Positions 1-48,636 of a stretch of 48,636 bases of DNA are shown piece after piece. This DNA comes from Ruminococcus sp. (lineage in GTDB: Bacteria > Bacillota > Clostridia > Oscillospirales > Acutalibacteraceae): positions 1-48,636 of the forward strand of contig JAFUJH010000086.1 in assembly GCA_017473775.1 (NCBI GenBank), read 5' to 3'. The notes under the pieces were generated by a model, which was not told where the DNA came from, did no database searches, and saw nothing but the letters and a program-made list of their open reading frames with translations. Every line of letters starts with the position of its first letter. The stretch's first letter is position 1. The position numbers and the translations under genes were made by a program.

Positions 1-348
1 CGTAAATTTACATTGGAATAGATTATAAGCTGATTTAGCTTACAATGCCTATTATATAATTCTCTTTTTTTGTTGTCAAAGGAAAAAGACAAATTTCAGC
101 TATTACGACAAATAAACCTTTTTAAACAGCGAGTTTATATGCATAGATACCATAAAAATAGCCTTGTTTTTGGTTATTTTATAAGGCGGTGACAGCATTT
201 GTAACAGAAGATGCACATATATTTTGTGTATATATACGAAAAATCAAAGGTTAAAAACTGTCTATGCTTCTTTGTTGAAAATGATTGTGTCTGTATGATA
301 TAATTATTATATATAGGTATAAACTCAATTTGCAAGGAGGCAGTCCCT
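1..348. other. AT-rich intergenic start of window
   Basis: No coding region is supported here. The stretch is AT-rich. The only readable signals are the promoter and ribosome binding site of the downstream WYL regulator. A gene leaving the window on the left may have its promoter in the first 60 bases, but I see no convincing -35/-10 pair for it. Confidence 0.5.
275..304 (+). promoter_or_regulatory. Sigma-A-type promoter of WYL regulator gene
   Basis: TTGAAA at 275-280, an 18-nt spacer, then a consensus TATAAT at 299-304. This lies 45 nt before the start codon and upstream of a strong AAGGAGG ribosome binding site at 335-341. Confidence 0.6.
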
Positions 349-1365
349 ATGGCAAAGAGCTCTCGTCAGAAGCAGAAGCTGCTATACATATTGAAGATGC
401 TTATGGAGCAGACCGACGAAAATCACGGACTCACGGTTGCACAGATAATAGAACAGCTTGAGGCTAAGGGTATACCTGCTGAGCGTAAGAGCGTGTATGA
501 TGACTTAGAGGTGCTGGAGCAGTTCGGAATGAGCTTCGGCTACGGACTTGTCAGGCAAAAGACCAACACGGTTACATACTTTATCGGAAGCAGGCAGTTT
601 CAGCTTGCAGAGCTGAAGCTCCTTGTGGATTCGGTCCAGAGCTCCAAGTTCATAACCGCTAAGAAGTCCCATGAGCTTATTACCAAGGTGGAGTCCCTTG
701 CGTCCATACATGAGGGCAGACAGCTTCAGCGTCAGGTGTATGTTTCCAACCGAGTGAAGAATCAGAGCGAAACAATCTACTATACCGTGGACGATATCCA
801 TCGTGCTATATCCGAGGATAAGAAGATTACATTTTCCTACCTTGAGTGGGCACTGGGAAGCGGCAAGGACAAAATATACAAGCGCCGTCGCAAGGACGGC
901 AAGCGTTACTGCGTATCTCCCTGGGCACTTACATGGGATGATGAGAACTACTACCTTGTAGCCTATGACTCTGACGCTCAGGATATCCGCCATTACCGTG
1001 TGGATAAGATGGAGCGTGTAGAGCTTACATCTGAGTACCGTGACGGCTCAGAGGTGTTTGACGAATTTGATATGGCTCTGTACTCAAAGAGCGTTTTCGG
1101 AATGTTCGGCGGAGAGATTACAGAGGTCAGACTGCGGTTTGCAAACCATATGGTTGGTGTTGTGGCAGACCGCTTTGGTAAGAATGTAATAGTGAACGAG
1201 GACGGTGAGGGTCACTTCACTGTCGATGTGCGTGTTGCCCTGAGCCCTCAGTTCTTCGGCTGGCTGTTCGGTCTGGGGGATGCAGTGCAGATTGTTTCTC
1301 CGCAGAATGCAGTTGATATGTACAAATCCCACCTGAATAAGGTGCTCAGTAAATATACAGGCTGA
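349..1365 (+). CDS. WYL-domain transcriptional regulator
   Basis: A 338-residue DeoR/YafY-type regulator. Residues about 5-75 form a winged helix-turn-helix (KLLYILKMLMEQT...LTVAQIIEQLEAKG), residues about 150-225 the WYL domain (core CVSPWALTWDDENYYLVAYD, then HYRVDKME), and about 255-338 a WCX-like C-terminus. WYL domains are thought to bind nucleic-acid or nucleotide ligands and switch the DNA-binding domain. The start ATG has an AAGGAGG site eight nucleotides upstream and the length fits the family. No defence, CRISPR or DNA-damage gene sits next to it, so its regulon cannot be inferred; the following genes (maf, lipid kinase) are housekeeping. Confidence 0.9.
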   Translation: MAKSSRQKQKLLYILKMLMEQTDENHGLTVAQIIEQLEAKGIPAERKSVYDDLEVLEQFGMSFGYGLVRQKTNTVTYFIGSRQFQLAELKLLVDSVQSSKFITAKKSHELITKVESLASIHEGRQLQRQVYVSNRVKNQSETIYYTVDDIHRAISEDKKITFSYLEWALGSGKDKIYKRRRKDGKRYCVSPWALTWDDENYYLVAYDSDAQDIRHYRVDKMERVELTSEYRDGSEVFDEFDMALYSKSVFGMFGGEITEVRLRFANHMVGVVADRFGKNVIVNEDGEGHFTVDVRVALSPQFFGWLFGLGDAVQIVSPQNAVDMYKSHLNKVLSKYTG

Positions 1366-1446
1366 TATCACGCCTGCACCATAGTGCAAAGTACTGTTTA
1401 ATGGACACTCTTTCTTGTAGAATAAAGATACAAGGAGGAGATAAAT

Positions 1447-1638
1447 ATGATAGATTTTTGTATTTTAGTTTTCGGTTTATATGCACTGGGTGCTGTTGTT
1501 AAGATGCTCATTGATTACACATTGGGCGTTCCCTGCAAGAGAGAACAAAAGACCTCAAGGAGAAGACCTTCATATGAAAAGACTGATTCTGGCATCTGCA
1601 TCTCCAAGACGCAGAGAGCTGATAAGGCTTATTTCTGA
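1447..1638 (+). CDS. Small membrane ORF overlapping maf
   Basis: A 63-codon frame with a near-ideal ribosome binding site (AAGGAGGAG, 6 nt before ATG). Residues 2-26 make one hydrophobic helix (IDFCILVFGLYALGAVVKML), followed by a basic hydrophilic tail. The last 65 nt overlap the start of maf in another frame. It could be a small membrane protein or a leader whose translation couples to maf. I recognise no family. The tail in the overlap is unlikely to be under protein-level selection in both frames, so only the N-terminal helix may matter. Confidence 0.45.
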   Translation: MIDFCILVFGLYALGAVVKMLIDYTLGVPCKREQKTSRRRPSYEKTDSGICISKTQRADKAYF

Positions 1639-2137
1639 CAATGTACTCTGTGTGCCGTCGGGTGAGGAGGAATCCCTGCCTGACGGTATCAGTGCGTCTG
1701 ACACCGCCGCATACCTTGCCTGCCTCAAGGCACAAAGCGTTGCAAAACAGTATAGTGATGATTTCGTTGTAGGCAGTGACACGGTGGTTATCCTTGATGA
1801 CAAGATACTCTCAAAACCAAAGGATGAGGAGGATGCATACCTGAAGCTCAAAACACTCAGCGGTAAAGTCCACAAGGTTATTACCGGCTGTGCTGTTATC
1901 AAGGGTGAGCAGGTGCACACCTTCTATGAGGAGACGGCGGTTGAGTTTTATCCCTTGACCGATGAGGAGATTTACAGATATATAGCAACAAAGGAGCCTA
2001 TGGACAAGGCAGGCGCCTACGGAATACAAGGATTCGGCTCCTTGTTTGTAAAGGGCATTGTAGGCGACTACTTCAATGTGGTAGGTTTGCCTGTGGCAAG
2101 GCTTATGCGAGAACTTAAAATGCTCGGCTATGAATAA
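1574..2137 (+). CDS. maf: Maf family nucleoside triphosphate pyrophosphatase
   Basis: 187 residues. Maf proteins hydrolyse non-canonical or excess nucleoside triphosphates (dTTP/UTP/m5UTP type) to the monophosphate and pyrophosphate and affect septation in Bacillus. Diagnostic features are the N-terminal LASASPRRREL substrate loop, VGSDTVVILD with the catalytic Asp, the TLSGKVHKVITG segment, and DKAGAYGIQGFGSLFV near the C-terminus. The frame is open further upstream, but ATG 1574 has AGGAGA 10 nt before it and gives the family-typical MKRLILASASPRR start. It lies inside the end of the small membrane ORF. Confidence 0.92.
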   Translation: MKRLILASASPRRRELIRLISDNVLCVPSGEEESLPDGISASDTAAYLACLKAQSVAKQYSDDFVVGSDTVVILDDKILSKPKDEEDAYLKLKTLSGKVHKVITGCAVIKGEQVHTFYEETAVEFYPLTDEEIYRYIATKEPMDKAGAYGIQGFGSLFVKGIVGDYFNVVGLPVARLMRELKMLGYE

Positions 2138-2152
2138 TAGGGGGTACATAAT

Positions 2153-3112
2153 ATGAAGCATGTATTCATTATCAATCCCACTGCAGGCAAGGTGGATAAA
2201 ACAAAAGAGATAAGAGAGCAGATTCATAAACTTACTACATCTGACCCTGTGGAGATTCACCTGACACGCAGTCAGGGTGAGGCTGAGCATATAGCCCGTA
2301 CTGTGGCACAAAGCGGAGACGAGATGAGGGTCTACGCCTGTGGCGGTGACGGTACCGCCAACGAGGTGCTCACAGGTATTGCAGGATATAAAAACTGTGC
2401 ACTGGGTATTATTCCTATCGGCTCAGGCAACGATTTTGTCCGCGGTTTTGAGCCTCGCACCCGTGAGGACTTCCTCTGTGTGGAGGATATGGTCAATGGT
2501 GAAGAAATGGCAATTGACCTGATGGAATGTCAGGGTAAGTATTCTATGAATGTTTTCTCAGTAGGCTTTGACTGCGAGGTTGCAAGGAATGTTGACCGAT
2601 TCAAAAAGCTTCCCCATGTGAGCGGCAGCCTGGCATATAAACTGTCAATCGTCTATTGCCTTTTTACAAAGCGGAAGCATCCCATTAAGATATACCTTGA
2701 CGGTAAGCCCTTTGAAGGAGCTGATTATAAGAACACAACTCTGCTTGCAGTTGCCGCCAACGGCAAATACTACGGCGGCGGAATCAAGGCGGCACCTTTG
2801 GCTGTGCACGACGACGGGCTGATGGACTTTGTTCACGCAAATACCCTGTCAGTGCCCAAGTTTATTTCCATTGTAGGCAAGTACACCAAGGGCTTGCATA
2901 TAAACAATCCCAAACTTCCGTTTATAACCTTCAAGCGTTGCAAGAAAATTAAGTTTGTGGCAGAGGCTCCCATCGGAGTGAACTTTGACGGAGAGATTTT
3001 TGAGATGCAAAACCCCGAGATAACTCTGCTCCCCAAAGCCTTGCGGATAATCCTGCCTGCAAAGAAGGTTGCTCCCGCACAGGAGAAAAAAGAAGCCGTC
3101 ACAGCAGGCTGA
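2153..3112 (+). CDS. Diacylglycerol kinase-type lipid kinase (DagK/YegS family)
   Basis: A 319-residue cytosolic or membrane-associated kinase that phosphorylates diacylglycerol or a related lipid with ATP, recycling lipid left over from lipoteichoic acid synthesis. The NPTAGK loop is at residues 7-12, the ATP-binding GGDGTANEVLTG motif at about 63-74, and IPIGSGNDFVRGF near 87-99. The C-terminal beta-sandwich includes YYGGGIKAAP. Length fits the family. It follows maf by 15 nt and ends at a hairpin terminator, so both are probably in one unit. The exact lipid substrate cannot be read from the sequence. Confidence 0.9.
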   Translation: MKHVFIINPTAGKVDKTKEIREQIHKLTTSDPVEIHLTRSQGEAEHIARTVAQSGDEMRVYACGGDGTANEVLTGIAGYKNCALGIIPIGSGNDFVRGFEPRTREDFLCVEDMVNGEEMAIDLMECQGKYSMNVFSVGFDCEVARNVDRFKKLPHVSGSLAYKLSIVYCLFTKRKHPIKIYLDGKPFEGADYKNTTLLAVAANGKYYGGGIKAAPLAVHDDGLMDFVHANTLSVPKFISIVGKYTKGLHINNPKLPFITFKRCKKIKFVAEAPIGVNFDGEIFEMQNPEITLLPKALRIILPAKKVAPAQEKKEAVTAG

Positions 3113-3128
3113 TAAATACAGATACAAC

Positions 3129-3163
3129 AAAAGCGGTGAGTTCATAAAGACTCATCGCTTTTT
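3129..3163 (+). terminator. Rho-independent terminator after lipid kinase gene
   Basis: A stem of 13 pairs with one G-U (AAAAGCGGTGAGT with ACTCATCGCTTTT) and an 8-nt loop, ending in TTTTTG, 14 nt after the stop codon. Confidence 0.8.
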
Positions 3164-3250
3164 GTGTGGTAAAATAAATTTGAAAAATATTTTTGATAGG
3201 TGCAAAATATTAGGGCTTTGGATTGTTTTATTAGCGAAGGAGGTCAGGGA

Positions 3251-3742
3251 ATGGAAAAACAACTTGGTACCAAAGGGCAGGCGGAAAAAATAATCAGAAA
3301 GTATTCGGATATGATATTCCGCATAGCATGTCAGAATACAGGAAGTATGCACGATGCAGAGGATATCCTGCAAGAGGTTGCCCTGATACTTCTGCAAAAA
3401 GACGCGCCCCTTTATGACGAGGCCTACATAAAGCCGTGGCTTATCAGAGTGACAATAAACAAGTGCAGAAACCTGAGTAAATCCGCCTGGAGAAGAAAAA
3501 CCGTACCTCTGGAAAATTATATTCATCTTAAAAATCCCGAGGATAAAGGGATTTGGGATGATATTATGGAGCTTCCCGTAAATTACAGAAATGCTGTATA
3601 TCTCTTTTATTACGAGGGGTACAGTATTGAGGAAATAGGGAGGATTATGCACAAAAAGCCTGCGACCATAGGTTCGTGGCTCTATCGTGCAAGAAAGAAA
3701 TTAAAAAGCATTATTTCAGAAGGAGGCATTAGTTATGAATGA
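3251..3742 (+). CDS. ECF-type RNA polymerase sigma factor
   Basis: 163 residues with only sigma region 2 (YSDMIFRIACQNTGSMHDAEDILQEV) and region 4 (LPVNYRNAVYLFYYEGYSIEEIGRIM, then TIGSWLYRARKKLK), the layout of extracytoplasmic-function sigma factors. ATG 3251 is chosen because GGAGG lies 8 nt upstream; the longer frame has no such site. It overlaps the next gene by 8 nt, the usual arrangement for an ECF factor and its membrane anti-sigma partner. A weak TTGAAA-17-CAAAAT promoter is at 3180-3208. Family-specific targets cannot be inferred. Confidence 0.9.
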   Translation: MEKQLGTKGQAEKIIRKYSDMIFRIACQNTGSMHDAEDILQEVALILLQKDAPLYDEAYIKPWLIRVTINKCRNLSKSAWRRKTVPLENYIHLKNPEDKGIWDDIMELPVNYRNAVYLFYYEGYSIEEIGRIMHKKPATIGSWLYRARKKLKSIISEGGISYE

Positions 3743-4628
3743 AAAAAGATATAATGAGTTTATGAGTACAGTCACAGCTCCCGATTCTGCGGTAGAAAAA
3801 GCAGTTGAAGGAATGTACAACAGCGGTACAATTGCAACAATCCGCAAATATAAATCAAAACACAGAAGCTACTTTGGTGTTGCCGCAACAGCGGCGGTGC
3901 TTTGTCTTGTGATTCTTTTAGGCGTTATGTGCTATCCGTTTGGTGCAGGTGCAGATAATTCCTTTGTCATAAGTGCAGGTGCCGCAGAGCTTAACACCTA
4001 TGAACTGACAAAGTTAGGTGAGCTTAAGTGTGAGTTTAACTCCTTGGGGTTAGGATTCGATGAAGAAAATCAAGCAAACTGCATTACTATGTGTGAGTGG
4101 CTTGATTTCCCCATAACCTGTGCAGGCGAAGATATTGATACAATCACCTACAAGGTGCAGGGTAAGGGCTTCTTTACTATCTCTGAAACTGCTACAAATA
4201 TTAGTGACAAGGTGCCCTTTGAGAGTTTATCCGAGATTATGCCCTATGATAAGATTCACCTGTCAGGCATCAACGGAGCACACTATTACGGAGAAAAATT
4301 CAGTTCATTTACTGCAGATTATTTATATCAGAATCAGGGCGTACTGCTGTGTCTGTATACAAATGAGGACAACGGCAAATACTGTCAGAAATATAACGAC
4401 TCCGCCTTTGATACTGACGATGGAGTAGCCCGAGGCAAAGACTTAGATTATCAGGAGATGTATTATGATTTGTTCTCATCTGATGATTATTCCATAGAAA
4501 TTACAGCCAGGTTTGAGGATGGTACAACCCTGACAAAGACTGTGGATTTAGTTATTGAAAAGTCAGAGGAGGAGAATTACTCAGAACAGGGCACAACCCT
4601 CACAATAAGTGCAAAGTTAGCAGAATAA
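3735..4628 (+). CDS. Membrane-anchored anti-sigma-like protein, ECF partner
   Basis: 297 residues. A 45-residue cytoplasmic N-terminus is followed by one transmembrane helix (about 47-67) and a 230-residue extracellular domain rich in Asp, Thr and Tyr. I do not recognise the extracellular domain. The position is the main evidence: it overlaps the sigma gene by 8 nt and has the topology of a single-pass anti-sigma factor. The N-terminus carries no zinc-binding ZAS motif (HxxxCxxC is absent), so any sigma binding would be through another fold. It may instead be an ECF-regulated surface protein. Confidence 0.6.
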   Translation: MNEKRYNEFMSTVTAPDSAVEKAVEGMYNSGTIATIRKYKSKHRSYFGVAATAAVLCLVILLGVMCYPFGAGADNSFVISAGAAELNTYELTKLGELKCEFNSLGLGFDEENQANCITMCEWLDFPITCAGEDIDTITYKVQGKGFFTISETATNISDKVPFESLSEIMPYDKIHLSGINGAHYYGEKFSSFTADYLYQNQGVLLCLYTNEDNGKYCQKYNDSAFDTDDGVARGKDLDYQEMYYDLFSSDDYSIEITARFEDGTTLTKTVDLVIEKSEEENYSEQGTTLTISAKLAE

Positions 4629-4641
4629 TTTACATAGTATT

Positions 4642-4668
4642 AAGCCCCCGATAGAAAATCGGGGGCTT
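4642..4668 (+). terminator. Perfect hairpin after ECF operon
   Basis: Perfect 11-bp stem AAGCCCCCGAT / ATCGGGGGCTT with a 5-nt loop, 13 nt after the stop codon. The U tract is short (TTT), so termination may be partial. Confidence 0.65.
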
Positions 4669-4705
4669 TGCGATTGCAGGGGTTATTTAAGAGGAGTAGG
4701 GTTGT

Positions 4706-4863
4706 AAGGCTCCCTTGTGAGGGAGCTGGGTTTTTGCGTAGCAAAAAGACTGAGGGAGTTGAATCATACCTTTCTTTTGACTCCCTTCGTCATTGGCTTT
4801 CAGCCAATGCCACCTCCCTCAAGAGGGAGGCTATTTAGGCTTCCCCTCCGAGGGGAAGGCTTT
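4706..4863. repeat. CTCCCT/GAGGGAG multi-hairpin repeat, copy R1
   Basis: Begins with the hairpin GGCTCCCTTGTGAGGGAGC, then CTGG, a tip hairpin TTTTTGC-GTA-GCAAAAA (4731-4747) and GACTGAGGGAG. The inverted second module has the tip ATTGGCT-TTC-AGCCAAT (4792-4808) between GACTCCCTTCGTC and GCCACCTCCC. It ends with a CTTCCCCT/AGGGGAAG hairpin that reaches into the stop codon of the deacetylase gene. One of eight copies in the window. Confidence 0.85.
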
Positions 4864-5632
4864 ATGTGTCATTCGTAAACATCCTGCCCTCGTGGTCGGT
4901 GGTGTAGTCGCCCTCTAAAATGATTTCTGAGATAGGCACAAACTCGTAGCCCTGTGCTCTTACTGCGTCTATAATCTGTGGCAGAGCCTCGGGAGTGTTC
5001 TTGGCACCGTTGTGCATAAGGATTATACTGCCTGATGTAAGCTTGGAGGTTATCCTCTCTATCATTTGCGCAGGAGTGGGGTCCTTCCAGTCCAGAGAGT
5101 CTATGTCCCATTGTATGCAGTACATTCCGCTGTCTTTGACAGACTTCACAACTGTGTTGTCATAGTCTCCGTAAGGGGGTCTGAACAAGGTGGGAGCTTT
5201 GCCTGTCAGTTCCTTTATCTTGTCGTTGCAGTTTTTTATTTCTGTCAGCTGTTCATCATACGATAGCTTCGTCATATATGGATGAGTGCTTGAGTGATTC
5301 TCTACATCGTGACCTGCGGCGGCAATGCTTTTCACCGACTCGGGGTATTTTGACACCCATTCGCCTACAAGAAAGAAGGTAGCAGTAACCTGCTTTTCCT
5401 TCAAAATCTCAAGCAGAGTGTCCGTCTGCTCGTTGCCCCAGGCGGCATCAAAGGAGATCGCCACCTTCTTGTCATCCCTGTCTACACAGTAGATGGGGAT
5501 ATCCCTCGGTTCTGCGGCAGTTGCTATGATTTTTGCTGTAGTCCGAAATGTAACCGTCAGCGCAAGTGCCCCCAACAGCACACAGGAGAAAATCACAAGA
5601 AGCTTGTTCTTAGTCAATGTATAAATCTTCAT
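4862..5632 (-). CDS. Polysaccharide deacetylase, PdaB-like
   Basis: 256 residues. Residues about 8-30 are an uncleaved signal anchor (LLVIFSCVLLGALALTVTF), so the enzyme acts outside the membrane on peptidoglycan-type N-acetyl sugars. The NodB domain shows motif 1 as SFDAAWGNE, motif 2 HSSTH with the metal-binding histidines, motif 3 RPPYGDYD, and a LMHN near the C-terminus. Motif 1 lacks the second Asp of the classical TFDDG; the same replacement (FDxxWG) occurs in the sporulation protein PdaB, which is the closest match I know. Start ATG 5632 has GAGGTG upstream. The stop codon lies within repeat R1. Confidence 0.85.
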   Translation of the reverse strand: MKIYTLTKNKLLVIFSCVLLGALALTVTFRTTAKIIATAAEPRDIPIYCVDRDDKKVAISFDAAWGNEQTDTLLEILKEKQVTATFFLVGEWVSKYPESVKSIAAAGHDVENHSSTHPYMTKLSYDEQLTEIKNCNDKIKELTGKAPTLFRPPYGDYDNTVVKSVKDSGMYCIQWDIDSLDWKDPTPAQMIERITSKLTSGSIILMHNGAKNTPEALPQIIDAVRAQGYEFVPISEIILEGDYTTDHEGRMFTNDT

Positions 5633-5668
5633 AGTGTCACACCTCGGTAATTTATATGCGGCAAGGTG

Positions 5669-5703
5669 CAAAAAAAGCACCGCAACAGTTAAGTTACGGT
5701 GCT
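5669..5703 (-). terminator. Terminator of cysE-cysS operon
   Basis: On the minus strand, AGCACCG pairs with CGGTGCT around a partly paired interior, followed by seven U. It lies about 180 nt past the cysS stop, beyond repeat R2, and 37 nt before the deacetylase start, so it separates the two units. Confidence 0.8.
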
Positions 5704-5721
5704 GTGAGTTAACACTCTTAT

Positions 5722-5858
5722 AAGGCTCACTCTAAGAGGGAGCTGGCGTGCGTAAGCACGACTGAGGGAGTGTTTGCTACTTAAGCAGTAAATTTTTCTG
5801 TGGGCAATACTTCTTCCGTCAGCCTTCGGCTGCCACCTTCCTCGGAGAGGAAGGCTTG
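5722..5858. repeat. CTCCCT/GAGGGAG multi-hairpin repeat, copy R2
   Basis: Same module order as R1. The first module reads GAGGGAGCTGG, then tip CGTGC-GTAA-GCACG (5747-5760) and ACTGAGGGAGT. The second, inverted module has tip AGCC-TTC-GGCT (5821-5831) between CTTCCGTC and GCCACCTTCC. It sits between the cysS stop and its terminator, so it is transcribed with the operon. Confidence 0.82.
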
Positions 5859-5883
5859 GTTTTGTTGTATTTAAAAGTATTTA

Positions 5884-7305
5884 TCAGCGGTTGAGTTTCC
5901 ACTTGATGCCCTGGGGTGTGTCCTCTAACACTACGCCCATTGCATTAAGCTTGTCGCGGATTGCGTCAGCAGTAGCCCAGTCCTTGTTCTTTCTTGCCTC
6001 AGTACGCTGTGCGATTAATGCCTCAATCTCTGCGGCTTCCTCATCGCTTGCTCCTGTGTCTGCTGTGGTCTGAGCCTGTGCCTTTGCTGCCTCAATAAGT
6101 CCAAGTGAAAGGACTTTCTCAAAATCTGCAATAAGGTACAGCTTTGTGGCGTCATTTACGGGAGCCTTCAGTACATCGTACAGGCAGGTAAGACCCAAGG
6201 ATGTGTTCAGGTCATTGCCTACAGCTTCCTTGAACTTGTCGATGTACTCCTGAGCTTTCTCCATATCAACATCACCCTCGTCCTTGAGGGAAGCAATACG
6301 GGACACAAGCTTGTTGTATGCAACCACTGCATTGTCCAGACTCTCATAGGTGAAGGTCAGGGGCTTGCGGTAGTGGCTCTGAAGGCAGAACATTCTGTAT
6401 ACAAGGGGGTCGTATCCCTTGCTCTCAAGGAGAGAAACAGTCAGGAACTCGCCCTTAGACTTACTCATCTTGCCTGTGGAGTCAAGGAGATGGAGCACAT
6501 GGAACCAGTGGGGGCACCACTGATGGCCAAGGTATGCTTCACTCTGGGCGATTTCGTTGGTGTGGTGGGGGAAAGCGTTGTCAACGCCGCCGCAGTGCAG
6601 GTCAAGGTACTCGCCGCCGTGCTTGATGCTGATAGCGGAGCACTCAATATGCCAGCCCGGGTAGCCTTTGCCCCAAGGGGAATCCCACTTGAGCTCCTGG
6701 TCCTCAAACTTGGACTTTGTAAACCAGAGCACAAAGTCGGTTTTGTTACGCTTGTGCTCGTCCTCCTCAACGCTGTCGCGGACACCTACTGCCAAATCCT
6801 CCTCGGTCTGATTACCGAATACATAGTATTTATCAAGCTTGGAAGTGTCAAAGTAAACATTGCCGCCTGCTTCATAAGCATAGCCCTTCTCAAGGAGAGT
6901 TGACACCATCTCGATGAATTCAGGAATGCACTGAGTTGCAGGCATAACCACATCGGGAGTGCGAATGTTGAGCTTTTTACAATCCTCAAAGAAAGCCTTG
7001 GTGTAGAAGTCAGCAATCTCAAGCACTGTCTTTTTCTCACGCTTTGCACCCTTGAGCATCTTGTCCTCGCCTGTGTCAGCGTCGCTTGCAAGGTGGCCAA
7101 CATCGGTGATGTTCATAACGCGGTTTACATCATAGCCCAGATAACGGAGGAATTTATCCAGCGCATCCTCCATGATGTAGGTACGCAGGTTTCCGATATG
7201 GGCAAAGTGATACACGGTGGGGCCGCAGGTGTACATATTCACCTTGCCTGCCTCGTGAGTTACAAATTCCTGTTTTTTCTGTCCTAAAGTGTTGTATAAA
7301 ATCAT
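5884..7305 (-). CDS. cysS: Cysteinyl-tRNA synthetase
   Basis: 473 residues, class I synthetase charging tRNA-Cys in the cytoplasm. The zinc-binding Cys of [17 protein letters not shown] precedes the HIGN form of the HIGH signature (about residues 36-39), later zinc ligands are in WHIECSAI and [13 protein letters not shown], and the KMSKS loop is [12 protein letters not shown]. The C-terminus holds the tRNA-binding helical domain ending in [15 protein letters not shown]. Its ATG overlaps the cysE stop (ATGA), so the genes are translationally coupled and share the Cys-specific T-box leader. Confidence 0.97.
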
Positions 7306-7934
7306 TTTTTTAGTTCCTCCAATTCTTTTCTGAGAACTGTAATTTCGTGTTCAAGTCTGCACAGACTCTGAGCTACAGGGTCTGATACATGGATATGGTC
7401 AAGGGTTTCAACCTTTTGTCCTGCAATGCGGACTATCCTTGCAGGCACACCCACCGCGGTGGAGTCGGCAGGTACTTCTGAAAGTACAACTGCGCCTGCG
7501 GCAATACGGGCGTTATCGCCGACATTGAAGGGCCCCAGCACCTTGGCACCTGAGCCCACAAGCACATTATTGCCGAGGGTGGGATGACGCTTGCCGTGGT
7601 CCTTACCTGTACCGCCAAGGGTAACATTCTGATATATGGTGCAGTTGTCGCCGATGATTGTAGTCTCACCGATAACCACACCCATACCATGGTCAATAAC
7701 AAGTCCCTTGCCGATGGTAGCACCCGGGTGAATTTCAACACCTGTGCGGCGTCGGCTGCTCTGGGATATCCATCGTGCTATGAACTTCATATTATGCTTG
7801 TAAAACCAGTGTGCTGTGCGATAAGAGCGTAGTGCCTTGAAGCCTGAGTACAGAAAGTAAACCTCAAACCTGTTTCTTGCGGCAGGGTCACGCTCAAGGT
7901 ATGCGTCAAGGTCGTTAATAAGATTTTTTAACAA
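7302..7934 (-). CDS. cysE: Serine O-acetyltransferase
   Basis: 210 residues. It makes O-acetylserine from serine and acetyl-CoA, the committed step of cysteine synthesis. The N-terminal helical part ([17 protein letters not shown]) is followed by left-handed beta-helix hexapeptide repeats: [38 protein letters not shown], and the C-terminal VGVPARIV. I chose the TTG at 7934 because AGGAG lies 8 nt upstream and because the in-frame extension would begin inside the T-box terminator hairpin. It lies directly behind the T-box and overlaps cysS by 4 nt. Confidence 0.92.
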
Positions 7935-7983
7935 TATATCAACTCCTAAGAGAAATAGGCAATCTTGGAAGCAGGTGAAAGAT

Positions 7984-8261
7984 AAAAAATAAAAGCCGTC
8001 CCAAATCCTGGGACGACTCATTGCCGTGGTTCCACCCGAGTTCAGCCGAAGATGTAAGCTAAAAAATCCTCAGCCCTCTGTAACCTGTAACGGGGTCAAC
8101 CGCATAAAGCTACTTTGTCTGAGTAAAAAGCAGATGTTCGCCTTATGAGCTCATGGGTGCATTTCGCCGATGGTGTCTTTAGGCAGATTTCAGCATACAC
8201 TGCCCTCTCTGTAAAGTCCTGTGGGGTACTTCTCCCAATCAAAGCCTTTTGATATTAACTT
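7984..8261 (-). promoter_or_regulatory. T-box riboswitch, Cys (UGC specifier), for cysE-cysS
   Basis: The conserved T-box sequence GGGTGGAACCACG is on the minus strand at 8026-8038. It is followed by a terminator, AGTCGTCCCA / TGGGACGGCT plus U-rich tail (8018-7984), which would compete with the antiterminator. Upstream, the Stem I region contains the GTATGCTGAAATC element and a specifier loop GAAATGCACC whose TGC codon is at 8161-8159. Uncharged tRNA-Cys should stabilise the antiterminator and permit transcription of serine acetyltransferase and cysteinyl-tRNA synthetase. Confidence 0.93.
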
Positions 8262-8267
8262 TAGTAT

Positions 8268-8296
8268 ATTATATATATACTTTATAAAAAATGCAA
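8268..8296 (-). promoter_or_regulatory. Promoter of the T-box cysE-cysS transcript
   Basis: TTGCAT (8296-8291), 17-nt spacer, TATAAT (8273-8268) on the minus strand. The predicted start near 8261 gives a leader of about 325 nt before the cysE TTG. Confidence 0.7.
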
Positions 8297-8327
8297 CTAT
8301 TTTATTTGTGGAAGTATCAGGATTTGA

Positions 8328-8921
8328 TTATCTGTCCTTGATGCAGTCCTTGTTATCCTTGATATAGATAATGCCTGAGATAATAGCAAAGATTGTGCTT
8401 ATCCACAGGAGCACCTCGCCTGCAACTGTGAGCCAAGGAGCAATCATATCTGTTACATTCTGAGCAATAGGCAGGATGCCTACCTTGCAAAGCTCAAGGA
8501 AGAACTGGAACACAAACACTGCCACGATTGCAATAATCTGGGTAACGGTCTTGACCTTACCCCAGATGTTGGCGGCAATAACTCTGCCCGAGGAAGCGGC
8601 AACAAGGCGGATTGATGTAATAGCAAACTCCCTGAACAGTACAACGATAACCAGCACAGGGTCGCACAGCTTCAGTGCCACAAAGCACACAAGGCAGGAT
8701 ATAACTAAAATTTTGTCTGCCAACGGGTCTGCAAACTTGCCGAAGTCGGTGATAAGGTTTCTTTCTCTTGCAATCTTGCCGTCAAAAAAGTCGGTAAGTG
8801 ATGCGGCACCGAACAGAAGTCCCGATACAAAGAAATGCAGGGGGAAGTCAATAAGCAGGGTTGCAATCATAAAGGGCACAAGGGCAATCCTGAGCAATGT
8901 AAGCTTGTTTGGTAAATTCAT
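8328..8921 (-). CDS. pgsA: CDP-diacylglycerol-glycerol-3-phosphate 3-phosphatidyltransferase
   Basis: 197 residues, a membrane enzyme making phosphatidylglycerol phosphate from CDP-diacylglycerol and glycerol-3-phosphate. The CDP-alcohol phosphatidyltransferase motif D-x2-DG-x2-AR-x8-G-x3-D-x3-D is complete (DFFDGKIAR through FGKFADPLAD, about residues 45-70). At least four further hydrophobic helices follow. It starts 28 nt after rimO stops, and the recA-recX-rimO-pgsA neighbourhood is common in Firmicutes. Confidence 0.93.
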   Translation of the reverse strand: MNLPNKLTLLRIALVPFMIATLLIDFPLHFFVSGLLFGAASLTDFFDGKIARERNLITDFGKFADPLADKILVISCLVCFVALKLCDPVLVIVVLFREFAITSIRLVAASSGRVIAANIWGKVKTVTQIIAIVAVFVFQFFLELCKVGILPIAQNVTDMIAPWLTVAGEVLLWISTIFAIISGIIYIKDNKDCIKDR

Positions 8922-8949
8922 AAAATCAAATCCTAACTTGTGATGTGGT

Positions 8950-10278
8950 TTATTCTACAAGGTCGCCTATCAGGTCGCAATCCATAACATCTGTGATTTT
9001 AACCTGTACGAACTCACCGGGGACTACCTTCCTGTCTGCTACAAAGAACACATTAGGGTCAACCTCGGGAGCTTCGGCGTAGCTTCTGCCAAAGTAACAC
9101 TCTGCATAGCGGTCGAAGCCCTCTGTAAGTACTTCGATAGTTGTGTCAAGACGAGAGTTGTTAAAAGACTCCATAATGTACTGCTGTTGCTCCATTATGG
9201 CATTTGCTCGGAATTGACGCTCCTCGGGCTCAACCTGTGGAAGCTCTGCCGCAGGGGTGTCCTCCTCTGTGGAATATGCAAAGCAGCCCAGACGCTCAAA
9301 GCCTATCTCCTTGGCAAAATCTGCCGCATCGTCAAACTCCTCCTCTGTCTCAGTGGGGAAGCCTGCAATCAGTGTAGTTCTGAGCACAACTGAGGGAATC
9401 CGCTCACGGATTTTCTTTATTAGTGCAGTGAGTGACTGTCTGTCACCCTTGCGGTTCATAGCCTTCAGCACTCTGCCATTGCAGTGTTGTAAGGGCAGGT
9501 CTATGTATTTTACAATCTTTTCCTCATTTGCTATGGTGTCAATCAGCTCGTCGGTGATTCTGTCTGGATAGCAATAAAGAATACGAATCCAACGCAGACC
9601 CTCAATCTTGCACAGCTCTCTGAGAAGCTCAGGGAGCATCAGCTTGCCGTAGATGTCCTCGCCGTAGCGGGTGGTGTCCTGAGCGATAACATTGAGCTCC
9701 TTTACACCGCCTTCTACAAGATACTCAGCCTCTGCGATGATGTCCTCCATCTTCCTTGAGCGGAAGCGTCCGCGGATAAGAGGGATTGCACAGTAGGTAC
9801 AGCAGTTGTCACAGCCGTCTGCAACTCGCAGATAGGCGTAATGCAGAGGAGTGGACTGGATTCTCTTGCCTGAAATGGGTTGTAATTCCTTGTCAGGGAA
9901 GGACTCGGTGTGAGTACCCTCAAGTACAGCCTTGACAGTTTCTGCAATGTCGCCGTTTGCACCCAGACCGATAACTGCGTCAGCCTCGGGAAGCTCCTTT
10001 GCAATCATTTCCTTGTATCTTTCTGCAAGGCAACCTGTCACAACAATATGCTTGATGGTGCCTTCCTCTTTAAGTTTTCCAAGCTCGATAATCTCGTCGA
10101 TGCTCTCCTGCTTTGCACTTTCAATAAAGCCGCAGGTGTTGACGATTGCCACATCTGCCTTTGCAGGGTCATCGGTGAGAGTAAAGCCTGCTGATTTTAA
10201 TTTGTAGAGCATCATCTCGGCGTCAACGCGGTTTTTGGCACAGCCGAGTGATACTATAGCAACCTTGTAATTTTCCAT
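8950..10278 (-). CDS. rimO: Ribosomal protein S12 methylthiotransferase
   Basis: 442 residues. A radical-SAM enzyme that methylthiolates the conserved Asp of ribosomal protein S12. The N-terminal UPF0004 domain has Cys in SLGCAKNRVDAE, NTCGFIESAKQES and TGCLAERY, which bind one 4Fe-4S cluster. The radical-SAM motif is CDNCCTYC (CxxxCxxC) followed by AIPLIRGRFRSR. A TRAM domain ends the protein. SLGCAKNRVD and the IRGRFRSR segment favour RimO over MiaB. Start ATG 10278; the gap from recX is 35 nt. Confidence 0.95.
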   Translation of the reverse strand: MENYKVAIVSLGCAKNRVDAEMMLYKLKSAGFTLTDDPAKADVAIVNTCGFIESAKQESIDEIIELGKLKEEGTIKHIVVTGCLAERYKEMIAKELPEADAVIGLGANGDIAETVKAVLEGTHTESFPDKELQPISGKRIQSTPLHYAYLRVADGCDNCCTYCAIPLIRGRFRSRKMEDIIAEAEYLVEGGVKELNVIAQDTTRYGEDIYGKLMLPELLRELCKIEGLRWIRILYCYPDRITDELIDTIANEEKIVKYIDLPLQHCNGRVLKAMNRKGDRQSLTALIKKIRERIPSVVLRTTLIAGFPTETEEEFDDAADFAKEIGFERLGCFAYSTEEDTPAAELPQVEPEERQFRANAIMEQQQYIMESFNNSRLDTTIEVLTEGFDRYAECYFGRSYAEAPEVDPNVFFVADRKVVPGEFVQVKITDVMDCDLIGDLVE

Positions 10279-10313
10279 AACAAATACCTGTGTATATAAA
10301 TTATATGCGAAGT

Positions 10314-10925
10314 TTAGTCATAATCGTCCTGAATGTAGTCACTCAGTACAGATTTTATATCAGAGAAGCGGTAGCCTGCCCTCTGCAGTGCGGCAACAGT
10401 GCGTTTGATGCCCTTTTCGTCTGTTAGGGAACGGGCGTATTTCTTCTCGATAAGTGCGGATATTTCTTCTGTAGGGTCAATATCAAGACCTTCTACAATT
10501 TCCTCTGCAACCTCTTTGTCAATGCCCTTCTGAATGAGCTTGTAGCGGATGGTAGAGGGGGATTGGTGCTTTGAGTGAAGCTCGGTGGCATAACGACTTG
10601 CAAAGGCTTCGTCATTGATAAGCCCCAGCTCCTGCATCCTTTCCAGTGCCTTCTCTGCGGCATCCTGGCTGTAGTCACGCCGCAGTTTATCGTAAAGCTC
10701 CTTGGAGGAGTGGTCGCGGTAGGAGATAAGCCACAACGCCTTCTCCTTGGCACGACGAAGGTCTGACAGCTCTACAAGCCTGTGCAAATCCTCGTCGTCT
10801 AATTCTACTCCGGGGCTTATGCGATTTTCAAGGAGAGTCTGAGTGTCCAGCTTCATGGCAAACTCCCCGTCTATGTAAAGTGCCGACAGGGATTTCCGCC
10901 TTGGCTCAACGGCTGTGACAATCAT
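10314..10925 (-). CDS. recX: Regulatory protein RecX
   Basis: 203 residues, made of three-helix RecX repeats (ALWLISYRDHSSKELYDKLR; AEKALERMQELGLINDEAFA; IRYKLIQKGIDKEVAEEI). RecX binds the RecA filament and limits its recombinase activity. The start codon overlaps the recA stop by one nucleotide (TGATG), so translation is coupled to recA, which is the usual arrangement. Confidence 0.93.
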   Translation of the reverse strand: MIVTAVEPRRKSLSALYIDGEFAMKLDTQTLLENRISPGVELDDEDLHRLVELSDLRRAKEKALWLISYRDHSSKELYDKLRRDYSQDAAEKALERMQELGLINDEAFASRYATELHSKHQSPSTIRYKLIQKGIDKEVAEEIVEGLDIDPTEEISALIEKKYARSLTDEKGIKRTVAALQRAGYRFSDIKSVLSDYIQDDYD

Positions 10926-12040
10926 CAGTCTTCAACTAAGATGTCAAGCTTTGCGCCTGACTTTGCAGGGGTAGCGTCAGCCTTCTTAGCAGCAGCGGCT
11001 ACAGGAGTCACTGTGGGAGCGGCGGACTTGGGAGCTTTGGGTGAACGGGACTGAAGTCTGTCGATGTTCTCCCAGAGCTTTGCCTCAACCTCTGCGGCAA
11101 GCTCACGGTTTGTGCGGAACAGCTCCTTCACATTGTCTCTGCCCTGACCCAGACGCATATCGCCAAAGTTAAACCAAGCGCCTGACTTCTGAACAACATC
11201 AGCCTTAACAGCAAGGTCAAGCAGCTCACCCTCGCGGGAGATACCCTGACCGTACATAATATCAAACTCTGCCTCCTTGAAGGGAGGAGCAATCTTATTC
11301 TTAACAACCTTTGCTCTTGTTCTGGAGCCTATCATCTCGCCGTTTGCCTTCAGTGTCTCAATGCGGCGGATATCAATACGGACGGAGCTGTAGAACTTCA
11401 GTGCTCTACCGCCGGGAGTAACCTCGGGGTTGCCGTAGATAACGCCTACCTTCTCACGAAGCTGGTTGATAAATATTGCAACGCAGTTGGACTTGGAGAT
11501 AGCACCTGCAAGCTTACGAAGTGCCTGAGACATAAGTCTTGCCTGCAGACCTACATGGCTGTCGCCCATTTCACCCTCGATTTCAGCCTTGGGAACAAGT
11601 GCCGCAACAGAGTCGATAACAATAACATCAATAGCACCTGAGCGGATAAGTGCCTCTGCAATCTCCAGTGCGTCCTCGCCCGTATCAGGCTGAGAAACCA
11701 GCAGGGAGTCAACATCAACGCCCAAAGCGGCGGCGTAAACAGGGTCGAGTGCGTGCTCAACATCAATGAATGCAACATTGCCGCCGTCCTTCTGACCCTC
11801 TGCGATACAATGCAGAGAAAGTGTAGTCTTACCTGAGGATTCAGGTCCGTATATCTCAATAATTCTGCCACGGGGCAGACCGCCGATACCAAGTGCAATA
11901 TCAAGGGAGAGTGAGCCTGTGGATACATGACCCACGCTCATAGCCTCATTCTGTCCCAGACGCATAACTGCGCCCTTACCAAACTGCTTTTCAATCTGAC
12001 CCAGTGCGGTCTCCAGTGCTTTTGCCTTATCAATTGCCAT
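10925..12040 (-). CDS. recA: Recombinase RecA
   Basis: 371 residues. ATP-dependent strand-exchange protein and LexA co-protease. Walker A is GPESSGKTT (about residues 69-77), Walker [11 protein letters not shown], loop L2 and the [17 protein letters not shown] core are intact. The C-terminus is a low-complexity Ala/Pro/Lys tail of about 40 residues ending in DILVED. I use ATG 12040, preceded by AAGGAG, which gives the standard [21 protein letters not shown] start. An in-frame TTG 33 nt upstream would put the ribosome binding site inside the gene. Confidence 0.97.
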
Positions 12041-12104
12041 AGCTTTCAAATCTCCTTCTATGTCTTTATTCAAAAGTAAGATGTATCTTTCTGATACCGA
12101 TAAT

Positions 12105-12133
12105 ATTATAAATTAACCAAGGGATAAATGCAA
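12105..12133 (-). promoter_or_regulatory. recA promoter
   Basis: On the minus strand, TTGCAT (12133-12128), a 17-nt spacer, and TATAAT (12110-12105), about 65 nt upstream of the recA ATG. It lies in the short gap after prmC. Confidence 0.7.
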
Positions 12134-12165
12134 TGCTTTTGAGGTAAATTCCTCGAACAAATTTT

Positions 12166-13026
12166 CTATTCGTTGTGCAAAGTCCCATTTATAGCCCTGT
12201 GCACACCGCCTATATCGTCAAAAACAGTGATGTTTTCAAAGCCGTAGCGTATCATAATAGAGGCAATTATATCAGATTGCTCCCCGTCATACTCAAAGGC
12301 GAGCATTCCGCCCTTTTTCAGCTTCCTTGTGTAAAGAGGAATGATTCTGCGGTAAAAGTCAAGCCCGTCAGCTCCTCCTGCAAGAGCCATTGCAGGCTCA
12401 AACTGCACCTCTTTTTGCAGTGCCTCCATATCCTCGTCGGTGATGTAGGGAGGATTGGATATAATCAGGTCAAATTCGCCGTCTAAAAAGGTATCAACGC
12501 AATTGAAGATATCATCGTGGATGATTCTTATATCTGCATTGTGTTCCCTGCAGTTTTTCTCAAGGTAGGGGAGTGCCTCATCTGACAGCTCCACTGCAGT
12601 AACCTGGGCCTCGGGGTATCTGAGCTTGAGGCTTATAGCAATAATACCCGAGCCTGAGCACAGGTCAAGGATTCTGAAGTTATCCTTATTCTTTAATTCA
12701 TCAAGGTAGGGGAATGTGCAGGTGAGCACAACCTCGGTGTCATCACGGGGGATGAGTACACCCTTGCCCACAAAGTATCTGCGTCCGAAGAATTCCCACT
12801 CACCTGTTATATACTGGATAGGCTCTCCTGCCTCACGCCTTTTTACAAGGGAGAGGACACCCTCCGAAAGCTCAGGTGCAACACACATATCTGCATCTGC
12901 AATGAGGCTCAGCCTGTCAAAGGGAAAGACTGCGTTAATCAGCCATATTGCTTCAAAGGCAGGAGAGTCTGCTCCTGCCTTCTCAAGTTTTTCTTTTACA
13001 AATTTATAAAGCTCTGCCAGTGTCAT
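12166..13026 (-). CDS. prmC: Peptide chain release factor N5-glutamine methyltransferase
   Basis: 286 residues. It methylates the GGQ glutamine of release factors RF1 and RF2. The N-terminal helical domain (about 1-75) precedes a Rossmann methyltransferase with ILDLCSGSGIIAISLKLRYP (SAM binding) and the NPPY signature in LIISNPPYITDEDM. It begins 2 nt after yqhQ, as in many clostridia where the two genes sit together. Confidence 0.93.
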   Translation of the reverse strand: MTLAELYKFVKEKLEKAGADSPAFEAIWLINAVFPFDRLSLIADADMCVAPELSEGVLSLVKRREAGEPIQYITGEWEFFGRRYFVGKGVLIPRDDTEVVLTCTFPYLDELKNKDNFRILDLCSGSGIIAISLKLRYPEAQVTAVELSDEALPYLEKNCREHNADIRIIHDDIFNCVDTFLDGEFDLIISNPPYITDEDMEALQKEVQFEPAMALAGGADGLDFYRRIIPLYTRKLKKGGMLAFEYDGEQSDIIASIMIRYGFENITVFDDIGGVHRAINGTLHNE

Positions 13027-13028
13027 AA

Positions 13029-14039
13029 TTATTTACAGCTTACAATGTCAGAGCCGTCATCGGGGATAACGGGAGTGATTGCGGCAATGGCTACCTCAAT
13101 CATCTTGTCGTCAGGCTCACGGGTTGTAATACGCTGTGCCCACAAACCGGGAGCGGCAATGATGCGTGTAAACCAGTTGTCATATTTACCGCAGAGCTTG
13201 ATAAGCTCATAGCCGATGCCTACAGAAAGGGGCAGAAGCAGAATCTTCACTGCAGAGCGGAGCACTGTGCCCCACACGCCCAGAAGTGTGAACTGAGGAA
13301 CAAAAAGTCCAATGAAGAATCCCAGCAGAAGCATAATTACCATAAAGCTTGTGCCGCAACGGGGATGGAATCTGGAGTGCTTTTTGATATTCTCAACAGT
13401 GAGCTCCTCGTCTGCCTCGTAGCAGAAGATGGTCTTGTGCTCAGCACCGTGATACATAAATACACGCTTCATATCCTCCATCTGTGACACAAGGATAATG
13501 TATCCGAAGAACAGAAGCATCTTCACTACAACCTCAAATGCTGACTGGGTAACACCCGAGTCAAGAAAAGCATCAATTGCAGGAGTGATTGTAAGTCCTG
13601 CAAGAAGGTTGTAGAGGAAGGTGGGAAGCCAGAAGAACAGCACAAGTGCAAGTCCTACACCCAGCACAGAGGCAATGGACATAATAACGCCCATGAGCTT
13701 CTCGCCTAATTTATCGTTGAGCCAACGCTCAAATTTGCTCATTTCTTCCTCCTCCTGCTCAACAGAACTGATAGCCTTGTCAGCAGAAAGCATAAGAGAT
13801 TTATAGCTCAGGCGGAAGGAGTCAATCATTCCTACCACACCGCGGATAAGGGGCAGGCGGAAGAACTTACCCTTTGAGGAGATAGGCTTGACTGTAATTT
13901 CCTCGGTTTCGATTTTGTCCTCACCTGTACGAACTGCTACATTTATATTCTTGGGGCCTCGCATCATAATACCTTCAATGAGTGCTGAGCCGCCGATGGA
14001 TGTAATCTTCTTTACATTCTCTTTTTTATCACAAGACAT
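13029..14039 (-). CDS. YqhQ-like DUF1385 membrane protein
   Basis: 336 residues. The DUF1385 opening IGGSALIEGIMMRGPKNINVAVRTG is clear, followed by an RGVVGMIDSFRLSYKSL segment and four or more hydrophobic segments (about residues 110-135, 165-185, 245-270, 275-300). YMYHGAEHKTI-type motif (here VFMYHGAEHKTIFCYE) and RFHPRCGTSF are typical. Biochemical function is not known to me; the family travels with prmC and is linked to translation genes by position. ATG 14039 is preferred over an upstream GTG that would overlap the AAGGAAGG site. Confidence 0.85.
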   Translation of the reverse strand: MSCDKKENVKKITSIGGSALIEGIMMRGPKNINVAVRTGEDKIETEEITVKPISSKGKFFRLPLIRGVVGMIDSFRLSYKSLMLSADKAISSVEQEEEEMSKFERWLNDKLGEKLMGVIMSIASVLGVGLALVLFFWLPTFLYNLLAGLTITPAIDAFLDSGVTQSAFEVVVKMLLFFGYIILVSQMEDMKRVFMYHGAEHKTIFCYEADEELTVENIKKHSRFHPRCGTSFMVIMLLLGFFIGLFVPQFTLLGVWGTVLRSAVKILLLPLSVGIGYELIKLCGKYDNWFTRIIAAPGLWAQRITTREPDDKMIEVAIAAITPVIPDDGSDIVSCK

Positions 14040-14082
14040 ATACAACACACCTTCCTTTATAATTAATACCTTCCATTTATAT

Positions 14083-15489
14083 TTATTCAGTTGCTACGGG
14101 AATACATATGGTGACGGTAGTTCCTACACCGATTCCGCTTTCTATATTAAGAGTGCCGCCGTGCTTTGACACAATCTCGTCTGCAATTGCAAGTCCGATG
14201 CCCGAGCCGCGGACACTCTGGTTTGCCTTGAAGAATTTATCCTTGACACGGGGCAGGTCGTCGGGAGCAATTCCGCAACCTGTGTCGGTAACAACTATCT
14301 TGATTACCTCACCCTCGTGAAGCACCTGAATACCAACCACGCCTTCGGCAGGAGTGTACTTCAGGGCATTGTCAATGATGTTTATGAACACCTGCTTGAG
14401 CTTGTTCTTATCAGCCATAATCGCAGGCATAGCCTCGGGCTGGTCATAGAGCAGATGCTTTTGTTCGTTGATTGCACGGTCGCGGAGCATATACAGAACA
14501 TCGTCGATTTCTGCCAGTATATCCAGCCTTTCCATTCTGAGCACCATGCTCTCGTTCTGCATACGGGAGAAGTCCAGAAGCTCCTCAACAATACCCGTAA
14601 GACGGGCGGATTCCTTCACGATAATATCCATACCCTTGTCAAAGGTCTCCTTATCGGGGATGCCGCAGCTCTGCATAGTTTCTGCCCAGCCCTTGATAGC
14701 TGTCAGAGGAGTTCTCAGCTCGTGAGAAACACTGGAGATAAAGTCGTTTTTAAGTCGCTCAGAAGCACCAAGTTCCCTTGCCATATCGTTGATAGAGTCG
14801 CACAAATCACCGATTTCGTCGTCGTACATTTTGTCAATCTGTGCGTTGAAGTCGCCTTGTGCTATTTTTTTTGCCGTGTCAGAGATAACCCGTACAGGGC
14901 GTACGATAGAGCGGATAAAGTATGTACCAGAGAAAATAACCAGAGAGATGATGAGTATACCAACTCCGCAGAAAATTGCGATTGCGGAGAAAACCAGCCT
15001 GTTCACAGCAGACATAGAGGAGGCATAGCGGATAGCACAAACTGCATTGCCTGAAGAATTTTTGACTATTCTTGTAACAGCTGTGACGCTCTCGCCTGTA
15101 GAGAGCCTACCCGTCCATTTGCCATAGCCTGAGGCGGAGCTTTTAGCTAACTCGTAGTCAGGCATGGGCTCGTCTCCCTCGGGAGTAAAGCCTGTGGAGA
15201 TAACCATAATATCTCCTGAACGGCTGATAACTGTGATTTCCATATTTTCTTTTTCAGAGAAGTTCTCTACATAATCTCTGACAGTGGAGTAAAATCCCGA
15301 GTCTGTGTCTGAGTTGAAGTCAGACAGAATGTTCAGAAGCTCCACGCTTCTGCCGCTTAATGTCTGCTCCACAGAGGAGTGGTAGTAGGTCGTAACAAAA
15401 AAGGACAGACAGACTACCGCAAAGACGATGATTGCAACGATAGTGCACAGGGTGTTCAGCACCCAACGCTTGGTGATACCCTTGACCAC
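14083..15489 (-). CDS. Membrane sensor histidine kinase
   Basis: 468 residues. Transmembrane helices at about 11-33 and 165-190 enclose a 130-residue extracellular sensor, followed by HAMP (191-243), a HisKA domain with the phosphoacceptor His256 in SVSHELRTPLTAIKGW, and an HATPase with N box NIIDNALKYTP, G1 DTGCGI and G2 GSGIGLAIADEI. The architecture is PhoR/WalK-like. GTG start with GGAGG 10 nt upstream. It lies 59 nt after its response regulator and 43 nt before yqhQ. The signal sensed cannot be deduced. Confidence 0.92.
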   Translation of the reverse strand: MVKGITKRWVLNTLCTIVAIIVFAVVCLSFFVTTYYHSSVEQTLSGRSVELLNILSDFNSDTDSGFYSTVRDYVENFSEKENMEITVISRSGDIMVISTGFTPEGDEPMPDYELAKSSASGYGKWTGRLSTGESVTAVTRIVKNSSGNAVCAIRYASSMSAVNRLVFSAIAIFCGVGILIISLVIFSGTYFIRSIVRPVRVISDTAKKIAQGDFNAQIDKMYDDEIGDLCDSINDMARELGASERLKNDFISSVSHELRTPLTAIKGWAETMQSCGIPDKETFDKGMDIIVKESARLTGIVEELLDFSRMQNESMVLRMERLDILAEIDDVLYMLRDRAINEQKHLLYDQPEAMPAIMADKNKLKQVFINIIDNALKYTPAEGVVGIQVLHEGEVIKIVVTDTGCGIAPDDLPRVKDKFFKANQSVRGSGIGLAIADEIVSKHGGTLNIESGIGVGTTVTICIPVATE

Positions 15490-15548
15490 AGATGTACGAC
15501 CTCCTTTTCTGAAAAATAAAGTGTGTTTTGTTTATAAGTGTGTAGGGA

Positions 15549-16250
15549 TTATGCGTCCCACTTGTAGCCCAGACCCCATACTGTCACAATGTACTTGGGA
15601 TTAGAGGGCTCGTCCTCTACCTTCATACGCAGACGGCGGATGTTAACATCAACTATCTTCTCCTCGCCTACATAAGCCTCACCCCATACATGGTTGAGGA
15701 TATCCACTCTGTCCAGAGCGGTGCCGGGGTTAGAGAAGAAGTATTCCATAATCTGGAACTCAACCTGAGTAAGCTCAATCTGCTTGCCGTTTTTAGTGAG
15801 TGAGCGGTTACGCAGATTCAGAGTGAAAATACCGCTCTTTATTTCTTCTTTGAAGTTGCTTTCTGACCTTTGCTGAGCCAGGGCTATCCTGCGGTACAAG
15901 GAGTCAACTCGAGCCACCAGCTCACTGGGAGAGAAGGGCTTTGTAACATAGTCGTCAGCACCCAGCATCAGACCTGTAACTTTGTCCATCTCCTGTGTGC
16001 GTGCAGAGAGCATAATAATACCGATGTTGCCGTTTTTGTTTCTCAGCTCCTTGCATACCTGAAGTCCGTCCATACCGGGCATCATAATGTCAAGAATAGC
16101 AACATCGAAGTCGCCGCCGTGTTCTTCATACTTCTGCAGACCTGCCTCGCCGCAGTCTGCCTCAACTACCTCGTAGCCTGCACGCCTTAAATTGATAACC
16201 ACAAAGTCGCGGATTGCGGCTTCGTCCTCGCAGACAAGAATCTTTTTCAT
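15549..16250 (-). CDS. OmpR/PhoB-family response regulator
   Basis: 233 residues. The receiver domain has the acidic pocket CEDE, phosphoacceptor Asp54 in AILDIMMPGMDG, the switch Ser in MLSART and Lys in DDYVTKPF. A winged-helix trans_reg_C domain follows, with EFQIMEYFFSNPGTALDRVDI and VDVNIRRLRMKVED. ATG 16250 has GGAGGTTT upstream; the longer frame lacks a ribosome binding site. It pairs with the histidine kinase downstream and follows the lipoprotein gene by 79 nt. Confidence 0.94.
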   Translation of the reverse strand: MKKILVCEDEAAIRDFVVINLRRAGYEVVEADCGEAGLQKYEEHGGDFDVAILDIMMPGMDGLQVCKELRNKNGNIGIIMLSARTQEMDKVTGLMLGADDYVTKPFSPSELVARVDSLYRRIALAQQRSESNFKEEIKSGIFTLNLRNRSLTKNGKQIELTQVEFQIMEYFFSNPGTALDRVDILNHVWGEAYVGEEKIVDVNIRRLRMKVEDEPSNPKYIVTVWGLGYKWDA

Positions 16251-16329
16251 AATAAAACCTCCGTTTCGCGTTTTATATACTCTTGAAGCGGTACCACCGC
16301 TGTGAAATTCCAAATAATGTGCATATGCC

Positions 16330-17652
16330 TTATATCAGTGTGAAGGCTTCTGTAATCTCCTCGTTTGTCAGCATCATAGAGCTGTTAAGTCCGGGAGTAA
16401 TAAAGGCGTAAACATAGCTGTCGCTTCGGCTAAGCTCTGTGTAGCCCTTGGCAGATACTCCGTCATTCCATACATCGGGAGTGAACATTCTGATGATAAG
16501 GATAACATCGCCGGGCTTGTTGTCCTGAGTCCACTCGTAGAATGTAATCTCTCCCGAGGAGTAGTTTACATATGCTGTGTAATTGTCGCCCCATTTATCG
16601 GGAACCGTGAATCTGAGAGAATAAACGAGGCTTGTGACCTGAGTTTCGTTAATCTCCATATTGCCTGTGGCGTTGTACTCGCACCAGTAGATAAGTGCCG
16701 CAGGAACAGCCTCTGTCTGGATATCGTCGATTCTGAGCTTGAAGGTGTTGGGTATTTCAATTATGCCGTCACCGTCAATATCCTGAGACAACACCGCGTA
16801 GCTTCGCTCTGCCTGATTTGTAGGTGTATCTCCTGCAAAGGACACAACCTGCAGGGATGCAAAGTATTCGCTGTAATAAAGGAGCTGGGTGTTGTATGTG
16901 CCTACAGTGGTTATTCCGTCAATAACAGCACCCTGCTGTCCGTAGAATACCCTGCCTGTCTGGAGCTTTGCAAAGCTCACCACATCTCCGTCAAGAGGAG
17001 CAGAACTTATGGTGTACAGGCTGTTCTTAGTATCATTAAGTGTAACTAGGGATGCGGCGGCAGGCTTGTCTGCTGTGTAAAGAGAGAGCAGAAGAAGCTC
17101 TTCCTTGCCGTTTCCTGTAAAGTCATAGCACAGAAGGTCAGAGTACTGGGTCTCGCAGATAATCTCTGTGCTTGCACCTGTAGATGTCATATACAGTGAC
17201 AGGTCTTTTACAAGGGCGTTGTAGGTGTTCCAGCCAACTATAATCTCAGATATTCCGTCTGCATCAAGGTCAGTGAAAAGCAGTCTGTCTACAGCAGTGC
17301 TCTTGCTTGTGTGGTTGCCCACTGTAATCCACTCACCGTTTATGTTATCCATAATCAGCAGGTGGACGGTCTGTGCCTCACCTGCAGGCAGATAAAAGGC
17401 GATTGCTTCCTCAACTCCGTCTGCATCGTAGTCCATAGTGGTGATTGCAGAGCGGTAGTTGCCGTTCTGGGGGTACTTGAGGGTGTAGCCTGAGCCTGCC
17501 TCTGTGTCTATAAGCTCCTGAATTGCCGCCTTCTCGCCTGTAGCTTTTGGGGGACTCATCAGCTCAATTACATTGAAGGTGATGGCGTCACATCCGCACA
17601 GGGAGAAAATCAGAAGGACGGACAAAGCCAGAATAAGTATTTTCTTTTTCAA
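16330..17652 (-). CDS. Lipoprotein with integrin-like FG-GAP/VCBS-type repeats
   Basis: 440 residues with a lipoprotein signal peptide; the lipobox LCGC puts the acylated Cys at residue 21. Beta-propeller-like repeats carry Asp-rich calcium-type loops: MDYDADGVEEAIAFY, TDLDADGISEIIVGW, YDFTGNGKEELLLLS, SQDIDGDGIIEIPN. TTG start with AAGGAGG 9 nt upstream. Lying immediately upstream of a two-component pair on the same strand, it may be an envelope accessory or a target of that system; this is inference from position only. Confidence 0.82.
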   Translation of the reverse strand: MKKKILILALSVLLIFSLCGCDAITFNVIELMSPPKATGEKAAIQELIDTEAGSGYTLKYPQNGNYRSAITTMDYDADGVEEAIAFYLPAGEAQTVHLLIMDNINGEWITVGNHTSKSTAVDRLLFTDLDADGISEIIVGWNTYNALVKDLSLYMTSTGASTEIICETQYSDLLCYDFTGNGKEELLLLSLYTADKPAAASLVTLNDTKNSLYTISSAPLDGDVVSFAKLQTGRVFYGQQGAVIDGITTVGTYNTQLLYYSEYFASLQVVSFAGDTPTNQAERSYAVLSQDIDGDGIIEIPNTFKLRIDDIQTEAVPAALIYWCEYNATGNMEINETQVTSLVYSLRFTVPDKWGDNYTAYVNYSSGEITFYEWTQDNKPGDVILIIRMFTPDVWNDGVSAKGYTELSRSDSYVYAFITPGLNSSMMLTNEEITEAFTLI

Positions 17653-17697
17653 ATTGCACCGCCTCCTTACTTTATGCCAGCGGTTGTAATGGCAGAA

Positions 17698-18363
17698 TTA
17701 AGAAAGCTCCTTCTTAACTGCTACAAGGTATTTGATGAGGATGCCCTCGTCAGAGAACATCTTTTCGTGCTCTGTAACGATGTTGCCCACAACATCGCTT
17801 GAGTGCAGGTCACGGGTCAGATATGTAATCTCAAAGCCGCACTGTGCAAAGTACTCAAGGCTGTCCTCAAACAGCTCGTCAGAGTCGGTCTTGAAGTGAA
17901 TCTCGCCACCCGTTGCAAGGAACTCTCTGTACTGCATAAGCTTGGTGGGGTGGGTGAGCCTGCGTTTGTTGTGCTTGCCTCGGGGCCAAGGATTGCAGAA
18001 GTTAATGTACATACGGGAGATACCGTCTGCTTTGTCGATAATGTCTGTTATCTTGTCTACATTGTAGGCGGTCAGGACTATGTTGTTACAATCCCTGCCG
18101 TTTTCCTCATAGAGTCTTACAATGTTGCGTCTGCCAACAGCTAACATATCGCTGATAAGGTCAACTGCAACGAAGTTGGTTTGAGGATTCTGCAGTCCCT
18201 TGTGAGCAACAAAGGTGCCCTTGCCGCAGCCGACTTCCAGTTCTATAGGATTTGAATTTTTGAAGAAGCTCTGCCAGCTTCCTTTATACTCAGTGGGCTT
18301 CCCTACAAAGAAGGGACAAGCGTTCAGCTCAGGCACAGCCCATTTCTTTTTTCTCATTCTCAT
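17698..18363 (-). CDS. trmB: tRNA (guanosine(46)-N7)-methyltransferase
   Basis: 221 residues. It methylates G46 in the variable loop of tRNA. The family start MRMRKKKWAVPELNACPFF, the SAM-binding LEVGCGKGTFVAHKG and the NFCNPWPRGKHNKRRLTHP motif are all present. ATG 18363 gives the standard start; the in-frame GTG extension is not needed. A good promoter lies 43 nt upstream, and the lipoprotein gene follows after 45 nt with no terminator seen. Confidence 0.94.
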   Translation of the reverse strand: MRMRKKKWAVPELNACPFFVGKPTEYKGSWQSFFKNSNPIELEVGCGKGTFVAHKGLQNPQTNFVAVDLISDMLAVGRRNIVRLYEENGRDCNNIVLTAYNVDKITDIIDKADGISRMYINFCNPWPRGKHNKRRLTHPTKLMQYREFLATGGEIHFKTDSDELFEDSLEYFAQCGFEITYLTRDLHSSDVVGNIVTEHEKMFSDEGILIKYLVAVKKELS

Positions 18364-18405
18364 TATATCACCGAAAAACACAATAAATATACTTAATTAG
18401 TAATT

Positions 18406-18434
18406 ATTATATCAAAATATAGTGTTTATTGCAA
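18406..18434 (-). promoter_or_regulatory. Promoter of trmB-lipoprotein-two-component unit
   Basis: Minus-strand TTGCAA (18434-18429), 17-nt spacer, TATAAT (18411-18406), leading into trmB. Confidence 0.68.
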
Positions 18435-18486
18435 TTGTTTTTACATAAAAAGTTGAGCTGTTTTAATAATATTTACAATTGTGAAA

Positions 18487-18519
18487 ACAAAAAGCCGTCA
18501 GGTGTAAAACCCGACGGCT
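18487..18519 (-). terminator. Rho-independent terminator after GNAT gene
   Basis: Minus-strand stem AGCCGTC / GACGGCT (18519-18493) followed by TTTTTG, within 12 nt of the stop codon of the acetyltransferase gene. Confidence 0.82.
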
Positions 18520-18523
18520 GAAT

Positions 18524-19093
18524 TCAGTCACTATTCTTTTGCTTTTCCCAGTCTTTTCTTACAATTCCGTAACAAGAAATGTCAAGGAATTCGCCCCAAA
18601 GGGCTTTGAATTCCTCCCTGTGAGTACCCTCAAAAGTAAGACCGCATTTTTGTGCAACTTTGCCTGAGGCGGGATTTTTTACAGCGTGGCAGATAACAAC
18701 TTTGTTTACATTTATCTGAGAAAACAGGAAGTCGATAACCGCTTTTGCCGCTTCGGTCATAATACCCTTGCCCCAGTAGTCATAACCCATACAGTAGCCG
18801 ATTTCGGCACTGTCGTTTGCTTCAAAACATCTGACAACGGAGATACTGCCTATAACTTCTCCTTTGTATTCTATTGCCCATTGATACCAGTCGTCACGCT
18901 TATAATCAGCACACCACAGCCCCAGTACATATTGAGTTGTCTCAAGGTTTTCGTGAGGTGCCCAGGTGAGGAATTTTGTAACCCGTTCGTCCTTTGCCCA
19001 GTTATTGTACATTGCTTGTGCATCCTCTGGTGTAAATTGTCTCAGCACAAGCCTCTCGGTTTTAATTGTCTGTGTTCCTTTGTGTGTAAGCAT
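18524..19093 (-). CDS. GNAT acetyltransferase, RimJ/RimL type
   Basis: 189 residues. The opening IKTERLVLRQFTPEDAQAMYNNWAKDERV, the strand IGSISVV, and the acetyl-CoA region IGYCMGYDYWGKGIMTEAAKAVIDFLF are typical of RimJ/RimL-like N-acetyltransferases. The target cannot be assigned; members act on ribosomal proteins, other N-termini or small molecules. A GGAGAGG site precedes ATG 19093. It lies 14 nt after the Nif3-like gene and is the last gene of the unit. Confidence 0.85.
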   Translation of the reverse strand: MLTHKGTQTIKTERLVLRQFTPEDAQAMYNNWAKDERVTKFLTWAPHENLETTQYVLGLWCADYKRDDWYQWAIEYKGEVIGSISVVRCFEANDSAEIGYCMGYDYWGKGIMTEAAKAVIDFLFSQINVNKVVICHAVKNPASGKVAQKCGLTFEGTHREEFKALWGEFLDISCYGIVRKDWEKQKNSD

Positions 19094-19107
19094 TTGTACC
19101 TCTCCAA

Positions 19108-19863
19108 TTAAATGCAGGAATAGGGATTTTTGCAGGAGTCGGACAGGATGAACTCAGCCTCAGGGAATTTGCCCGCAAGCTTTTTTGCGAGGGGTGCCAC
19201 CACTATGTCCTCGGTGAAGAAGTGCCCTGCCACTACCATGGGAATACCTGTGGCGACTGCCTCAAGGTACTCGTGGTGCTTAGCCTCGCCTGTAAGGAAG
19301 GCATCTGCACCCAAGGCTACGGCAGAGTGGTACATATCACCGCCTGCACCTGAACACATTCCAACGGTTTGGATTTTCTTTTGGCTCTTTGTGTATGTGA
19401 CGCAGTCGGCACCTAAACTGTCTTTTACAAGCTGTGCAAATTCCTCGGTTGTGAGTTCTTCGGGGAGTTTGCCAAGGCACACGAAATCCTCAGGATAAAC
19501 GCGGATATTGGTAAGACCCAGTGTCTTTGCAAGGCATACATTTACTCCGTCCTCGGTTGCAATGTCAAGGTTTGTGTGCAGACACAGGGCTGTGATGCCT
19601 GCCTGTGCCAGCATATAGGGGACAGAGTCGGTTCGGAGTTTCTTCAGAGGATTAAAGATAACAGGGTGGTGGCTGATGATAAGCTGTACGCCCTTGCCTT
19701 TTGCTTCCCTTACAACCTCGGCGGTAATATCAAGAGCCACAATTACCTTTGTGACCTCCTGCTCAGTATTTCCAACCAGCAGTCCGCAATTGTCAAAATC
19801 CGCGGCAGTGCACAGGGGTGCAAAGGATTCTGTATAGTCCAGAATGTCTTTTACAGTAATCAT
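19108..19863 (-). CDS. Nif3-like dinuclear metal center protein
   Basis: 251 residues, the short form of the family without the inserted PII/CutA-like domain. Motifs are FDNCGLLVGN, LIISHHPVIFNPLK with the metal-binding histidines, CLHTNLDIATEDGVN, and GHFFTEDIV near the C-terminus. The proteins form hexamers; some members are GTP cyclohydrolase I type 2-like, but the cellular role is unsettled. The start overlaps the trmK stop by 4 nt (ATGA), the common trmK-nif3 pairing. Confidence 0.9.
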   Translation of the reverse strand: MITVKDILDYTESFAPLCTAADFDNCGLLVGNTEQEVTKVIVALDITAEVVREAKGKGVQLIISHHPVIFNPLKKLRTDSVPYMLAQAGITALCLHTNLDIATEDGVNVCLAKTLGLTNIRVYPEDFVCLGKLPEELTTEEFAQLVKDSLGADCVTYTKSQKKIQTVGMCSGAGGDMYHSAVALGADAFLTGEAKHHEYLEAVATGIPMVVAGHFFTEDIVVAPLAKKLAGKFPEAEFILSDSCKNPYSCI

Positions 19864-20525
19864 TGTGGGTCTGTCCTCTCTGTGATAATTTCTGCAAGCT
19901 CTTTGTATTTTACATCTGCCGCTGAACGCTTCATAAGAAGCCTTACTTGCAGACGCAGAAACTCCCTGTCCTCCTCACGGGATTCAGGATGCAGCTTGCC
20001 TGTATAGGTGAACAGCTCTGTGCAGGGGGTTGTGTTGCCTGTATATTCAACACACATAACGGTGTAGGGCTTGCCCTCTGCAATACAGCATTTTTGCTCT
20101 GTAATCTCAAAGCCTGAGTCATACAGATGTTTTATAAGACGCTCACCCTTTGTCATAGGCTGGAGGATGAGCCGTTTTGTTTTGTCTTTAAGCCAGGGAG
20201 CACAGGAGATGATACCGATGATAGTATCAGCACCCATACCTGCAATCACAATATCTGTGACCTCCTCGGGGGATATGCCCTCAAGTCCGTTGCAAAGTCG
20301 GGTGGACACCCTATCCTGTACACCGTATTTTTCGATAGTCTGTCTGCCGCGGCTTAAAGGCTCAGGGTTTATATCCGCCGCAATGGCAGATTTAACCCTG
20401 CCCTCAAGGGCAAGCTTCACCGGCAGATACGCGTGGTCAGTACCTATATCTGCAAGCTTTGCGTCGGCTCTTACAAAACCGACGCAAAGTGAAAGTCTTG
20501 AATCAAGAGTAAAGGGGGACTGCAT
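19860..20525 (-). CDS. trmK: tRNA (adenine(22)-N1)-methyltransferase
   Basis: 221 residues. A class I SAM methyltransferase that modifies A22 of tRNA in Gram-positive bacteria. The family motifs are LADIGTDHAYLPVKLALEG, AADINPEPLSRGRQTIEKYG, IVIAGMGADTI and LILQPMTKGERLI. It is coupled by a 4-nt overlap to the Nif3-like gene and begins 3 nt after the DUF1858 gene. Confidence 0.92.
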   Translation of the reverse strand: MQSPFTLDSRLSLCVGFVRADAKLADIGTDHAYLPVKLALEGRVKSAIAADINPEPLSRGRQTIEKYGVQDRVSTRLCNGLEGISPEEVTDIVIAGMGADTIIGIISCAPWLKDKTKRLILQPMTKGERLIKHLYDSGFEITEQKCCIAEGKPYTVMCVEYTGNTTPCTELFTYTGKLHPESREEDREFLRLQVRLLMKRSAADVKYKELAEIITERTDPQ

Positions 20526-20528
20526 AAA

Positions 20529-20726
20529 TCAAGCCCCGATAGCCTCGTTGAGCTTGCTTACAAGCTCATCAGCGTTTGTGCCGTGAACCTGACAAGCCTC
20601 TGCGATGGTCTCGCCTCTTGCGGCAGGACATCCAAGGCAGTGCATACCGATAGCAAAGAAATACTCTGCTGTCTCAGGATACATATCCAGTACATCGCCG
20701 ATAATGGAATCTTTTGTGATAGTCAT
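20529..20726 (-). CDS. DUF1858 (ScdA-N-like) small cysteine protein
   Basis: 65 residues. The sequence ITKDSIIGDVLDMYPETAEYFFAIGMHCLGCPAARGETIAEAC is the DUF1858 domain, with a CxxC pair at about residues 29-32. In other clostridia it stands alone or next to hybrid-cluster or redox proteins; a role in nitrosative or redox chemistry is only suggested. A GGAGG site precedes the ATG. First gene of the trmK-nif3-GNAT unit. Confidence 0.88.
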   Translation of the reverse strand: MTITKDSIIGDVLDMYPETAEYFFAIGMHCLGCPAARGETIAEACQVHGTNADELVSKLNEAIGA

Positions 20727-20870
20727 AATAAAAACCTCCGAAATATAAAATTAAACTGATTTGTCAGTATACAAAATAATTATAACACTCTATACAACAA
20801 AAATCCACAGTTTTTTTGAGACTTTGCGTAAAGGAACGGGGCATCGTGGCGCCGCCCCCTACAAACAAAC

Positions 20871-20899
20871 AGAAAACCCCCAAGTAAATCTTGGGGGTT
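20871..20899 (-). terminator. Terminator after zinc-ribbon gene
   Basis: Perfect 10-bp minus-strand stem AACCCCCAAG / CTTGGGGGTT (20899-20875) with a 5-nt loop, then TTCTGTTTG. Confidence 0.8.
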
Positions 20900-20936
20900 A
20901 GTCACAAAATATATATCCGAATCTATGTCCGAAGAA

Positions 20937-21221
20937 TTATTCTGCGTCTGTGCCTCTTCTTTTATCCAGACATGCTCTGCAGTAGTAGTCCTTGCCCTCC
21001 ATAGGAGTGAAAGGAACGGAATCCTCAGCACCGCAGTCAGCGCATGTGATGGGATGTCTCTCTCTTGCGGGTCTGGTTGCGTTCTTGCGTGCTGCTCTGC
21101 AGGCTTTGCAGCGCTGAGGCTCATTTGCAAGTCCCTTTTCTGCGTAGAATTCCTGCTCACCTGCGGAGAAAATGAATTCCTCGCCGCATTCTTTGCAAAT
21201 GATTGTCTTGTCTTCGTACAT
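20937..21221 (-). CDS. Zinc-ribbon domain protein
   Basis: 94 residues with three CxxC knuckles or more: ICKECGEEFIF (6-11), RCKACRAARK (about 39-42), TCADCGAEDSVPF and YYCRACLDKRRG. The pattern EQEFYAEKGLANEPQRCKAC is typical of the small zinc-ribbon proteins of Firmicutes annotated as probable zinc-binding domain proteins. The molecular role is not known. GAGGT precedes ATG 21221. It lies 92 nt after the sigma-H-like gene. Confidence 0.85.
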   Translation of the reverse strand: MYEDKTIICKECGEEFIFSAGEQEFYAEKGLANEPQRCKACRAARKNATRPARERHPITCADCGAEDSVPFTPMEGKDYYCRACLDKRRGTDAE

Positions 21222-21313
21222 GAGATTTACCTCGCTTTGGAAATAATAATATTTTTATCCCTGTGGGCGGTGTCCGTCCTTGGGACAAATTACCTGATTA
21301 ATGGCTGTGGGTG

Positions 21314-21907
21314 TTATATCCTGTCCATACCGCTGAGGATTTTACGCCGTATGCGTTGCATGGCATTGTCCACAGCTTTGGTGGATATATTGAGCTTGCG
21401 TGCTATCTGCACATAGGAAAGACCCTGAAGGTAAGCCTTCAGCACATCAAGCTCCAGTGGGGACAGGGTATCATAGATAAGGTTTACAAGGGTCTGTGAA
21501 CTTTCCTGCTCCAGTATAAGAGCCTCGGGGTTGCCCATATTGTGGTCTGAGGGCTCGATATCGTCAAAGGAAACAATGGAGTCCCCGGGGATTGTGCTCT
21601 TTGTATTTGCTCTTCGGATGAGTGACATAAAGCGGTTGTTAATGCATACTCCTGCGAAGTTGCGGAAGCTTGCCTTCTTGCCTTCGTCGTAGGATTTGCA
21701 GGCACAGTGTAGTGCCCAGAGTCCCTCCTGCATAAAGTCCGCGTGCTCGTATCCTGCGGCACTGTACTGGCTTGCAAAGTAACCGATAAGTCCCTGATAT
21801 CTCCGTGCCATTTCTGCAAAGGCTGCCTGATTACCCCGACTTACCTCCTGTGCAAGTACAGGGTCTGAACAGGAAATAAGCTCCTGCGGTGACTTGAAAC
21901 CTTCCAA
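21314..21907 (-). CDS. SigH-like RNA polymerase sigma factor
   Basis: 197 residues. Region 2 is AFAEMARRYQGLIGYFASQYSAAGYEHADFMQEGLWALHC, with the HADFMQEG -10-recognition helix. Region 4 is LSPLELDVLKAYLQGLSYVQIARKL then STKAVDNAMQRIRRKIL. The STKxVDNAxQRxRRK ending matches Spo0H/SigH rather than ECF factors. TTG 21907 is chosen because AGAGG lies 7 nt before it; the upstream TTG would lie inside that site. In Bacillus SigH drives early sporulation and competence genes. No secG or nusG neighbour is present here. Confidence 0.85.
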   Translation of the reverse strand: MEGFKSPQELISCSDPVLAQEVSRGNQAAFAEMARRYQGLIGYFASQYSAAGYEHADFMQEGLWALHCACKSYDEGKKASFRNFAGVCINNRFMSLIRRANTKSTIPGDSIVSFDDIEPSDHNMGNPEALILEQESSQTLVNLIYDTLSPLELDVLKAYLQGLSYVQIARKLNISTKAVDNAMQRIRRKILSGMDRI

Positions 21908-21940
21908 TGATATACCTCTCAAACGCTATAATACATTATT

Positions 21941-21969
21941 AGTTTACATTAATAAAATCCCGCCGTCAA
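21941..21969 (-). promoter_or_regulatory. Promoter of sigH-like gene
   Basis: Minus-strand TTGACG (21969-21964), 17-nt spacer, TAAACT (21946-21941). The -35 is near-consensus and the -10 matches 4 of 6. Confidence 0.5.
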
Positions 21970-22050
21970 TCGAACATCGCAATTTTTGGTTATTTTTTAC
22001 CGTAATTTAGACAAAATCGCTAAATCCGAGCTTGATTTTTTGTATGGATA

Positions 22051-22073
22051 ATAATGGGTTTAGGTGGTATAAT
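22051..22073 (+). promoter_or_regulatory. Extended -10 promoter of yifB
   Basis: TGGTATAAT at 22065-22073 is an extended -10 with no strong -35. It lies about 95 nt before the yifB ATG in the gap shared with the divergent sigma gene. Confidence 0.4.
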
Positions 22074-22166
22074 TAAAGAATAACACACAACTTGTGTCGG
22101 ATTATGTACAGACTTGTATTCAGATAAAAGGATTTTTTGACCATAAATGTAACAGGGGGATGTGCT

Positions 22167-23693
22167 ATGGTAGTAAAATGCAACAGCGTGGGGCTTTTTG
22201 GAATGGACGGATATATGGTGGAGGTTGAGGCTGATGTGTCGGGCGGTATGGCAGCGTTTGATATAGTCGGTCTGCCTGATGCAGCAGTCAGAGAAAGCCG
22301 TGACAGAGTCCGTACCGCAATGCACAACTGCGGCTACGGCTTTCCTGTGTCCCGTATAACCGTCAACCTTGCTCCTGCAGATATCAAGAAGGCAGGCCCT
22401 CTCTATGATCTGCCCATACTTATCTCCATTATGCACGCCACCTCACAGATATCTGCACCCCTGTCTGATTGTGCGTTTATCGGTGAACTGTCACTCTCGG
22501 GGGAGGTACGCTCTGTAAACGGTGTACTCCCTATGGCGATAAAAGCAAAGGAGTCAGGAATAACTAAGCTGTTTGTTCCCTTTGAGGATGCGGCTGAAGG
22601 TGCCGTAGTAGAGGGGATAGAGGTTTATCCTGTGCGTACTGTGCCCGAGCTTGTGGAGCATCTGCAGGGCAGAAGGCTCATACATCCTGCCACTGCACCC
22701 GATACTGTTATTACCCACGGATTTATGCCTGACTTTTCTCAGGTTAAAGGTCAGTATGAAGCAAAGCGTGCGTTAGAGATTGCCGCTGCAGGCGGCCACA
22801 ATGTGCTCCTCATAGGCCCTCCGGGCTCGGGTAAAAGCATGCTTGCAAAGCGTCTGCCTTCTATACTGCCTGATATGACCTTTGAAGAGAGAATAGAAGC
22901 CTCAAAAATCCACTCTATTGCAGGACTTCTCTCAAAGGGTCAGTCTCTTATTACTGAAAGACCTTTCCGCAATCCTCACCACACAGTTTCATCGGTGGGA
23001 CTGTCAGGCGGCGGTACTATCCCTAAGCCCGGCGAGGTATCCCTTGCACATAACGGCGTACTTTTCCTTGATGAGCTGCCCGAGTTTTCGCGGACAGCGT
23101 TGGAGGTGCTCCGTCAGCCTATGGAGGACGGCAAGGTTACTGTGTCCCGTGTTCACTCCACAGTAAGCTACCCTTGCTCTGTGATGCTTGTTGCCGTAAT
23201 GAATCCCTGTCCCTGCGGATACTTCGGCCATCCGAGGAAGAAATGCACCTGCTCTGAAAACGCAATTCATAAATATCTGGGCAGGGTGTCGGGACCTCTC
23301 CTTGACAGAATCGACATCCATGTGGAGGTGCCTGCCGTGGAGTATGAGGAGCTGAGCTCCTACTCAGGTGCAGAGCCTTCTGCAAAAATCAAGGAGCGTG
23401 TGGATAAGGCAAGGGCAATCCAGACTGCAAGGTTTGAGAATACTGCCGTTACCTGCAATGCACGGGTTACTCCCGATTTACTTCGCAAGGTCTGCGTTAC
23501 CGACGACAAAGCACAGCAGGTATTGCGTAATGCTTTTGACAAGCTGGGGCTTTCTGCACGAGCCTACGACAGAGTACTGAAGGTTTCACGCACAATTGCA
23601 GACCTGGATTCAAGCGAGATTATCCGTGCCGACCATGTGCTGGAGGCAGTGCAGTACCGCACTCTTGATAAGAAATACTGGAGCACCTATTGA
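22167..23693 (+). CDS. YifB/ComM-family Mg-chelatase-like AAA ATPase
   Basis: 508 residues. The N-terminal ChlI domain (VEVEADVSGGMAAFDIVGLPDAAVRESRDRVR) with Lon-protease-like fold is followed by the AAA module: Walker A IGPPGSGKSMLAKRLPSILP, Walker B LFLDELPEF, and a C-terminal Mg-chelatase domain ending SRTIADLDSSEIIRADHVLEAVQYR. A zinc-like CPCGYFGHPRKKCTC loop is present. ComM-type proteins drive branch migration during transformation in proteobacteria. ATG 22167 has AGGGGGA upstream and begins the family-typical MVVKCNSVGLFGMDG. Confidence 0.92.
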   Translation: MVVKCNSVGLFGMDGYMVEVEADVSGGMAAFDIVGLPDAAVRESRDRVRTAMHNCGYGFPVSRITVNLAPADIKKAGPLYDLPILISIMHATSQISAPLSDCAFIGELSLSGEVRSVNGVLPMAIKAKESGITKLFVPFEDAAEGAVVEGIEVYPVRTVPELVEHLQGRRLIHPATAPDTVITHGFMPDFSQVKGQYEAKRALEIAAAGGHNVLLIGPPGSGKSMLAKRLPSILPDMTFEERIEASKIHSIAGLLSKGQSLITERPFRNPHHTVSSVGLSGGGTIPKPGEVSLAHNGVLFLDELPEFSRTALEVLRQPMEDGKVTVSRVHSTVSYPCSVMLVAVMNPCPCGYFGHPRKKCTCSENAIHKYLGRVSGPLLDRIDIHVEVPAVEYEELSSYSGAEPSAKIKERVDKARAIQTARFENTAVTCNARVTPDLLRKVCVTDDKAQQVLRNAFDKLGLSARAYDRVLKVSRTIADLDSSEIIRADHVLEAVQYRTLDKKYWSTY

Positions 23694-24118
23694 TTTTGTA
23701 ACCATTTTTTTACTTGTACATACTGCACATAGCCTCAACTACATCTTGTGGTTGTCGGATATGAAATAGCAAAGATATGGCAAATTTTGTAAAATCACTT
23801 GGCGATTTTTCATCAAAACCGAAAGTATGTTCCCAAGTGAAAAGAAAGTTTGCCGAAAAAAGGTTACAATTCAAAATATCGGTTGACATTGACGCCGTTC
23901 TGTATTATTATTTGAATGCGAGATAATGGTTAAATCACATAAATTCGCAACTTCTCTTTTGTATAATACTTACAAAGCCTAAATCGGAAAATTCCCCTTG
24001 AAATGGCGGATTTTTTCATCGTGTTTTACATATCTTTTTGCTTAGTTTATTTTTTGATACAAACAATAACTACAAACCGTGTATCCCCTAATTTACTTAA
24101 TTATCGGAGTGTGCAGAT
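23694..24118. other. 425-nt intergenic region upstream of murA
   Basis: No gene is supported. It holds an inverted repeat CACTTGG/CCAAGTG with arms at 23799 and 23833 and a 30-nt loop, the murA promoter near 23883-23911, and a leader of about 200 nt. Within the leader, AAATC near 23980 and GATTT before a U-run at about 24013 could form a weak attenuator, but the stem is only about 5 bp and I do not call it. Confidence 0.5.
23883..23911 (+). promoter_or_regulatory. murA promoter
   Basis: TTGACA (23883-23888), 17-nt spacer, TATTAT (23906-23911). A full-consensus -35 with optimal spacing; the implied leader is about 200 nt. Confidence 0.7.
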
Positions 24119-25411
24119 TTGGAAAAATATATAATTAACGGCGGTAATCCCCTGATGGGCGAGGTAACCATCAGCGGTGCAAAGAATGCCGCAGTAGCTA
24201 TAATCCCCGCGACAATCCTCTGTGATGAGCCTTGCCGCATTGAAAATGTACCTAACATCTCAGATGTTAACCTTATTGCCAGAATCCTTCAGAATTTAGG
24301 TGCAAAGGTGACAAGGGTTAACAAGCATACATTGGATATAGACCCCAGACCTATAAATACCTGTGCCGCTATTGATGACTCTGTCCGTGGTATGAGAGCC
24401 TCCTACTATCTTCTGGGTGCTCTTATCGGCAGATTCAATCAGGCTAAGGTGGCACTGCCCGGCGGCTGTAACTTCGGACTGCGTCCCATTGACCAGCATC
24501 TGAAGGGCTTTGCCGCAATGGGTGCAAAGTGCGAGCTTATCGGCGGTGCCATTGTAGAGGCAAAGTGCGAGGGCAAGGTGCAGGGTGCTCAGATTTATAT
24601 GGACACTGTGTCCGTAGGCACTACAATGAATCTGATGCTCGCCGCTGTTAAGGCACAGGGTCAGACCATCATTGAAAATGCCGCAAGGGAGCCCCACATT
24701 GTTGACCTTGCAAACTTCCTGAACTCCATGGGTGCAAACATCCGCGGAGCAGGTACAGATGTTATCAAAATCCGCGGAGTTGATTACCTCCACGGTATAA
24801 CATATTCCATCATTCCCGACCAGATTGAGGCAGGCACATATATGGCTGCAGTTGCGGCAACACGCGGCAGACTTCTGGTGAAGAATGTAACTCCCAAGCA
24901 TCTGGATTCCATCACAGCAAAGCTTGAGGAAATCGGTGTTTCCGTAGAGGAGTTCGACGAGGCTGTGCTTATTGACGCAACAGGCAGAGACCTTCGCCGT
25001 TGCAACATCAAGACTATGCCTCATCCCGGATTCCCCACTGATTGCCAGCCTCAGTTTGTGGCAATGCTCACAACTGTAAGCGGTACATCAATCGTCACAG
25101 AGAATGTGTGGGATAACCGCTACCAGTATATCAGGGAGCTGCTCCTTATGGGTGCCAATATTTCTGTTGAAGGCAGGGTTGCCATTGTTGACGGTGACTC
25201 CAGACTTCACGGTGCTCCTGTCAAGGCTTGTGACCTGCGTGCAGGTGCCGCACTTATCATTGCAGGACTTGTGGCATCAGGCACAACCGAGATTTCCTCT
25301 ATCCACTATATCGAGCGTGGCTACGAGGAGATTATCGAGAAGCTTCAGGCTTTGGGTGCAGACATCAAGAAACAGTATGTTCCCGATGAGGATGTTGCAG
25401 TTACAGCATAA
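24119..25411 (+). CDS. murA: UDP-N-acetylglucosamine 1-carboxyvinyltransferase
   Basis: 430 residues. First committed step of peptidoglycan synthesis, transferring enolpyruvate from PEP to UDP-GlcNAc. NGGNPLMGEVTISGAKNAAV opens the protein, the catalytic Cys is in PGGCNFGLRPIDQHLKG, and HPGFPTDCQPQFVAML and RAGAALIIAGLVA are typical. Cys rather than Asp at the active site implies a fosfomycin-sensitive form. The TTG start has GGAG 9 nt upstream and gives the normal family N-terminus. Confidence 0.95.
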   Translation: MEKYIINGGNPLMGEVTISGAKNAAVAIIPATILCDEPCRIENVPNISDVNLIARILQNLGAKVTRVNKHTLDIDPRPINTCAAIDDSVRGMRASYYLLGALIGRFNQAKVALPGGCNFGLRPIDQHLKGFAAMGAKCELIGGAIVEAKCEGKVQGAQIYMDTVSVGTTMNLMLAAVKAQGQTIIENAAREPHIVDLANFLNSMGANIRGAGTDVIKIRGVDYLHGITYSIIPDQIEAGTYMAAVAATRGRLLVKNVTPKHLDSITAKLEEIGVSVEEFDEAVLIDATGRDLRRCNIKTMPHPGFPTDCQPQFVAMLTTVSGTSIVTENVWDNRYQYIRELLLMGANISVEGRVAIVDGDSRLHGAPVKACDLRAGAALIIAGLVASGTTEISSIHYIERGYEEIIEKLQALGADIKKQYVPDEDVAVTA

Positions 25412-25424
25412 GATAATAGTAATG

Positions 25425-25618
25425 GCTCTTGCCTCCCTCTGATGAGGGAGGTGGCTTTTGGTAAAACCGAAAGACGGAGGGAGAGAAAACTGTGCATAAG
25501 GCTGAGTTTACTACCCCTCAGACGGCTTCGCCGCCAGCTTTCCTTGCAGGAACGGCAAACCCTCTGGCACTTTGTGCCATCTCCCTTATTAAGGGAGTTT
25601 CCTGACAAGGGGAGCCGA
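25425..25618. repeat. CTCCCT/GAGGGAG multi-hairpin repeat, copy R3
   Basis: A long composite. It reads GAGGGAGGTGG, tip TTTTGGT-AAA-ACCGAAA (25456-25472), GACGGAGGG; then inverted CCCCTCAGAC, tip GGC-TTC-GCC (25524-25532), GCCAGC; then AAACCCTCT, tip GGCAC-TTT-GTGCC (25566-25578), ATCTCCCTTA. All three module types seen in the window occur here in a row, between murA and its terminator. Confidence 0.82.
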
Positions 25619-25642
25619 GAGTATTGTTTTGTTATTAAATGT

Positions 25643-25669
25643 AGGGGTACTTCGTGTACCCCTGTTTTT
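25643..25669 (+). terminator. Terminator after murA
   Basis: 8-bp perfect stem AGGGGTAC / GTACCCCT with a TTCGT loop, then GTTTTTA. It lies beyond repeat R3, so the repeat is probably part of the murA transcript. Confidence 0.75.
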
Positions 25670-25711
25670 AGTTTAAGGGTAAGTTTATTTTGGTTCAGAA
25701 AGGAAATAACC

Positions 25712-26500
25712 TTGGCAAAACTTGTTACACTTTTCAGTTCTTCAAGCGGAAACAGCTATTACATAGGTTCATCAGGACAGGCGGTGCTTATTGACGCAGG
25801 CAGAAGTTGCAAGCAGATTGAGCAGGCTATGATGTCCAATAACCTTGATATGCGTGCTGTCCGTGCAATATTTATAACTCACGAGCACTCCGACCATTGT
25901 CAGGGACTGAGGGTGCTTGCCTCCCGTTACGGTATACCCGTCTATGCAAGTGCGGGTACTATGGAGGAGTTGGAGCGTGCAGGCAGACTTGATTCCCGTT
26001 TTAATACAGATATTATTGAGGCAAAAGTGTCTCTGGGGGATATGCTCATTGAGCGTATTGATACTCCCCACGATGCCGCCGAGAGCTGTGGCTACAGAGT
26101 CACCACTGCTGACGGCAGGAAGGCTGTCATTGCCACTGATATGGGCGTGATGCTCCCCGCAGTACGCAGGGCTATATCTGAGTGTGATGTGGCTGTGGTT
26201 GAGTCAAACCACGATGTGAATATGCTTTTGTCGGGTCCGTACCCTTATCCTCTCAAAAGACGAATTCTTTCTGACAGAGGTCACCTGTCAAATATAGCTT
26301 GTGCAGAGGAATTACCCGGCTTTGTCCGTGCAGGAGTAAAGCATCTGGTGCTGGGGCATTTAAGCTCAGAGAATAACACTCCCGATGTGGCATATCAGAC
26401 AGCACTGTGCTCACTTACTCAGGCAGGGCTTGTGCTGAATAGCGACTTTACCCTGCAGGTAGCCCCCAAGGAGACTAACGGCAAAGGAATCATTTTCTGA
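25712..26500 (+). CDS. MBL-fold hydrolase, WalJ/YycJ-like
   Basis: 262 residues. A metallo-beta-lactamase fold with FITHEHSDHCQGL (HxHxDH metal motif, about residues 54-59), TPHDAAESCGY, VIATDMGVM and LGHLSSENN. The opening LVTLFSSSSGNSYYIGSSGQAVLIDAGRS is that of the YycJ/WalJ group, which act as nucleases linked to DNA repair and, in some species, sit in the walRK operon. No walRK is adjacent here. TTG 25712 has AAGGA 7 nt upstream; the longer frame would run through the repeat and terminator. Confidence 0.87.
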   Translation: MAKLVTLFSSSSGNSYYIGSSGQAVLIDAGRSCKQIEQAMMSNNLDMRAVRAIFITHEHSDHCQGLRVLASRYGIPVYASAGTMEELERAGRLDSRFNTDIIEAKVSLGDMLIERIDTPHDAAESCGYRVTTADGRKAVIATDMGVMLPAVRRAISECDVAVVESNHDVNMLLSGPYPYPLKRRILSDRGHLSNIACAEELPGFVRAGVKHLVLGHLSSENNTPDVAYQTALCSLTQAGLVLNSDFTLQVAPKETNGKGIIF

Positions 26501-26513
26501 TAAAGAGGTAGCT

Positions 26514-26996
26514 ATGCAGAGTGTTAATATTATTTGCATCGGAAAGTTAAAGGAAAAATATCTTGCAGATGCCATAAAGGAATACAGCACAAGGCTCAAG
26601 CCCTTTTGTAAATTCAGTATAATCGAGCTTGACGAGTACCGTCTGCCCGATAAGCCCTCTGAGGCACAGATTAAAATGTGCATCGAGGAGGAGGGCAAGA
26701 GAATCCTCTCCAAAATTTCAAAGGGTGACTATGTGATACCTATGTGCATTGAGGGTAAGCTCATATCCTCAGAGGAACTGAGTGACCTTATAGCAGACGC
26801 AGGAGTTATGGGCAAGAGCACAGTGGATTTTATCATCGGAGGGTCATACGGACTGTCTGATGATGTTAAGAAAAAGGGGGACTTCCGCCTTTCTATGGGC
26901 AGAATGACCTTTCCCCATCAGCTTGCAAGGGTGATGCTCTGCGAGCAGGTGTACCGCGCATTTCAGATAATGACAGGCGGTAAGTACCACAAGTGA
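26514..26996 (+). CDS. rlmH: 23S rRNA (pseudouridine(1915)-N3)-methyltransferase
   Basis: 160 residues, the full family length. A SPOUT-fold methyltransferase acting on helix 69 of the 70S ribosome. Motifs: ICIGKLKEKYLADAIKEY at the start, FIIGGSYGLSDDV with the SAM-binding glycines, LSMGRMTFPHQLARVMLCEQ, and the terminal GGKYHK. It follows the WalJ-like gene by 13 nt. Confidence 0.95.
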   Translation: MQSVNIICIGKLKEKYLADAIKEYSTRLKPFCKFSIIELDEYRLPDKPSEAQIKMCIEEEGKRILSKISKGDYVIPMCIEGKLISSEELSDLIADAGVMGKSTVDFIIGGSYGLSDDVKKKGDFRLSMGRMTFPHQLARVMLCEQVYRAFQIMTGGKYHK

Positions 26997-27109
26997 GCAG
27001 GTAAGCCGCCTGCAGGGCAATTCATCTTTGGACAGGTTTGGTTCAGAGGAAATGTCCCCAAAACGGCGGAATTTATTAACTGATTAAACTTGAGAAAGGA
27101 GCATACACA

Positions 27110-28849
27110 GTGGCACTTGACGGTATATTCTTAGGACATATAGGCAAGGAAATCGAGCATGTTGCAATGGGTGCTAAGGTGAATCAGGTACATCAGCCAA
27201 GCCGTGACGAACTGATAATTTCTATGCATACAACCACAGGCAACAAGCGTCTGCTTATTTCAGCCCGTGCGGATTCCCCCAGAGTGAGCTTTACAAATCA
27301 CAGCGCAGAGAACCCCTCTGTTGCACCGATGTTCTGTATGCTTATGCGTAAGAAGCTGTGCGGTGCAAGGCTGTGTGCAGTGCATCAGCACCAGCTTGAG
27401 CGTGTGCTCTTTCTTGAGTTTGATGCCACCAACACCTTAGGCGACAGAACAAAACTCACCTTGGTTATAGAGATAATGGGTAAGCACTCCAACTGTATTC
27501 TCCTTGACGAGGAGGGTGTTATCATTGATGCCCTCAAGAGGATAGACCTGACCCTTTCGTCAAAGCGATTGGTGCTCCCACAGCTAAGGTTTGAACTGCC
27601 TCCCTCACAGGGGAAGGTGTCACTCCTTGAGCAGTCTGCACAGGATATCTGTGACAGAATCCTTGCAAATGACAGTATGACTCTTGATAAAGCGATGCTC
27701 AATACTGTTATGGGTGTGTCACCCATAGTATGCAGAGAGGTTTCTTTCAGAGCAACAGGTGCTACGGATATCCGCGTTGAGGATATGACCGCACAGGATA
27801 AAGCTGCTTATGCGAGTGAGCTTGCAAAGCTGAAAGCTCTGGCAGATAACTGCACAGGAACTCCCCTTATGCTCAAGGACAGCACAGGCAAGCCCTTTGA
27901 CCTGACCTTCTTTACAGCCACACAGTACGGAAGCAGTGCCGTGTGCAAGGAATACCAAAGCTTCTCTGAGCTTCTGGATGACTACTTTTATGAGCGTGAC
28001 AGCATAGAGCGTATGCGGGTACGCTCCCGAGACCTCTTGAAGCTTATCTCAAATCATATAGGCAGATTGTCTCGAAAGATAAGTGCTCAGATGGCAGAGC
28101 AGACAAAAAGCAAGGACAGAGAGCACCTTCGTATCTGCGGTGATTTACTTCAGGCAAACCTGTACAGAATAGAAAAGGGTGCACCCTTTGTAGATGTAGA
28201 GAACTTCTATGATGAGAATATGGCAACTCTGCGGATTAAGCTTGACCCTGCAAAGAGTCCTGCACAGAATGCCCAGCGATATTACAAGGACTACGCAAGG
28301 GCAAAGACAGCAGACAAAATGCTCAGCATACAGATTGAAAAGGGCAGGCAGGAGCTGGAGTATCTTGAGAGTGTATACGACGAGATAGAGCGTGCCGAGT
28401 CAGAGCGTGAGCTGTCAGGTATCAGACAGGAGCTTATTGCAGAAGGATATATAAAGCCTCCCAAGGGCAAGCAGAAGCCACCAAAGGAGCTGTCCCCCCG
28501 TGAGTATCAGGTGGCAGACGGCTTTACTGTTTTAGTAGGCAGGAATAACCGTCAGAACGATATGCTGACACTGAAGCTTTCCCACAAAACCGATTTGTGG
28601 TTTCACACCAAGGATATCCCCGGCTCACACACAGTTCTTCTGACCGAGGGCAGAGAAGTCAGTGATGAGGCTATACTGGAGGCGGCACAGATATGTGCTT
28701 ACTTTTCAAAGGCTCGAGAAAGCTCACAGGTGCCTGTGGATTATACATTGATTAAGTTTGTGTCAAAGCCTCAGGGTTCCCCTGCAGGCAGGGTGATTTA
28801 CATCGACCAGCACACAGTGTATGTAACACCCAAAAATCCCGAAAAATAA
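27110..28849 (+). CDS. rqcH: RqcH/NFACT ribosome-quality-control protein
   Basis: 579 residues. In Bacillus, RqcH binds the obstructed 50S subunit and directs C-terminal alanine tailing. The N-terminal NFACT-N domain (MALDGIFLGHIGKEIEH, NQVHQPSRDELI) is followed by a helix-hairpin-helix, a long coiled coil (about 280-430), and the NFACT-R RNA-binding domain with KTDLWFHTKDIPGSH. Older annotation calls the family fibronectin-binding. GTG start with AAGGAG 8 nt upstream. Confidence 0.92.
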   Translation: MALDGIFLGHIGKEIEHVAMGAKVNQVHQPSRDELIISMHTTTGNKRLLISARADSPRVSFTNHSAENPSVAPMFCMLMRKKLCGARLCAVHQHQLERVLFLEFDATNTLGDRTKLTLVIEIMGKHSNCILLDEEGVIIDALKRIDLTLSSKRLVLPQLRFELPPSQGKVSLLEQSAQDICDRILANDSMTLDKAMLNTVMGVSPIVCREVSFRATGATDIRVEDMTAQDKAAYASELAKLKALADNCTGTPLMLKDSTGKPFDLTFFTATQYGSSAVCKEYQSFSELLDDYFYERDSIERMRVRSRDLLKLISNHIGRLSRKISAQMAEQTKSKDREHLRICGDLLQANLYRIEKGAPFVDVENFYDENMATLRIKLDPAKSPAQNAQRYYKDYARAKTADKMLSIQIEKGRQELEYLESVYDEIERAESERELSGIRQELIAEGYIKPPKGKQKPPKELSPREYQVADGFTVLVGRNNRQNDMLTLKLSHKTDLWFHTKDIPGSHTVLLTEGREVSDEAILEAAQICAYFSKARESSQVPVDYTLIKFVSKPQGSPAGRVIYIDQHTVYVTPKNPEK

Positions 28850-28858
28850 CTAGAGAAA

Positions 28859-28909
28859 TTCCGCTTACGGCAGGGCAGAGAACGGACCCTTGCTGTAGGC
28901 GGATTTTTT
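28859..28909 (+). terminator. Terminator after rqcH
   Basis: An arm starting CCGCTTACGGCAGGG pairs with CCCTTGCTGTAGGCGG, giving about 15 pairs with G-U pairs and one bulge, then ATTTTTTG. Confidence 0.82.
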
Positions 28910-28933
28910 GTGCTCTTGTTCACTGTTTGTTGA

Positions 28934-28962
28934 TTGAAATGCTATATATGGTGTGATATAAT
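28934..28962 (+). promoter_or_regulatory. Promoter of ABC transporter operon
   Basis: TTGAAA (28934-28939), 17-nt spacer, consensus TATAAT (28957-28962), 47 nt before the ATPase ATG. Confidence 0.75.
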
Positions 28963-29009
28963 TGTATCTGTATTAATATGTCGATTTTTCGGTGTAAGCA
29001 GGTGATGGT

Positions 29010-29711
29010 ATGAGTCTGGTTGAATTCAGAGATGTAAAAAAATATTATACAATGGGAGAGGTCACCATCAAGGCGGTGGACGGAATATCATTTGATATAG
29101 ACGAGGGCAGTTTCACTGTTGTTGTAGGCTCCTCAGGAGCAGGCAAGACCACAGTGCTGAATATCTTAGGCGGTATGGATACCTGCACAGAAGGTCAGGT
29201 GCTTGTAGGCGGCAGGGATGTAAGCTCTCTTTCTGACAAGGAGCTTGTAATGTTCCGCCGTTATGATATCGGCTTTGTGTTCCAGTTTTATAACCTTATC
29301 CAGAATCTGACCGCCAAGGAGAATGTAGAGCTTGCAACCCAGATTTGCAGGAATCCTATGGATGCCTCCGAGGCACTTAAAAGCGTGGAACTTGAGGACA
29401 GAATGGATAATTTCCCCTCACAGCTTTCAGGCGGTGAACAGCAGAGGGTATCTATTGCCCGTGCACTTGCAAAGCGTCCCAAGCTTTTGTTATGTGACGA
29501 GCCTACAGGTGCACTTGATGATAACACAGGCAGAACAATATTGAAGCTTTTACAGCGTAAGTGCCGCGAGGACGGCATAACTGTTGTGCTGATTACCCAC
29601 AACTCAGCCATTACTCCTATGGCAGACAGAGTCATCCGTATGGGCAGCGGCAGGATTGTCAGCAATACTGTCAACGAAAATCCCCTCAGTGTAGACGAGA
29701 TTGAGTGGTAA
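29010..29711 (+). CDS. ABC transporter ATP-binding protein (MacB/LolD type)
   Basis: 233 residues. Walker A GSSGAGKTTVLN, Q-loop FQFYNLIQN, signature LSGGEQQRVSIARAL, Walker B LLLCDEPTGALD and switch H in LITHNS are all intact. The short length and the GALD form match the MacB/LolD/FtsE-type ATPases that pair with FtsX-family permeases. The permease gene follows after 36 nt. Confidence 0.93.
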   Translation: MSLVEFRDVKKYYTMGEVTIKAVDGISFDIDEGSFTVVVGSSGAGKTTVLNILGGMDTCTEGQVLVGGRDVSSLSDKELVMFRRYDIGFVFQFYNLIQNLTAKENVELATQICRNPMDASEALKSVELEDRMDNFPSQLSGGEQQRVSIARALAKRPKLLLCDEPTGALDDNTGRTILKLLQRKCREDGITVVLITHNSAITPMADRVIRMGSGRIVSNTVNENPLSVDEIEW

Positions 29712-29747
29712 GTACAGTTAATTTTTACAGATGAGGAGGGACAGCCT

Positions 29748-32700
29748 GTGTCGAAGATGCTTGTAAAAAACTTCTTTCGTGATATTAAAAAGACAAGAGC
29801 AAGGTTTATTTCCATTATGCTCATTATTATGCTTGGCGTGGGCTTCCTTGTTGGCATAAATTCCACTGCTCCTTCTATGTATGCGGTGGTCGATGAGTAT
29901 TATAAAGATAGTAACCTGATGGATTTCCGCCTGATATCCACTGTGGGATTTACACAGGAGGATGTGCAGGCTCTGGAGGATACCGAGGGTGTGGAGGATG
30001 TAATGCCCTCATACTTTGCCGATGTACTTCTCAGCGGTGAGTCGGACAAGGTGGCGCGTGTATACGCAGTACCGCAGGCTTATGGGGACAGTCAGCTTAT
30101 AAACAGCATAACTGTTGTAGAGGGCAGACTCCCTGAGAAAGACAACGAGATTGTAGTGGGGCAGAGCGACTTCTCTGATTATCCTGTGGGCTCTGTGGTG
30201 AAATTTGAGTCCCCCGTGAAAGATAAGGATTTGTCCTCCACCTTTGTTACCTCAGAATTTACAGTGGTGGGAATTGTAACCTCACCTATGTATATCTCCT
30301 TTGAGCGTGGAGTCACCAATGTAGGCTCAGGCAAGGTGTCTGCATATATGATGATACCAGCAAGCAGCTTCACTATAGAGCGATACACCGAGGTTTATGT
30401 AACAGGCACAGAGCTTGACTCTCTTGCGCCCTATTCAGCAGAATATGAAAATGCAAGGGATGAGCTTGGATTGCGGCTTGAGCTTACAGGGGAGAAGCGG
30501 AAGTTCGCATTTTCTGAGGAGGAGATAGACTCCGCTCAGGCAAGCATTGACGAGGCAAAACTCAGCTTTGAAAACAAAAAGCAAAAAGCGGAGCAAGAAA
30601 TAGAAGATGCTCAGAATCAGATTGACGAGGGCAGAGCCCGGCTTCAGTCAGAAACTGCAAAAGCAGAGAAAGACCTGCAGGATGCAAAGGTTCAGATAGA
30701 AAGCGGCAGGAAAGAGCTTGCAGATAAGAAGTCTCAGTATATAACAGAAACTGCAAAAGCTGAGCAGGAAATTGCACAGGGAGAAGCAGAGGTTGAAAAA
30801 GCCGAGGCTGAGATTGCTGATGCAAAGGCTCAGATGAAGGAGGAAATCTACTCTCAGGTAAGCGCACTCGGCATTACCCGTGAGCAGTTTGATTATATTT
30901 ACGGCGACAGAGAAATGCTGTCTGTGTCTGATGTGAACAGACTGAGTGAGCTTGTCAGGCTCTACAAGGGCAGTGTGGATGCAAGGATACTGGGACTGCG
31001 TACTATTATAAGAGAGATTGAGGCTGTGTGCTCACTTTCAGGCACAGATCCCACTACAGTAGAGGAATATACATCATCAGTCAACAGACTTGATGAGCTC
31101 ACTGCAGAAAGTGCAAAGCTTGAGGAATTCCTGACCACAGGTAAAACAGAGCTTATAAATGCGGTGGAAGTCTTAATTGATGCAGATGCTGAGGTTGCAT
31201 CCTCAAGGCAGAAGCTTGAGGATGCAAAAGCAGAGCTTGCACAGGGCAAGGTAACAGCTCAGCAGGAGTTTGAGAAGGCAGAGCAACAGCTTGCTCAGGC
31301 AGAGAAGGATTACAACGAAGGTGTAGCCAAACTTGAGAAAACCAAGGTTGACACTACCCTGCAGCTTGATAATGCTCAAAAGGAGCTTGACAGTAAGAAA
31401 AAAGAAGCAGAGAGGGAATTCTCCAAGGCAGAGAAGGAGCTGAGAAAGGCTCAGAAGGAGCTTGACTCCCTTGCAAACCCCATATGGTATTACAACACCC
31501 GTGACGATAACCCGGGCTACTCCTCCTATGAGGATAATGTAGAGAGAATCAACGCTGTGGGTAAGGTGTTCCCTGTGTTCTTTATGCTGGTGGCGGTACT
31601 TGTGTGTGTTACTACGCTGTCCCGTCTTGTAGAGGAGCAGCGTGCCGACATTGGTGCACTGACCACACTGGGATATAAAAAGAAGGATATAATCTTAAAG
31701 TACATAGCCTATGCCCTGAGTGCGACCTTGATTGGCTCAGTTGTGGGCATAGCTCTGGGAGTACCTGTTATCCCCACAGTTATCTACAACGCTTATAGGA
31801 TTCTGTACTCATCATTGCCTTCACTTATACTCAGACTAAATTTAGGCAGTGCAGTGGTGGCAATACTTGTGGCAATGGCGTGTACCTCCGCAGTGGCGTT
31901 CTTTACCTGTAATGCATTGCTCAAGCACAAACCTGCAACTCTGCTCAGACCCAAAGCTCCCAAGGCAGGTAAGCGGATATTCCTTGAGCGGATAGGCTTT
32001 GTCTGGAGCAGAATGAGCTTCTTCGCCAAGGTAACAGCCCGTAACATCTTCCGCTATAAGGCTCGCTTCTTTATGACGGTTATCGGCGTAGCAGGTTGTA
32101 CAGCACTGATTGTTTCTGCTTTCGGTCTGTACAGTAGCATCAACGATGTTATGGATAAGCAATTCGGCGAGATATTCACCTATGATGTGATAATAGCTGC
32201 CGATGACAGCGTCGAGTACAACAAGGAACTTAAAGAAAAGGTCTTTGCAGATTCAAGGTTTGAGCATACAGCTCTGTGCCGTCAGACACTCATAACTGTT
32301 AAATGTGGCGACAAAGAGGTCAGCAGTGATACCTATCTTGCTGTGCCTGAGAGTATAAAGGACTATACTCAGATAGTAAACCTGAGAGACAGAAAAACAG
32401 GTGAGAAAGCAAACTTTGGCAACAGCGGTGTTGTAGTGAGTGAGAAGCTTGCAAAAAATCTGGGTGTTAAGAGCGGAGATAAAATCACCGTAGAAGAAAA
32501 CGGTGTGGAAGCAGAGCTTACTGTATCCGATATATGCGAAAATTATATGTACGGCTATGTGTTTATAAGCCCTGAGTTGTATGCACAGGCTTTCTCTGTA
32601 CAAGCTGAGTTTGACCTGTTTATGTGCACAGCAAAGGAGTCTGTTCCCTTTGATGAGGACAAGGTGGGCAGTGAATATCTGGACACCGAGGGTGTGTTGG

Positions 32701-33155
32701 GAGTATCCTTCATATCAGGCTCTATAAAGAGCTTCGACGATATGATATCCTCCCTTAACTATGTGGTGCTTGTAATGATAATCAGCGCCGCAGCCCTTGC
32801 CTTTGTGGTGCTGTACAACCTGACAAATATCAATATTGCAGAGCGTAAGAGGGAGATTTCGACCCTCAAGGTGTTAGGCTTCAAAAACAGCGAGACCTCT
32901 GCATATATCTACAGAGAAAATATTCTGCTGACCTTGTTCGGTGTTGCGGCAGGACTTGTGCTGGGTGTGTGGCTTTTAGGCTACATCATCACAACCGTTG
33001 AGCTTGATATGGTTATGTTCGGACGGGATATACACGCATTCACCTTTGTACTGTCAGCACTGATGACAGCTCTGTTTGCATCTCTTGTGAATGTGATAAT
33101 GCATCTGAGACTCAAGAAGATAGATATGGTAGAAAGCCTGAAATCAGTTGAGTAA
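29748..33155 (+). CDS. FtsX-family ABC permease with coiled-coil insertion
   Basis: 1135 residues. A transmembrane helix (about 16-38), an extracellular MacB-like domain to about 250, then Glu/Ala/Lys-rich coiled coil at about 260-370 and 465-580, split by a non-coiled stretch. Four or more helices in a first FtsX domain (about 605-740), a linker, one helix near 775-800, a second extracellular domain (about 810-985), and a terminal FtsX domain (AALAFVVLYNLTNINIAERK). It hydrolyses no substrate itself; such transporters transmit force or export peptides. GTG start after GAGGAGGG. Substrate unknown. Confidence 0.88.
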   Translation: MSKMLVKNFFRDIKKTRARFISIMLIIMLGVGFLVGINSTAPSMYAVVDEYYKDSNLMDFRLISTVGFTQEDVQALEDTEGVEDVMPSYFADVLLSGESDKVARVYAVPQAYGDSQLINSITVVEGRLPEKDNEIVVGQSDFSDYPVGSVVKFESPVKDKDLSSTFVTSEFTVVGIVTSPMYISFERGVTNVGSGKVSAYMMIPASSFTIERYTEVYVTGTELDSLAPYSAEYENARDELGLRLELTGEKRKFAFSEEEIDSAQASIDEAKLSFENKKQKAEQEIEDAQNQIDEGRARLQSETAKAEKDLQDAKVQIESGRKELADKKSQYITETAKAEQEIAQGEAEVEKAEAEIADAKAQMKEEIYSQVSALGITREQFDYIYGDREMLSVSDVNRLSELVRLYKGSVDARILGLRTIIREIEAVCSLSGTDPTTVEEYTSSVNRLDELTAESAKLEEFLTTGKTELINAVEVLIDADAEVASSRQKLEDAKAELAQGKVTAQQEFEKAEQQLAQAEKDYNEGVAKLEKTKVDTTLQLDNAQKELDSKKKEAEREFSKAEKELRKAQKELDSLANPIWYYNTRDDNPGYSSYEDNVERINAVGKVFPVFFMLVAVLVCVTTLSRLVEEQRADIGALTTLGYKKKDIILKYIAYALSATLIGSVVGIALGVPVIPTVIYNAYRILYSSLPSLILRLNLGSAVVAILVAMACTSAVAFFTCNALLKHKPATLLRPKAPKAGKRIFLERIGFVWSRMSFFAKVTARNIFRYKARFFMTVIGVAGCTALIVSAFGLYSSINDVMDKQFGEIFTYDVIIAADDSVEYNKELKEKVFADSRFEHTALCRQTLITVKCGDKEVSSDTYLAVPESIKDYTQIVNLRDRKTGEKANFGNSGVVVSEKLAKNLGVKSGDKITVEENGVEAELTVSDICENYMYGYVFISPELYAQAFSVQAEFDLFMCTAKESVPFDEDKVGSEYLDTEGVLGVSFISGSIKSFDDMISSLNYVVLVMIISAAALAFVVLYNLTNINIAERKREISTLKVLGFKNSETSAYIYRENILLTLFGVAAGLVLGVWLLGYIITTVELDMVMFGRDIHAFTFVLSALMTALFASLVNVIMHLRLKKIDMVESLKSVE

Positions 33156-33182
33156 TTAATATTAACTGTCACGGAGGTTATA

Positions 33183-33458
33183 ATGATAACAAGAGAAGAA
33201 ATCAATAATATCGCTTTGCTGTCAAAGCTTTTCGTGGCAGAGAATGAAATGGAAAGCTTCAGAACAGATATGGAGCAGATGATGCAGTTTGCACAGTGTG
33301 TTGCAGATGCAGACACAGCAAATATCAATACAGACGATACAGCCTCATCCTCTCCAATGCGGCAGGATAAAATAGGGACTTCTCTGACGGTGCAGGAGGC
33401 TTTGGCGAATACCGATGCCTCTTGTGACGGGTATTTTGTAGTAAAGAAGAATGGTTGA
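33183..33458 (+). CDS. gatC: Asp-tRNA(Asn)/Glu-tRNA(Gln) amidotransferase subunit C
   Basis: 91 residues. The small subunit that wraps GatA in the GatCAB transamidosome. TREEINNIALLSKLFVAENEMESFRTDMEQMMQF and the downstream DTANINTDD-SSPMRQD segment are typical. First gene of gatCAB, 27 nt after the permease. GGAGGT precedes the ATG. Confidence 0.92.
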   Translation: MITREEINNIALLSKLFVAENEMESFRTDMEQMMQFAQCVADADTANINTDDTASSSPMRQDKIGTSLTVQEALANTDASCDGYFVVKKNG

Positions 33459-33460
33459 TT

Positions 33461-34924
33461 ATGGGCAGAATTGAACAGATACACAGCCTTCTGTGTAAGA
33501 AGGATATATCCTGCAGAGAGCTTACAGAAGAATACCTGAACGCCATACAAAGGGACAACCCTGAGCTTTTTGCCTATGTTACAGTTACTGCACAGGAGGC
33601 ACTGACCGCTGCGGATAAAATTGACAGGCAGATAGCACAGGGTGGGGATATTGGTATGCTCTCAGGTGTGCCAATGTCCATAAAGGATAATATCTCCACA
33701 CGAGGTATCAGAACCACCTGCTGTTCAAAAATGCTTGCGGACTACACCCCTGTGTATGACGCGAGTGTGTGGAGCAAGCTGAAAAATTCAGGAGCAGTGC
33801 TCCTTGGCAAAGCTAATATGGATGAGTTTGCCATGGGCAGTACAGGTGAGAATTCCTGCTTCGGTGCATCCTCCAATCCCTATAACACAGCTTTGGTGTC
33901 GGGTGGCTCCTCAGGAGGCAGTGCAGTGTCAGTAAGTGCAAACCTTGCTGTCTATTCCTTAGGCACAGACACAGGAGGTTCTGTGCGTCAGCCTGCGTCC
34001 TTTTGCGGTGTAGTGGGACTCAAGCCCACCTACGGTGCAGTGTCCCGTTACGGGCTTGTGGCTTTTGCCTCAAGCCTTGACCAGATTGGTCCTATGGCAA
34101 GTACAGTGGAGGATGTGTCCCTTGTGTTCGACTCTATTGCAGGAGGGGATGTGCTTGACTCCACCTGTAACAGAGATTATAAACCCGATACTTACAAAAC
34201 TCTGAAAGATGATATAAAGGGCAGAACTGTAGGCATAATCCGCCAGTTTGCAGATAACAACAGTATCTCTCCTGAGGTTAAATCCTCTATGAATGAAGCG
34301 GTAAAAACCTTTGAAGATTTAGGTGCGAAGGTGATTATGGTTGATATACCTGAGATTCTTCGCAGTGTACCTGTTTACTGTGTTATCTCCTGTGCAGAAG
34401 CATCCTCAAACCTTGCCCGCTTTGACGGTATACGATACGGCTACAGAGCACAGGGAGACTTCATGAGTATCCATCAGCTTATCTGCAAAAGCAGAAGCGA
34501 AGGTTTCGGCAAAGAGGTCAAGCGAAGAATTATGATGGGTACCAATGTGCTTTCAAGTGATAAATGTAGTTTTTATTACGACAAAGCAAGAGCCCTGAGG
34601 CAAGCACTCAGCAATGAATTCAGCAGGGCTTTCTCTCAGTGCGATGTTATCATAGCACCCACTGCCCCTACTCCTGCATTTGTAAAAAATAGAGTAGTGG
34701 CAGACCCTACCGTTCTCTATATGGAGGATATGTGCACAGTATGTACAAACTTAGCATCCTTGCCTGCGGTGTCACTTCCCTGCGGATATTCCGCTCAGGG
34801 GCTTCCCATAGGAATGCAGATTATCGGTGATAAATTCTCCGAGTCACTTATTCTGAATATGGCATATAAATTCCAGCAGGCAACGGACTTTATGCGGACT
34901 TCGGATTGGGGTGTGAAGCTGTGA
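33461..34924 (+). CDS. gatA: Asp-tRNA(Asn)/Glu-tRNA(Gln) amidotransferase subunit A
   Basis: 487 residues. Glutaminase subunit generating ammonia for GatB. The amidase Ser-cisSer-Lys triad lies in MSIKDNIST and VSGGSSGGSAVSVSAN, followed by GTDTGGSVRQPASFCGVVGLKPTYG. I take ATG 33461; a TTG at 33455 overlapping the gatC stop (TTGA) is equally possible. The ribosome binding site is weak for both, so translation may depend on coupling to gatC. Confidence 0.93.
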   Translation: MGRIEQIHSLLCKKDISCRELTEEYLNAIQRDNPELFAYVTVTAQEALTAADKIDRQIAQGGDIGMLSGVPMSIKDNISTRGIRTTCCSKMLADYTPVYDASVWSKLKNSGAVLLGKANMDEFAMGSTGENSCFGASSNPYNTALVSGGSSGGSAVSVSANLAVYSLGTDTGGSVRQPASFCGVVGLKPTYGAVSRYGLVAFASSLDQIGPMASTVEDVSLVFDSIAGGDVLDSTCNRDYKPDTYKTLKDDIKGRTVGIIRQFADNNSISPEVKSSMNEAVKTFEDLGAKVIMVDIPEILRSVPVYCVISCAEASSNLARFDGIRYGYRAQGDFMSIHQLICKSRSEGFGKEVKRRIMMGTNVLSSDKCSFYYDKARALRQALSNEFSRAFSQCDVIIAPTAPTPAFVKNRVVADPTVLYMEDMCTVCTNLASLPAVSLPCGYSAQGLPIGMQIIGDKFSESLILNMAYKFQQATDFMRTSDWGVKL

Positions 34925-36333
34925 AGTATGAACTTACCGTAGGGCTTGAGACCCACATTGAGCTCAGCACAAAATCAAAGATGTTCTGCTCCTGCTCCAC
35001 CGCTTTTGCAGGAGCGCCAAACACCCAGTGCTGTCCTGTGTGCTTAGGACTTCCCGGCTCACTTCCTGTGATGAACAGGTATGCAGTGGAGCTGGCTGTT
35101 ATGGCAGGACTAGCCCTTAATTGCAAGGTGGCAAACACCTCTTATATGGACAGGAAGAACTACTCCTATCCCGATTTGCCCAAGGCGTACCAGATTTCTC
35201 AGTATGATGTACCTTTGTGCATCGGGGGATATCTTGAGCTTCAATCGGGCAAGAAAATCCGCATCACCCGAATTCACATTGAGGAGGATGCAGGCAAGCT
35301 TGTCCACAAGGAGAAGGAGACCCTCATCGACTATAACCGTTGCGGTGTACCCCTCATAGAGATTGTAACAGAGCCTGATTTCTGCACAGTGGATGAGGTC
35401 AGGGAGTATGTGGAGACCTTACAGCACTTAATGCGTTACATAGGTGTGTCCGATTGCAGAATGCAGGAGGGCTCTATGCGGTGCGATGTGAATGTGTCTG
35501 TCAGGTTAAAGGGTACAGACGCCTTAGGTACACGGACAGAGATAAAGAATATGAACTCCGTAGCCAATATGGTGAGGGCTATTGAGTATGAATACACACG
35601 CCAGTGTGAGCTTCTTGAAAAAGAGCAGAGTGTCACACAGGACACCCTGCGGTATGTAGAGGAAACAGGCAAAACCTCTCCTATGCGAAGCAAAGAGGAC
35701 GCCAGAGATTATCGCTTCTTCCGCGAGCCTGACCTGCTGAGTGTCAGTGTAAGTGATGAAGAAATAAAGGCTATAAAGGATAAAATCCCGGAACTTCCAA
35801 AGGATAAGATAAAACGATATATACAGACCTTCGGACTGACAGAAGCCGACGCAAACCACCTGATAAAATACAGACGGATATCAGAGTATTTTGACGAAGT
35901 TGCAAGGCTTTCAAAATCCCCCAAAACAGGAGCAAAGTTTATAATAGGTCAGATGTTCAGCCTTTTCTCTACTGAAGCACAGAAAGAGGCGTTTGCTGTC
36001 AGGGTTACGCCTGAATCCCTTGCAACTCTTGTAAACTTACTTGCAGATGGTAAAATAAATTCAAACCTTGCAAAGACAACCCTTGAGCAGATGCTCATAA
36101 CAGGCAAATCAGCAGACGAGCTTTTGTCAGCAGAGGATATGGCGGCGCTGAGTGAGGCTGACCTCGACTCCCTTTGTAAAAGAGCTGTAGAGTCAAACAC
36201 GGGTGCTGTGGCAGACTATAAAGGCGGAAAAGAGAAGGCCATAATGGCACTGGTGGGCTTTGTAATGCGTGAAAGCCGCGGCAAAGCAAACCCTGAAAGT
36301 GCAAAAGAAAAACTAAAAGAGATTATAAAATAG
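34921..36333 (+). CDS. gatB: Asp-tRNA(Asn)/Glu-tRNA(Gln) amidotransferase subunit B
   Basis: 470 residues. Kinase and transamidase subunit: activates the misacylated tRNA and swaps in ammonia. The start YELTVGLETHIEL, zinc-type Cys set CSCSTAFAGAPNTQCCPVC, RKNYSYPDLPKAYQISQYD and RCDVNVSV are family hallmarks, and a YqeY-like tail ends the protein. GTG 34921 overlaps the gatA stop by 4 nt (GTGA). Its presence implies that at least one of asparaginyl- or glutaminyl-tRNA is made indirectly. Confidence 0.94.
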   Translation: MKYELTVGLETHIELSTKSKMFCSCSTAFAGAPNTQCCPVCLGLPGSLPVMNRYAVELAVMAGLALNCKVANTSYMDRKNYSYPDLPKAYQISQYDVPLCIGGYLELQSGKKIRITRIHIEEDAGKLVHKEKETLIDYNRCGVPLIEIVTEPDFCTVDEVREYVETLQHLMRYIGVSDCRMQEGSMRCDVNVSVRLKGTDALGTRTEIKNMNSVANMVRAIEYEYTRQCELLEKEQSVTQDTLRYVEETGKTSPMRSKEDARDYRFFREPDLLSVSVSDEEIKAIKDKIPELPKDKIKRYIQTFGLTEADANHLIKYRRISEYFDEVARLSKSPKTGAKFIIGQMFSLFSTEAQKEAFAVRVTPESLATLVNLLADGKINSNLAKTTLEQMLITGKSADELLSAEDMAALSEADLDSLCKRAVESNTGAVADYKGGKEKAIMALVGFVMRESRGKANPESAKEKLKEIIK

Positions 36334-36383
36334 GCTCCATCTTTGAGGGAGCTGGATTGCCGTCAGGCAAGACTGAGGGAGTA
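36332..36383. repeat. CTCCCT/GAGGGAG multi-hairpin repeat, half copy R4
   Basis: Only the first module is present: GGCTCCATCTTTGAGGGAGC, CTGGA, tip TTGCC-GTCA-GGCAA (36357-36370), GACTGAGGGAGT. It begins at the gatB stop codon and ends 16 nt before the HAD gene start, so it separates gatB from the next gene. Confidence 0.8.
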
Positions 36384-36398
36384 ACAAGGAGGTGCTGT

Positions 36399-37214
36399 AT
36401 GTCTACGCTATATGTTTCTGATTTGGATTCAACACTTCTTCGCAGTGATGCCACATTGTCGACCTTCACCCGTGATACTATAAATAAATTAACGGAAAAA
36501 GGTCTGATGTTTTCCTATGCCACTGCACGCTCTGCAGTGACAGCTTCTGCGGTTACAAAGGGGCTGTGCGGCGATATTCCTATCATTGTGTATACAGGTG
36601 CGTTTATTATGGAAAACGGCACTCATAAAATCCTGCTCAGTAATTTTATGACAGATGACGAGGTGCAGGCAGTAACGGATGCTGTCAGAGAGTTTAATCT
36701 TTGTCCCATAACCTATGCCTATGTAGGCGGTAAAGAGCGGTTTATGTATGATCCTGAGGTAATAAGCGAAAGCGTCAGGGAGTTTATCAAAACCCGAGAG
36801 GGTGACAGCCGCAGTATGGCGGTTACAGGTGGGTTTGAGGGAACTCTCAGGGGTGATATTTTTTACTTCACATTTATGGAGCAGAAAGAAAAGCTCCGAC
36901 CTGTATATGATTTTCTCAAGCTCAGGTGCAACTGTCTTTTTCAGCCTGATAACTATACTGATAACTGGTTTTTAGAGGTGATGCCCATTAAGGCTACAAA
37001 AGCAAACTCTGCACTGAAACTCAAGGAAATCCTCGGTGCAGATAAACTCATAGCTTTCGGTGACGGCTACAATGACATAAAGCTTTTTGAAGTTGCAGAC
37101 GAGGCTTACGCAGTAGGCAACGCAGTTGATGAACTCAAAACCATTGCAACAGGTGTAATTGGTACTTGTGACGAGGACGGAGTGGCCCATTGGCTTCTTG
37201 AAAACTTCGGATAA
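36399..37214 (+). CDS. Cof-type HAD-superfamily phosphatase
   Basis: 271 residues. The HAD motif I is SDLDSTLL (DxD with Ser where most have Gly), motif II is TARS, and motif IV GDGYNDIKLFEVADEAYAVGNA. A type IIB cap lies between. Cof-like phosphatases act on sugar phosphates, nucleotides or cofactor phosphates; the substrate cannot be predicted. ATG 36399 is preceded by AAGGAGGTG, whereas a longer frame would start inside the repeat. Confidence 0.88.
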   Translation: MSTLYVSDLDSTLLRSDATLSTFTRDTINKLTEKGLMFSYATARSAVTASAVTKGLCGDIPIIVYTGAFIMENGTHKILLSNFMTDDEVQAVTDAVREFNLCPITYAYVGGKERFMYDPEVISESVREFIKTREGDSRSMAVTGGFEGTLRGDIFYFTFMEQKEKLRPVYDFLKLRCNCLFQPDNYTDNWFLEVMPIKATKANSALKLKEILGADKLIAFGDGYNDIKLFEVADEAYAVGNAVDELKTIATGVIGTCDEDGVAHWLLENFG

Positions 37215-37218
37215 TAAT

Positions 37219-37330
37219 TGCGTGAATCTCCCTTCGGGATAATCACGCAGCGATATAAATCCCTTTTTGGGATTTTCGATATGTGCTGACGCACGCGATA
37301 TACCAAGGTGCGATATGTGCCTGTGGGCAC
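37219..37330. repeat. Hairpin array A with (G/T)CGATAT linkers
   Basis: A leading hairpin TGCGTGA...TCACGCA (37219-37249, inner TCCC-TTC-GGGA) is followed by four linker copies at 37250, 37276, 37295 and 37310. Between them are four hairpins: AAATCCC-TTTTT-GGGATTT, GTGC-TGAC-GCAC, ACC-AA-GGT and GTGCC-TGTG-GGCAC. All start immediately after a linker. Lies between the HAD gene and a bidirectional terminator. Confidence 0.85.
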
Positions 37331-37340
37331 GAGAAAACAA

Positions 37341-37373
37341 AAACACGGTGAACATCAATCGTTCACCGTGTTT
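37341..37373. terminator. Bidirectional terminator between HAD gene and gdhA
   Basis: Perfect 13-bp stem AAACACGGTGAAC / GTTCACCGTGTTT with a 7-nt loop; U-rich on both strands (TTTTC on plus, and GTTTTTG on minus). Serves the converging HAD and gdhA transcripts. Confidence 0.85.
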
Positions 37374-37416
37374 TCTATTTAAAAGTCGGAACTTGAAAAT
37401 TCAGTCCTTTTATTTA

Positions 37417-38769
37417 TTAAACGCAACCCTGAGCCTTCATAGCCTCAGCAACCTTCAGGAAGCCTACAATGTTAGCACCTGCAACCAGGTCGCCCTCCAT
37501 GCCGTACTCCTTAGCTGCATCGTAGGAGTTCTGATAGATGCTCTTCATAATGTCCTTGAGCTTTGCGTCAACTTCCTCAGCGCTCCAGCTGTAACGCATA
37601 GAGTTCTGAGACATCTCAAGACCGGATACTGCAACGCCGCCTGCGTTAACTGCCTTGGAGGGAGCAACAACAACCTTGTTCTCCTTCAGGTAGTCAACAG
37701 CCTCGTTGGTTGTGGGCATATTGGAAACCTCAACATAGTACTTAACGCCGTTTGCAACAATCTGCTTAGCCTCTTCAATTGAAACCTCGTTCTGAGTAGC
37801 GCAGGGCATAATGATGTCTGCCTTAACGCCCCAGGGCTTCTGACCTGCGAAGAAGGGAACGCCGAACTTGTCAGCATAATCCTGAACCTTGTCGCGGCGT
37901 GAGTCACGCATCTCAAGCATGAAGTTGATCTTCTCTTCTGTGTTGATGCCGTCCTCGTCGTAGATGTAGCCGTCAGGACCGGAAAGTGTTACAACCTTAC
38001 CGCCAAGCTCAGTTACCTTCTGAACAACGCCCCAAGCAACATTACCGAAGCCTGAAACAGCAACTGTCTTGCCCTCGATAGTCTCGCCGAGAGTCTTAAG
38101 CATTTCTACTGTATAGTAAACTGCGCCGAAGCCTGTTGCCTCGGGACGGATGAGGGAGCCGCCGTACTGGAGTCCCTTACCTGTCAGAACGCCTGTGAAC
38201 TCGTTTCTGAGTCTCTTGTACTGGCCGAACATATAGCCAATCTCACGAGCACCTGTACCGATGTCGCCTGCAGGAACATCAAGGTCAGGACCGATGTGTC
38301 TCTGAAGCTCTGTCATAAAGCTCTGGCAGAAACGCATAACCTCGCCGTCGCTCTTGCCTCTGGGATCAAAGTCAGAGCCGCCCTTGCCGCCGCCCATGGG
38401 CAGTGTGGTCAGGGAGTTCTTGAAGGTCTGCTCAAAACCAAGGAACTTGATGATAGAAGCGTTAACAGAGGGGTGAAGTCTGATACCGCCCTTGTAAGGA
38501 CCGATAGCAGAGTTGAACTGTACTCTGAAACCGCGGTTAACCTGTACCTTGCCGTTGTCGTCAACCCAGGGTACACGGAAGAAAATCTGTCTCTCAGGCT
38601 CAACGATTCTCTCAAGAACGCCGGCCTCAACCAGGTCAGGTCTTCTTTCTACGACGGGCTCGATAGAGGTCAGAACCTCTGTAACAGTCTGGATAAACTC
38701 AGGCTCGCCGGGATTTCTTTTCTTAACTCTCTCAAGAAGGTCAAGAAGATACTCATTTGTAAGTGCCAT
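37417..38769 (-). CDS. gdhA: Glutamate dehydrogenase, hexameric class I type
   Basis: 450 residues. Reductive amination of 2-oxoglutarate, here probably NADP(H)-linked by resemblance to the hexameric bacterial enzyme. The catalytic Lys is in PMGGGKGGSDFDPRGKSD, preceded by FRVPWVDDNGKVQVNRGFRVQ; the dinucleotide domain has VAVSGFGNVAWG and the C-terminus GGVAVSGLEMSQNS. ATG 38769 gives the family-like start; a GTG three codons upstream is too close to AAGGAG. Anaerobes use it as a main ammonium-assimilation route. Confidence 0.95.
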   Translation of the reverse strand: MALTNEYLLDLLERVKKRNPGEPEFIQTVTEVLTSIEPVVERRPDLVEAGVLERIVEPERQIFFRVPWVDDNGKVQVNRGFRVQFNSAIGPYKGGIRLHPSVNASIIKFLGFEQTFKNSLTTLPMGGGKGGSDFDPRGKSDGEVMRFCQSFMTELQRHIGPDLDVPAGDIGTGAREIGYMFGQYKRLRNEFTGVLTGKGLQYGGSLIRPEATGFGAVYYTVEMLKTLGETIEGKTVAVSGFGNVAWGVVQKVTELGGKVVTLSGPDGYIYDEDGINTEEKINFMLEMRDSRRDKVQDYADKFGVPFFAGQKPWGVKADIIMPCATQNEVSIEEAKQIVANGVKYYVEVSNMPTTNEAVDYLKENKVVVAPSKAVNAGGVAVSGLEMSQNSMRYSWSAEEVDAKLKDIMKSIYQNSYDAAKEYGMEGDLVAGANIVGFLKVAEAMKAQGCV

Positions 38770-39109
38770 ATTTCTCACGGCTCCTTCTAATATAGATTTC
38801 GCTTAATAGCAACAAAGAGATTATACAGCAATAAAATATGGATTTCAAGAGAATTCCATAAGGTTTTTGCAATTTTTTTTATAAAACCTTCAAATTTGGT
38901 CGTGTTTTGTATATATTGACGGCAAATTGTGAATAATGAGAATCTGCTTCCTGCAGTTGCAATTCTTTGAAGAATAAATATTGTAAATTTCATTGCCTTG
39001 TGTTATCATATTTAATGAGAAAAAGGTCACACTGTATTGTGTGAATGTACAGTGCCTGCACCTTAATTTGTATGGTTTTATATTAAAATTTGAATTTCGG
39101 AGACGGATT
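38770..39109. other. Divergent gdhA-pyk intergenic region
   Basis: 340 nt without a gene, AT-rich, holding the promoters of both genes. For pyk I see TTGTAA-17-TATCAT at 38981-39009. For gdhA I found no convincing pair. No operator palindrome stands out. Confidence 0.5.
38981..39009 (+). promoter_or_regulatory. Candidate pyk promoter
   Basis: TTGTAA (38981-38986), 17-nt spacer, TATCAT (39004-39009); leader of about 95 nt. Both hexamers match 4-5 of 6. Confidence 0.45.
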
Positions 39110-40543
39110 ATGAGAAAGACTAAGATTATCTGCACCTTGGGCCCTGCCTGCAACAACAAAAAGACACTGAAAAAAATGATAGAAGCTGGTATGAATGTGG
39201 CACGAATCAATTTAAGCCACGGTACCTATGACGACATAAAAGCAAATATTAAGATGGTGAACGAGGTTGCGGAAGAGTGCGGCAAACAGATTGCCATTAT
39301 GCTGGATACAAAAGGTCCCGAGGTAAGAGTCGGCACCTTTGAGAACGGCTTTGTAGAGCTTGCAGACGGAGTAGACTTTGAGTTTTACAAGGAGCAGAAG
39401 GAGGGTAACGAGAAGGGCGTCAGCCTTTCTTATCCCAGACTTGTTCAGATTTTCAAGGCTGACCAGTCCATCATCGGACGCCAGATTCTCCTTGATGACG
39501 GCAAGATTATAATGAAGGTCAAGTCCACCCACTCTGACAGAATTGTATGTACAGTTGTTCAGGGCGGCAAGCTCTCCAACCGTAAGAGCATCAATATCCC
39601 CGATTATCATATCAATATGCCCTATGTAAGTGCTCGCGACAGACAGGATATCGAGTTCGGACTTGAGCAGGGTGTAACCTATGTTGCGGCTTCCTTTGTA
39701 AGAAGTGCAGAGGATGTAGTAACCCTGAGAGACTTCATTGACAGCTTAGGCTACGATAATGTTGAGATTATCTCAAAGATTGAGAACCAGAGCGGTGTTG
39801 CTGATATTGATAATATTATCCGCGTCAGCGACGGTATCATGGTAGCACGCGGTGATATGGGTGTTGAGATTCCCTTTATCCGTCTGCCTGAGATTCAGAA
39901 GTCCCTCATCAGAAAGTGCGTAATGGCAGGTAAGTTTGTTGTTACTGCTACTCAGATGCTTGAGAGTATGACTACTTGTCCAAGACCTACCCGTGCAGAA
40001 ATCAACGATGTTGCAAATGCAGTATATGACGGCACTTCTGCAGTTATGCTTTCAGGCGAGTCCGCCGCAGGTAAATTCCCTGTTGAGAGTGTCAAGACTC
40101 TTGCTGATATCTGTACCGAGGCTGAGCGCCACAGCGAGCTTCATGTGCTCCGCGATGCACTGTGCCACTGTGCTGATGAGTCGAGTTTCCGTGAGAATAT
40201 CTGCTATGCCGCAAAGACTATCGCAGACAGCATCGGTGCCGCCGCAATTATTGTAGAAAGCAAGACAGGCTCCGTTGCCCGTGCAATGGCCAAGTACCGT
40301 CCCGATTGCGATGTTATTGCAGTTGTTACCTCCAAGGAGGTCTGCAACAAGCTGTGCCTTAACTGGGGTGTTACTGCAGTTTACGGCGAGGAGCTTACAG
40401 AGAGCGACGAGATTACAAAGCAGGCAATGAGAAAGGCAATGGAAACAGGCATAGTAGGCAAGGGTGACCTGGTAATCGTTATCTCCTCCAACAAGACAGT
40501 TCCCACCTCAGGCACAGACACCCTGAACATCAGAATTATCTGA
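39110..40543 (+). CDS. pyk: Pyruvate kinase
   Basis: 477 residues. Last glycolytic step, PEP plus ADP to pyruvate plus ATP. RKTKIICTLGPACNN begins the protein, with NLSHGTYDD, LDTKGPEVRVG, catalytic KIENQSGV, MVARGDMGVEIP and MLESM. The standard three domains are present, without the C-terminal PEP-utilising extension seen in some Bacillus enzymes. ATG 39110 has GGAG 7 nt upstream and matches the family start; the open frame above it lacks any ribosome binding site. Confidence 0.96.
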   Translation: MRKTKIICTLGPACNNKKTLKKMIEAGMNVARINLSHGTYDDIKANIKMVNEVAEECGKQIAIMLDTKGPEVRVGTFENGFVELADGVDFEFYKEQKEGNEKGVSLSYPRLVQIFKADQSIIGRQILLDDGKIIMKVKSTHSDRIVCTVVQGGKLSNRKSINIPDYHINMPYVSARDRQDIEFGLEQGVTYVAASFVRSAEDVVTLRDFIDSLGYDNVEIISKIENQSGVADIDNIIRVSDGIMVARGDMGVEIPFIRLPEIQKSLIRKCVMAGKFVVTATQMLESMTTCPRPTRAEINDVANAVYDGTSAVMLSGESAAGKFPVESVKTLADICTEAERHSELHVLRDALCHCADESSFRENICYAAKTIADSIGAAAIIVESKTGSVARAMAKYRPDCDVIAVVTSKEVCNKLCLNWGVTAVYGEELTESDEITKQAMRKAMETGIVGKGDLVIVISSNKTVPTSGTDTLNIRII

Positions 40544-40593
40544 TAGCGTAAAAACTGAATAGCATTAATTATACAAAACGACCGCTTCAATGT

Positions 40594-40787
40594 GTGTTAT
40601 CCGTTAAGATAACACGATGAATTGCAACCTTACGGTTGCGTGAATTGAAAGCTATACTTTCATGAATTGCTTACGGCATGAATTGTGCCTATTGGCACAT
40701 TGGTTGTAATTCAATTTATGGAGGAGGCAATATGCCGATGAGAAATCATGGCAAATGCCAATTCATAATGCGTTAGAATTAATTCAT
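40594..40787. repeat. Hairpin array B with (A/G)TGAATT linkers
   Basis: Linker copies at 40617, 40640, 40662 and 40678; inverted copies AATTCAT at 40760 and 40781. Hairpins: GTGTTATC-CGTTAA-GATAACAC, GCAACC-TTAC-GGTTGC, GAAAG-CTATA-CTTTC, a short TGC-TTACG-GCA, and GTGCC-TATT-GGCAC. Nearer the inverted side come GGCA-ATA-TGCC (40726-40736) and GGCA-AA-TGCC (40750-40759). Lies between pyk and a bidirectional terminator. Confidence 0.83.
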
Positions 40788-40797
40788 TCATAAAAAC

Positions 40798-40850
40798 AAA
40801 CAGAGCAAGAATAGAAGGAATTTCTCCTTTTACTCTTGCTCTTGTTTTTG
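40798..40850. terminator. Bidirectional terminator between pyk and zinc-ribbon protein gene
   Basis: 9-bp stem AGAGCAAGA / TCTTGCTCT enclosing a second AAGGA / TCCTT pairing, with GTTTTTG on plus and an A-rich flank giving GTTTTTA on minus. Confidence 0.8.
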
Positions 40851-40864
40851 TGCATAATTTGGTT

Positions 40865-41872
40865 TTAGTCGATGGTGTACATTACCTCAAGGCCGTTGTC
40901 GGGATGATATGTCCATGTAACGGTAACATCGCCGTAGGTCTGTGTCTGTCTGCCGGACAGAGCGTTGGTGGACTGCATCAGCTCATCCACAGAGTCGGGC
41001 AGACCCAGATAATCGTTTACATCCTGAATAGCGTACCAGGCGTCTGTGTCAAATTCATCCTCAATATCGTAGGGGTTTGTGTCGATGCTGAGGTAGCTGC
41101 CGTCTGTGGCAAGGTCAGCATAGTAGTAGTCGCAGTAAAGGTCGTATGCATCCTCTAACTTATTGCTGAAAATACCAAAGTCATAGTCGTAGTCAGAGTC
41201 ATAACCATAGTCATAATTATAATCGTAATCGTAGCTGTAGTCATCATCGAAGGAATCATCAGGCAGGCTTACATAAACTGCAGTGAGGATGATTGTGAGG
41301 ATGAGAGCCACTGCACAGACTATTGTGCCTGCAATTGCCATACCCTTCTTGCAGGTTTTGCTCTTAATAAGTCCTATGATAACAAAGACTATAGCAGGAA
41401 TCAGGAAGATAAGATTAAAGAGAGACAGCCAGCACATAGTCAGGGAGAAAATGGACAGAATCAGACCGATAAGTGCAAAGACATTGAACTTTTTGGGCTG
41501 AGACGCTGTGCCGTCAACAGGGATTGGCTGATACTGAGTAGCATAAGCAGGCTCTGTTGTGTATGAGGGAGTGACGAACTCCTGTGCGTTCTCAGAAACA
41601 GGTGTGCTGTCTGCAGGAGCAGAGTATTCCTCAGGAGCGGGATTGTTCATTGCATACTCAAGACCGTCTGTCAGGTCTGCTGTCTCCTCAGCAGGAGTAA
41701 CTGTGGGAGCTTCGGGAGCAGTATACACAGGCACTACAGGCTCTTCGGGTGTAACGGTAGGAGCAACAGGCTCTGCTACAGGAGCTACGGGGACTTCCTG
41801 CTTTGCTCCGCATTCGGGGCAGAACTTGGCACCCTGCTGGATTTCGTTTCCGCAATTAGTACAAAAAGGCAT
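40865..41872 (-). CDS. Zinc-ribbon membrane protein with Asp/Tyr-rich stripe
   Basis: 335 residues. An N-terminal zinc ribbon (FCTNCGNEI...FCPECGAK) is followed by a Pro/Val/Glu-rich linker (about 25-130) and two hydrophobic helices (about 133-160 and 172-200) typical of DUF4190-like proteins. Then comes an Asp/Tyr-rich strip (DDDYSYDYDYNYDYGYD, about residues 212-240) and a globular C-terminus with an SVDELMQSTNALSG segment. The cytoplasmic zinc ribbon suggests an adapter. I recognise no named function; possibly envelope-associated. ATG 41872 has AGGTG upstream. Confidence 0.75.
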   Translation of the reverse strand: MPFCTNCGNEIQQGAKFCPECGAKQEVPVAPVAEPVAPTVTPEEPVVPVYTAPEAPTVTPAEETADLTDGLEYAMNNPAPEEYSAPADSTPVSENAQEFVTPSYTTEPAYATQYQPIPVDGTASQPKKFNVFALIGLILSIFSLTMCWLSLFNLIFLIPAIVFVIIGLIKSKTCKKGMAIAGTIVCAVALILTIILTAVYVSLPDDSFDDDYSYDYDYNYDYGYDSDYDYDFGIFSNKLEDAYDLYCDYYYADLATDGSYLSIDTNPYDIEDEFDTDAWYAIQDVNDYLGLPDSVDELMQSTNALSGRQTQTYGDVTVTWTYHPDNGLEVMYTID

Positions 41873-41946
41873 ATATATGCACCTCTTTCATTTTAATGAG
41901 TTAATTATATCAGTTGTGATAAAATTCGTCAATAAGTGTTGCATTT

Positions 41947-42459
41947 TTAAGAGTTTTCAGAGAGTCTGAGATTATAGAACTGTTTAAGCCACTCGGGTTG
42001 CAAGTTAACCTTATCTTTTAGCTTTTGAAGTGTTCGTTTGCCAAGGCGTCTGTCAAGTATAGCAAACATCCTGACCAAAGGATTGTCTGATTGTATACTT
42101 TCCTGTATGTCCTGATTGCGGTATGTTTCAAGGGTTTCACAGAATTCTTCATCGGTGTATTCGGTTCTTTCTGTTGCAGGATATTGCTGAAGCAAAGTGA
42201 AGAACCCGTCCCAGTATCCGCTGAGTCCTGTGAGTGCTGAGTCCTCTTTATATCCCATATCAATAAAATATGTATTTACTGTTTCAAAAGAGAATTGTTT
42301 GGATATATTTCCGTCAATAAATATCTCAAAGATTTTGCAGTTATCCGTATTTTTGTAGGAGGTGCAATTATATCGCACTCTGCCTTTCAGGGATTCTGCC
42401 AGCATTTCCTGTTCCAGATATTTTCTCATTCCACTCCACGAACCGAGAGCTTTACCCAT
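41947..42459 (-). CDS. SF0329-like protein of unknown function
   Basis: 170 residues. The start MRKYLEQEMLAESLKGRVRYNCTSYKNTD resembles the SF0329 family, which I recall as a group of uncharacterised proteins of similar length. No catalytic motif, signal peptide or membrane helix is visible; it is hydrophilic and moderately acidic. Start chosen at ATG 42459. It precedes no operon partner and lies between hairpin array C and the zinc-ribbon protein gene. The family match is from memory and needs a search. Confidence 0.5.
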   Translation of the reverse strand: MGKALGSWSGMRKYLEQEMLAESLKGRVRYNCTSYKNTDNCKIFEIFIDGNISKQFSFETVNTYFIDMGYKEDSALTGLSGYWDGFFTLLQQYPATERTEYTDEEFCETLETYRNQDIQESIQSDNPLVRMFAILDRRLGKRTLQKLKDKVNLQPEWLKQFYNLRLSENS

Positions 42460-42538
42460 GCAATCACCGCCTTTTCTTTATTATAGCAAAGAGGATAAAT
42501 CTATTCAATGTTTATATTCAATTTAGCAATTTGAAAAA

Positions 42539-42712
42539 ATGAAATATTTGCCTTGAGGCAAATATGAAATAATTTACTTTGTAAATTATGAAATTTTCTG
42601 CTACGCAGAAAGTGAAATAAAATTCGCCCTTAACATTTGCGTAGCAAATATTTCATAGGCGTCAGCGTATTTCATAGCGAAGCTATTTCACTCGCCGTAA
42701 GGCGAATTTCAT
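42539..42712. repeat. Hairpin array C with (A/G)TGAAAT linkers, both orientations
   Basis: Forward linkers at 42539, 42564, 42588 and 42612; inverted ATTTCAT/ATTTCAC linkers at 42650, 42669, 42685 and 42706. Hairpins on the forward side: ATTTGCC-TTGA-GGCAAAT, AATTTAC-TTT-GTAAATT, TTTCTGC-TAC-GCAGAAA. On the inverted side: ATTTGC-GTA-GCAAAT, a decayed one (42657-42668), AGC-GAA-GCT, and TCGCC-GTAA-GGCGA. It directly abuts the tRNA-Ala terminator. Confidence 0.88.
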
Positions 42713-42714
42713 TG

Positions 42715-42747
42715 AAAAAGACTGTTGCGAAAAGCAACAGTCTTTTT
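42715..42747 (-). terminator. Terminator of tRNA-Ala transcript
   Basis: Perfect 14-bp stem AAAAAGACTGTTGC / GCAACAGTCTTTTT with a 5-nt loop, ending in U on the minus strand, immediately 3' to the tRNA. Confidence 0.9.
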
Positions 42748-42748
42748 C

Positions 42749-42824
42749 TGGTGGACTCGGTGGGAGTTGAACCCATAACCTTTGCGTTGCGAACGCAGTG
42801 CTCTGCCAATTGCGCTACGAGCCC
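42749..42824 (-). tRNA. tRNA-Ala (anticodon CGC), with encoded CCA
   Basis: 76 nt on the minus strand, folding to a cloverleaf: acceptor GGGCTCG / CGAGTCC, anticodon loop TTCGCAA (CGC, reading GCG), T-loop TTCAACT, and a 3' ACCA. The G3-U70 pair is the alanine identity element and agrees with the anticodon. Mismatches at 12-23 (G-A), 27-43 (C-A) and 49-65 (A-C) make it weaker than a typical tRNA, but the length and all landmarks are right. Confidence 0.8.
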
Positions 42825-42857
42825 GATAGTCCTATTGTAAGAAAATGTGTGAGAAAA

Positions 42858-42974
42858 TTATTCCTCTTCTTTTTCTGCAAACTTCTCAGCAGGCTGATTG
42901 CAGATGGGGCAAACCTCAGGAGGTGTGTCGCCATTGTGGATATGACCGCAGATTGTGCAAACCCAAGTTTTCAT
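42858..42974 (-). CDS. Rubredoxin-like miniprotein
   Basis: 38 residues: starts MKTWVCTICGHIHNGDTPPE, then VCPICNQPAEKF and an acidic tail. The two CxxC knuckles (CTIC, CPIC) and the aromatic W form the Fe(Cys)4 site of the rubredoxin-type domain that ends rubrerythrins, here encoded alone. AAGGAG lies 8 nt before ATG 42974. It follows the perR-like gene by 26 nt on the same strand, which fits a peroxide-protection role as an electron carrier. Confidence 0.87.
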   Translation of the reverse strand: MKTWVCTICGHIHNGDTPPEVCPICNQPAEKFAEKEEE

Positions 42975-43000
42975 AAAGCATTCTCCTTTTGTTTTATTTA

Positions 43001-43384
43001 TCAGATTGTGGTGCAAGCACCGCAGATTCCGTAGTAAGTCAGCACTGTGTTGTGAGTGCAGAAGCCGTCAAGCGTGCAGGTTTCCTCGCTTATGGGGGCG
43101 TGGGTGGCAGGTACATCGTACACACAGCCGCACTCCTTGCATACAAAGTGTGCGTGGGCTGAGGTGTCACCGTCAATGCGTTCTTCTCCGTCAACATTTG
43201 CAACGGGAATAATAAGCCCCTGCTCCTTAAAGAGATTGATATTGCGGTACACTGTGCCAAGGCTCAGGTCGGGGACTTGCTCCTTCAGAGTTTCATACAC
43301 CCACTTTGCACTGGGATGAATGTCTGTAGATTTAATTGTATCCAGTATCATCTGACGCTTTTTGCTGAAATTCTGTCCGCTCAT
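43001..43384 (-). CDS. Fur-family regulator, PerR-like
   Basis: 127 residues. A winged helix (KKRQMILDTIKSTDIHPSAKWVYETL, LSLGTVYRNINLFKEQGLI) is followed by the dimerisation domain with metal-site residues in TSAHAHFVCKECGCVYDVP and a terminal CGAC. Cys pairs (CKECGC and CGAC) would hold structural zinc. I favour PerR over Fur or Zur because of the adjoining rubredoxin gene and the palindrome upstream. The regulator is likely autoregulated. Confidence 0.85.
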   Translation of the reverse strand: MSGQNFSKKRQMILDTIKSTDIHPSAKWVYETLKEQVPDLSLGTVYRNINLFKEQGLIIPVANVDGEERIDGDTSAHAHFVCKECGCVYDVPATHAPISEETCTLDGFCTHNTVLTYYGICGACTTI

Positions 43385-43402
43385 AATATCATCTCCTTAA
43401 AA

Positions 43403-43417
43403 CAGTAATCATTACTG
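43403..43417 (-). promoter_or_regulatory. PerR/Fur-like operator palindrome
   Basis: Perfect 7-1-7 inverted repeat CAGTAAT-C-ATTACTG, 18 nt before the regulator ATG and downstream of its -10 element. The 7-1-7 geometry is that of PerR and Fur boxes, so bound protein would block the start of its own transcript. Confidence 0.65.
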
Positions 43418-43432
43418 ATTTGTTCTAACTGT

Positions 43433-43461
43433 ATGATAACATATTATTTTACATTTGTAAA
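43433..43461 (-). promoter_or_regulatory. Promoter of perR-like-rubredoxin unit
   Basis: Minus-strand TTTACA (43461-43456), 17-nt spacer, TATCAT (43438-43433); the start near 43426 lies just before the operator. Confidence 0.62.
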
Positions 43462-43525
43462 CAGGGTCACAAAAAATATTTTTTTCCGTATATTGTAGTA
43501 AGACAGCTTTTTGATAAAGTGACAC

Positions 43526-43656
43526 CCGTGGCTCCCCTTGCGAGGGGAGCTGGCGGCGAAGCCGACTGAGGGGTAGTAAACTATAACTTTTCTCTCCCTC
43601 CGTCTTTCGGCAAAGCCGAAATCCACCTCCCTCCTCAGAGGGAGGCGCGGGCTTTT
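43526..43656. repeat. CTCCCT/GAGGGAG multi-hairpin repeat, copy R5
   Basis: First module GGCTCCCC...GGGGAGC, CTGGC, tip GGC-GAA-GCC (43555-43563), GACTGAGGGG. The inverted second module has CCCTCCGTC, tip TTTCGGC-AAA-GCCGAAA (43605-43621), TCCACCTCCC, and ends with an 8-bp CCTCCCTC / GAGGGAGG hairpin (43626-43645). The clearest complete copy. Confidence 0.85.
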
Positions 43657-43691
43657 TCTACAGACTTTAGTATTTTTTTAGGAGTGTGCTT

Positions 43692-44234
43692 ATGCCGACT
43701 ATATATTTAAGCCCATCACTGCAGGAATCAAATCCCTTCTACGGTGGAGGCAGTGAGGAATACTATATGAATCTGATTGCAGATGCTATGGAGCCGTACC
43801 TGCGTGCCAGCGGTATCAATTTTGTCCGCAATAACCCTGAGGATTCCCTTACAAAAACTATAGCGGATTCCAATATGGGCAACTACGATTTGCACCTTGC
43901 TATTCATTCCAATGCATCAGCTGCTGACAGAGCAGGTAAGGCAACAGGAGTGCAGGTTTACTATTATCCCTCAAGTAGCAGAGGACAAAGACTTGCAAAT
44001 GTAATTGCTGATAATTACAAGGGGCTCTATCCTGACCCCAACAAGGTGGTCACAATCCCCACCACAAGCCTTGCAGAGGTGCGACGCACCAAAGCTCCTG
44101 CGGCACTTGTGGAGGTTGCTTTCCACGATAACCCCTCGGACGCTGAGTGGATAAGAGAAAATATTGACGGTATTGCCCGCAATCTTTCACGCAGTGTAGC
44201 AGATTATCTGGGAGTTCCCTTTGTGTCACCTTGA
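43692..44234 (+). CDS. Amidase_3-like N-acetylmuramoyl-L-alanine amidase variant
   Basis: 180 residues, with one Amidase_3-like domain: TIYLSPSLQESNPF at the start, a conserved Glu in GGGSEEYYMN, DLHLAIHSNASAADRAG with the zinc His, a VQVYYYPSSSRG strand, and ALVEVAFHDN with the second Glu. The first zinc ligand, normally in LDPGHGG, is absent; the position reads SPSLQE. There is no signal peptide or cell-wall-binding domain. Either a degenerate active site or a subfamily that uses another ligand. ATG 43692 with AGGAG 7 nt upstream. Confidence 0.7.
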   Translation: MPTIYLSPSLQESNPFYGGGSEEYYMNLIADAMEPYLRASGINFVRNNPEDSLTKTIADSNMGNYDLHLAIHSNASAADRAGKATGVQVYYYPSSSRGQRLANVIADNYKGLYPDPNKVVTIPTTSLAEVRRTKAPAALVEVAFHDNPSDAEWIRENIDGIARNLSRSVADYLGVPFVSP

Positions 44235-44268
44235 TTTATCACGAGTTTGATGTATAATAATATAAAGT

Positions 44269-44510
44269 AGCCTTCCCCTTGAGGGGAAGGGGGACCGCTT
44301 GCGGTGGATGAGGTGGAAAACCTTGCTGTTGTAGCAACTTATCTAACGGACACAATGTGTCCTACACCTCATCAGTCGCCTACGGCGACAGCTTTTCCTT
44401 GCAGGAACGGCAAACCCTCTGTCTGCTTTGCAGACATCTCCCTTGTTAAGGGAGTCCCCTCAAGGGGAAGCCTTGTTATCCCTCCTCAGAGGGAGGCAAG
44501 AAGCACTTAT
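44269..44510. repeat. CTCCCT/GAGGGAG multi-hairpin repeat, composite copy R6
   Basis: The longest copy, with at least five tip hairpins: ACCGC-TT-GCGGT (44294-44305), TTGCT-GTTGT-AGCAA (44323-44337), GGACACA-A-TGTGTCC (44348-44362), GTCGCC-TAC-GGCGAC (44375-44389 approx.) and GTCTGC-TTT-GCAGAC (44421-44435). Outer modules are CTTCCCCTTGAGGGGAAG and CCCTCCTCAGAGGG. It fills the gap between the amidase-like and LUD genes. Confidence 0.8.
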
Positions 44511-44532
44511 TTTTTTTAGGATGTGATTTAAG

Positions 44533-45198
44533 ATGAGCACAATGCTATCTATGGAGAAAATTCATCAAACAATGAAAAATCTTGAGGGAAACAATATGAA
44601 GCCCTACTTCTGCGAGACCTCAAAGGATGCTTATGAGCTTGTAAAAAGCCTGCTTTCAAAAGGTGACACCATTGCCTGCGGCGGCTCACAGACTCTGAAA
44701 CAGTGCGGAATTAATGAACTTTTGCACTGTGGAGAGTATAATCTTCTGGACAGAGATAAAGAGGGTATTACTGCCGACGAGGTTGAGGCTGTGTTCATCG
44801 GTGCATTCAGTGCTGACGCATATCTTATGAGCACCAATGCTCTCACAGTCAAGGGCGAGCTTTATAATGTAGACGGTAACTCAAACCGTGTGGCGGCATT
44901 GCTCTATGGACCTAAGAGTGTTATCATCGTCTGCGGATATAATAAGATTGTTGAGAATTTAGACGAGGCAGTGGAGCGGGTAAAAAGAGTTGCGGCTCCT
45001 CTTAACACAAAGAGGCTTCACACTAATTCCTACTGCGAAAGTACAGGGGAGTGTATGTCGTTGAAAGGGGACAGTCCCTTTATGTGTGACGGATGTAGAG
45101 GTGGCGGCAGAATCTGCTGTAACTTCGTTGTGTCTGCACAGCAGAGGAAGAAGGATCGAATCAAGGTTATAATCGTAGGCGAGGAATTAGGCTACTGA
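44533..45198 (+). CDS. LUD-domain protein (LutC/YkgG-like)
   Basis: 221 residues. LUD (DUF162) proteins take part in lactate utilisation with iron-sulphur LutA and LutB; here it is alone. The hallmarks are DTIACGGSQTLKQCGI, EAVFIGAFSADAYLMSTNALTVKGELYNVDG, and a Cys-rich tail with FMCDGCRGGGRICCN. The tail has several Cys that could bind a metal. No lutA/lutB is nearby, so a lactate role cannot be claimed. ATG 44533 is used; a further in-frame ATG lies shortly after. Confidence 0.85.
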   Translation: MSTMLSMEKIHQTMKNLEGNNMKPYFCETSKDAYELVKSLLSKGDTIACGGSQTLKQCGINELLHCGEYNLLDRDKEGITADEVEAVFIGAFSADAYLMSTNALTVKGELYNVDGNSNRVAALLYGPKSVIIVCGYNKIVENLDEAVERVKRVAAPLNTKRLHTNSYCESTGECMSLKGDSPFMCDGCRGGGRICCNFVVSAQQRKKDRIKVIIVGEELGY

Positions 45199-45230
45199 TA
45201 ACAGGATAAAGAGCAATAATATGTAAAGCA

Positions 45231-45263
45231 GAACTATCCTCCGAAAAAATCGGAGGATAGTTC
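45231..45263. terminator. Hairpin between LUD gene and Asn-rich ORF
   Basis: Perfect 14-bp stem GAACTATCCTCCGA / TCGGAGGATAGTTC with a 5-nt A loop; short U tracts on both strands. Placed between converging genes, so probably a shared terminator. Confidence 0.65.
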
Positions 45264-45280
45264 CCAAGAGTACATTCAGC

Positions 45281-45439
45281 TTATCTGTTCTGATTGTTGT
45301 TCTTGTTCTGGTTATTGTTCTGGTTGTTGTTCTTATTCTGATTGTTGTTCTGATTATTGTTCTTGTTCTGGTTGTTGTTCTGATTGTTATTCTGGTTGTT
45401 GTTCTTGTTCTGGTTATTGTTATTGTTGTTCTGGTTCAC
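45281..45439 (-). CDS. Asn/Gln-rich repeat miniprotein
   Basis: 52 residues of almost only Asn, Gln and Lys in units such as QNNNQNKNNN. The open frame extends upstream, but GTG 45439 follows AAGGGAGGT with an 8-nt gap, the normal spacing, and gives MNQNNNNNNQNK. The DNA itself is a low-complexity repeat (TTGTTCTGATTGTTG-type units on plus). The product would be disordered. Gamma-type small acid-soluble spore proteins are also rich in Asn/Gln, but I see no sequence match. A repeat artefact cannot be excluded. Confidence 0.5.
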   Translation of the reverse strand: MNQNNNNNNQNKNNNQNNNQNNNQNKNNNQNNNQNKNNNQNNNQNKNNNQNR

Positions 45440-45492
45440 AGTGAACACCTCCCTTTTGACTATAGTATCTGCGATGATTGGCGGTTTATACA

Positions 45493-46839
45493 ATGAATGA
45501 GTTTTTTTCTCGGATAAGTCCGATGCTTTCCAGTGAAGAATTGGAAATTTTTAAAAATGAATATAAAAAGCCTGCATATCGCGGTGTCCGTGTGAATACT
45601 CTCAAGTGCACCGGGGACAAGCTTCTTGGTCTTGTTAATGGCATAGATGCACAGCACATAACACCCTTTTGCAAAGACGGCTTCTATATTCCTGCAGATT
45701 GCGATTTTGGCGGTAATCACCCTTTGCATCACGCAGGAGCGGTGTATTTTCAGGAGCCCTCGGCAATGTCGGCGGCATCTGTGCTTGCTCCTGAAAAAGG
45801 CGACAGAGTCCTTGACTTGTGTGCCGCTCCGGGCGGTAAATCCACACAGCTTGCATCCTTTTTGCAGGGTACGGGACTTCTGTGGAGCAACGAAATTGTA
45901 AAGAATCGTGCCAATATCCTTCTGGGTAATATGGAGCGGTGCGGAGTGAAAAACTGTGTGGTTTCATCCTGCGACCCCGACACTTTGTGCGAAGCCCTCA
46001 CGGGTGTGTTTGACAAAGTGCTTGTGGATGCTCCCTGCAGCGGAGAAGGTATGTTCAGACGGGACGAGGTTGCAAGGCTTGAGTGGAGTGCAGAGCACTC
46101 CGACTCCTGTGCTGTAAGACAGCTTAAAATACTGAACAGTGCAAAGAAAGCTTTGCGTGAAGGGGGAGTGCTTGTATATTCCACCTGTACTTTCTCTTAT
46201 GCAGAGAACGAGGGTGTAATAGAAAAATTCCTCGTTGAAAATCCCGACTTTGAGCTTATAGATTGTGGAGAAAATTTCGGCAGACTGACACTAAACAACC
46301 TTGCCTGTCGCATATATCCTATGGATGGAGGAGAGGGTCACTTCGCCGCAAAACTTCGCAGGAAAGAATCTGCTGATGGTGGGGTGTATCGCACAGGACA
46401 CACTACTTCTCCTACACCTGAGAAGAAGATTCCCTCTTTAGTCTTTGACTTCCTCAGGGATAATTTTTATGATACAACAGATTATGAGAGGTTGCTTGTA
46501 CACGGGGACAAGGTGTATGCTCTGCCTGAGAATTGTCCTGACATAAAAGGCACAGGGGTTATCCGTGCAGGAGTCCTTGTAGGAGAAATCAAGAAGAACT
46601 ACTTTGAGCCTGCCCACCACCTGTATATGAGTGCAGATATAAAGAATATAAAGAGAGTTGTTGACCTTTCACTTTGTGACGAAAGAGTCAGAAAATTCCT
46701 CAGAGGCGAGGAGATACCTGTTGAGAGTAGCATTAAGGGATATACTGCCGTGGCTGTGGAGGGTATTATCACAGGCTTCGGTAAGGTAAGCGGCGGTATG
46801 CTCAAGAATAAATATCCCAAGGGCTTAAGACTATTATAA
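45493..46839 (+). CDS. RsmF-like rRNA (cytosine-C5)-methyltransferase
   Basis: 448 residues. SAM-dependent m5C methyltransferase of the Sun/NOL1-NOP2 group: FYIPADCDFGGNHPLHHAGAVYFQEPSAMSAA, LDLCAAPGGKSTQL (SAM binding), the catalytic Cys pair in VDAPCSGEGMFR and YSTCTFSYAENE, and a C-terminal RsmF-type RNA-binding domain ending KGLRLL. Start ATG 45493 assumed; TTG 45478 is also possible, both with weak ribosome binding sites. It is divergent from the Asn-rich gene across 53 nt. Confidence 0.88.
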   Translation: MNEFFSRISPMLSSEELEIFKNEYKKPAYRGVRVNTLKCTGDKLLGLVNGIDAQHITPFCKDGFYIPADCDFGGNHPLHHAGAVYFQEPSAMSAASVLAPEKGDRVLDLCAAPGGKSTQLASFLQGTGLLWSNEIVKNRANILLGNMERCGVKNCVVSSCDPDTLCEALTGVFDKVLVDAPCSGEGMFRRDEVARLEWSAEHSDSCAVRQLKILNSAKKALREGGVLVYSTCTFSYAENEGVIEKFLVENPDFELIDCGENFGRLTLNNLACRIYPMDGGEGHFAAKLRRKESADGGVYRTGHTTSPTPEKKIPSLVFDFLRDNFYDTTDYERLLVHGDKVYALPENCPDIKGTGVIRAGVLVGEIKKNYFEPAHHLYMSADIKNIKRVVDLSLCDERVRKFLRGEEIPVESSIKGYTAVAVEGIITGFGKVSGGMLKNKYPKGLRLL

Positions 46840-46854
46840 ATTTTCAAACACAAA

Positions 46855-46950
46855 ATAGCCCCACTTGTCAGGGGGGCTGGCGGCGAAGCCGACTGAGGGG
46901 TAGTAAAATGTTTGATAATCTTTCCCTCCGTCAAAACATAGTTTTGCTGT
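46855..46950. repeat. CTCCCT/GAGGGAG multi-hairpin repeat, copy R7
   Basis: Module one AGCCCCACTTGTCAGGGGGGCT, GGC, tip GGC-GAA-GCC (46882-46890), GACTGAGGGG. Module two is cut short after CCCTCCGT with tip CAAAAC-ATA-GTTTTG (46932-46946). Sits between the methyltransferase and ksgA genes. Confidence 0.8.
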
Positions 46951-46979
46951 ATATATACTTAACAATTTAAGGAGCAGAT

Positions 46980-47843
46980 ATGGACAGATTATCTGACATT
47001 GGTGAAATTAAAAGAATAATGGAAAGCTCAGGTTTCAGCTTTTCAAAAGCACTGGGACAGAACTTTATTGTGAATCCTTCGGTGTGCCCCCGTATGGCTG
47101 AGATGTGCGGAGCAGACAAGGAGTGCGGAGTGCTTGAGGTAGGACCCGGTATCGGCGTGCTTACCAACGAGCTGTGCAAGGTTGCAAAGAAGGTTGTAGC
47201 TATTGAGCTTGATAAGCGTCTGCCCGAGATTTTAGCAAAAACTCTTGCTGACCACGATAATGTAAAGATTATCAGCGGAGATGTAATGGAGCTTGACCTG
47301 CATAAGCTTATTGAGGAAGAATTTGGGGATATGGATGTGGTAGTGTGTGCAAACCTGCCTTACTACATAACTTCCCCTGTGATTATGAAGCTTCTGGAGG
47401 AGAAGCTCCCCATCAAAGCCCTCACCGTAATGGTGCAGAAAGAGGCGGCAGACAGATTGTGTGCAGAGCTTGGTACAAGAGCATCGGGTGCGGTTACTGC
47501 GGCAGTAAGATATTACAGTGAGCCTAAACTCCTGTTTAAAGTCAGCGCAGGTTCATTTATGCCTGCACCAAAGGTTGACTCTGCTGTTATCCGCCTTGAT
47601 GTGCGTCAGAGTCCCTCAGTGGAACTTAAGAGCGAAAAAATGTTCTTCAGAGTTGTGAAAGCATCCTTTGCACAGCGTAGAAAAACAGTGTTGAACTCTG
47701 TGTCCTCGGGACTTTCAATGGATAAAGCCACTGTTACAAGGATAATGGAGCAGGCAGGCGTCAGCCCCCTGGCTCGGGCTGAGCAGTTAACGCTGGAGGA
47801 TTTTGCTTCCCTTGCAAATGCACTGTGGGAGGCAACAAAATGA
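46980..47843 (+). CDS. ksgA: 16S rRNA (adenine(1518)-N6/adenine(1519)-N6)-dimethyltransferase
   Basis: 287 residues. Dimethylates A1518 and A1519 of 16S rRNA, a late 30S assembly checkpoint. KALGQNFIVNPSV, LEVGPGIGVLTNEL (SAM), the NLPYYITSPVIMKLL active site (NxPY), VQKEAADRLCAELG and FAQRRKTVLNSVSSGL are all present. AAGGAG precedes ATG 46980. Its stop overlaps the next start (ATGA), so the small membrane protein is coupled to it. Confidence 0.96.
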   Translation: MDRLSDIGEIKRIMESSGFSFSKALGQNFIVNPSVCPRMAEMCGADKECGVLEVGPGIGVLTNELCKVAKKVVAIELDKRLPEILAKTLADHDNVKIISGDVMELDLHKLIEEEFGDMDVVVCANLPYYITSPVIMKLLEEKLPIKALTVMVQKEAADRLCAELGTRASGAVTAAVRYYSEPKLLFKVSAGSFMPAPKVDSAVIRLDVRQSPSVELKSEKMFFRVVKASFAQRRKTVLNSVSSGLSMDKATVTRIMEQAGVSPLARAEQLTLEDFASLANALWEATK

Positions 47844-48163
47844 AGGTTGAAATGATAAGCTGGATAGCGGTTGCAATGGGGATTTTCCTGCTTGTTGTGG
47901 GCATAGTTATCTGGGTCGGAAAAAAGATAGATATGGTACACGGCGAGGAGGCAAGTAAAGTTGCTGACTATGATGTAGAGCCCTATGCAAGACTTCTCGG
48001 CATAGGAGTGATAATACTCTCCCTTGCGGTTATTTCCTACGGAGTGCTTTCTTGCTTCCCCATGATACCTGTGTATTTTCAGTGGATTGCAGTGGGAGTA
48101 TTTGGCGGAGCAGGTACCGCCGTGCTCCTTTACGGACATAAAAAATACTTTTCTGATAAATAA
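47840..48163 (+). CDS. Small three-helix membrane protein (DUF3784-like)
   Basis: 107 residues with hydrophobic helices at about 6-27, 52-72 and 76-97, and a short cytosolic tail HKKYFSDK. The pattern resembles the DUF3784 group of small Firmicutes membrane proteins, but I have not verified this. ATG 47840 overlaps the ksgA stop by 4 nt, with GGAGG 7 nt upstream. Function unknown. Confidence 0.75.
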   Translation: MKVEMISWIAVAMGIFLLVVGIVIWVGKKIDMVHGEEASKVADYDVEPYARLLGIGVIILSLAVISYGVLSCFPMIPVYFQWIAVGVFGGAGTAVLLYGHKKYFSDK

Positions 48164-48189
48164 TAAATTAAAGCAAAGGAGATATAAAA

Positions 48190-48441
48190 ATGCTTGAATT
48201 CAAATTTGACACACAGCTTCTCATTGCAGGCGAGGACCTGAACGAGGACGCAATCGACACTTACATCCGCGAGAATATCAAGGGCGACTGCCTCATTGCA
48301 GTTGGTGACGAGGATTTAATCAAAATCCACTACCACACCAACGAGCCCTGGCAGGTGCTTGAGTACTGTGCATCCCTTGGCGAGATTCACGATGTAGTAA
48401 TCGAGAATATGGAGCGTCAGGAAGCAGGCCTCAAGGGCTGA
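48190..48441 (+). CDS. Stand-alone FakA-like C-terminal-domain protein
   Basis: 83 residues. The segment LIKIHYHTNEPWQVLEYCASLGEIHDVVIENMERQ matches the part of FakA/DAK-phosphatase proteins where HTNxP and the GEIxDVxIxNM motifs lie; in Clostridia small proteins of this kind are annotated as kinase to dihydroxyacetone kinase. The DhaL-like kinase domain is missing, so it cannot phosphorylate alone. Possible roles are a subunit, a fatty-acid-kinase partner or a regulator. AAGGAG precedes the ATG. Confidence 0.75.
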   Translation: MLEFKFDTQLLIAGEDLNEDAIDTYIRENIKGDCLIAVGDEDLIKIHYHTNEPWQVLEYCASLGEIHDVVIENMERQEAGLKG

Positions 48442-48471
48442 TAAAGAACAATAAAGAATAATGAAAAAACA

Positions 48472-48496
48472 AAACCTCCCTTTTTCAGGGAGGTTT
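48472..48496. terminator. Bidirectional hairpin after FakA-like gene
   Basis: 10-bp stem AAACCTCCCT / AGGGAGGTTT around a 5-nt T-rich loop; the minus strand has a better U tract than plus. Ends the gene and abuts repeat R8. Confidence 0.7.
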
Positions 48497-48515
48497 GTGG
48501 CTGTAGAAAAAGTCC

Positions 48516-48636
48516 GTGCCTCCCTCTGACGAGGGAAGACTCCCTCACAGTGTGAGGGAGATGTCACGGAGTGACAGAGGGAGACAGGCTCAGTTAGAGG
48601 TGGATTTTGCCGAAGGCAAAATACGGAGGGAGAGAA
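48516..48636. repeat. CTCCCT/GAGGGAG multi-hairpin repeat, copy R8 (cut by window end)
   Basis: Modules seen: GAGGGAGAT, tip GTCAC-GGA-GTGAC (48563-48575), AGAGGGAG; then GAGGTGGA, tip TTTTGCC-GAA-GGCAAAA (48605-48621), TACGGAGGGAGAG, running off the window. Confidence 0.8.

Follow-up and report, generated by a model that had tools for sequence, protein, structure and literature searches.

A palindromic array of hairpin-spaced heptanucleotides beside a Ruminococcus tRNA gene: a probable gene-less copy of a mobile DNA element family associated with PF05635 proteins

Background

Several kinds of bacterial repeats combine short motifs with hairpins. REP and BIME elements with their RAYT proteins, and IS200/IS605 insertion sequences, possess a conserved short motif at the foot of a hairpin and occur as inverted pairs; in REPs the stems are conserved as well. 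CRISPR arrays consist of conserved repeats of 20-50 nt with unique, non-palindromic spacers and are accompanied by cas genes. Heptanucleotide repeats in tandem, intergenic, dispersed and sometimes inverted, are known as GGGAATC in Xanthomonas and GGGGAYT in Nostoc (PMC4692102) and as TAACTGA in Beggiatoaceae (PMC4679880); in the main texts of these two papers the terms "four helix", "intervening (sequence)" and "S23" are absent and no protein of the PF05635 family is mentioned. This family includes the S23p ORF of the intervening sequences of 23S rRNA, which are described as short, selfish-looking, stem-forming and inserted at hairpins (PMC4990558), and it is related by sequence and structure to Avd of the diversity-generating retroelements (PMC10053308). 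Solved structures of PF05635 relatives are 2RLD and 2GSC. Finally, the Gut-1 RNA was described as certainly structured, probably not cis-regulatory and restricted to the human gut (Weinberg et al. 2010, PMC2864571). Our search for literature on Gut-1 found only this paper, and among titles and the first lines of abstracts returned for the terms searched on PF05635/S23p and on hairpin repeats linked to terminators or tRNAs, none describes an element such as the one reported here.

The element lies in a stretch of 48,636 nt from a Ruminococcus sp. genome (assembly GCA_017473775.1, contig JAFUJH010000086.1), hereafter the window. It shares with Gut-1 the linkers and hairpins; Rfam, however, models a single half, as RNA, whereas here that half belongs to a palindrome, is linked to PF05635 and is usually situated outside transcripts. 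With REP/RAYT it has in common the motif at the hairpin foot and the inverted pairs, but not an association with Y1 transposases. Unlike the 23S rRNA intervening sequences, which share the protein family, the array elements are found outside 23S rRNA, 3' of tRNA or terminator hairpins, and contain hairpin-spaced heptads. The same spacing by hairpins distinguishes their units from those of the tandem heptanucleotide repeats. A repeat of 7 nt and spacers that are themselves hairpins set the array apart from CRISPR, and in contrast to diversity-generating retroelements no reverse transcriptase was seen in the array units read. RNA repeats of type III toxin-antitoxin systems were considered and dropped, because the order of parts and the protein family differ.

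Results

The array in the window

Four forward and four inverted 7-nt linkers separated by hairpins are found exactly where the initial annotation had placed them (Table 1). The window sequence reads ATGAAAT at 42539, 42564 and 42588 and GTGAAAT at 42612, followed by ATTTCAT at 42650, 42669 and 42706 and ATTTCAC at 42685. The sequence also bears out the three perfect 7-bp stems claimed for the forward side (ATTTGCC/GGCAAAT, AATTTAC/GTAAATT and TTTCTGC/GCAGAAA); hairpins on the inverted side are weaker (TCGCC/GGCGA, AGC-GAA-GCT and the imperfect AGGCG..CAGCGT). The tRNA-Ala terminator, which the array had been said to adjoin, is a perfect 15-bp hairpin of terminator type that touches the tRNA with no bases between, and its counterparts in related genomes usually start 0-1 nt after the CCA. 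The other flank is formed by an ORF of the SF0329 family (PF25753). A relative of this ORF in another genome (G081) is likewise positioned behind an array at a different tRNA, with a different linker type (L064, L066), and arrays are present at two of the 12 SF0329-family ORF loci looked at, the window's own included.

Table 1. Features at and around the hairpin arrays of the window
Positions	Strand	Feature	Basis
40617..40787	.	Second hairpin-spaced heptad array, linker ATGAATT, array score 6.8	whole-window scan
41950..42459	-	SF0329-family ORF (Pfam PF25753) lying downstream of the array	
42480..42508	-	Putative promoter, TTGAAT-17-TATAAT, in the stretch separating array and ORF	by eye
42537..42623	+	Distal half, Gut-1 match of 45.7 bits, below the cut-off	
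42539..42618	+	Forward linkers with three 7-bp hairpins in between	sequence, array score
42616..42713	.	Alternative long-range stem, centre 42616-42628 with 42701-42713 (linker and 5' arm of the tRNA-proximal hairpin)	
42645..42714	-	tRNA-proximal half, member of Rfam Gut-1 (RF01706), 55.4 bits (cut-off 50)	
42650..42712	-	Inverted linkers with intervening hairpins	sequence, array score
42714..42748	.	Terminator-type hairpin (perfect, 15 bp) with T-run, separating array and tRNA	
42749..42824	-	tRNA-Ala (CGC), its 3' end abutted by the array element	

Hairpin-spaced linker arrays were measured with an array score, whose chance level is given by dinucleotide shuffles. The window array scores 7.2, while the maximum in 1000 dinucleotide shuffles of positions 42500-42749 is 4.6 and 20 of the 1000 reach 4, so that a chance origin, against which the initial annotation had proposed this comparison, is rejected. 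Apart from this array and the second one everything in the window scores 3.8 or less. The second array is located downstream of pyruvate kinase and is bordered on the left by a perfect hairpin; its linker type was found together with PF05635 in other loci (L139/L241 and L238). The window also contains a T-box leader (8006-8251, minus strand, 114 bits).

Relation to Gut-1 and distribution of copies

The form of the array had initially been thought to correspond to no named element. This does not hold, as the right half of the array is Gut-1 by score (Table 1). Many Gut-1 matches form inverted pairs about 20 nt apart (51 loci read), and Gut-1 makes up one half of a palindrome that occurs at scattered sites in this genome and in related ones. 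This supports the supposition of a real, structured and repeated element. Gut-1 has 24 matches at E<=0.001 in this genome, nine of them above the cut-off, with copies 85-91% identical over about 160-190 nt. Its distribution is patchy within the genus: it occurs in 15 of 39 genomes including the own one, that is in 14 of 38 relatives.

The same architecture recurs with other linkers that are alike inside each element (GTGAAGT, GTGATAT, GTTATAT, GCGATAT, GCTAAAT, GTGATGT, ACGATGT and ATGAATT). Altogether there are about ten linker types, with some eight near-invariant linkers per element, and the Gut-1 cut-off is reached in three of 20 loci of mixed linker types. These subfamilies, the partner gene described below, the terminator/tRNA target and the second window array all lay outside the view of the initial annotation.

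Variation of the hairpin stems

It had further been proposed that the stems are all different and that only their pairing is kept. This is correct inside one element, but not among the copies of this genome, in which the same hairpins recur. Across more distant copies the stem sequence does vary while the pairing persists: in 17 copies 96.9% of the stem cells are paired, 19 of 26 stem pairs have changed on both sides, and 92 changed cells are two-sided against three one-sided. In 500 shuffles neither the paired fraction nor the covariation score was reached, while the number of two-sided pairs was reached once and that of pair types ten times. In the alternative stem, which joins the centre to the 5' arm of the first hairpin, the columns covary too. 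For the same 17 copies RNAalifold predicts pairing of linker to linker with hairpins at the junctions; variation in the linkers is too small for a test of this pairing (three two-sided pairs, equalled by 265 of 500 shuffles).

Orthologous copies of other elements in two related genomes (G026 and G207) have kept their hairpins, with some stems replaced, and in the pair L114/L145 one hairpin pairs poorly. Replacement of whole stems, including that of a tRNA terminator, was observed between close sister species (L255 versus G207/G188; L114/L145).

The PF05635 partner gene

Genes of PF05635 (23S_rRNA_IVP; S23p/Avd-like) are present in 24 of the 39 genomes, the own one included. Some adjoin arrays: they are situated about 20-180 nt from Gut-1 matches, the array coming first and the ORF reading away from it. 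The unit of the window copy contains no PF05635 ORF and has the PF25753 ORF in its place; the genome does possess a PF05635 gene with the same linker, GTGAAAT, at G000:C92.

A profile search across the order, for which 11 seeds mostly of the array class were used (A1), matched 171 of 394 genomes, again including the own one, and provided 30 loci and 80 more among the matches listed. An array score of at least 4.2 was obtained upstream of 118 of 144 distinct PF05635 ORFs, a set enriched for arrays by its array-class seeds and by some loci taken from Gut-1 matches or a pattern search, whereas one shuffle of each gave 3.8 at most. Where read, the order of the unit is terminator hairpin (in 93 of 114), array, promoter and PF05635 ORF, with the promoter seen by eye as TTGAAA-17-TATAAT in several units. 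In 33 of 118 cases an ORF of at least 40 aa starts in an ATGA overlapping the PF05635 stop codon. Seven of these coupled ORFs in a Pfam scan comprise an endonuclease/phosphatase, two MazG, a histidine phosphatase, a P-loop ATPase, an acetyltransferase and a nucleotidyltransferase. The same kind of small gene is coupled in this way behind PF05635 in different genomes, resembling cargo or a cassette (L171, L192 and L195; L178 and L215; L194 and L203; L134 and L135), and these genes are acetyltransferases, MazG-like or of unknown families.

PF05635 genes were also observed inside restriction-modification operons, as hsdS-PF05635-hsdR in Monoglobus and helicase-PF05635-methylase in Chlorohelix (L327, L337). 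On a contig labelled as an Akkermansia MAG (L089) the gene follows an ATTTCAC/GTGAAAT array with its halves in opposite order. Among 11 PF05635 loci on viral contigs, a clear GTGAAAT array accompanies the gene in one, the putatively viral IMG/VR contig 3300031555_007195 (L242); two of 50,697 phage records have a match.

Linkers are alike within an element and track the clade of its protein. Protein and linker distances are correlated (Mantel rho 0.58, 0 of 2000 permutations; 102 dereplicated units of 110), and for 89 of the 102 the linker agrees with that of the nearest protein, compared with 17% by chance. An exception is L193, with a protein of the GTGAAAT clade and GTGAAGT linkers. Part of this correlation is due to common descent, as linker and protein share one unit. 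A joint change of the linkers within an element, whose stems do not stay alike, is an argument for recognition.

Sites and ends of the units

A terminator precedes 93 of 114 arrays, compared with 60 of 342 control stretches, and none was detected before the other 21; for 49 of these 93 terminators the distance from the end of the T-run to the first detected linker is 0-4 nt. A tRNA or tmRNA gene on the same strand lies within 170 nt of 74 of the 114 arrays. Conversely, 111 of 144 array-associated tRNA/tmRNA genes have a near-perfect hairpin at most 6 nt from the CCA (starting at 0-1 nt in 102), against 39 of 93 tRNAs without an array.

Among the 70 similar pairs listed, well-resolved pairs from different genomes are similar only over a unit of about 600 bp, with unrelated flanks. 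In the resolved pairs (L191/L205, L148/L178, L191/L198 and L130/L169) the likeness ends 5-14 nt ahead of the first linker and no more than 8 nt from the ORF stop: L191/L205 show 92% over 603 nt, from -9 (before the first linker) to +4 (after the stop), and similarity in L148/L178 extends from -8 to +1. Many other pairs start 30-120 nt earlier and include the hairpin, and some continue past the unit by synteny (L114/L145) or a common next gene (L192/L195). Multiple copies with defined ends at unrelated sites, as observed here, are what characterises MITEs and other insertion-sequence derivatives.

At the 3' end of tmRNA, each of three sister species has a different element. The tRNA-Arg site is occupied in G026 and free in G207 and G188; it offers the one clear left junction, and its right flank is rearranged. 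At tRNA-Cys the array is common to G026 and G207, and the adjoining hairpin stem is entirely different. That the element carries the terminator along is suggested at single loci only.

The window copy itself, like the elements of this family, follows a terminator and consists of two inverted halves built on a single repeated heptad. The Rfam scan of the window shows tRNA and no rRNA, so that the copy does not lie in 23S rRNA. The sequence TTGAAAAA stands on both of its sides; by eye this repeat is not general among other copies, and no target-site duplication was resolved. No empty orthologous site of the window copy was found, the genus being too divergent: the tRNA stretch was matched in 11 of 120 genomes including the own one, in the others over 31-77 of 149 bases only, and the neighbouring ORF in 12 of 161, again including the own one. 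The unit contains no known recombinase. Y1 transposase was rejected as a mobiliser, since it occurs in 71 of 171 carriers and 82 of 223 other genomes (p 0.35), this genome having one weak Y1 match.

Tandem heptads beside other PF05635 genes

PF05635 genes of other classes are accompanied not by hairpin arrays but mostly by tandem 7-nt repeats, in Cyanobacteria, Spirochaetota, Bacteroidota and others; hosts include Nostoc, Aulosira, Planktothrix, Euhalothece, Treponema, Bernardetia, Monoglobus and relatives of the source genome. The classical cyanobacterial STRRs may be the same thing. A test for tandem heptads gave p<=0.01 in 28 of 38 cases, and most of the other ten are weak hairpin arrays by eye. 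In these sets, which are not random and cover the heptad link with tens of loci, 118 of 166 PF05635 ORFs pass the array score, 33 the heptad test and 15 neither; two of the array passes are really tandem heptads (Treponema L328 and Planktothrix L336), which changes the counts to about 116 and 35. One or the other repeat thus accompanies 151 of the 166, and the heptad test is passed by two of 113 other ORFs. At the loci of a plain Pfam search, which were not chosen for arrays, the 29 ORFs divide into 10 with a passing array score, 17 that pass the heptad test and two with neither (27 of 29 have one or the other). Heptad and protein distances are weakly correlated (rho 0.27, 0 of 2000, n=33), and in four further PF05635 genes the best period is 7 in three and 8 in one.

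The linkers of the window are not tandem, having hairpins in between, and do not constitute an STRR-like repeat. Once the hairpins fold out, however, the linkers would become contiguous heptads, and we propose for this reason that PF05635 reads 7-nt units in folded DNA.

Discussion

We consider it likely that the window feature belongs, as a gene-less and MITE-like copy, to a family of small mobile DNA elements, and that its heptads are read by a PF05635 protein. The full unit comprises a hairpin of terminator type, which in many cases directly adjoins a tRNA or tmRNA gene at its 3' end, the palindromic array, a promoter and the gene for the PF05635 four-helix bundle, with a translationally coupled cargo gene added in some units. 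The heptads may be bound by a PF05635 ring, and the hairpins, in folded single-stranded or cruciform DNA, would bring the 7-nt units side by side, so that only self-complementarity would need to be kept. The two inverted half-arrays could assemble at hairpin-bearing targets into a two-fold synaptic complex. Orphan copies such as that of the window would be served in trans by a protein of the same linker type, for which the gene at G000:C92 is the candidate here.

A wider interpretation is a serious possibility that we hold to be slightly short of probable: PF05635 (S23p/Avd-fold) proteins may be sequence-specific readers of 7-nt units, and the heptanucleotide repeats of bacteria, for which an explanation has long been lacking and which are spaced by hairpins in gut Clostridia but in tandem in Bacteroidota, spirochaetes and cyanobacteria, may be the cis-sites of one unrecognised class of mobile elements that do without a recombinase. 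The window array would be the gene-less form of this class and the "Gut-1 RNA" half of such a DNA site.

Alternatively, Gut-1 could be an expressed structured non-coding RNA, present here in two inverted copies, whose single-stranded GUGAAAU linkers are bound by a protein, perhaps PF05635. The Rfam match, the strong covariation and the UUCG-like loops of the Gut-1 consensus are in line with this, as is its original placement among likely non-coding RNAs (Weinberg et al. 2010, PMC2864571). The loops do not indicate the strand, because UUCG on one corresponds to GAA on the other. The mispairs in the stems argue against an RNA: in 611 spacers (stems of at least three net Watson-Crick pairs), which represent ORF-linked arrays of several linker types and not the window copy alone, GT and AC mispairs stand at 18:16, plus 51 others, in contrast to 202:13 in the acceptor and T stems of 207 tRNAs from the same loci (p 8.6e-9 for the difference). 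The related arrays accordingly lack the acceptance of G-U that RNA stems display. The excess of two-sided over one-sided changes points in the same direction, and a palindromic element favours neither strand. Moreover, where the position was read by eye, the array is placed between the terminator and the next promoter, outside both transcripts. The missing G-U preference together with this position favours DNA rather than RNA, and we regard the RNA interpretation as unlikely.

Arrays and PF05635 might also serve the host, as dispersed rather than selfish sites that organise chromatin or insulate highly transcribed tRNA genes. This would agree with the terminator and tRNA positions, with the match of linker and protein and with several copies per genome beside few PF05635 genes. 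It appears improbable in view of the patchy occurrence among the relatives, the fact that a site shared by sister species can hold different linker types, and the sharp-ended unit at unrelated sites.

Movement via RNA, in which a reverse transcriptase from a diversity-generating element or of group II type would act in trans and copy array RNA into terminator hairpins, is in our opinion quite improbable. Class C group II introns do insert after terminators. Three RVT_1 matches in this genome and the resemblance of PF05635 to Avd of diversity-generating retroelements (PMC10053308) would also be compatible with it. Yet RVT_1 is found in only eight of 25 element-bearing genomes tested, the group II maturase (GIIM) in 14 of 171 carriers without association (p 0.71), and the stems exhibit no wobble preference. 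That the arrays are a mutational by-product, with template switching making and perfecting hairpins around short repeats that nothing reads, would account for stems replaced as a whole between sister species and for three segments (arm, arm and centre) changing together, but is very improbable given some eight near-invariant linkers per element that differ between subfamilies and a constant neighbouring gene and order.

Conclusions

If the window array is a gene-less copy of a mobile DNA element read by PF05635, two families are brought together: Gut-1, of unknown function in Rfam, and PF05635, without established function in Pfam, become each other's likely partner. The finding suggests a compact class of mobile elements at tRNA and terminator hairpins without a known recombinase, and offers a testable answer to the question why heptanucleotide repeats are so common in the intergenic DNA of bacteria.
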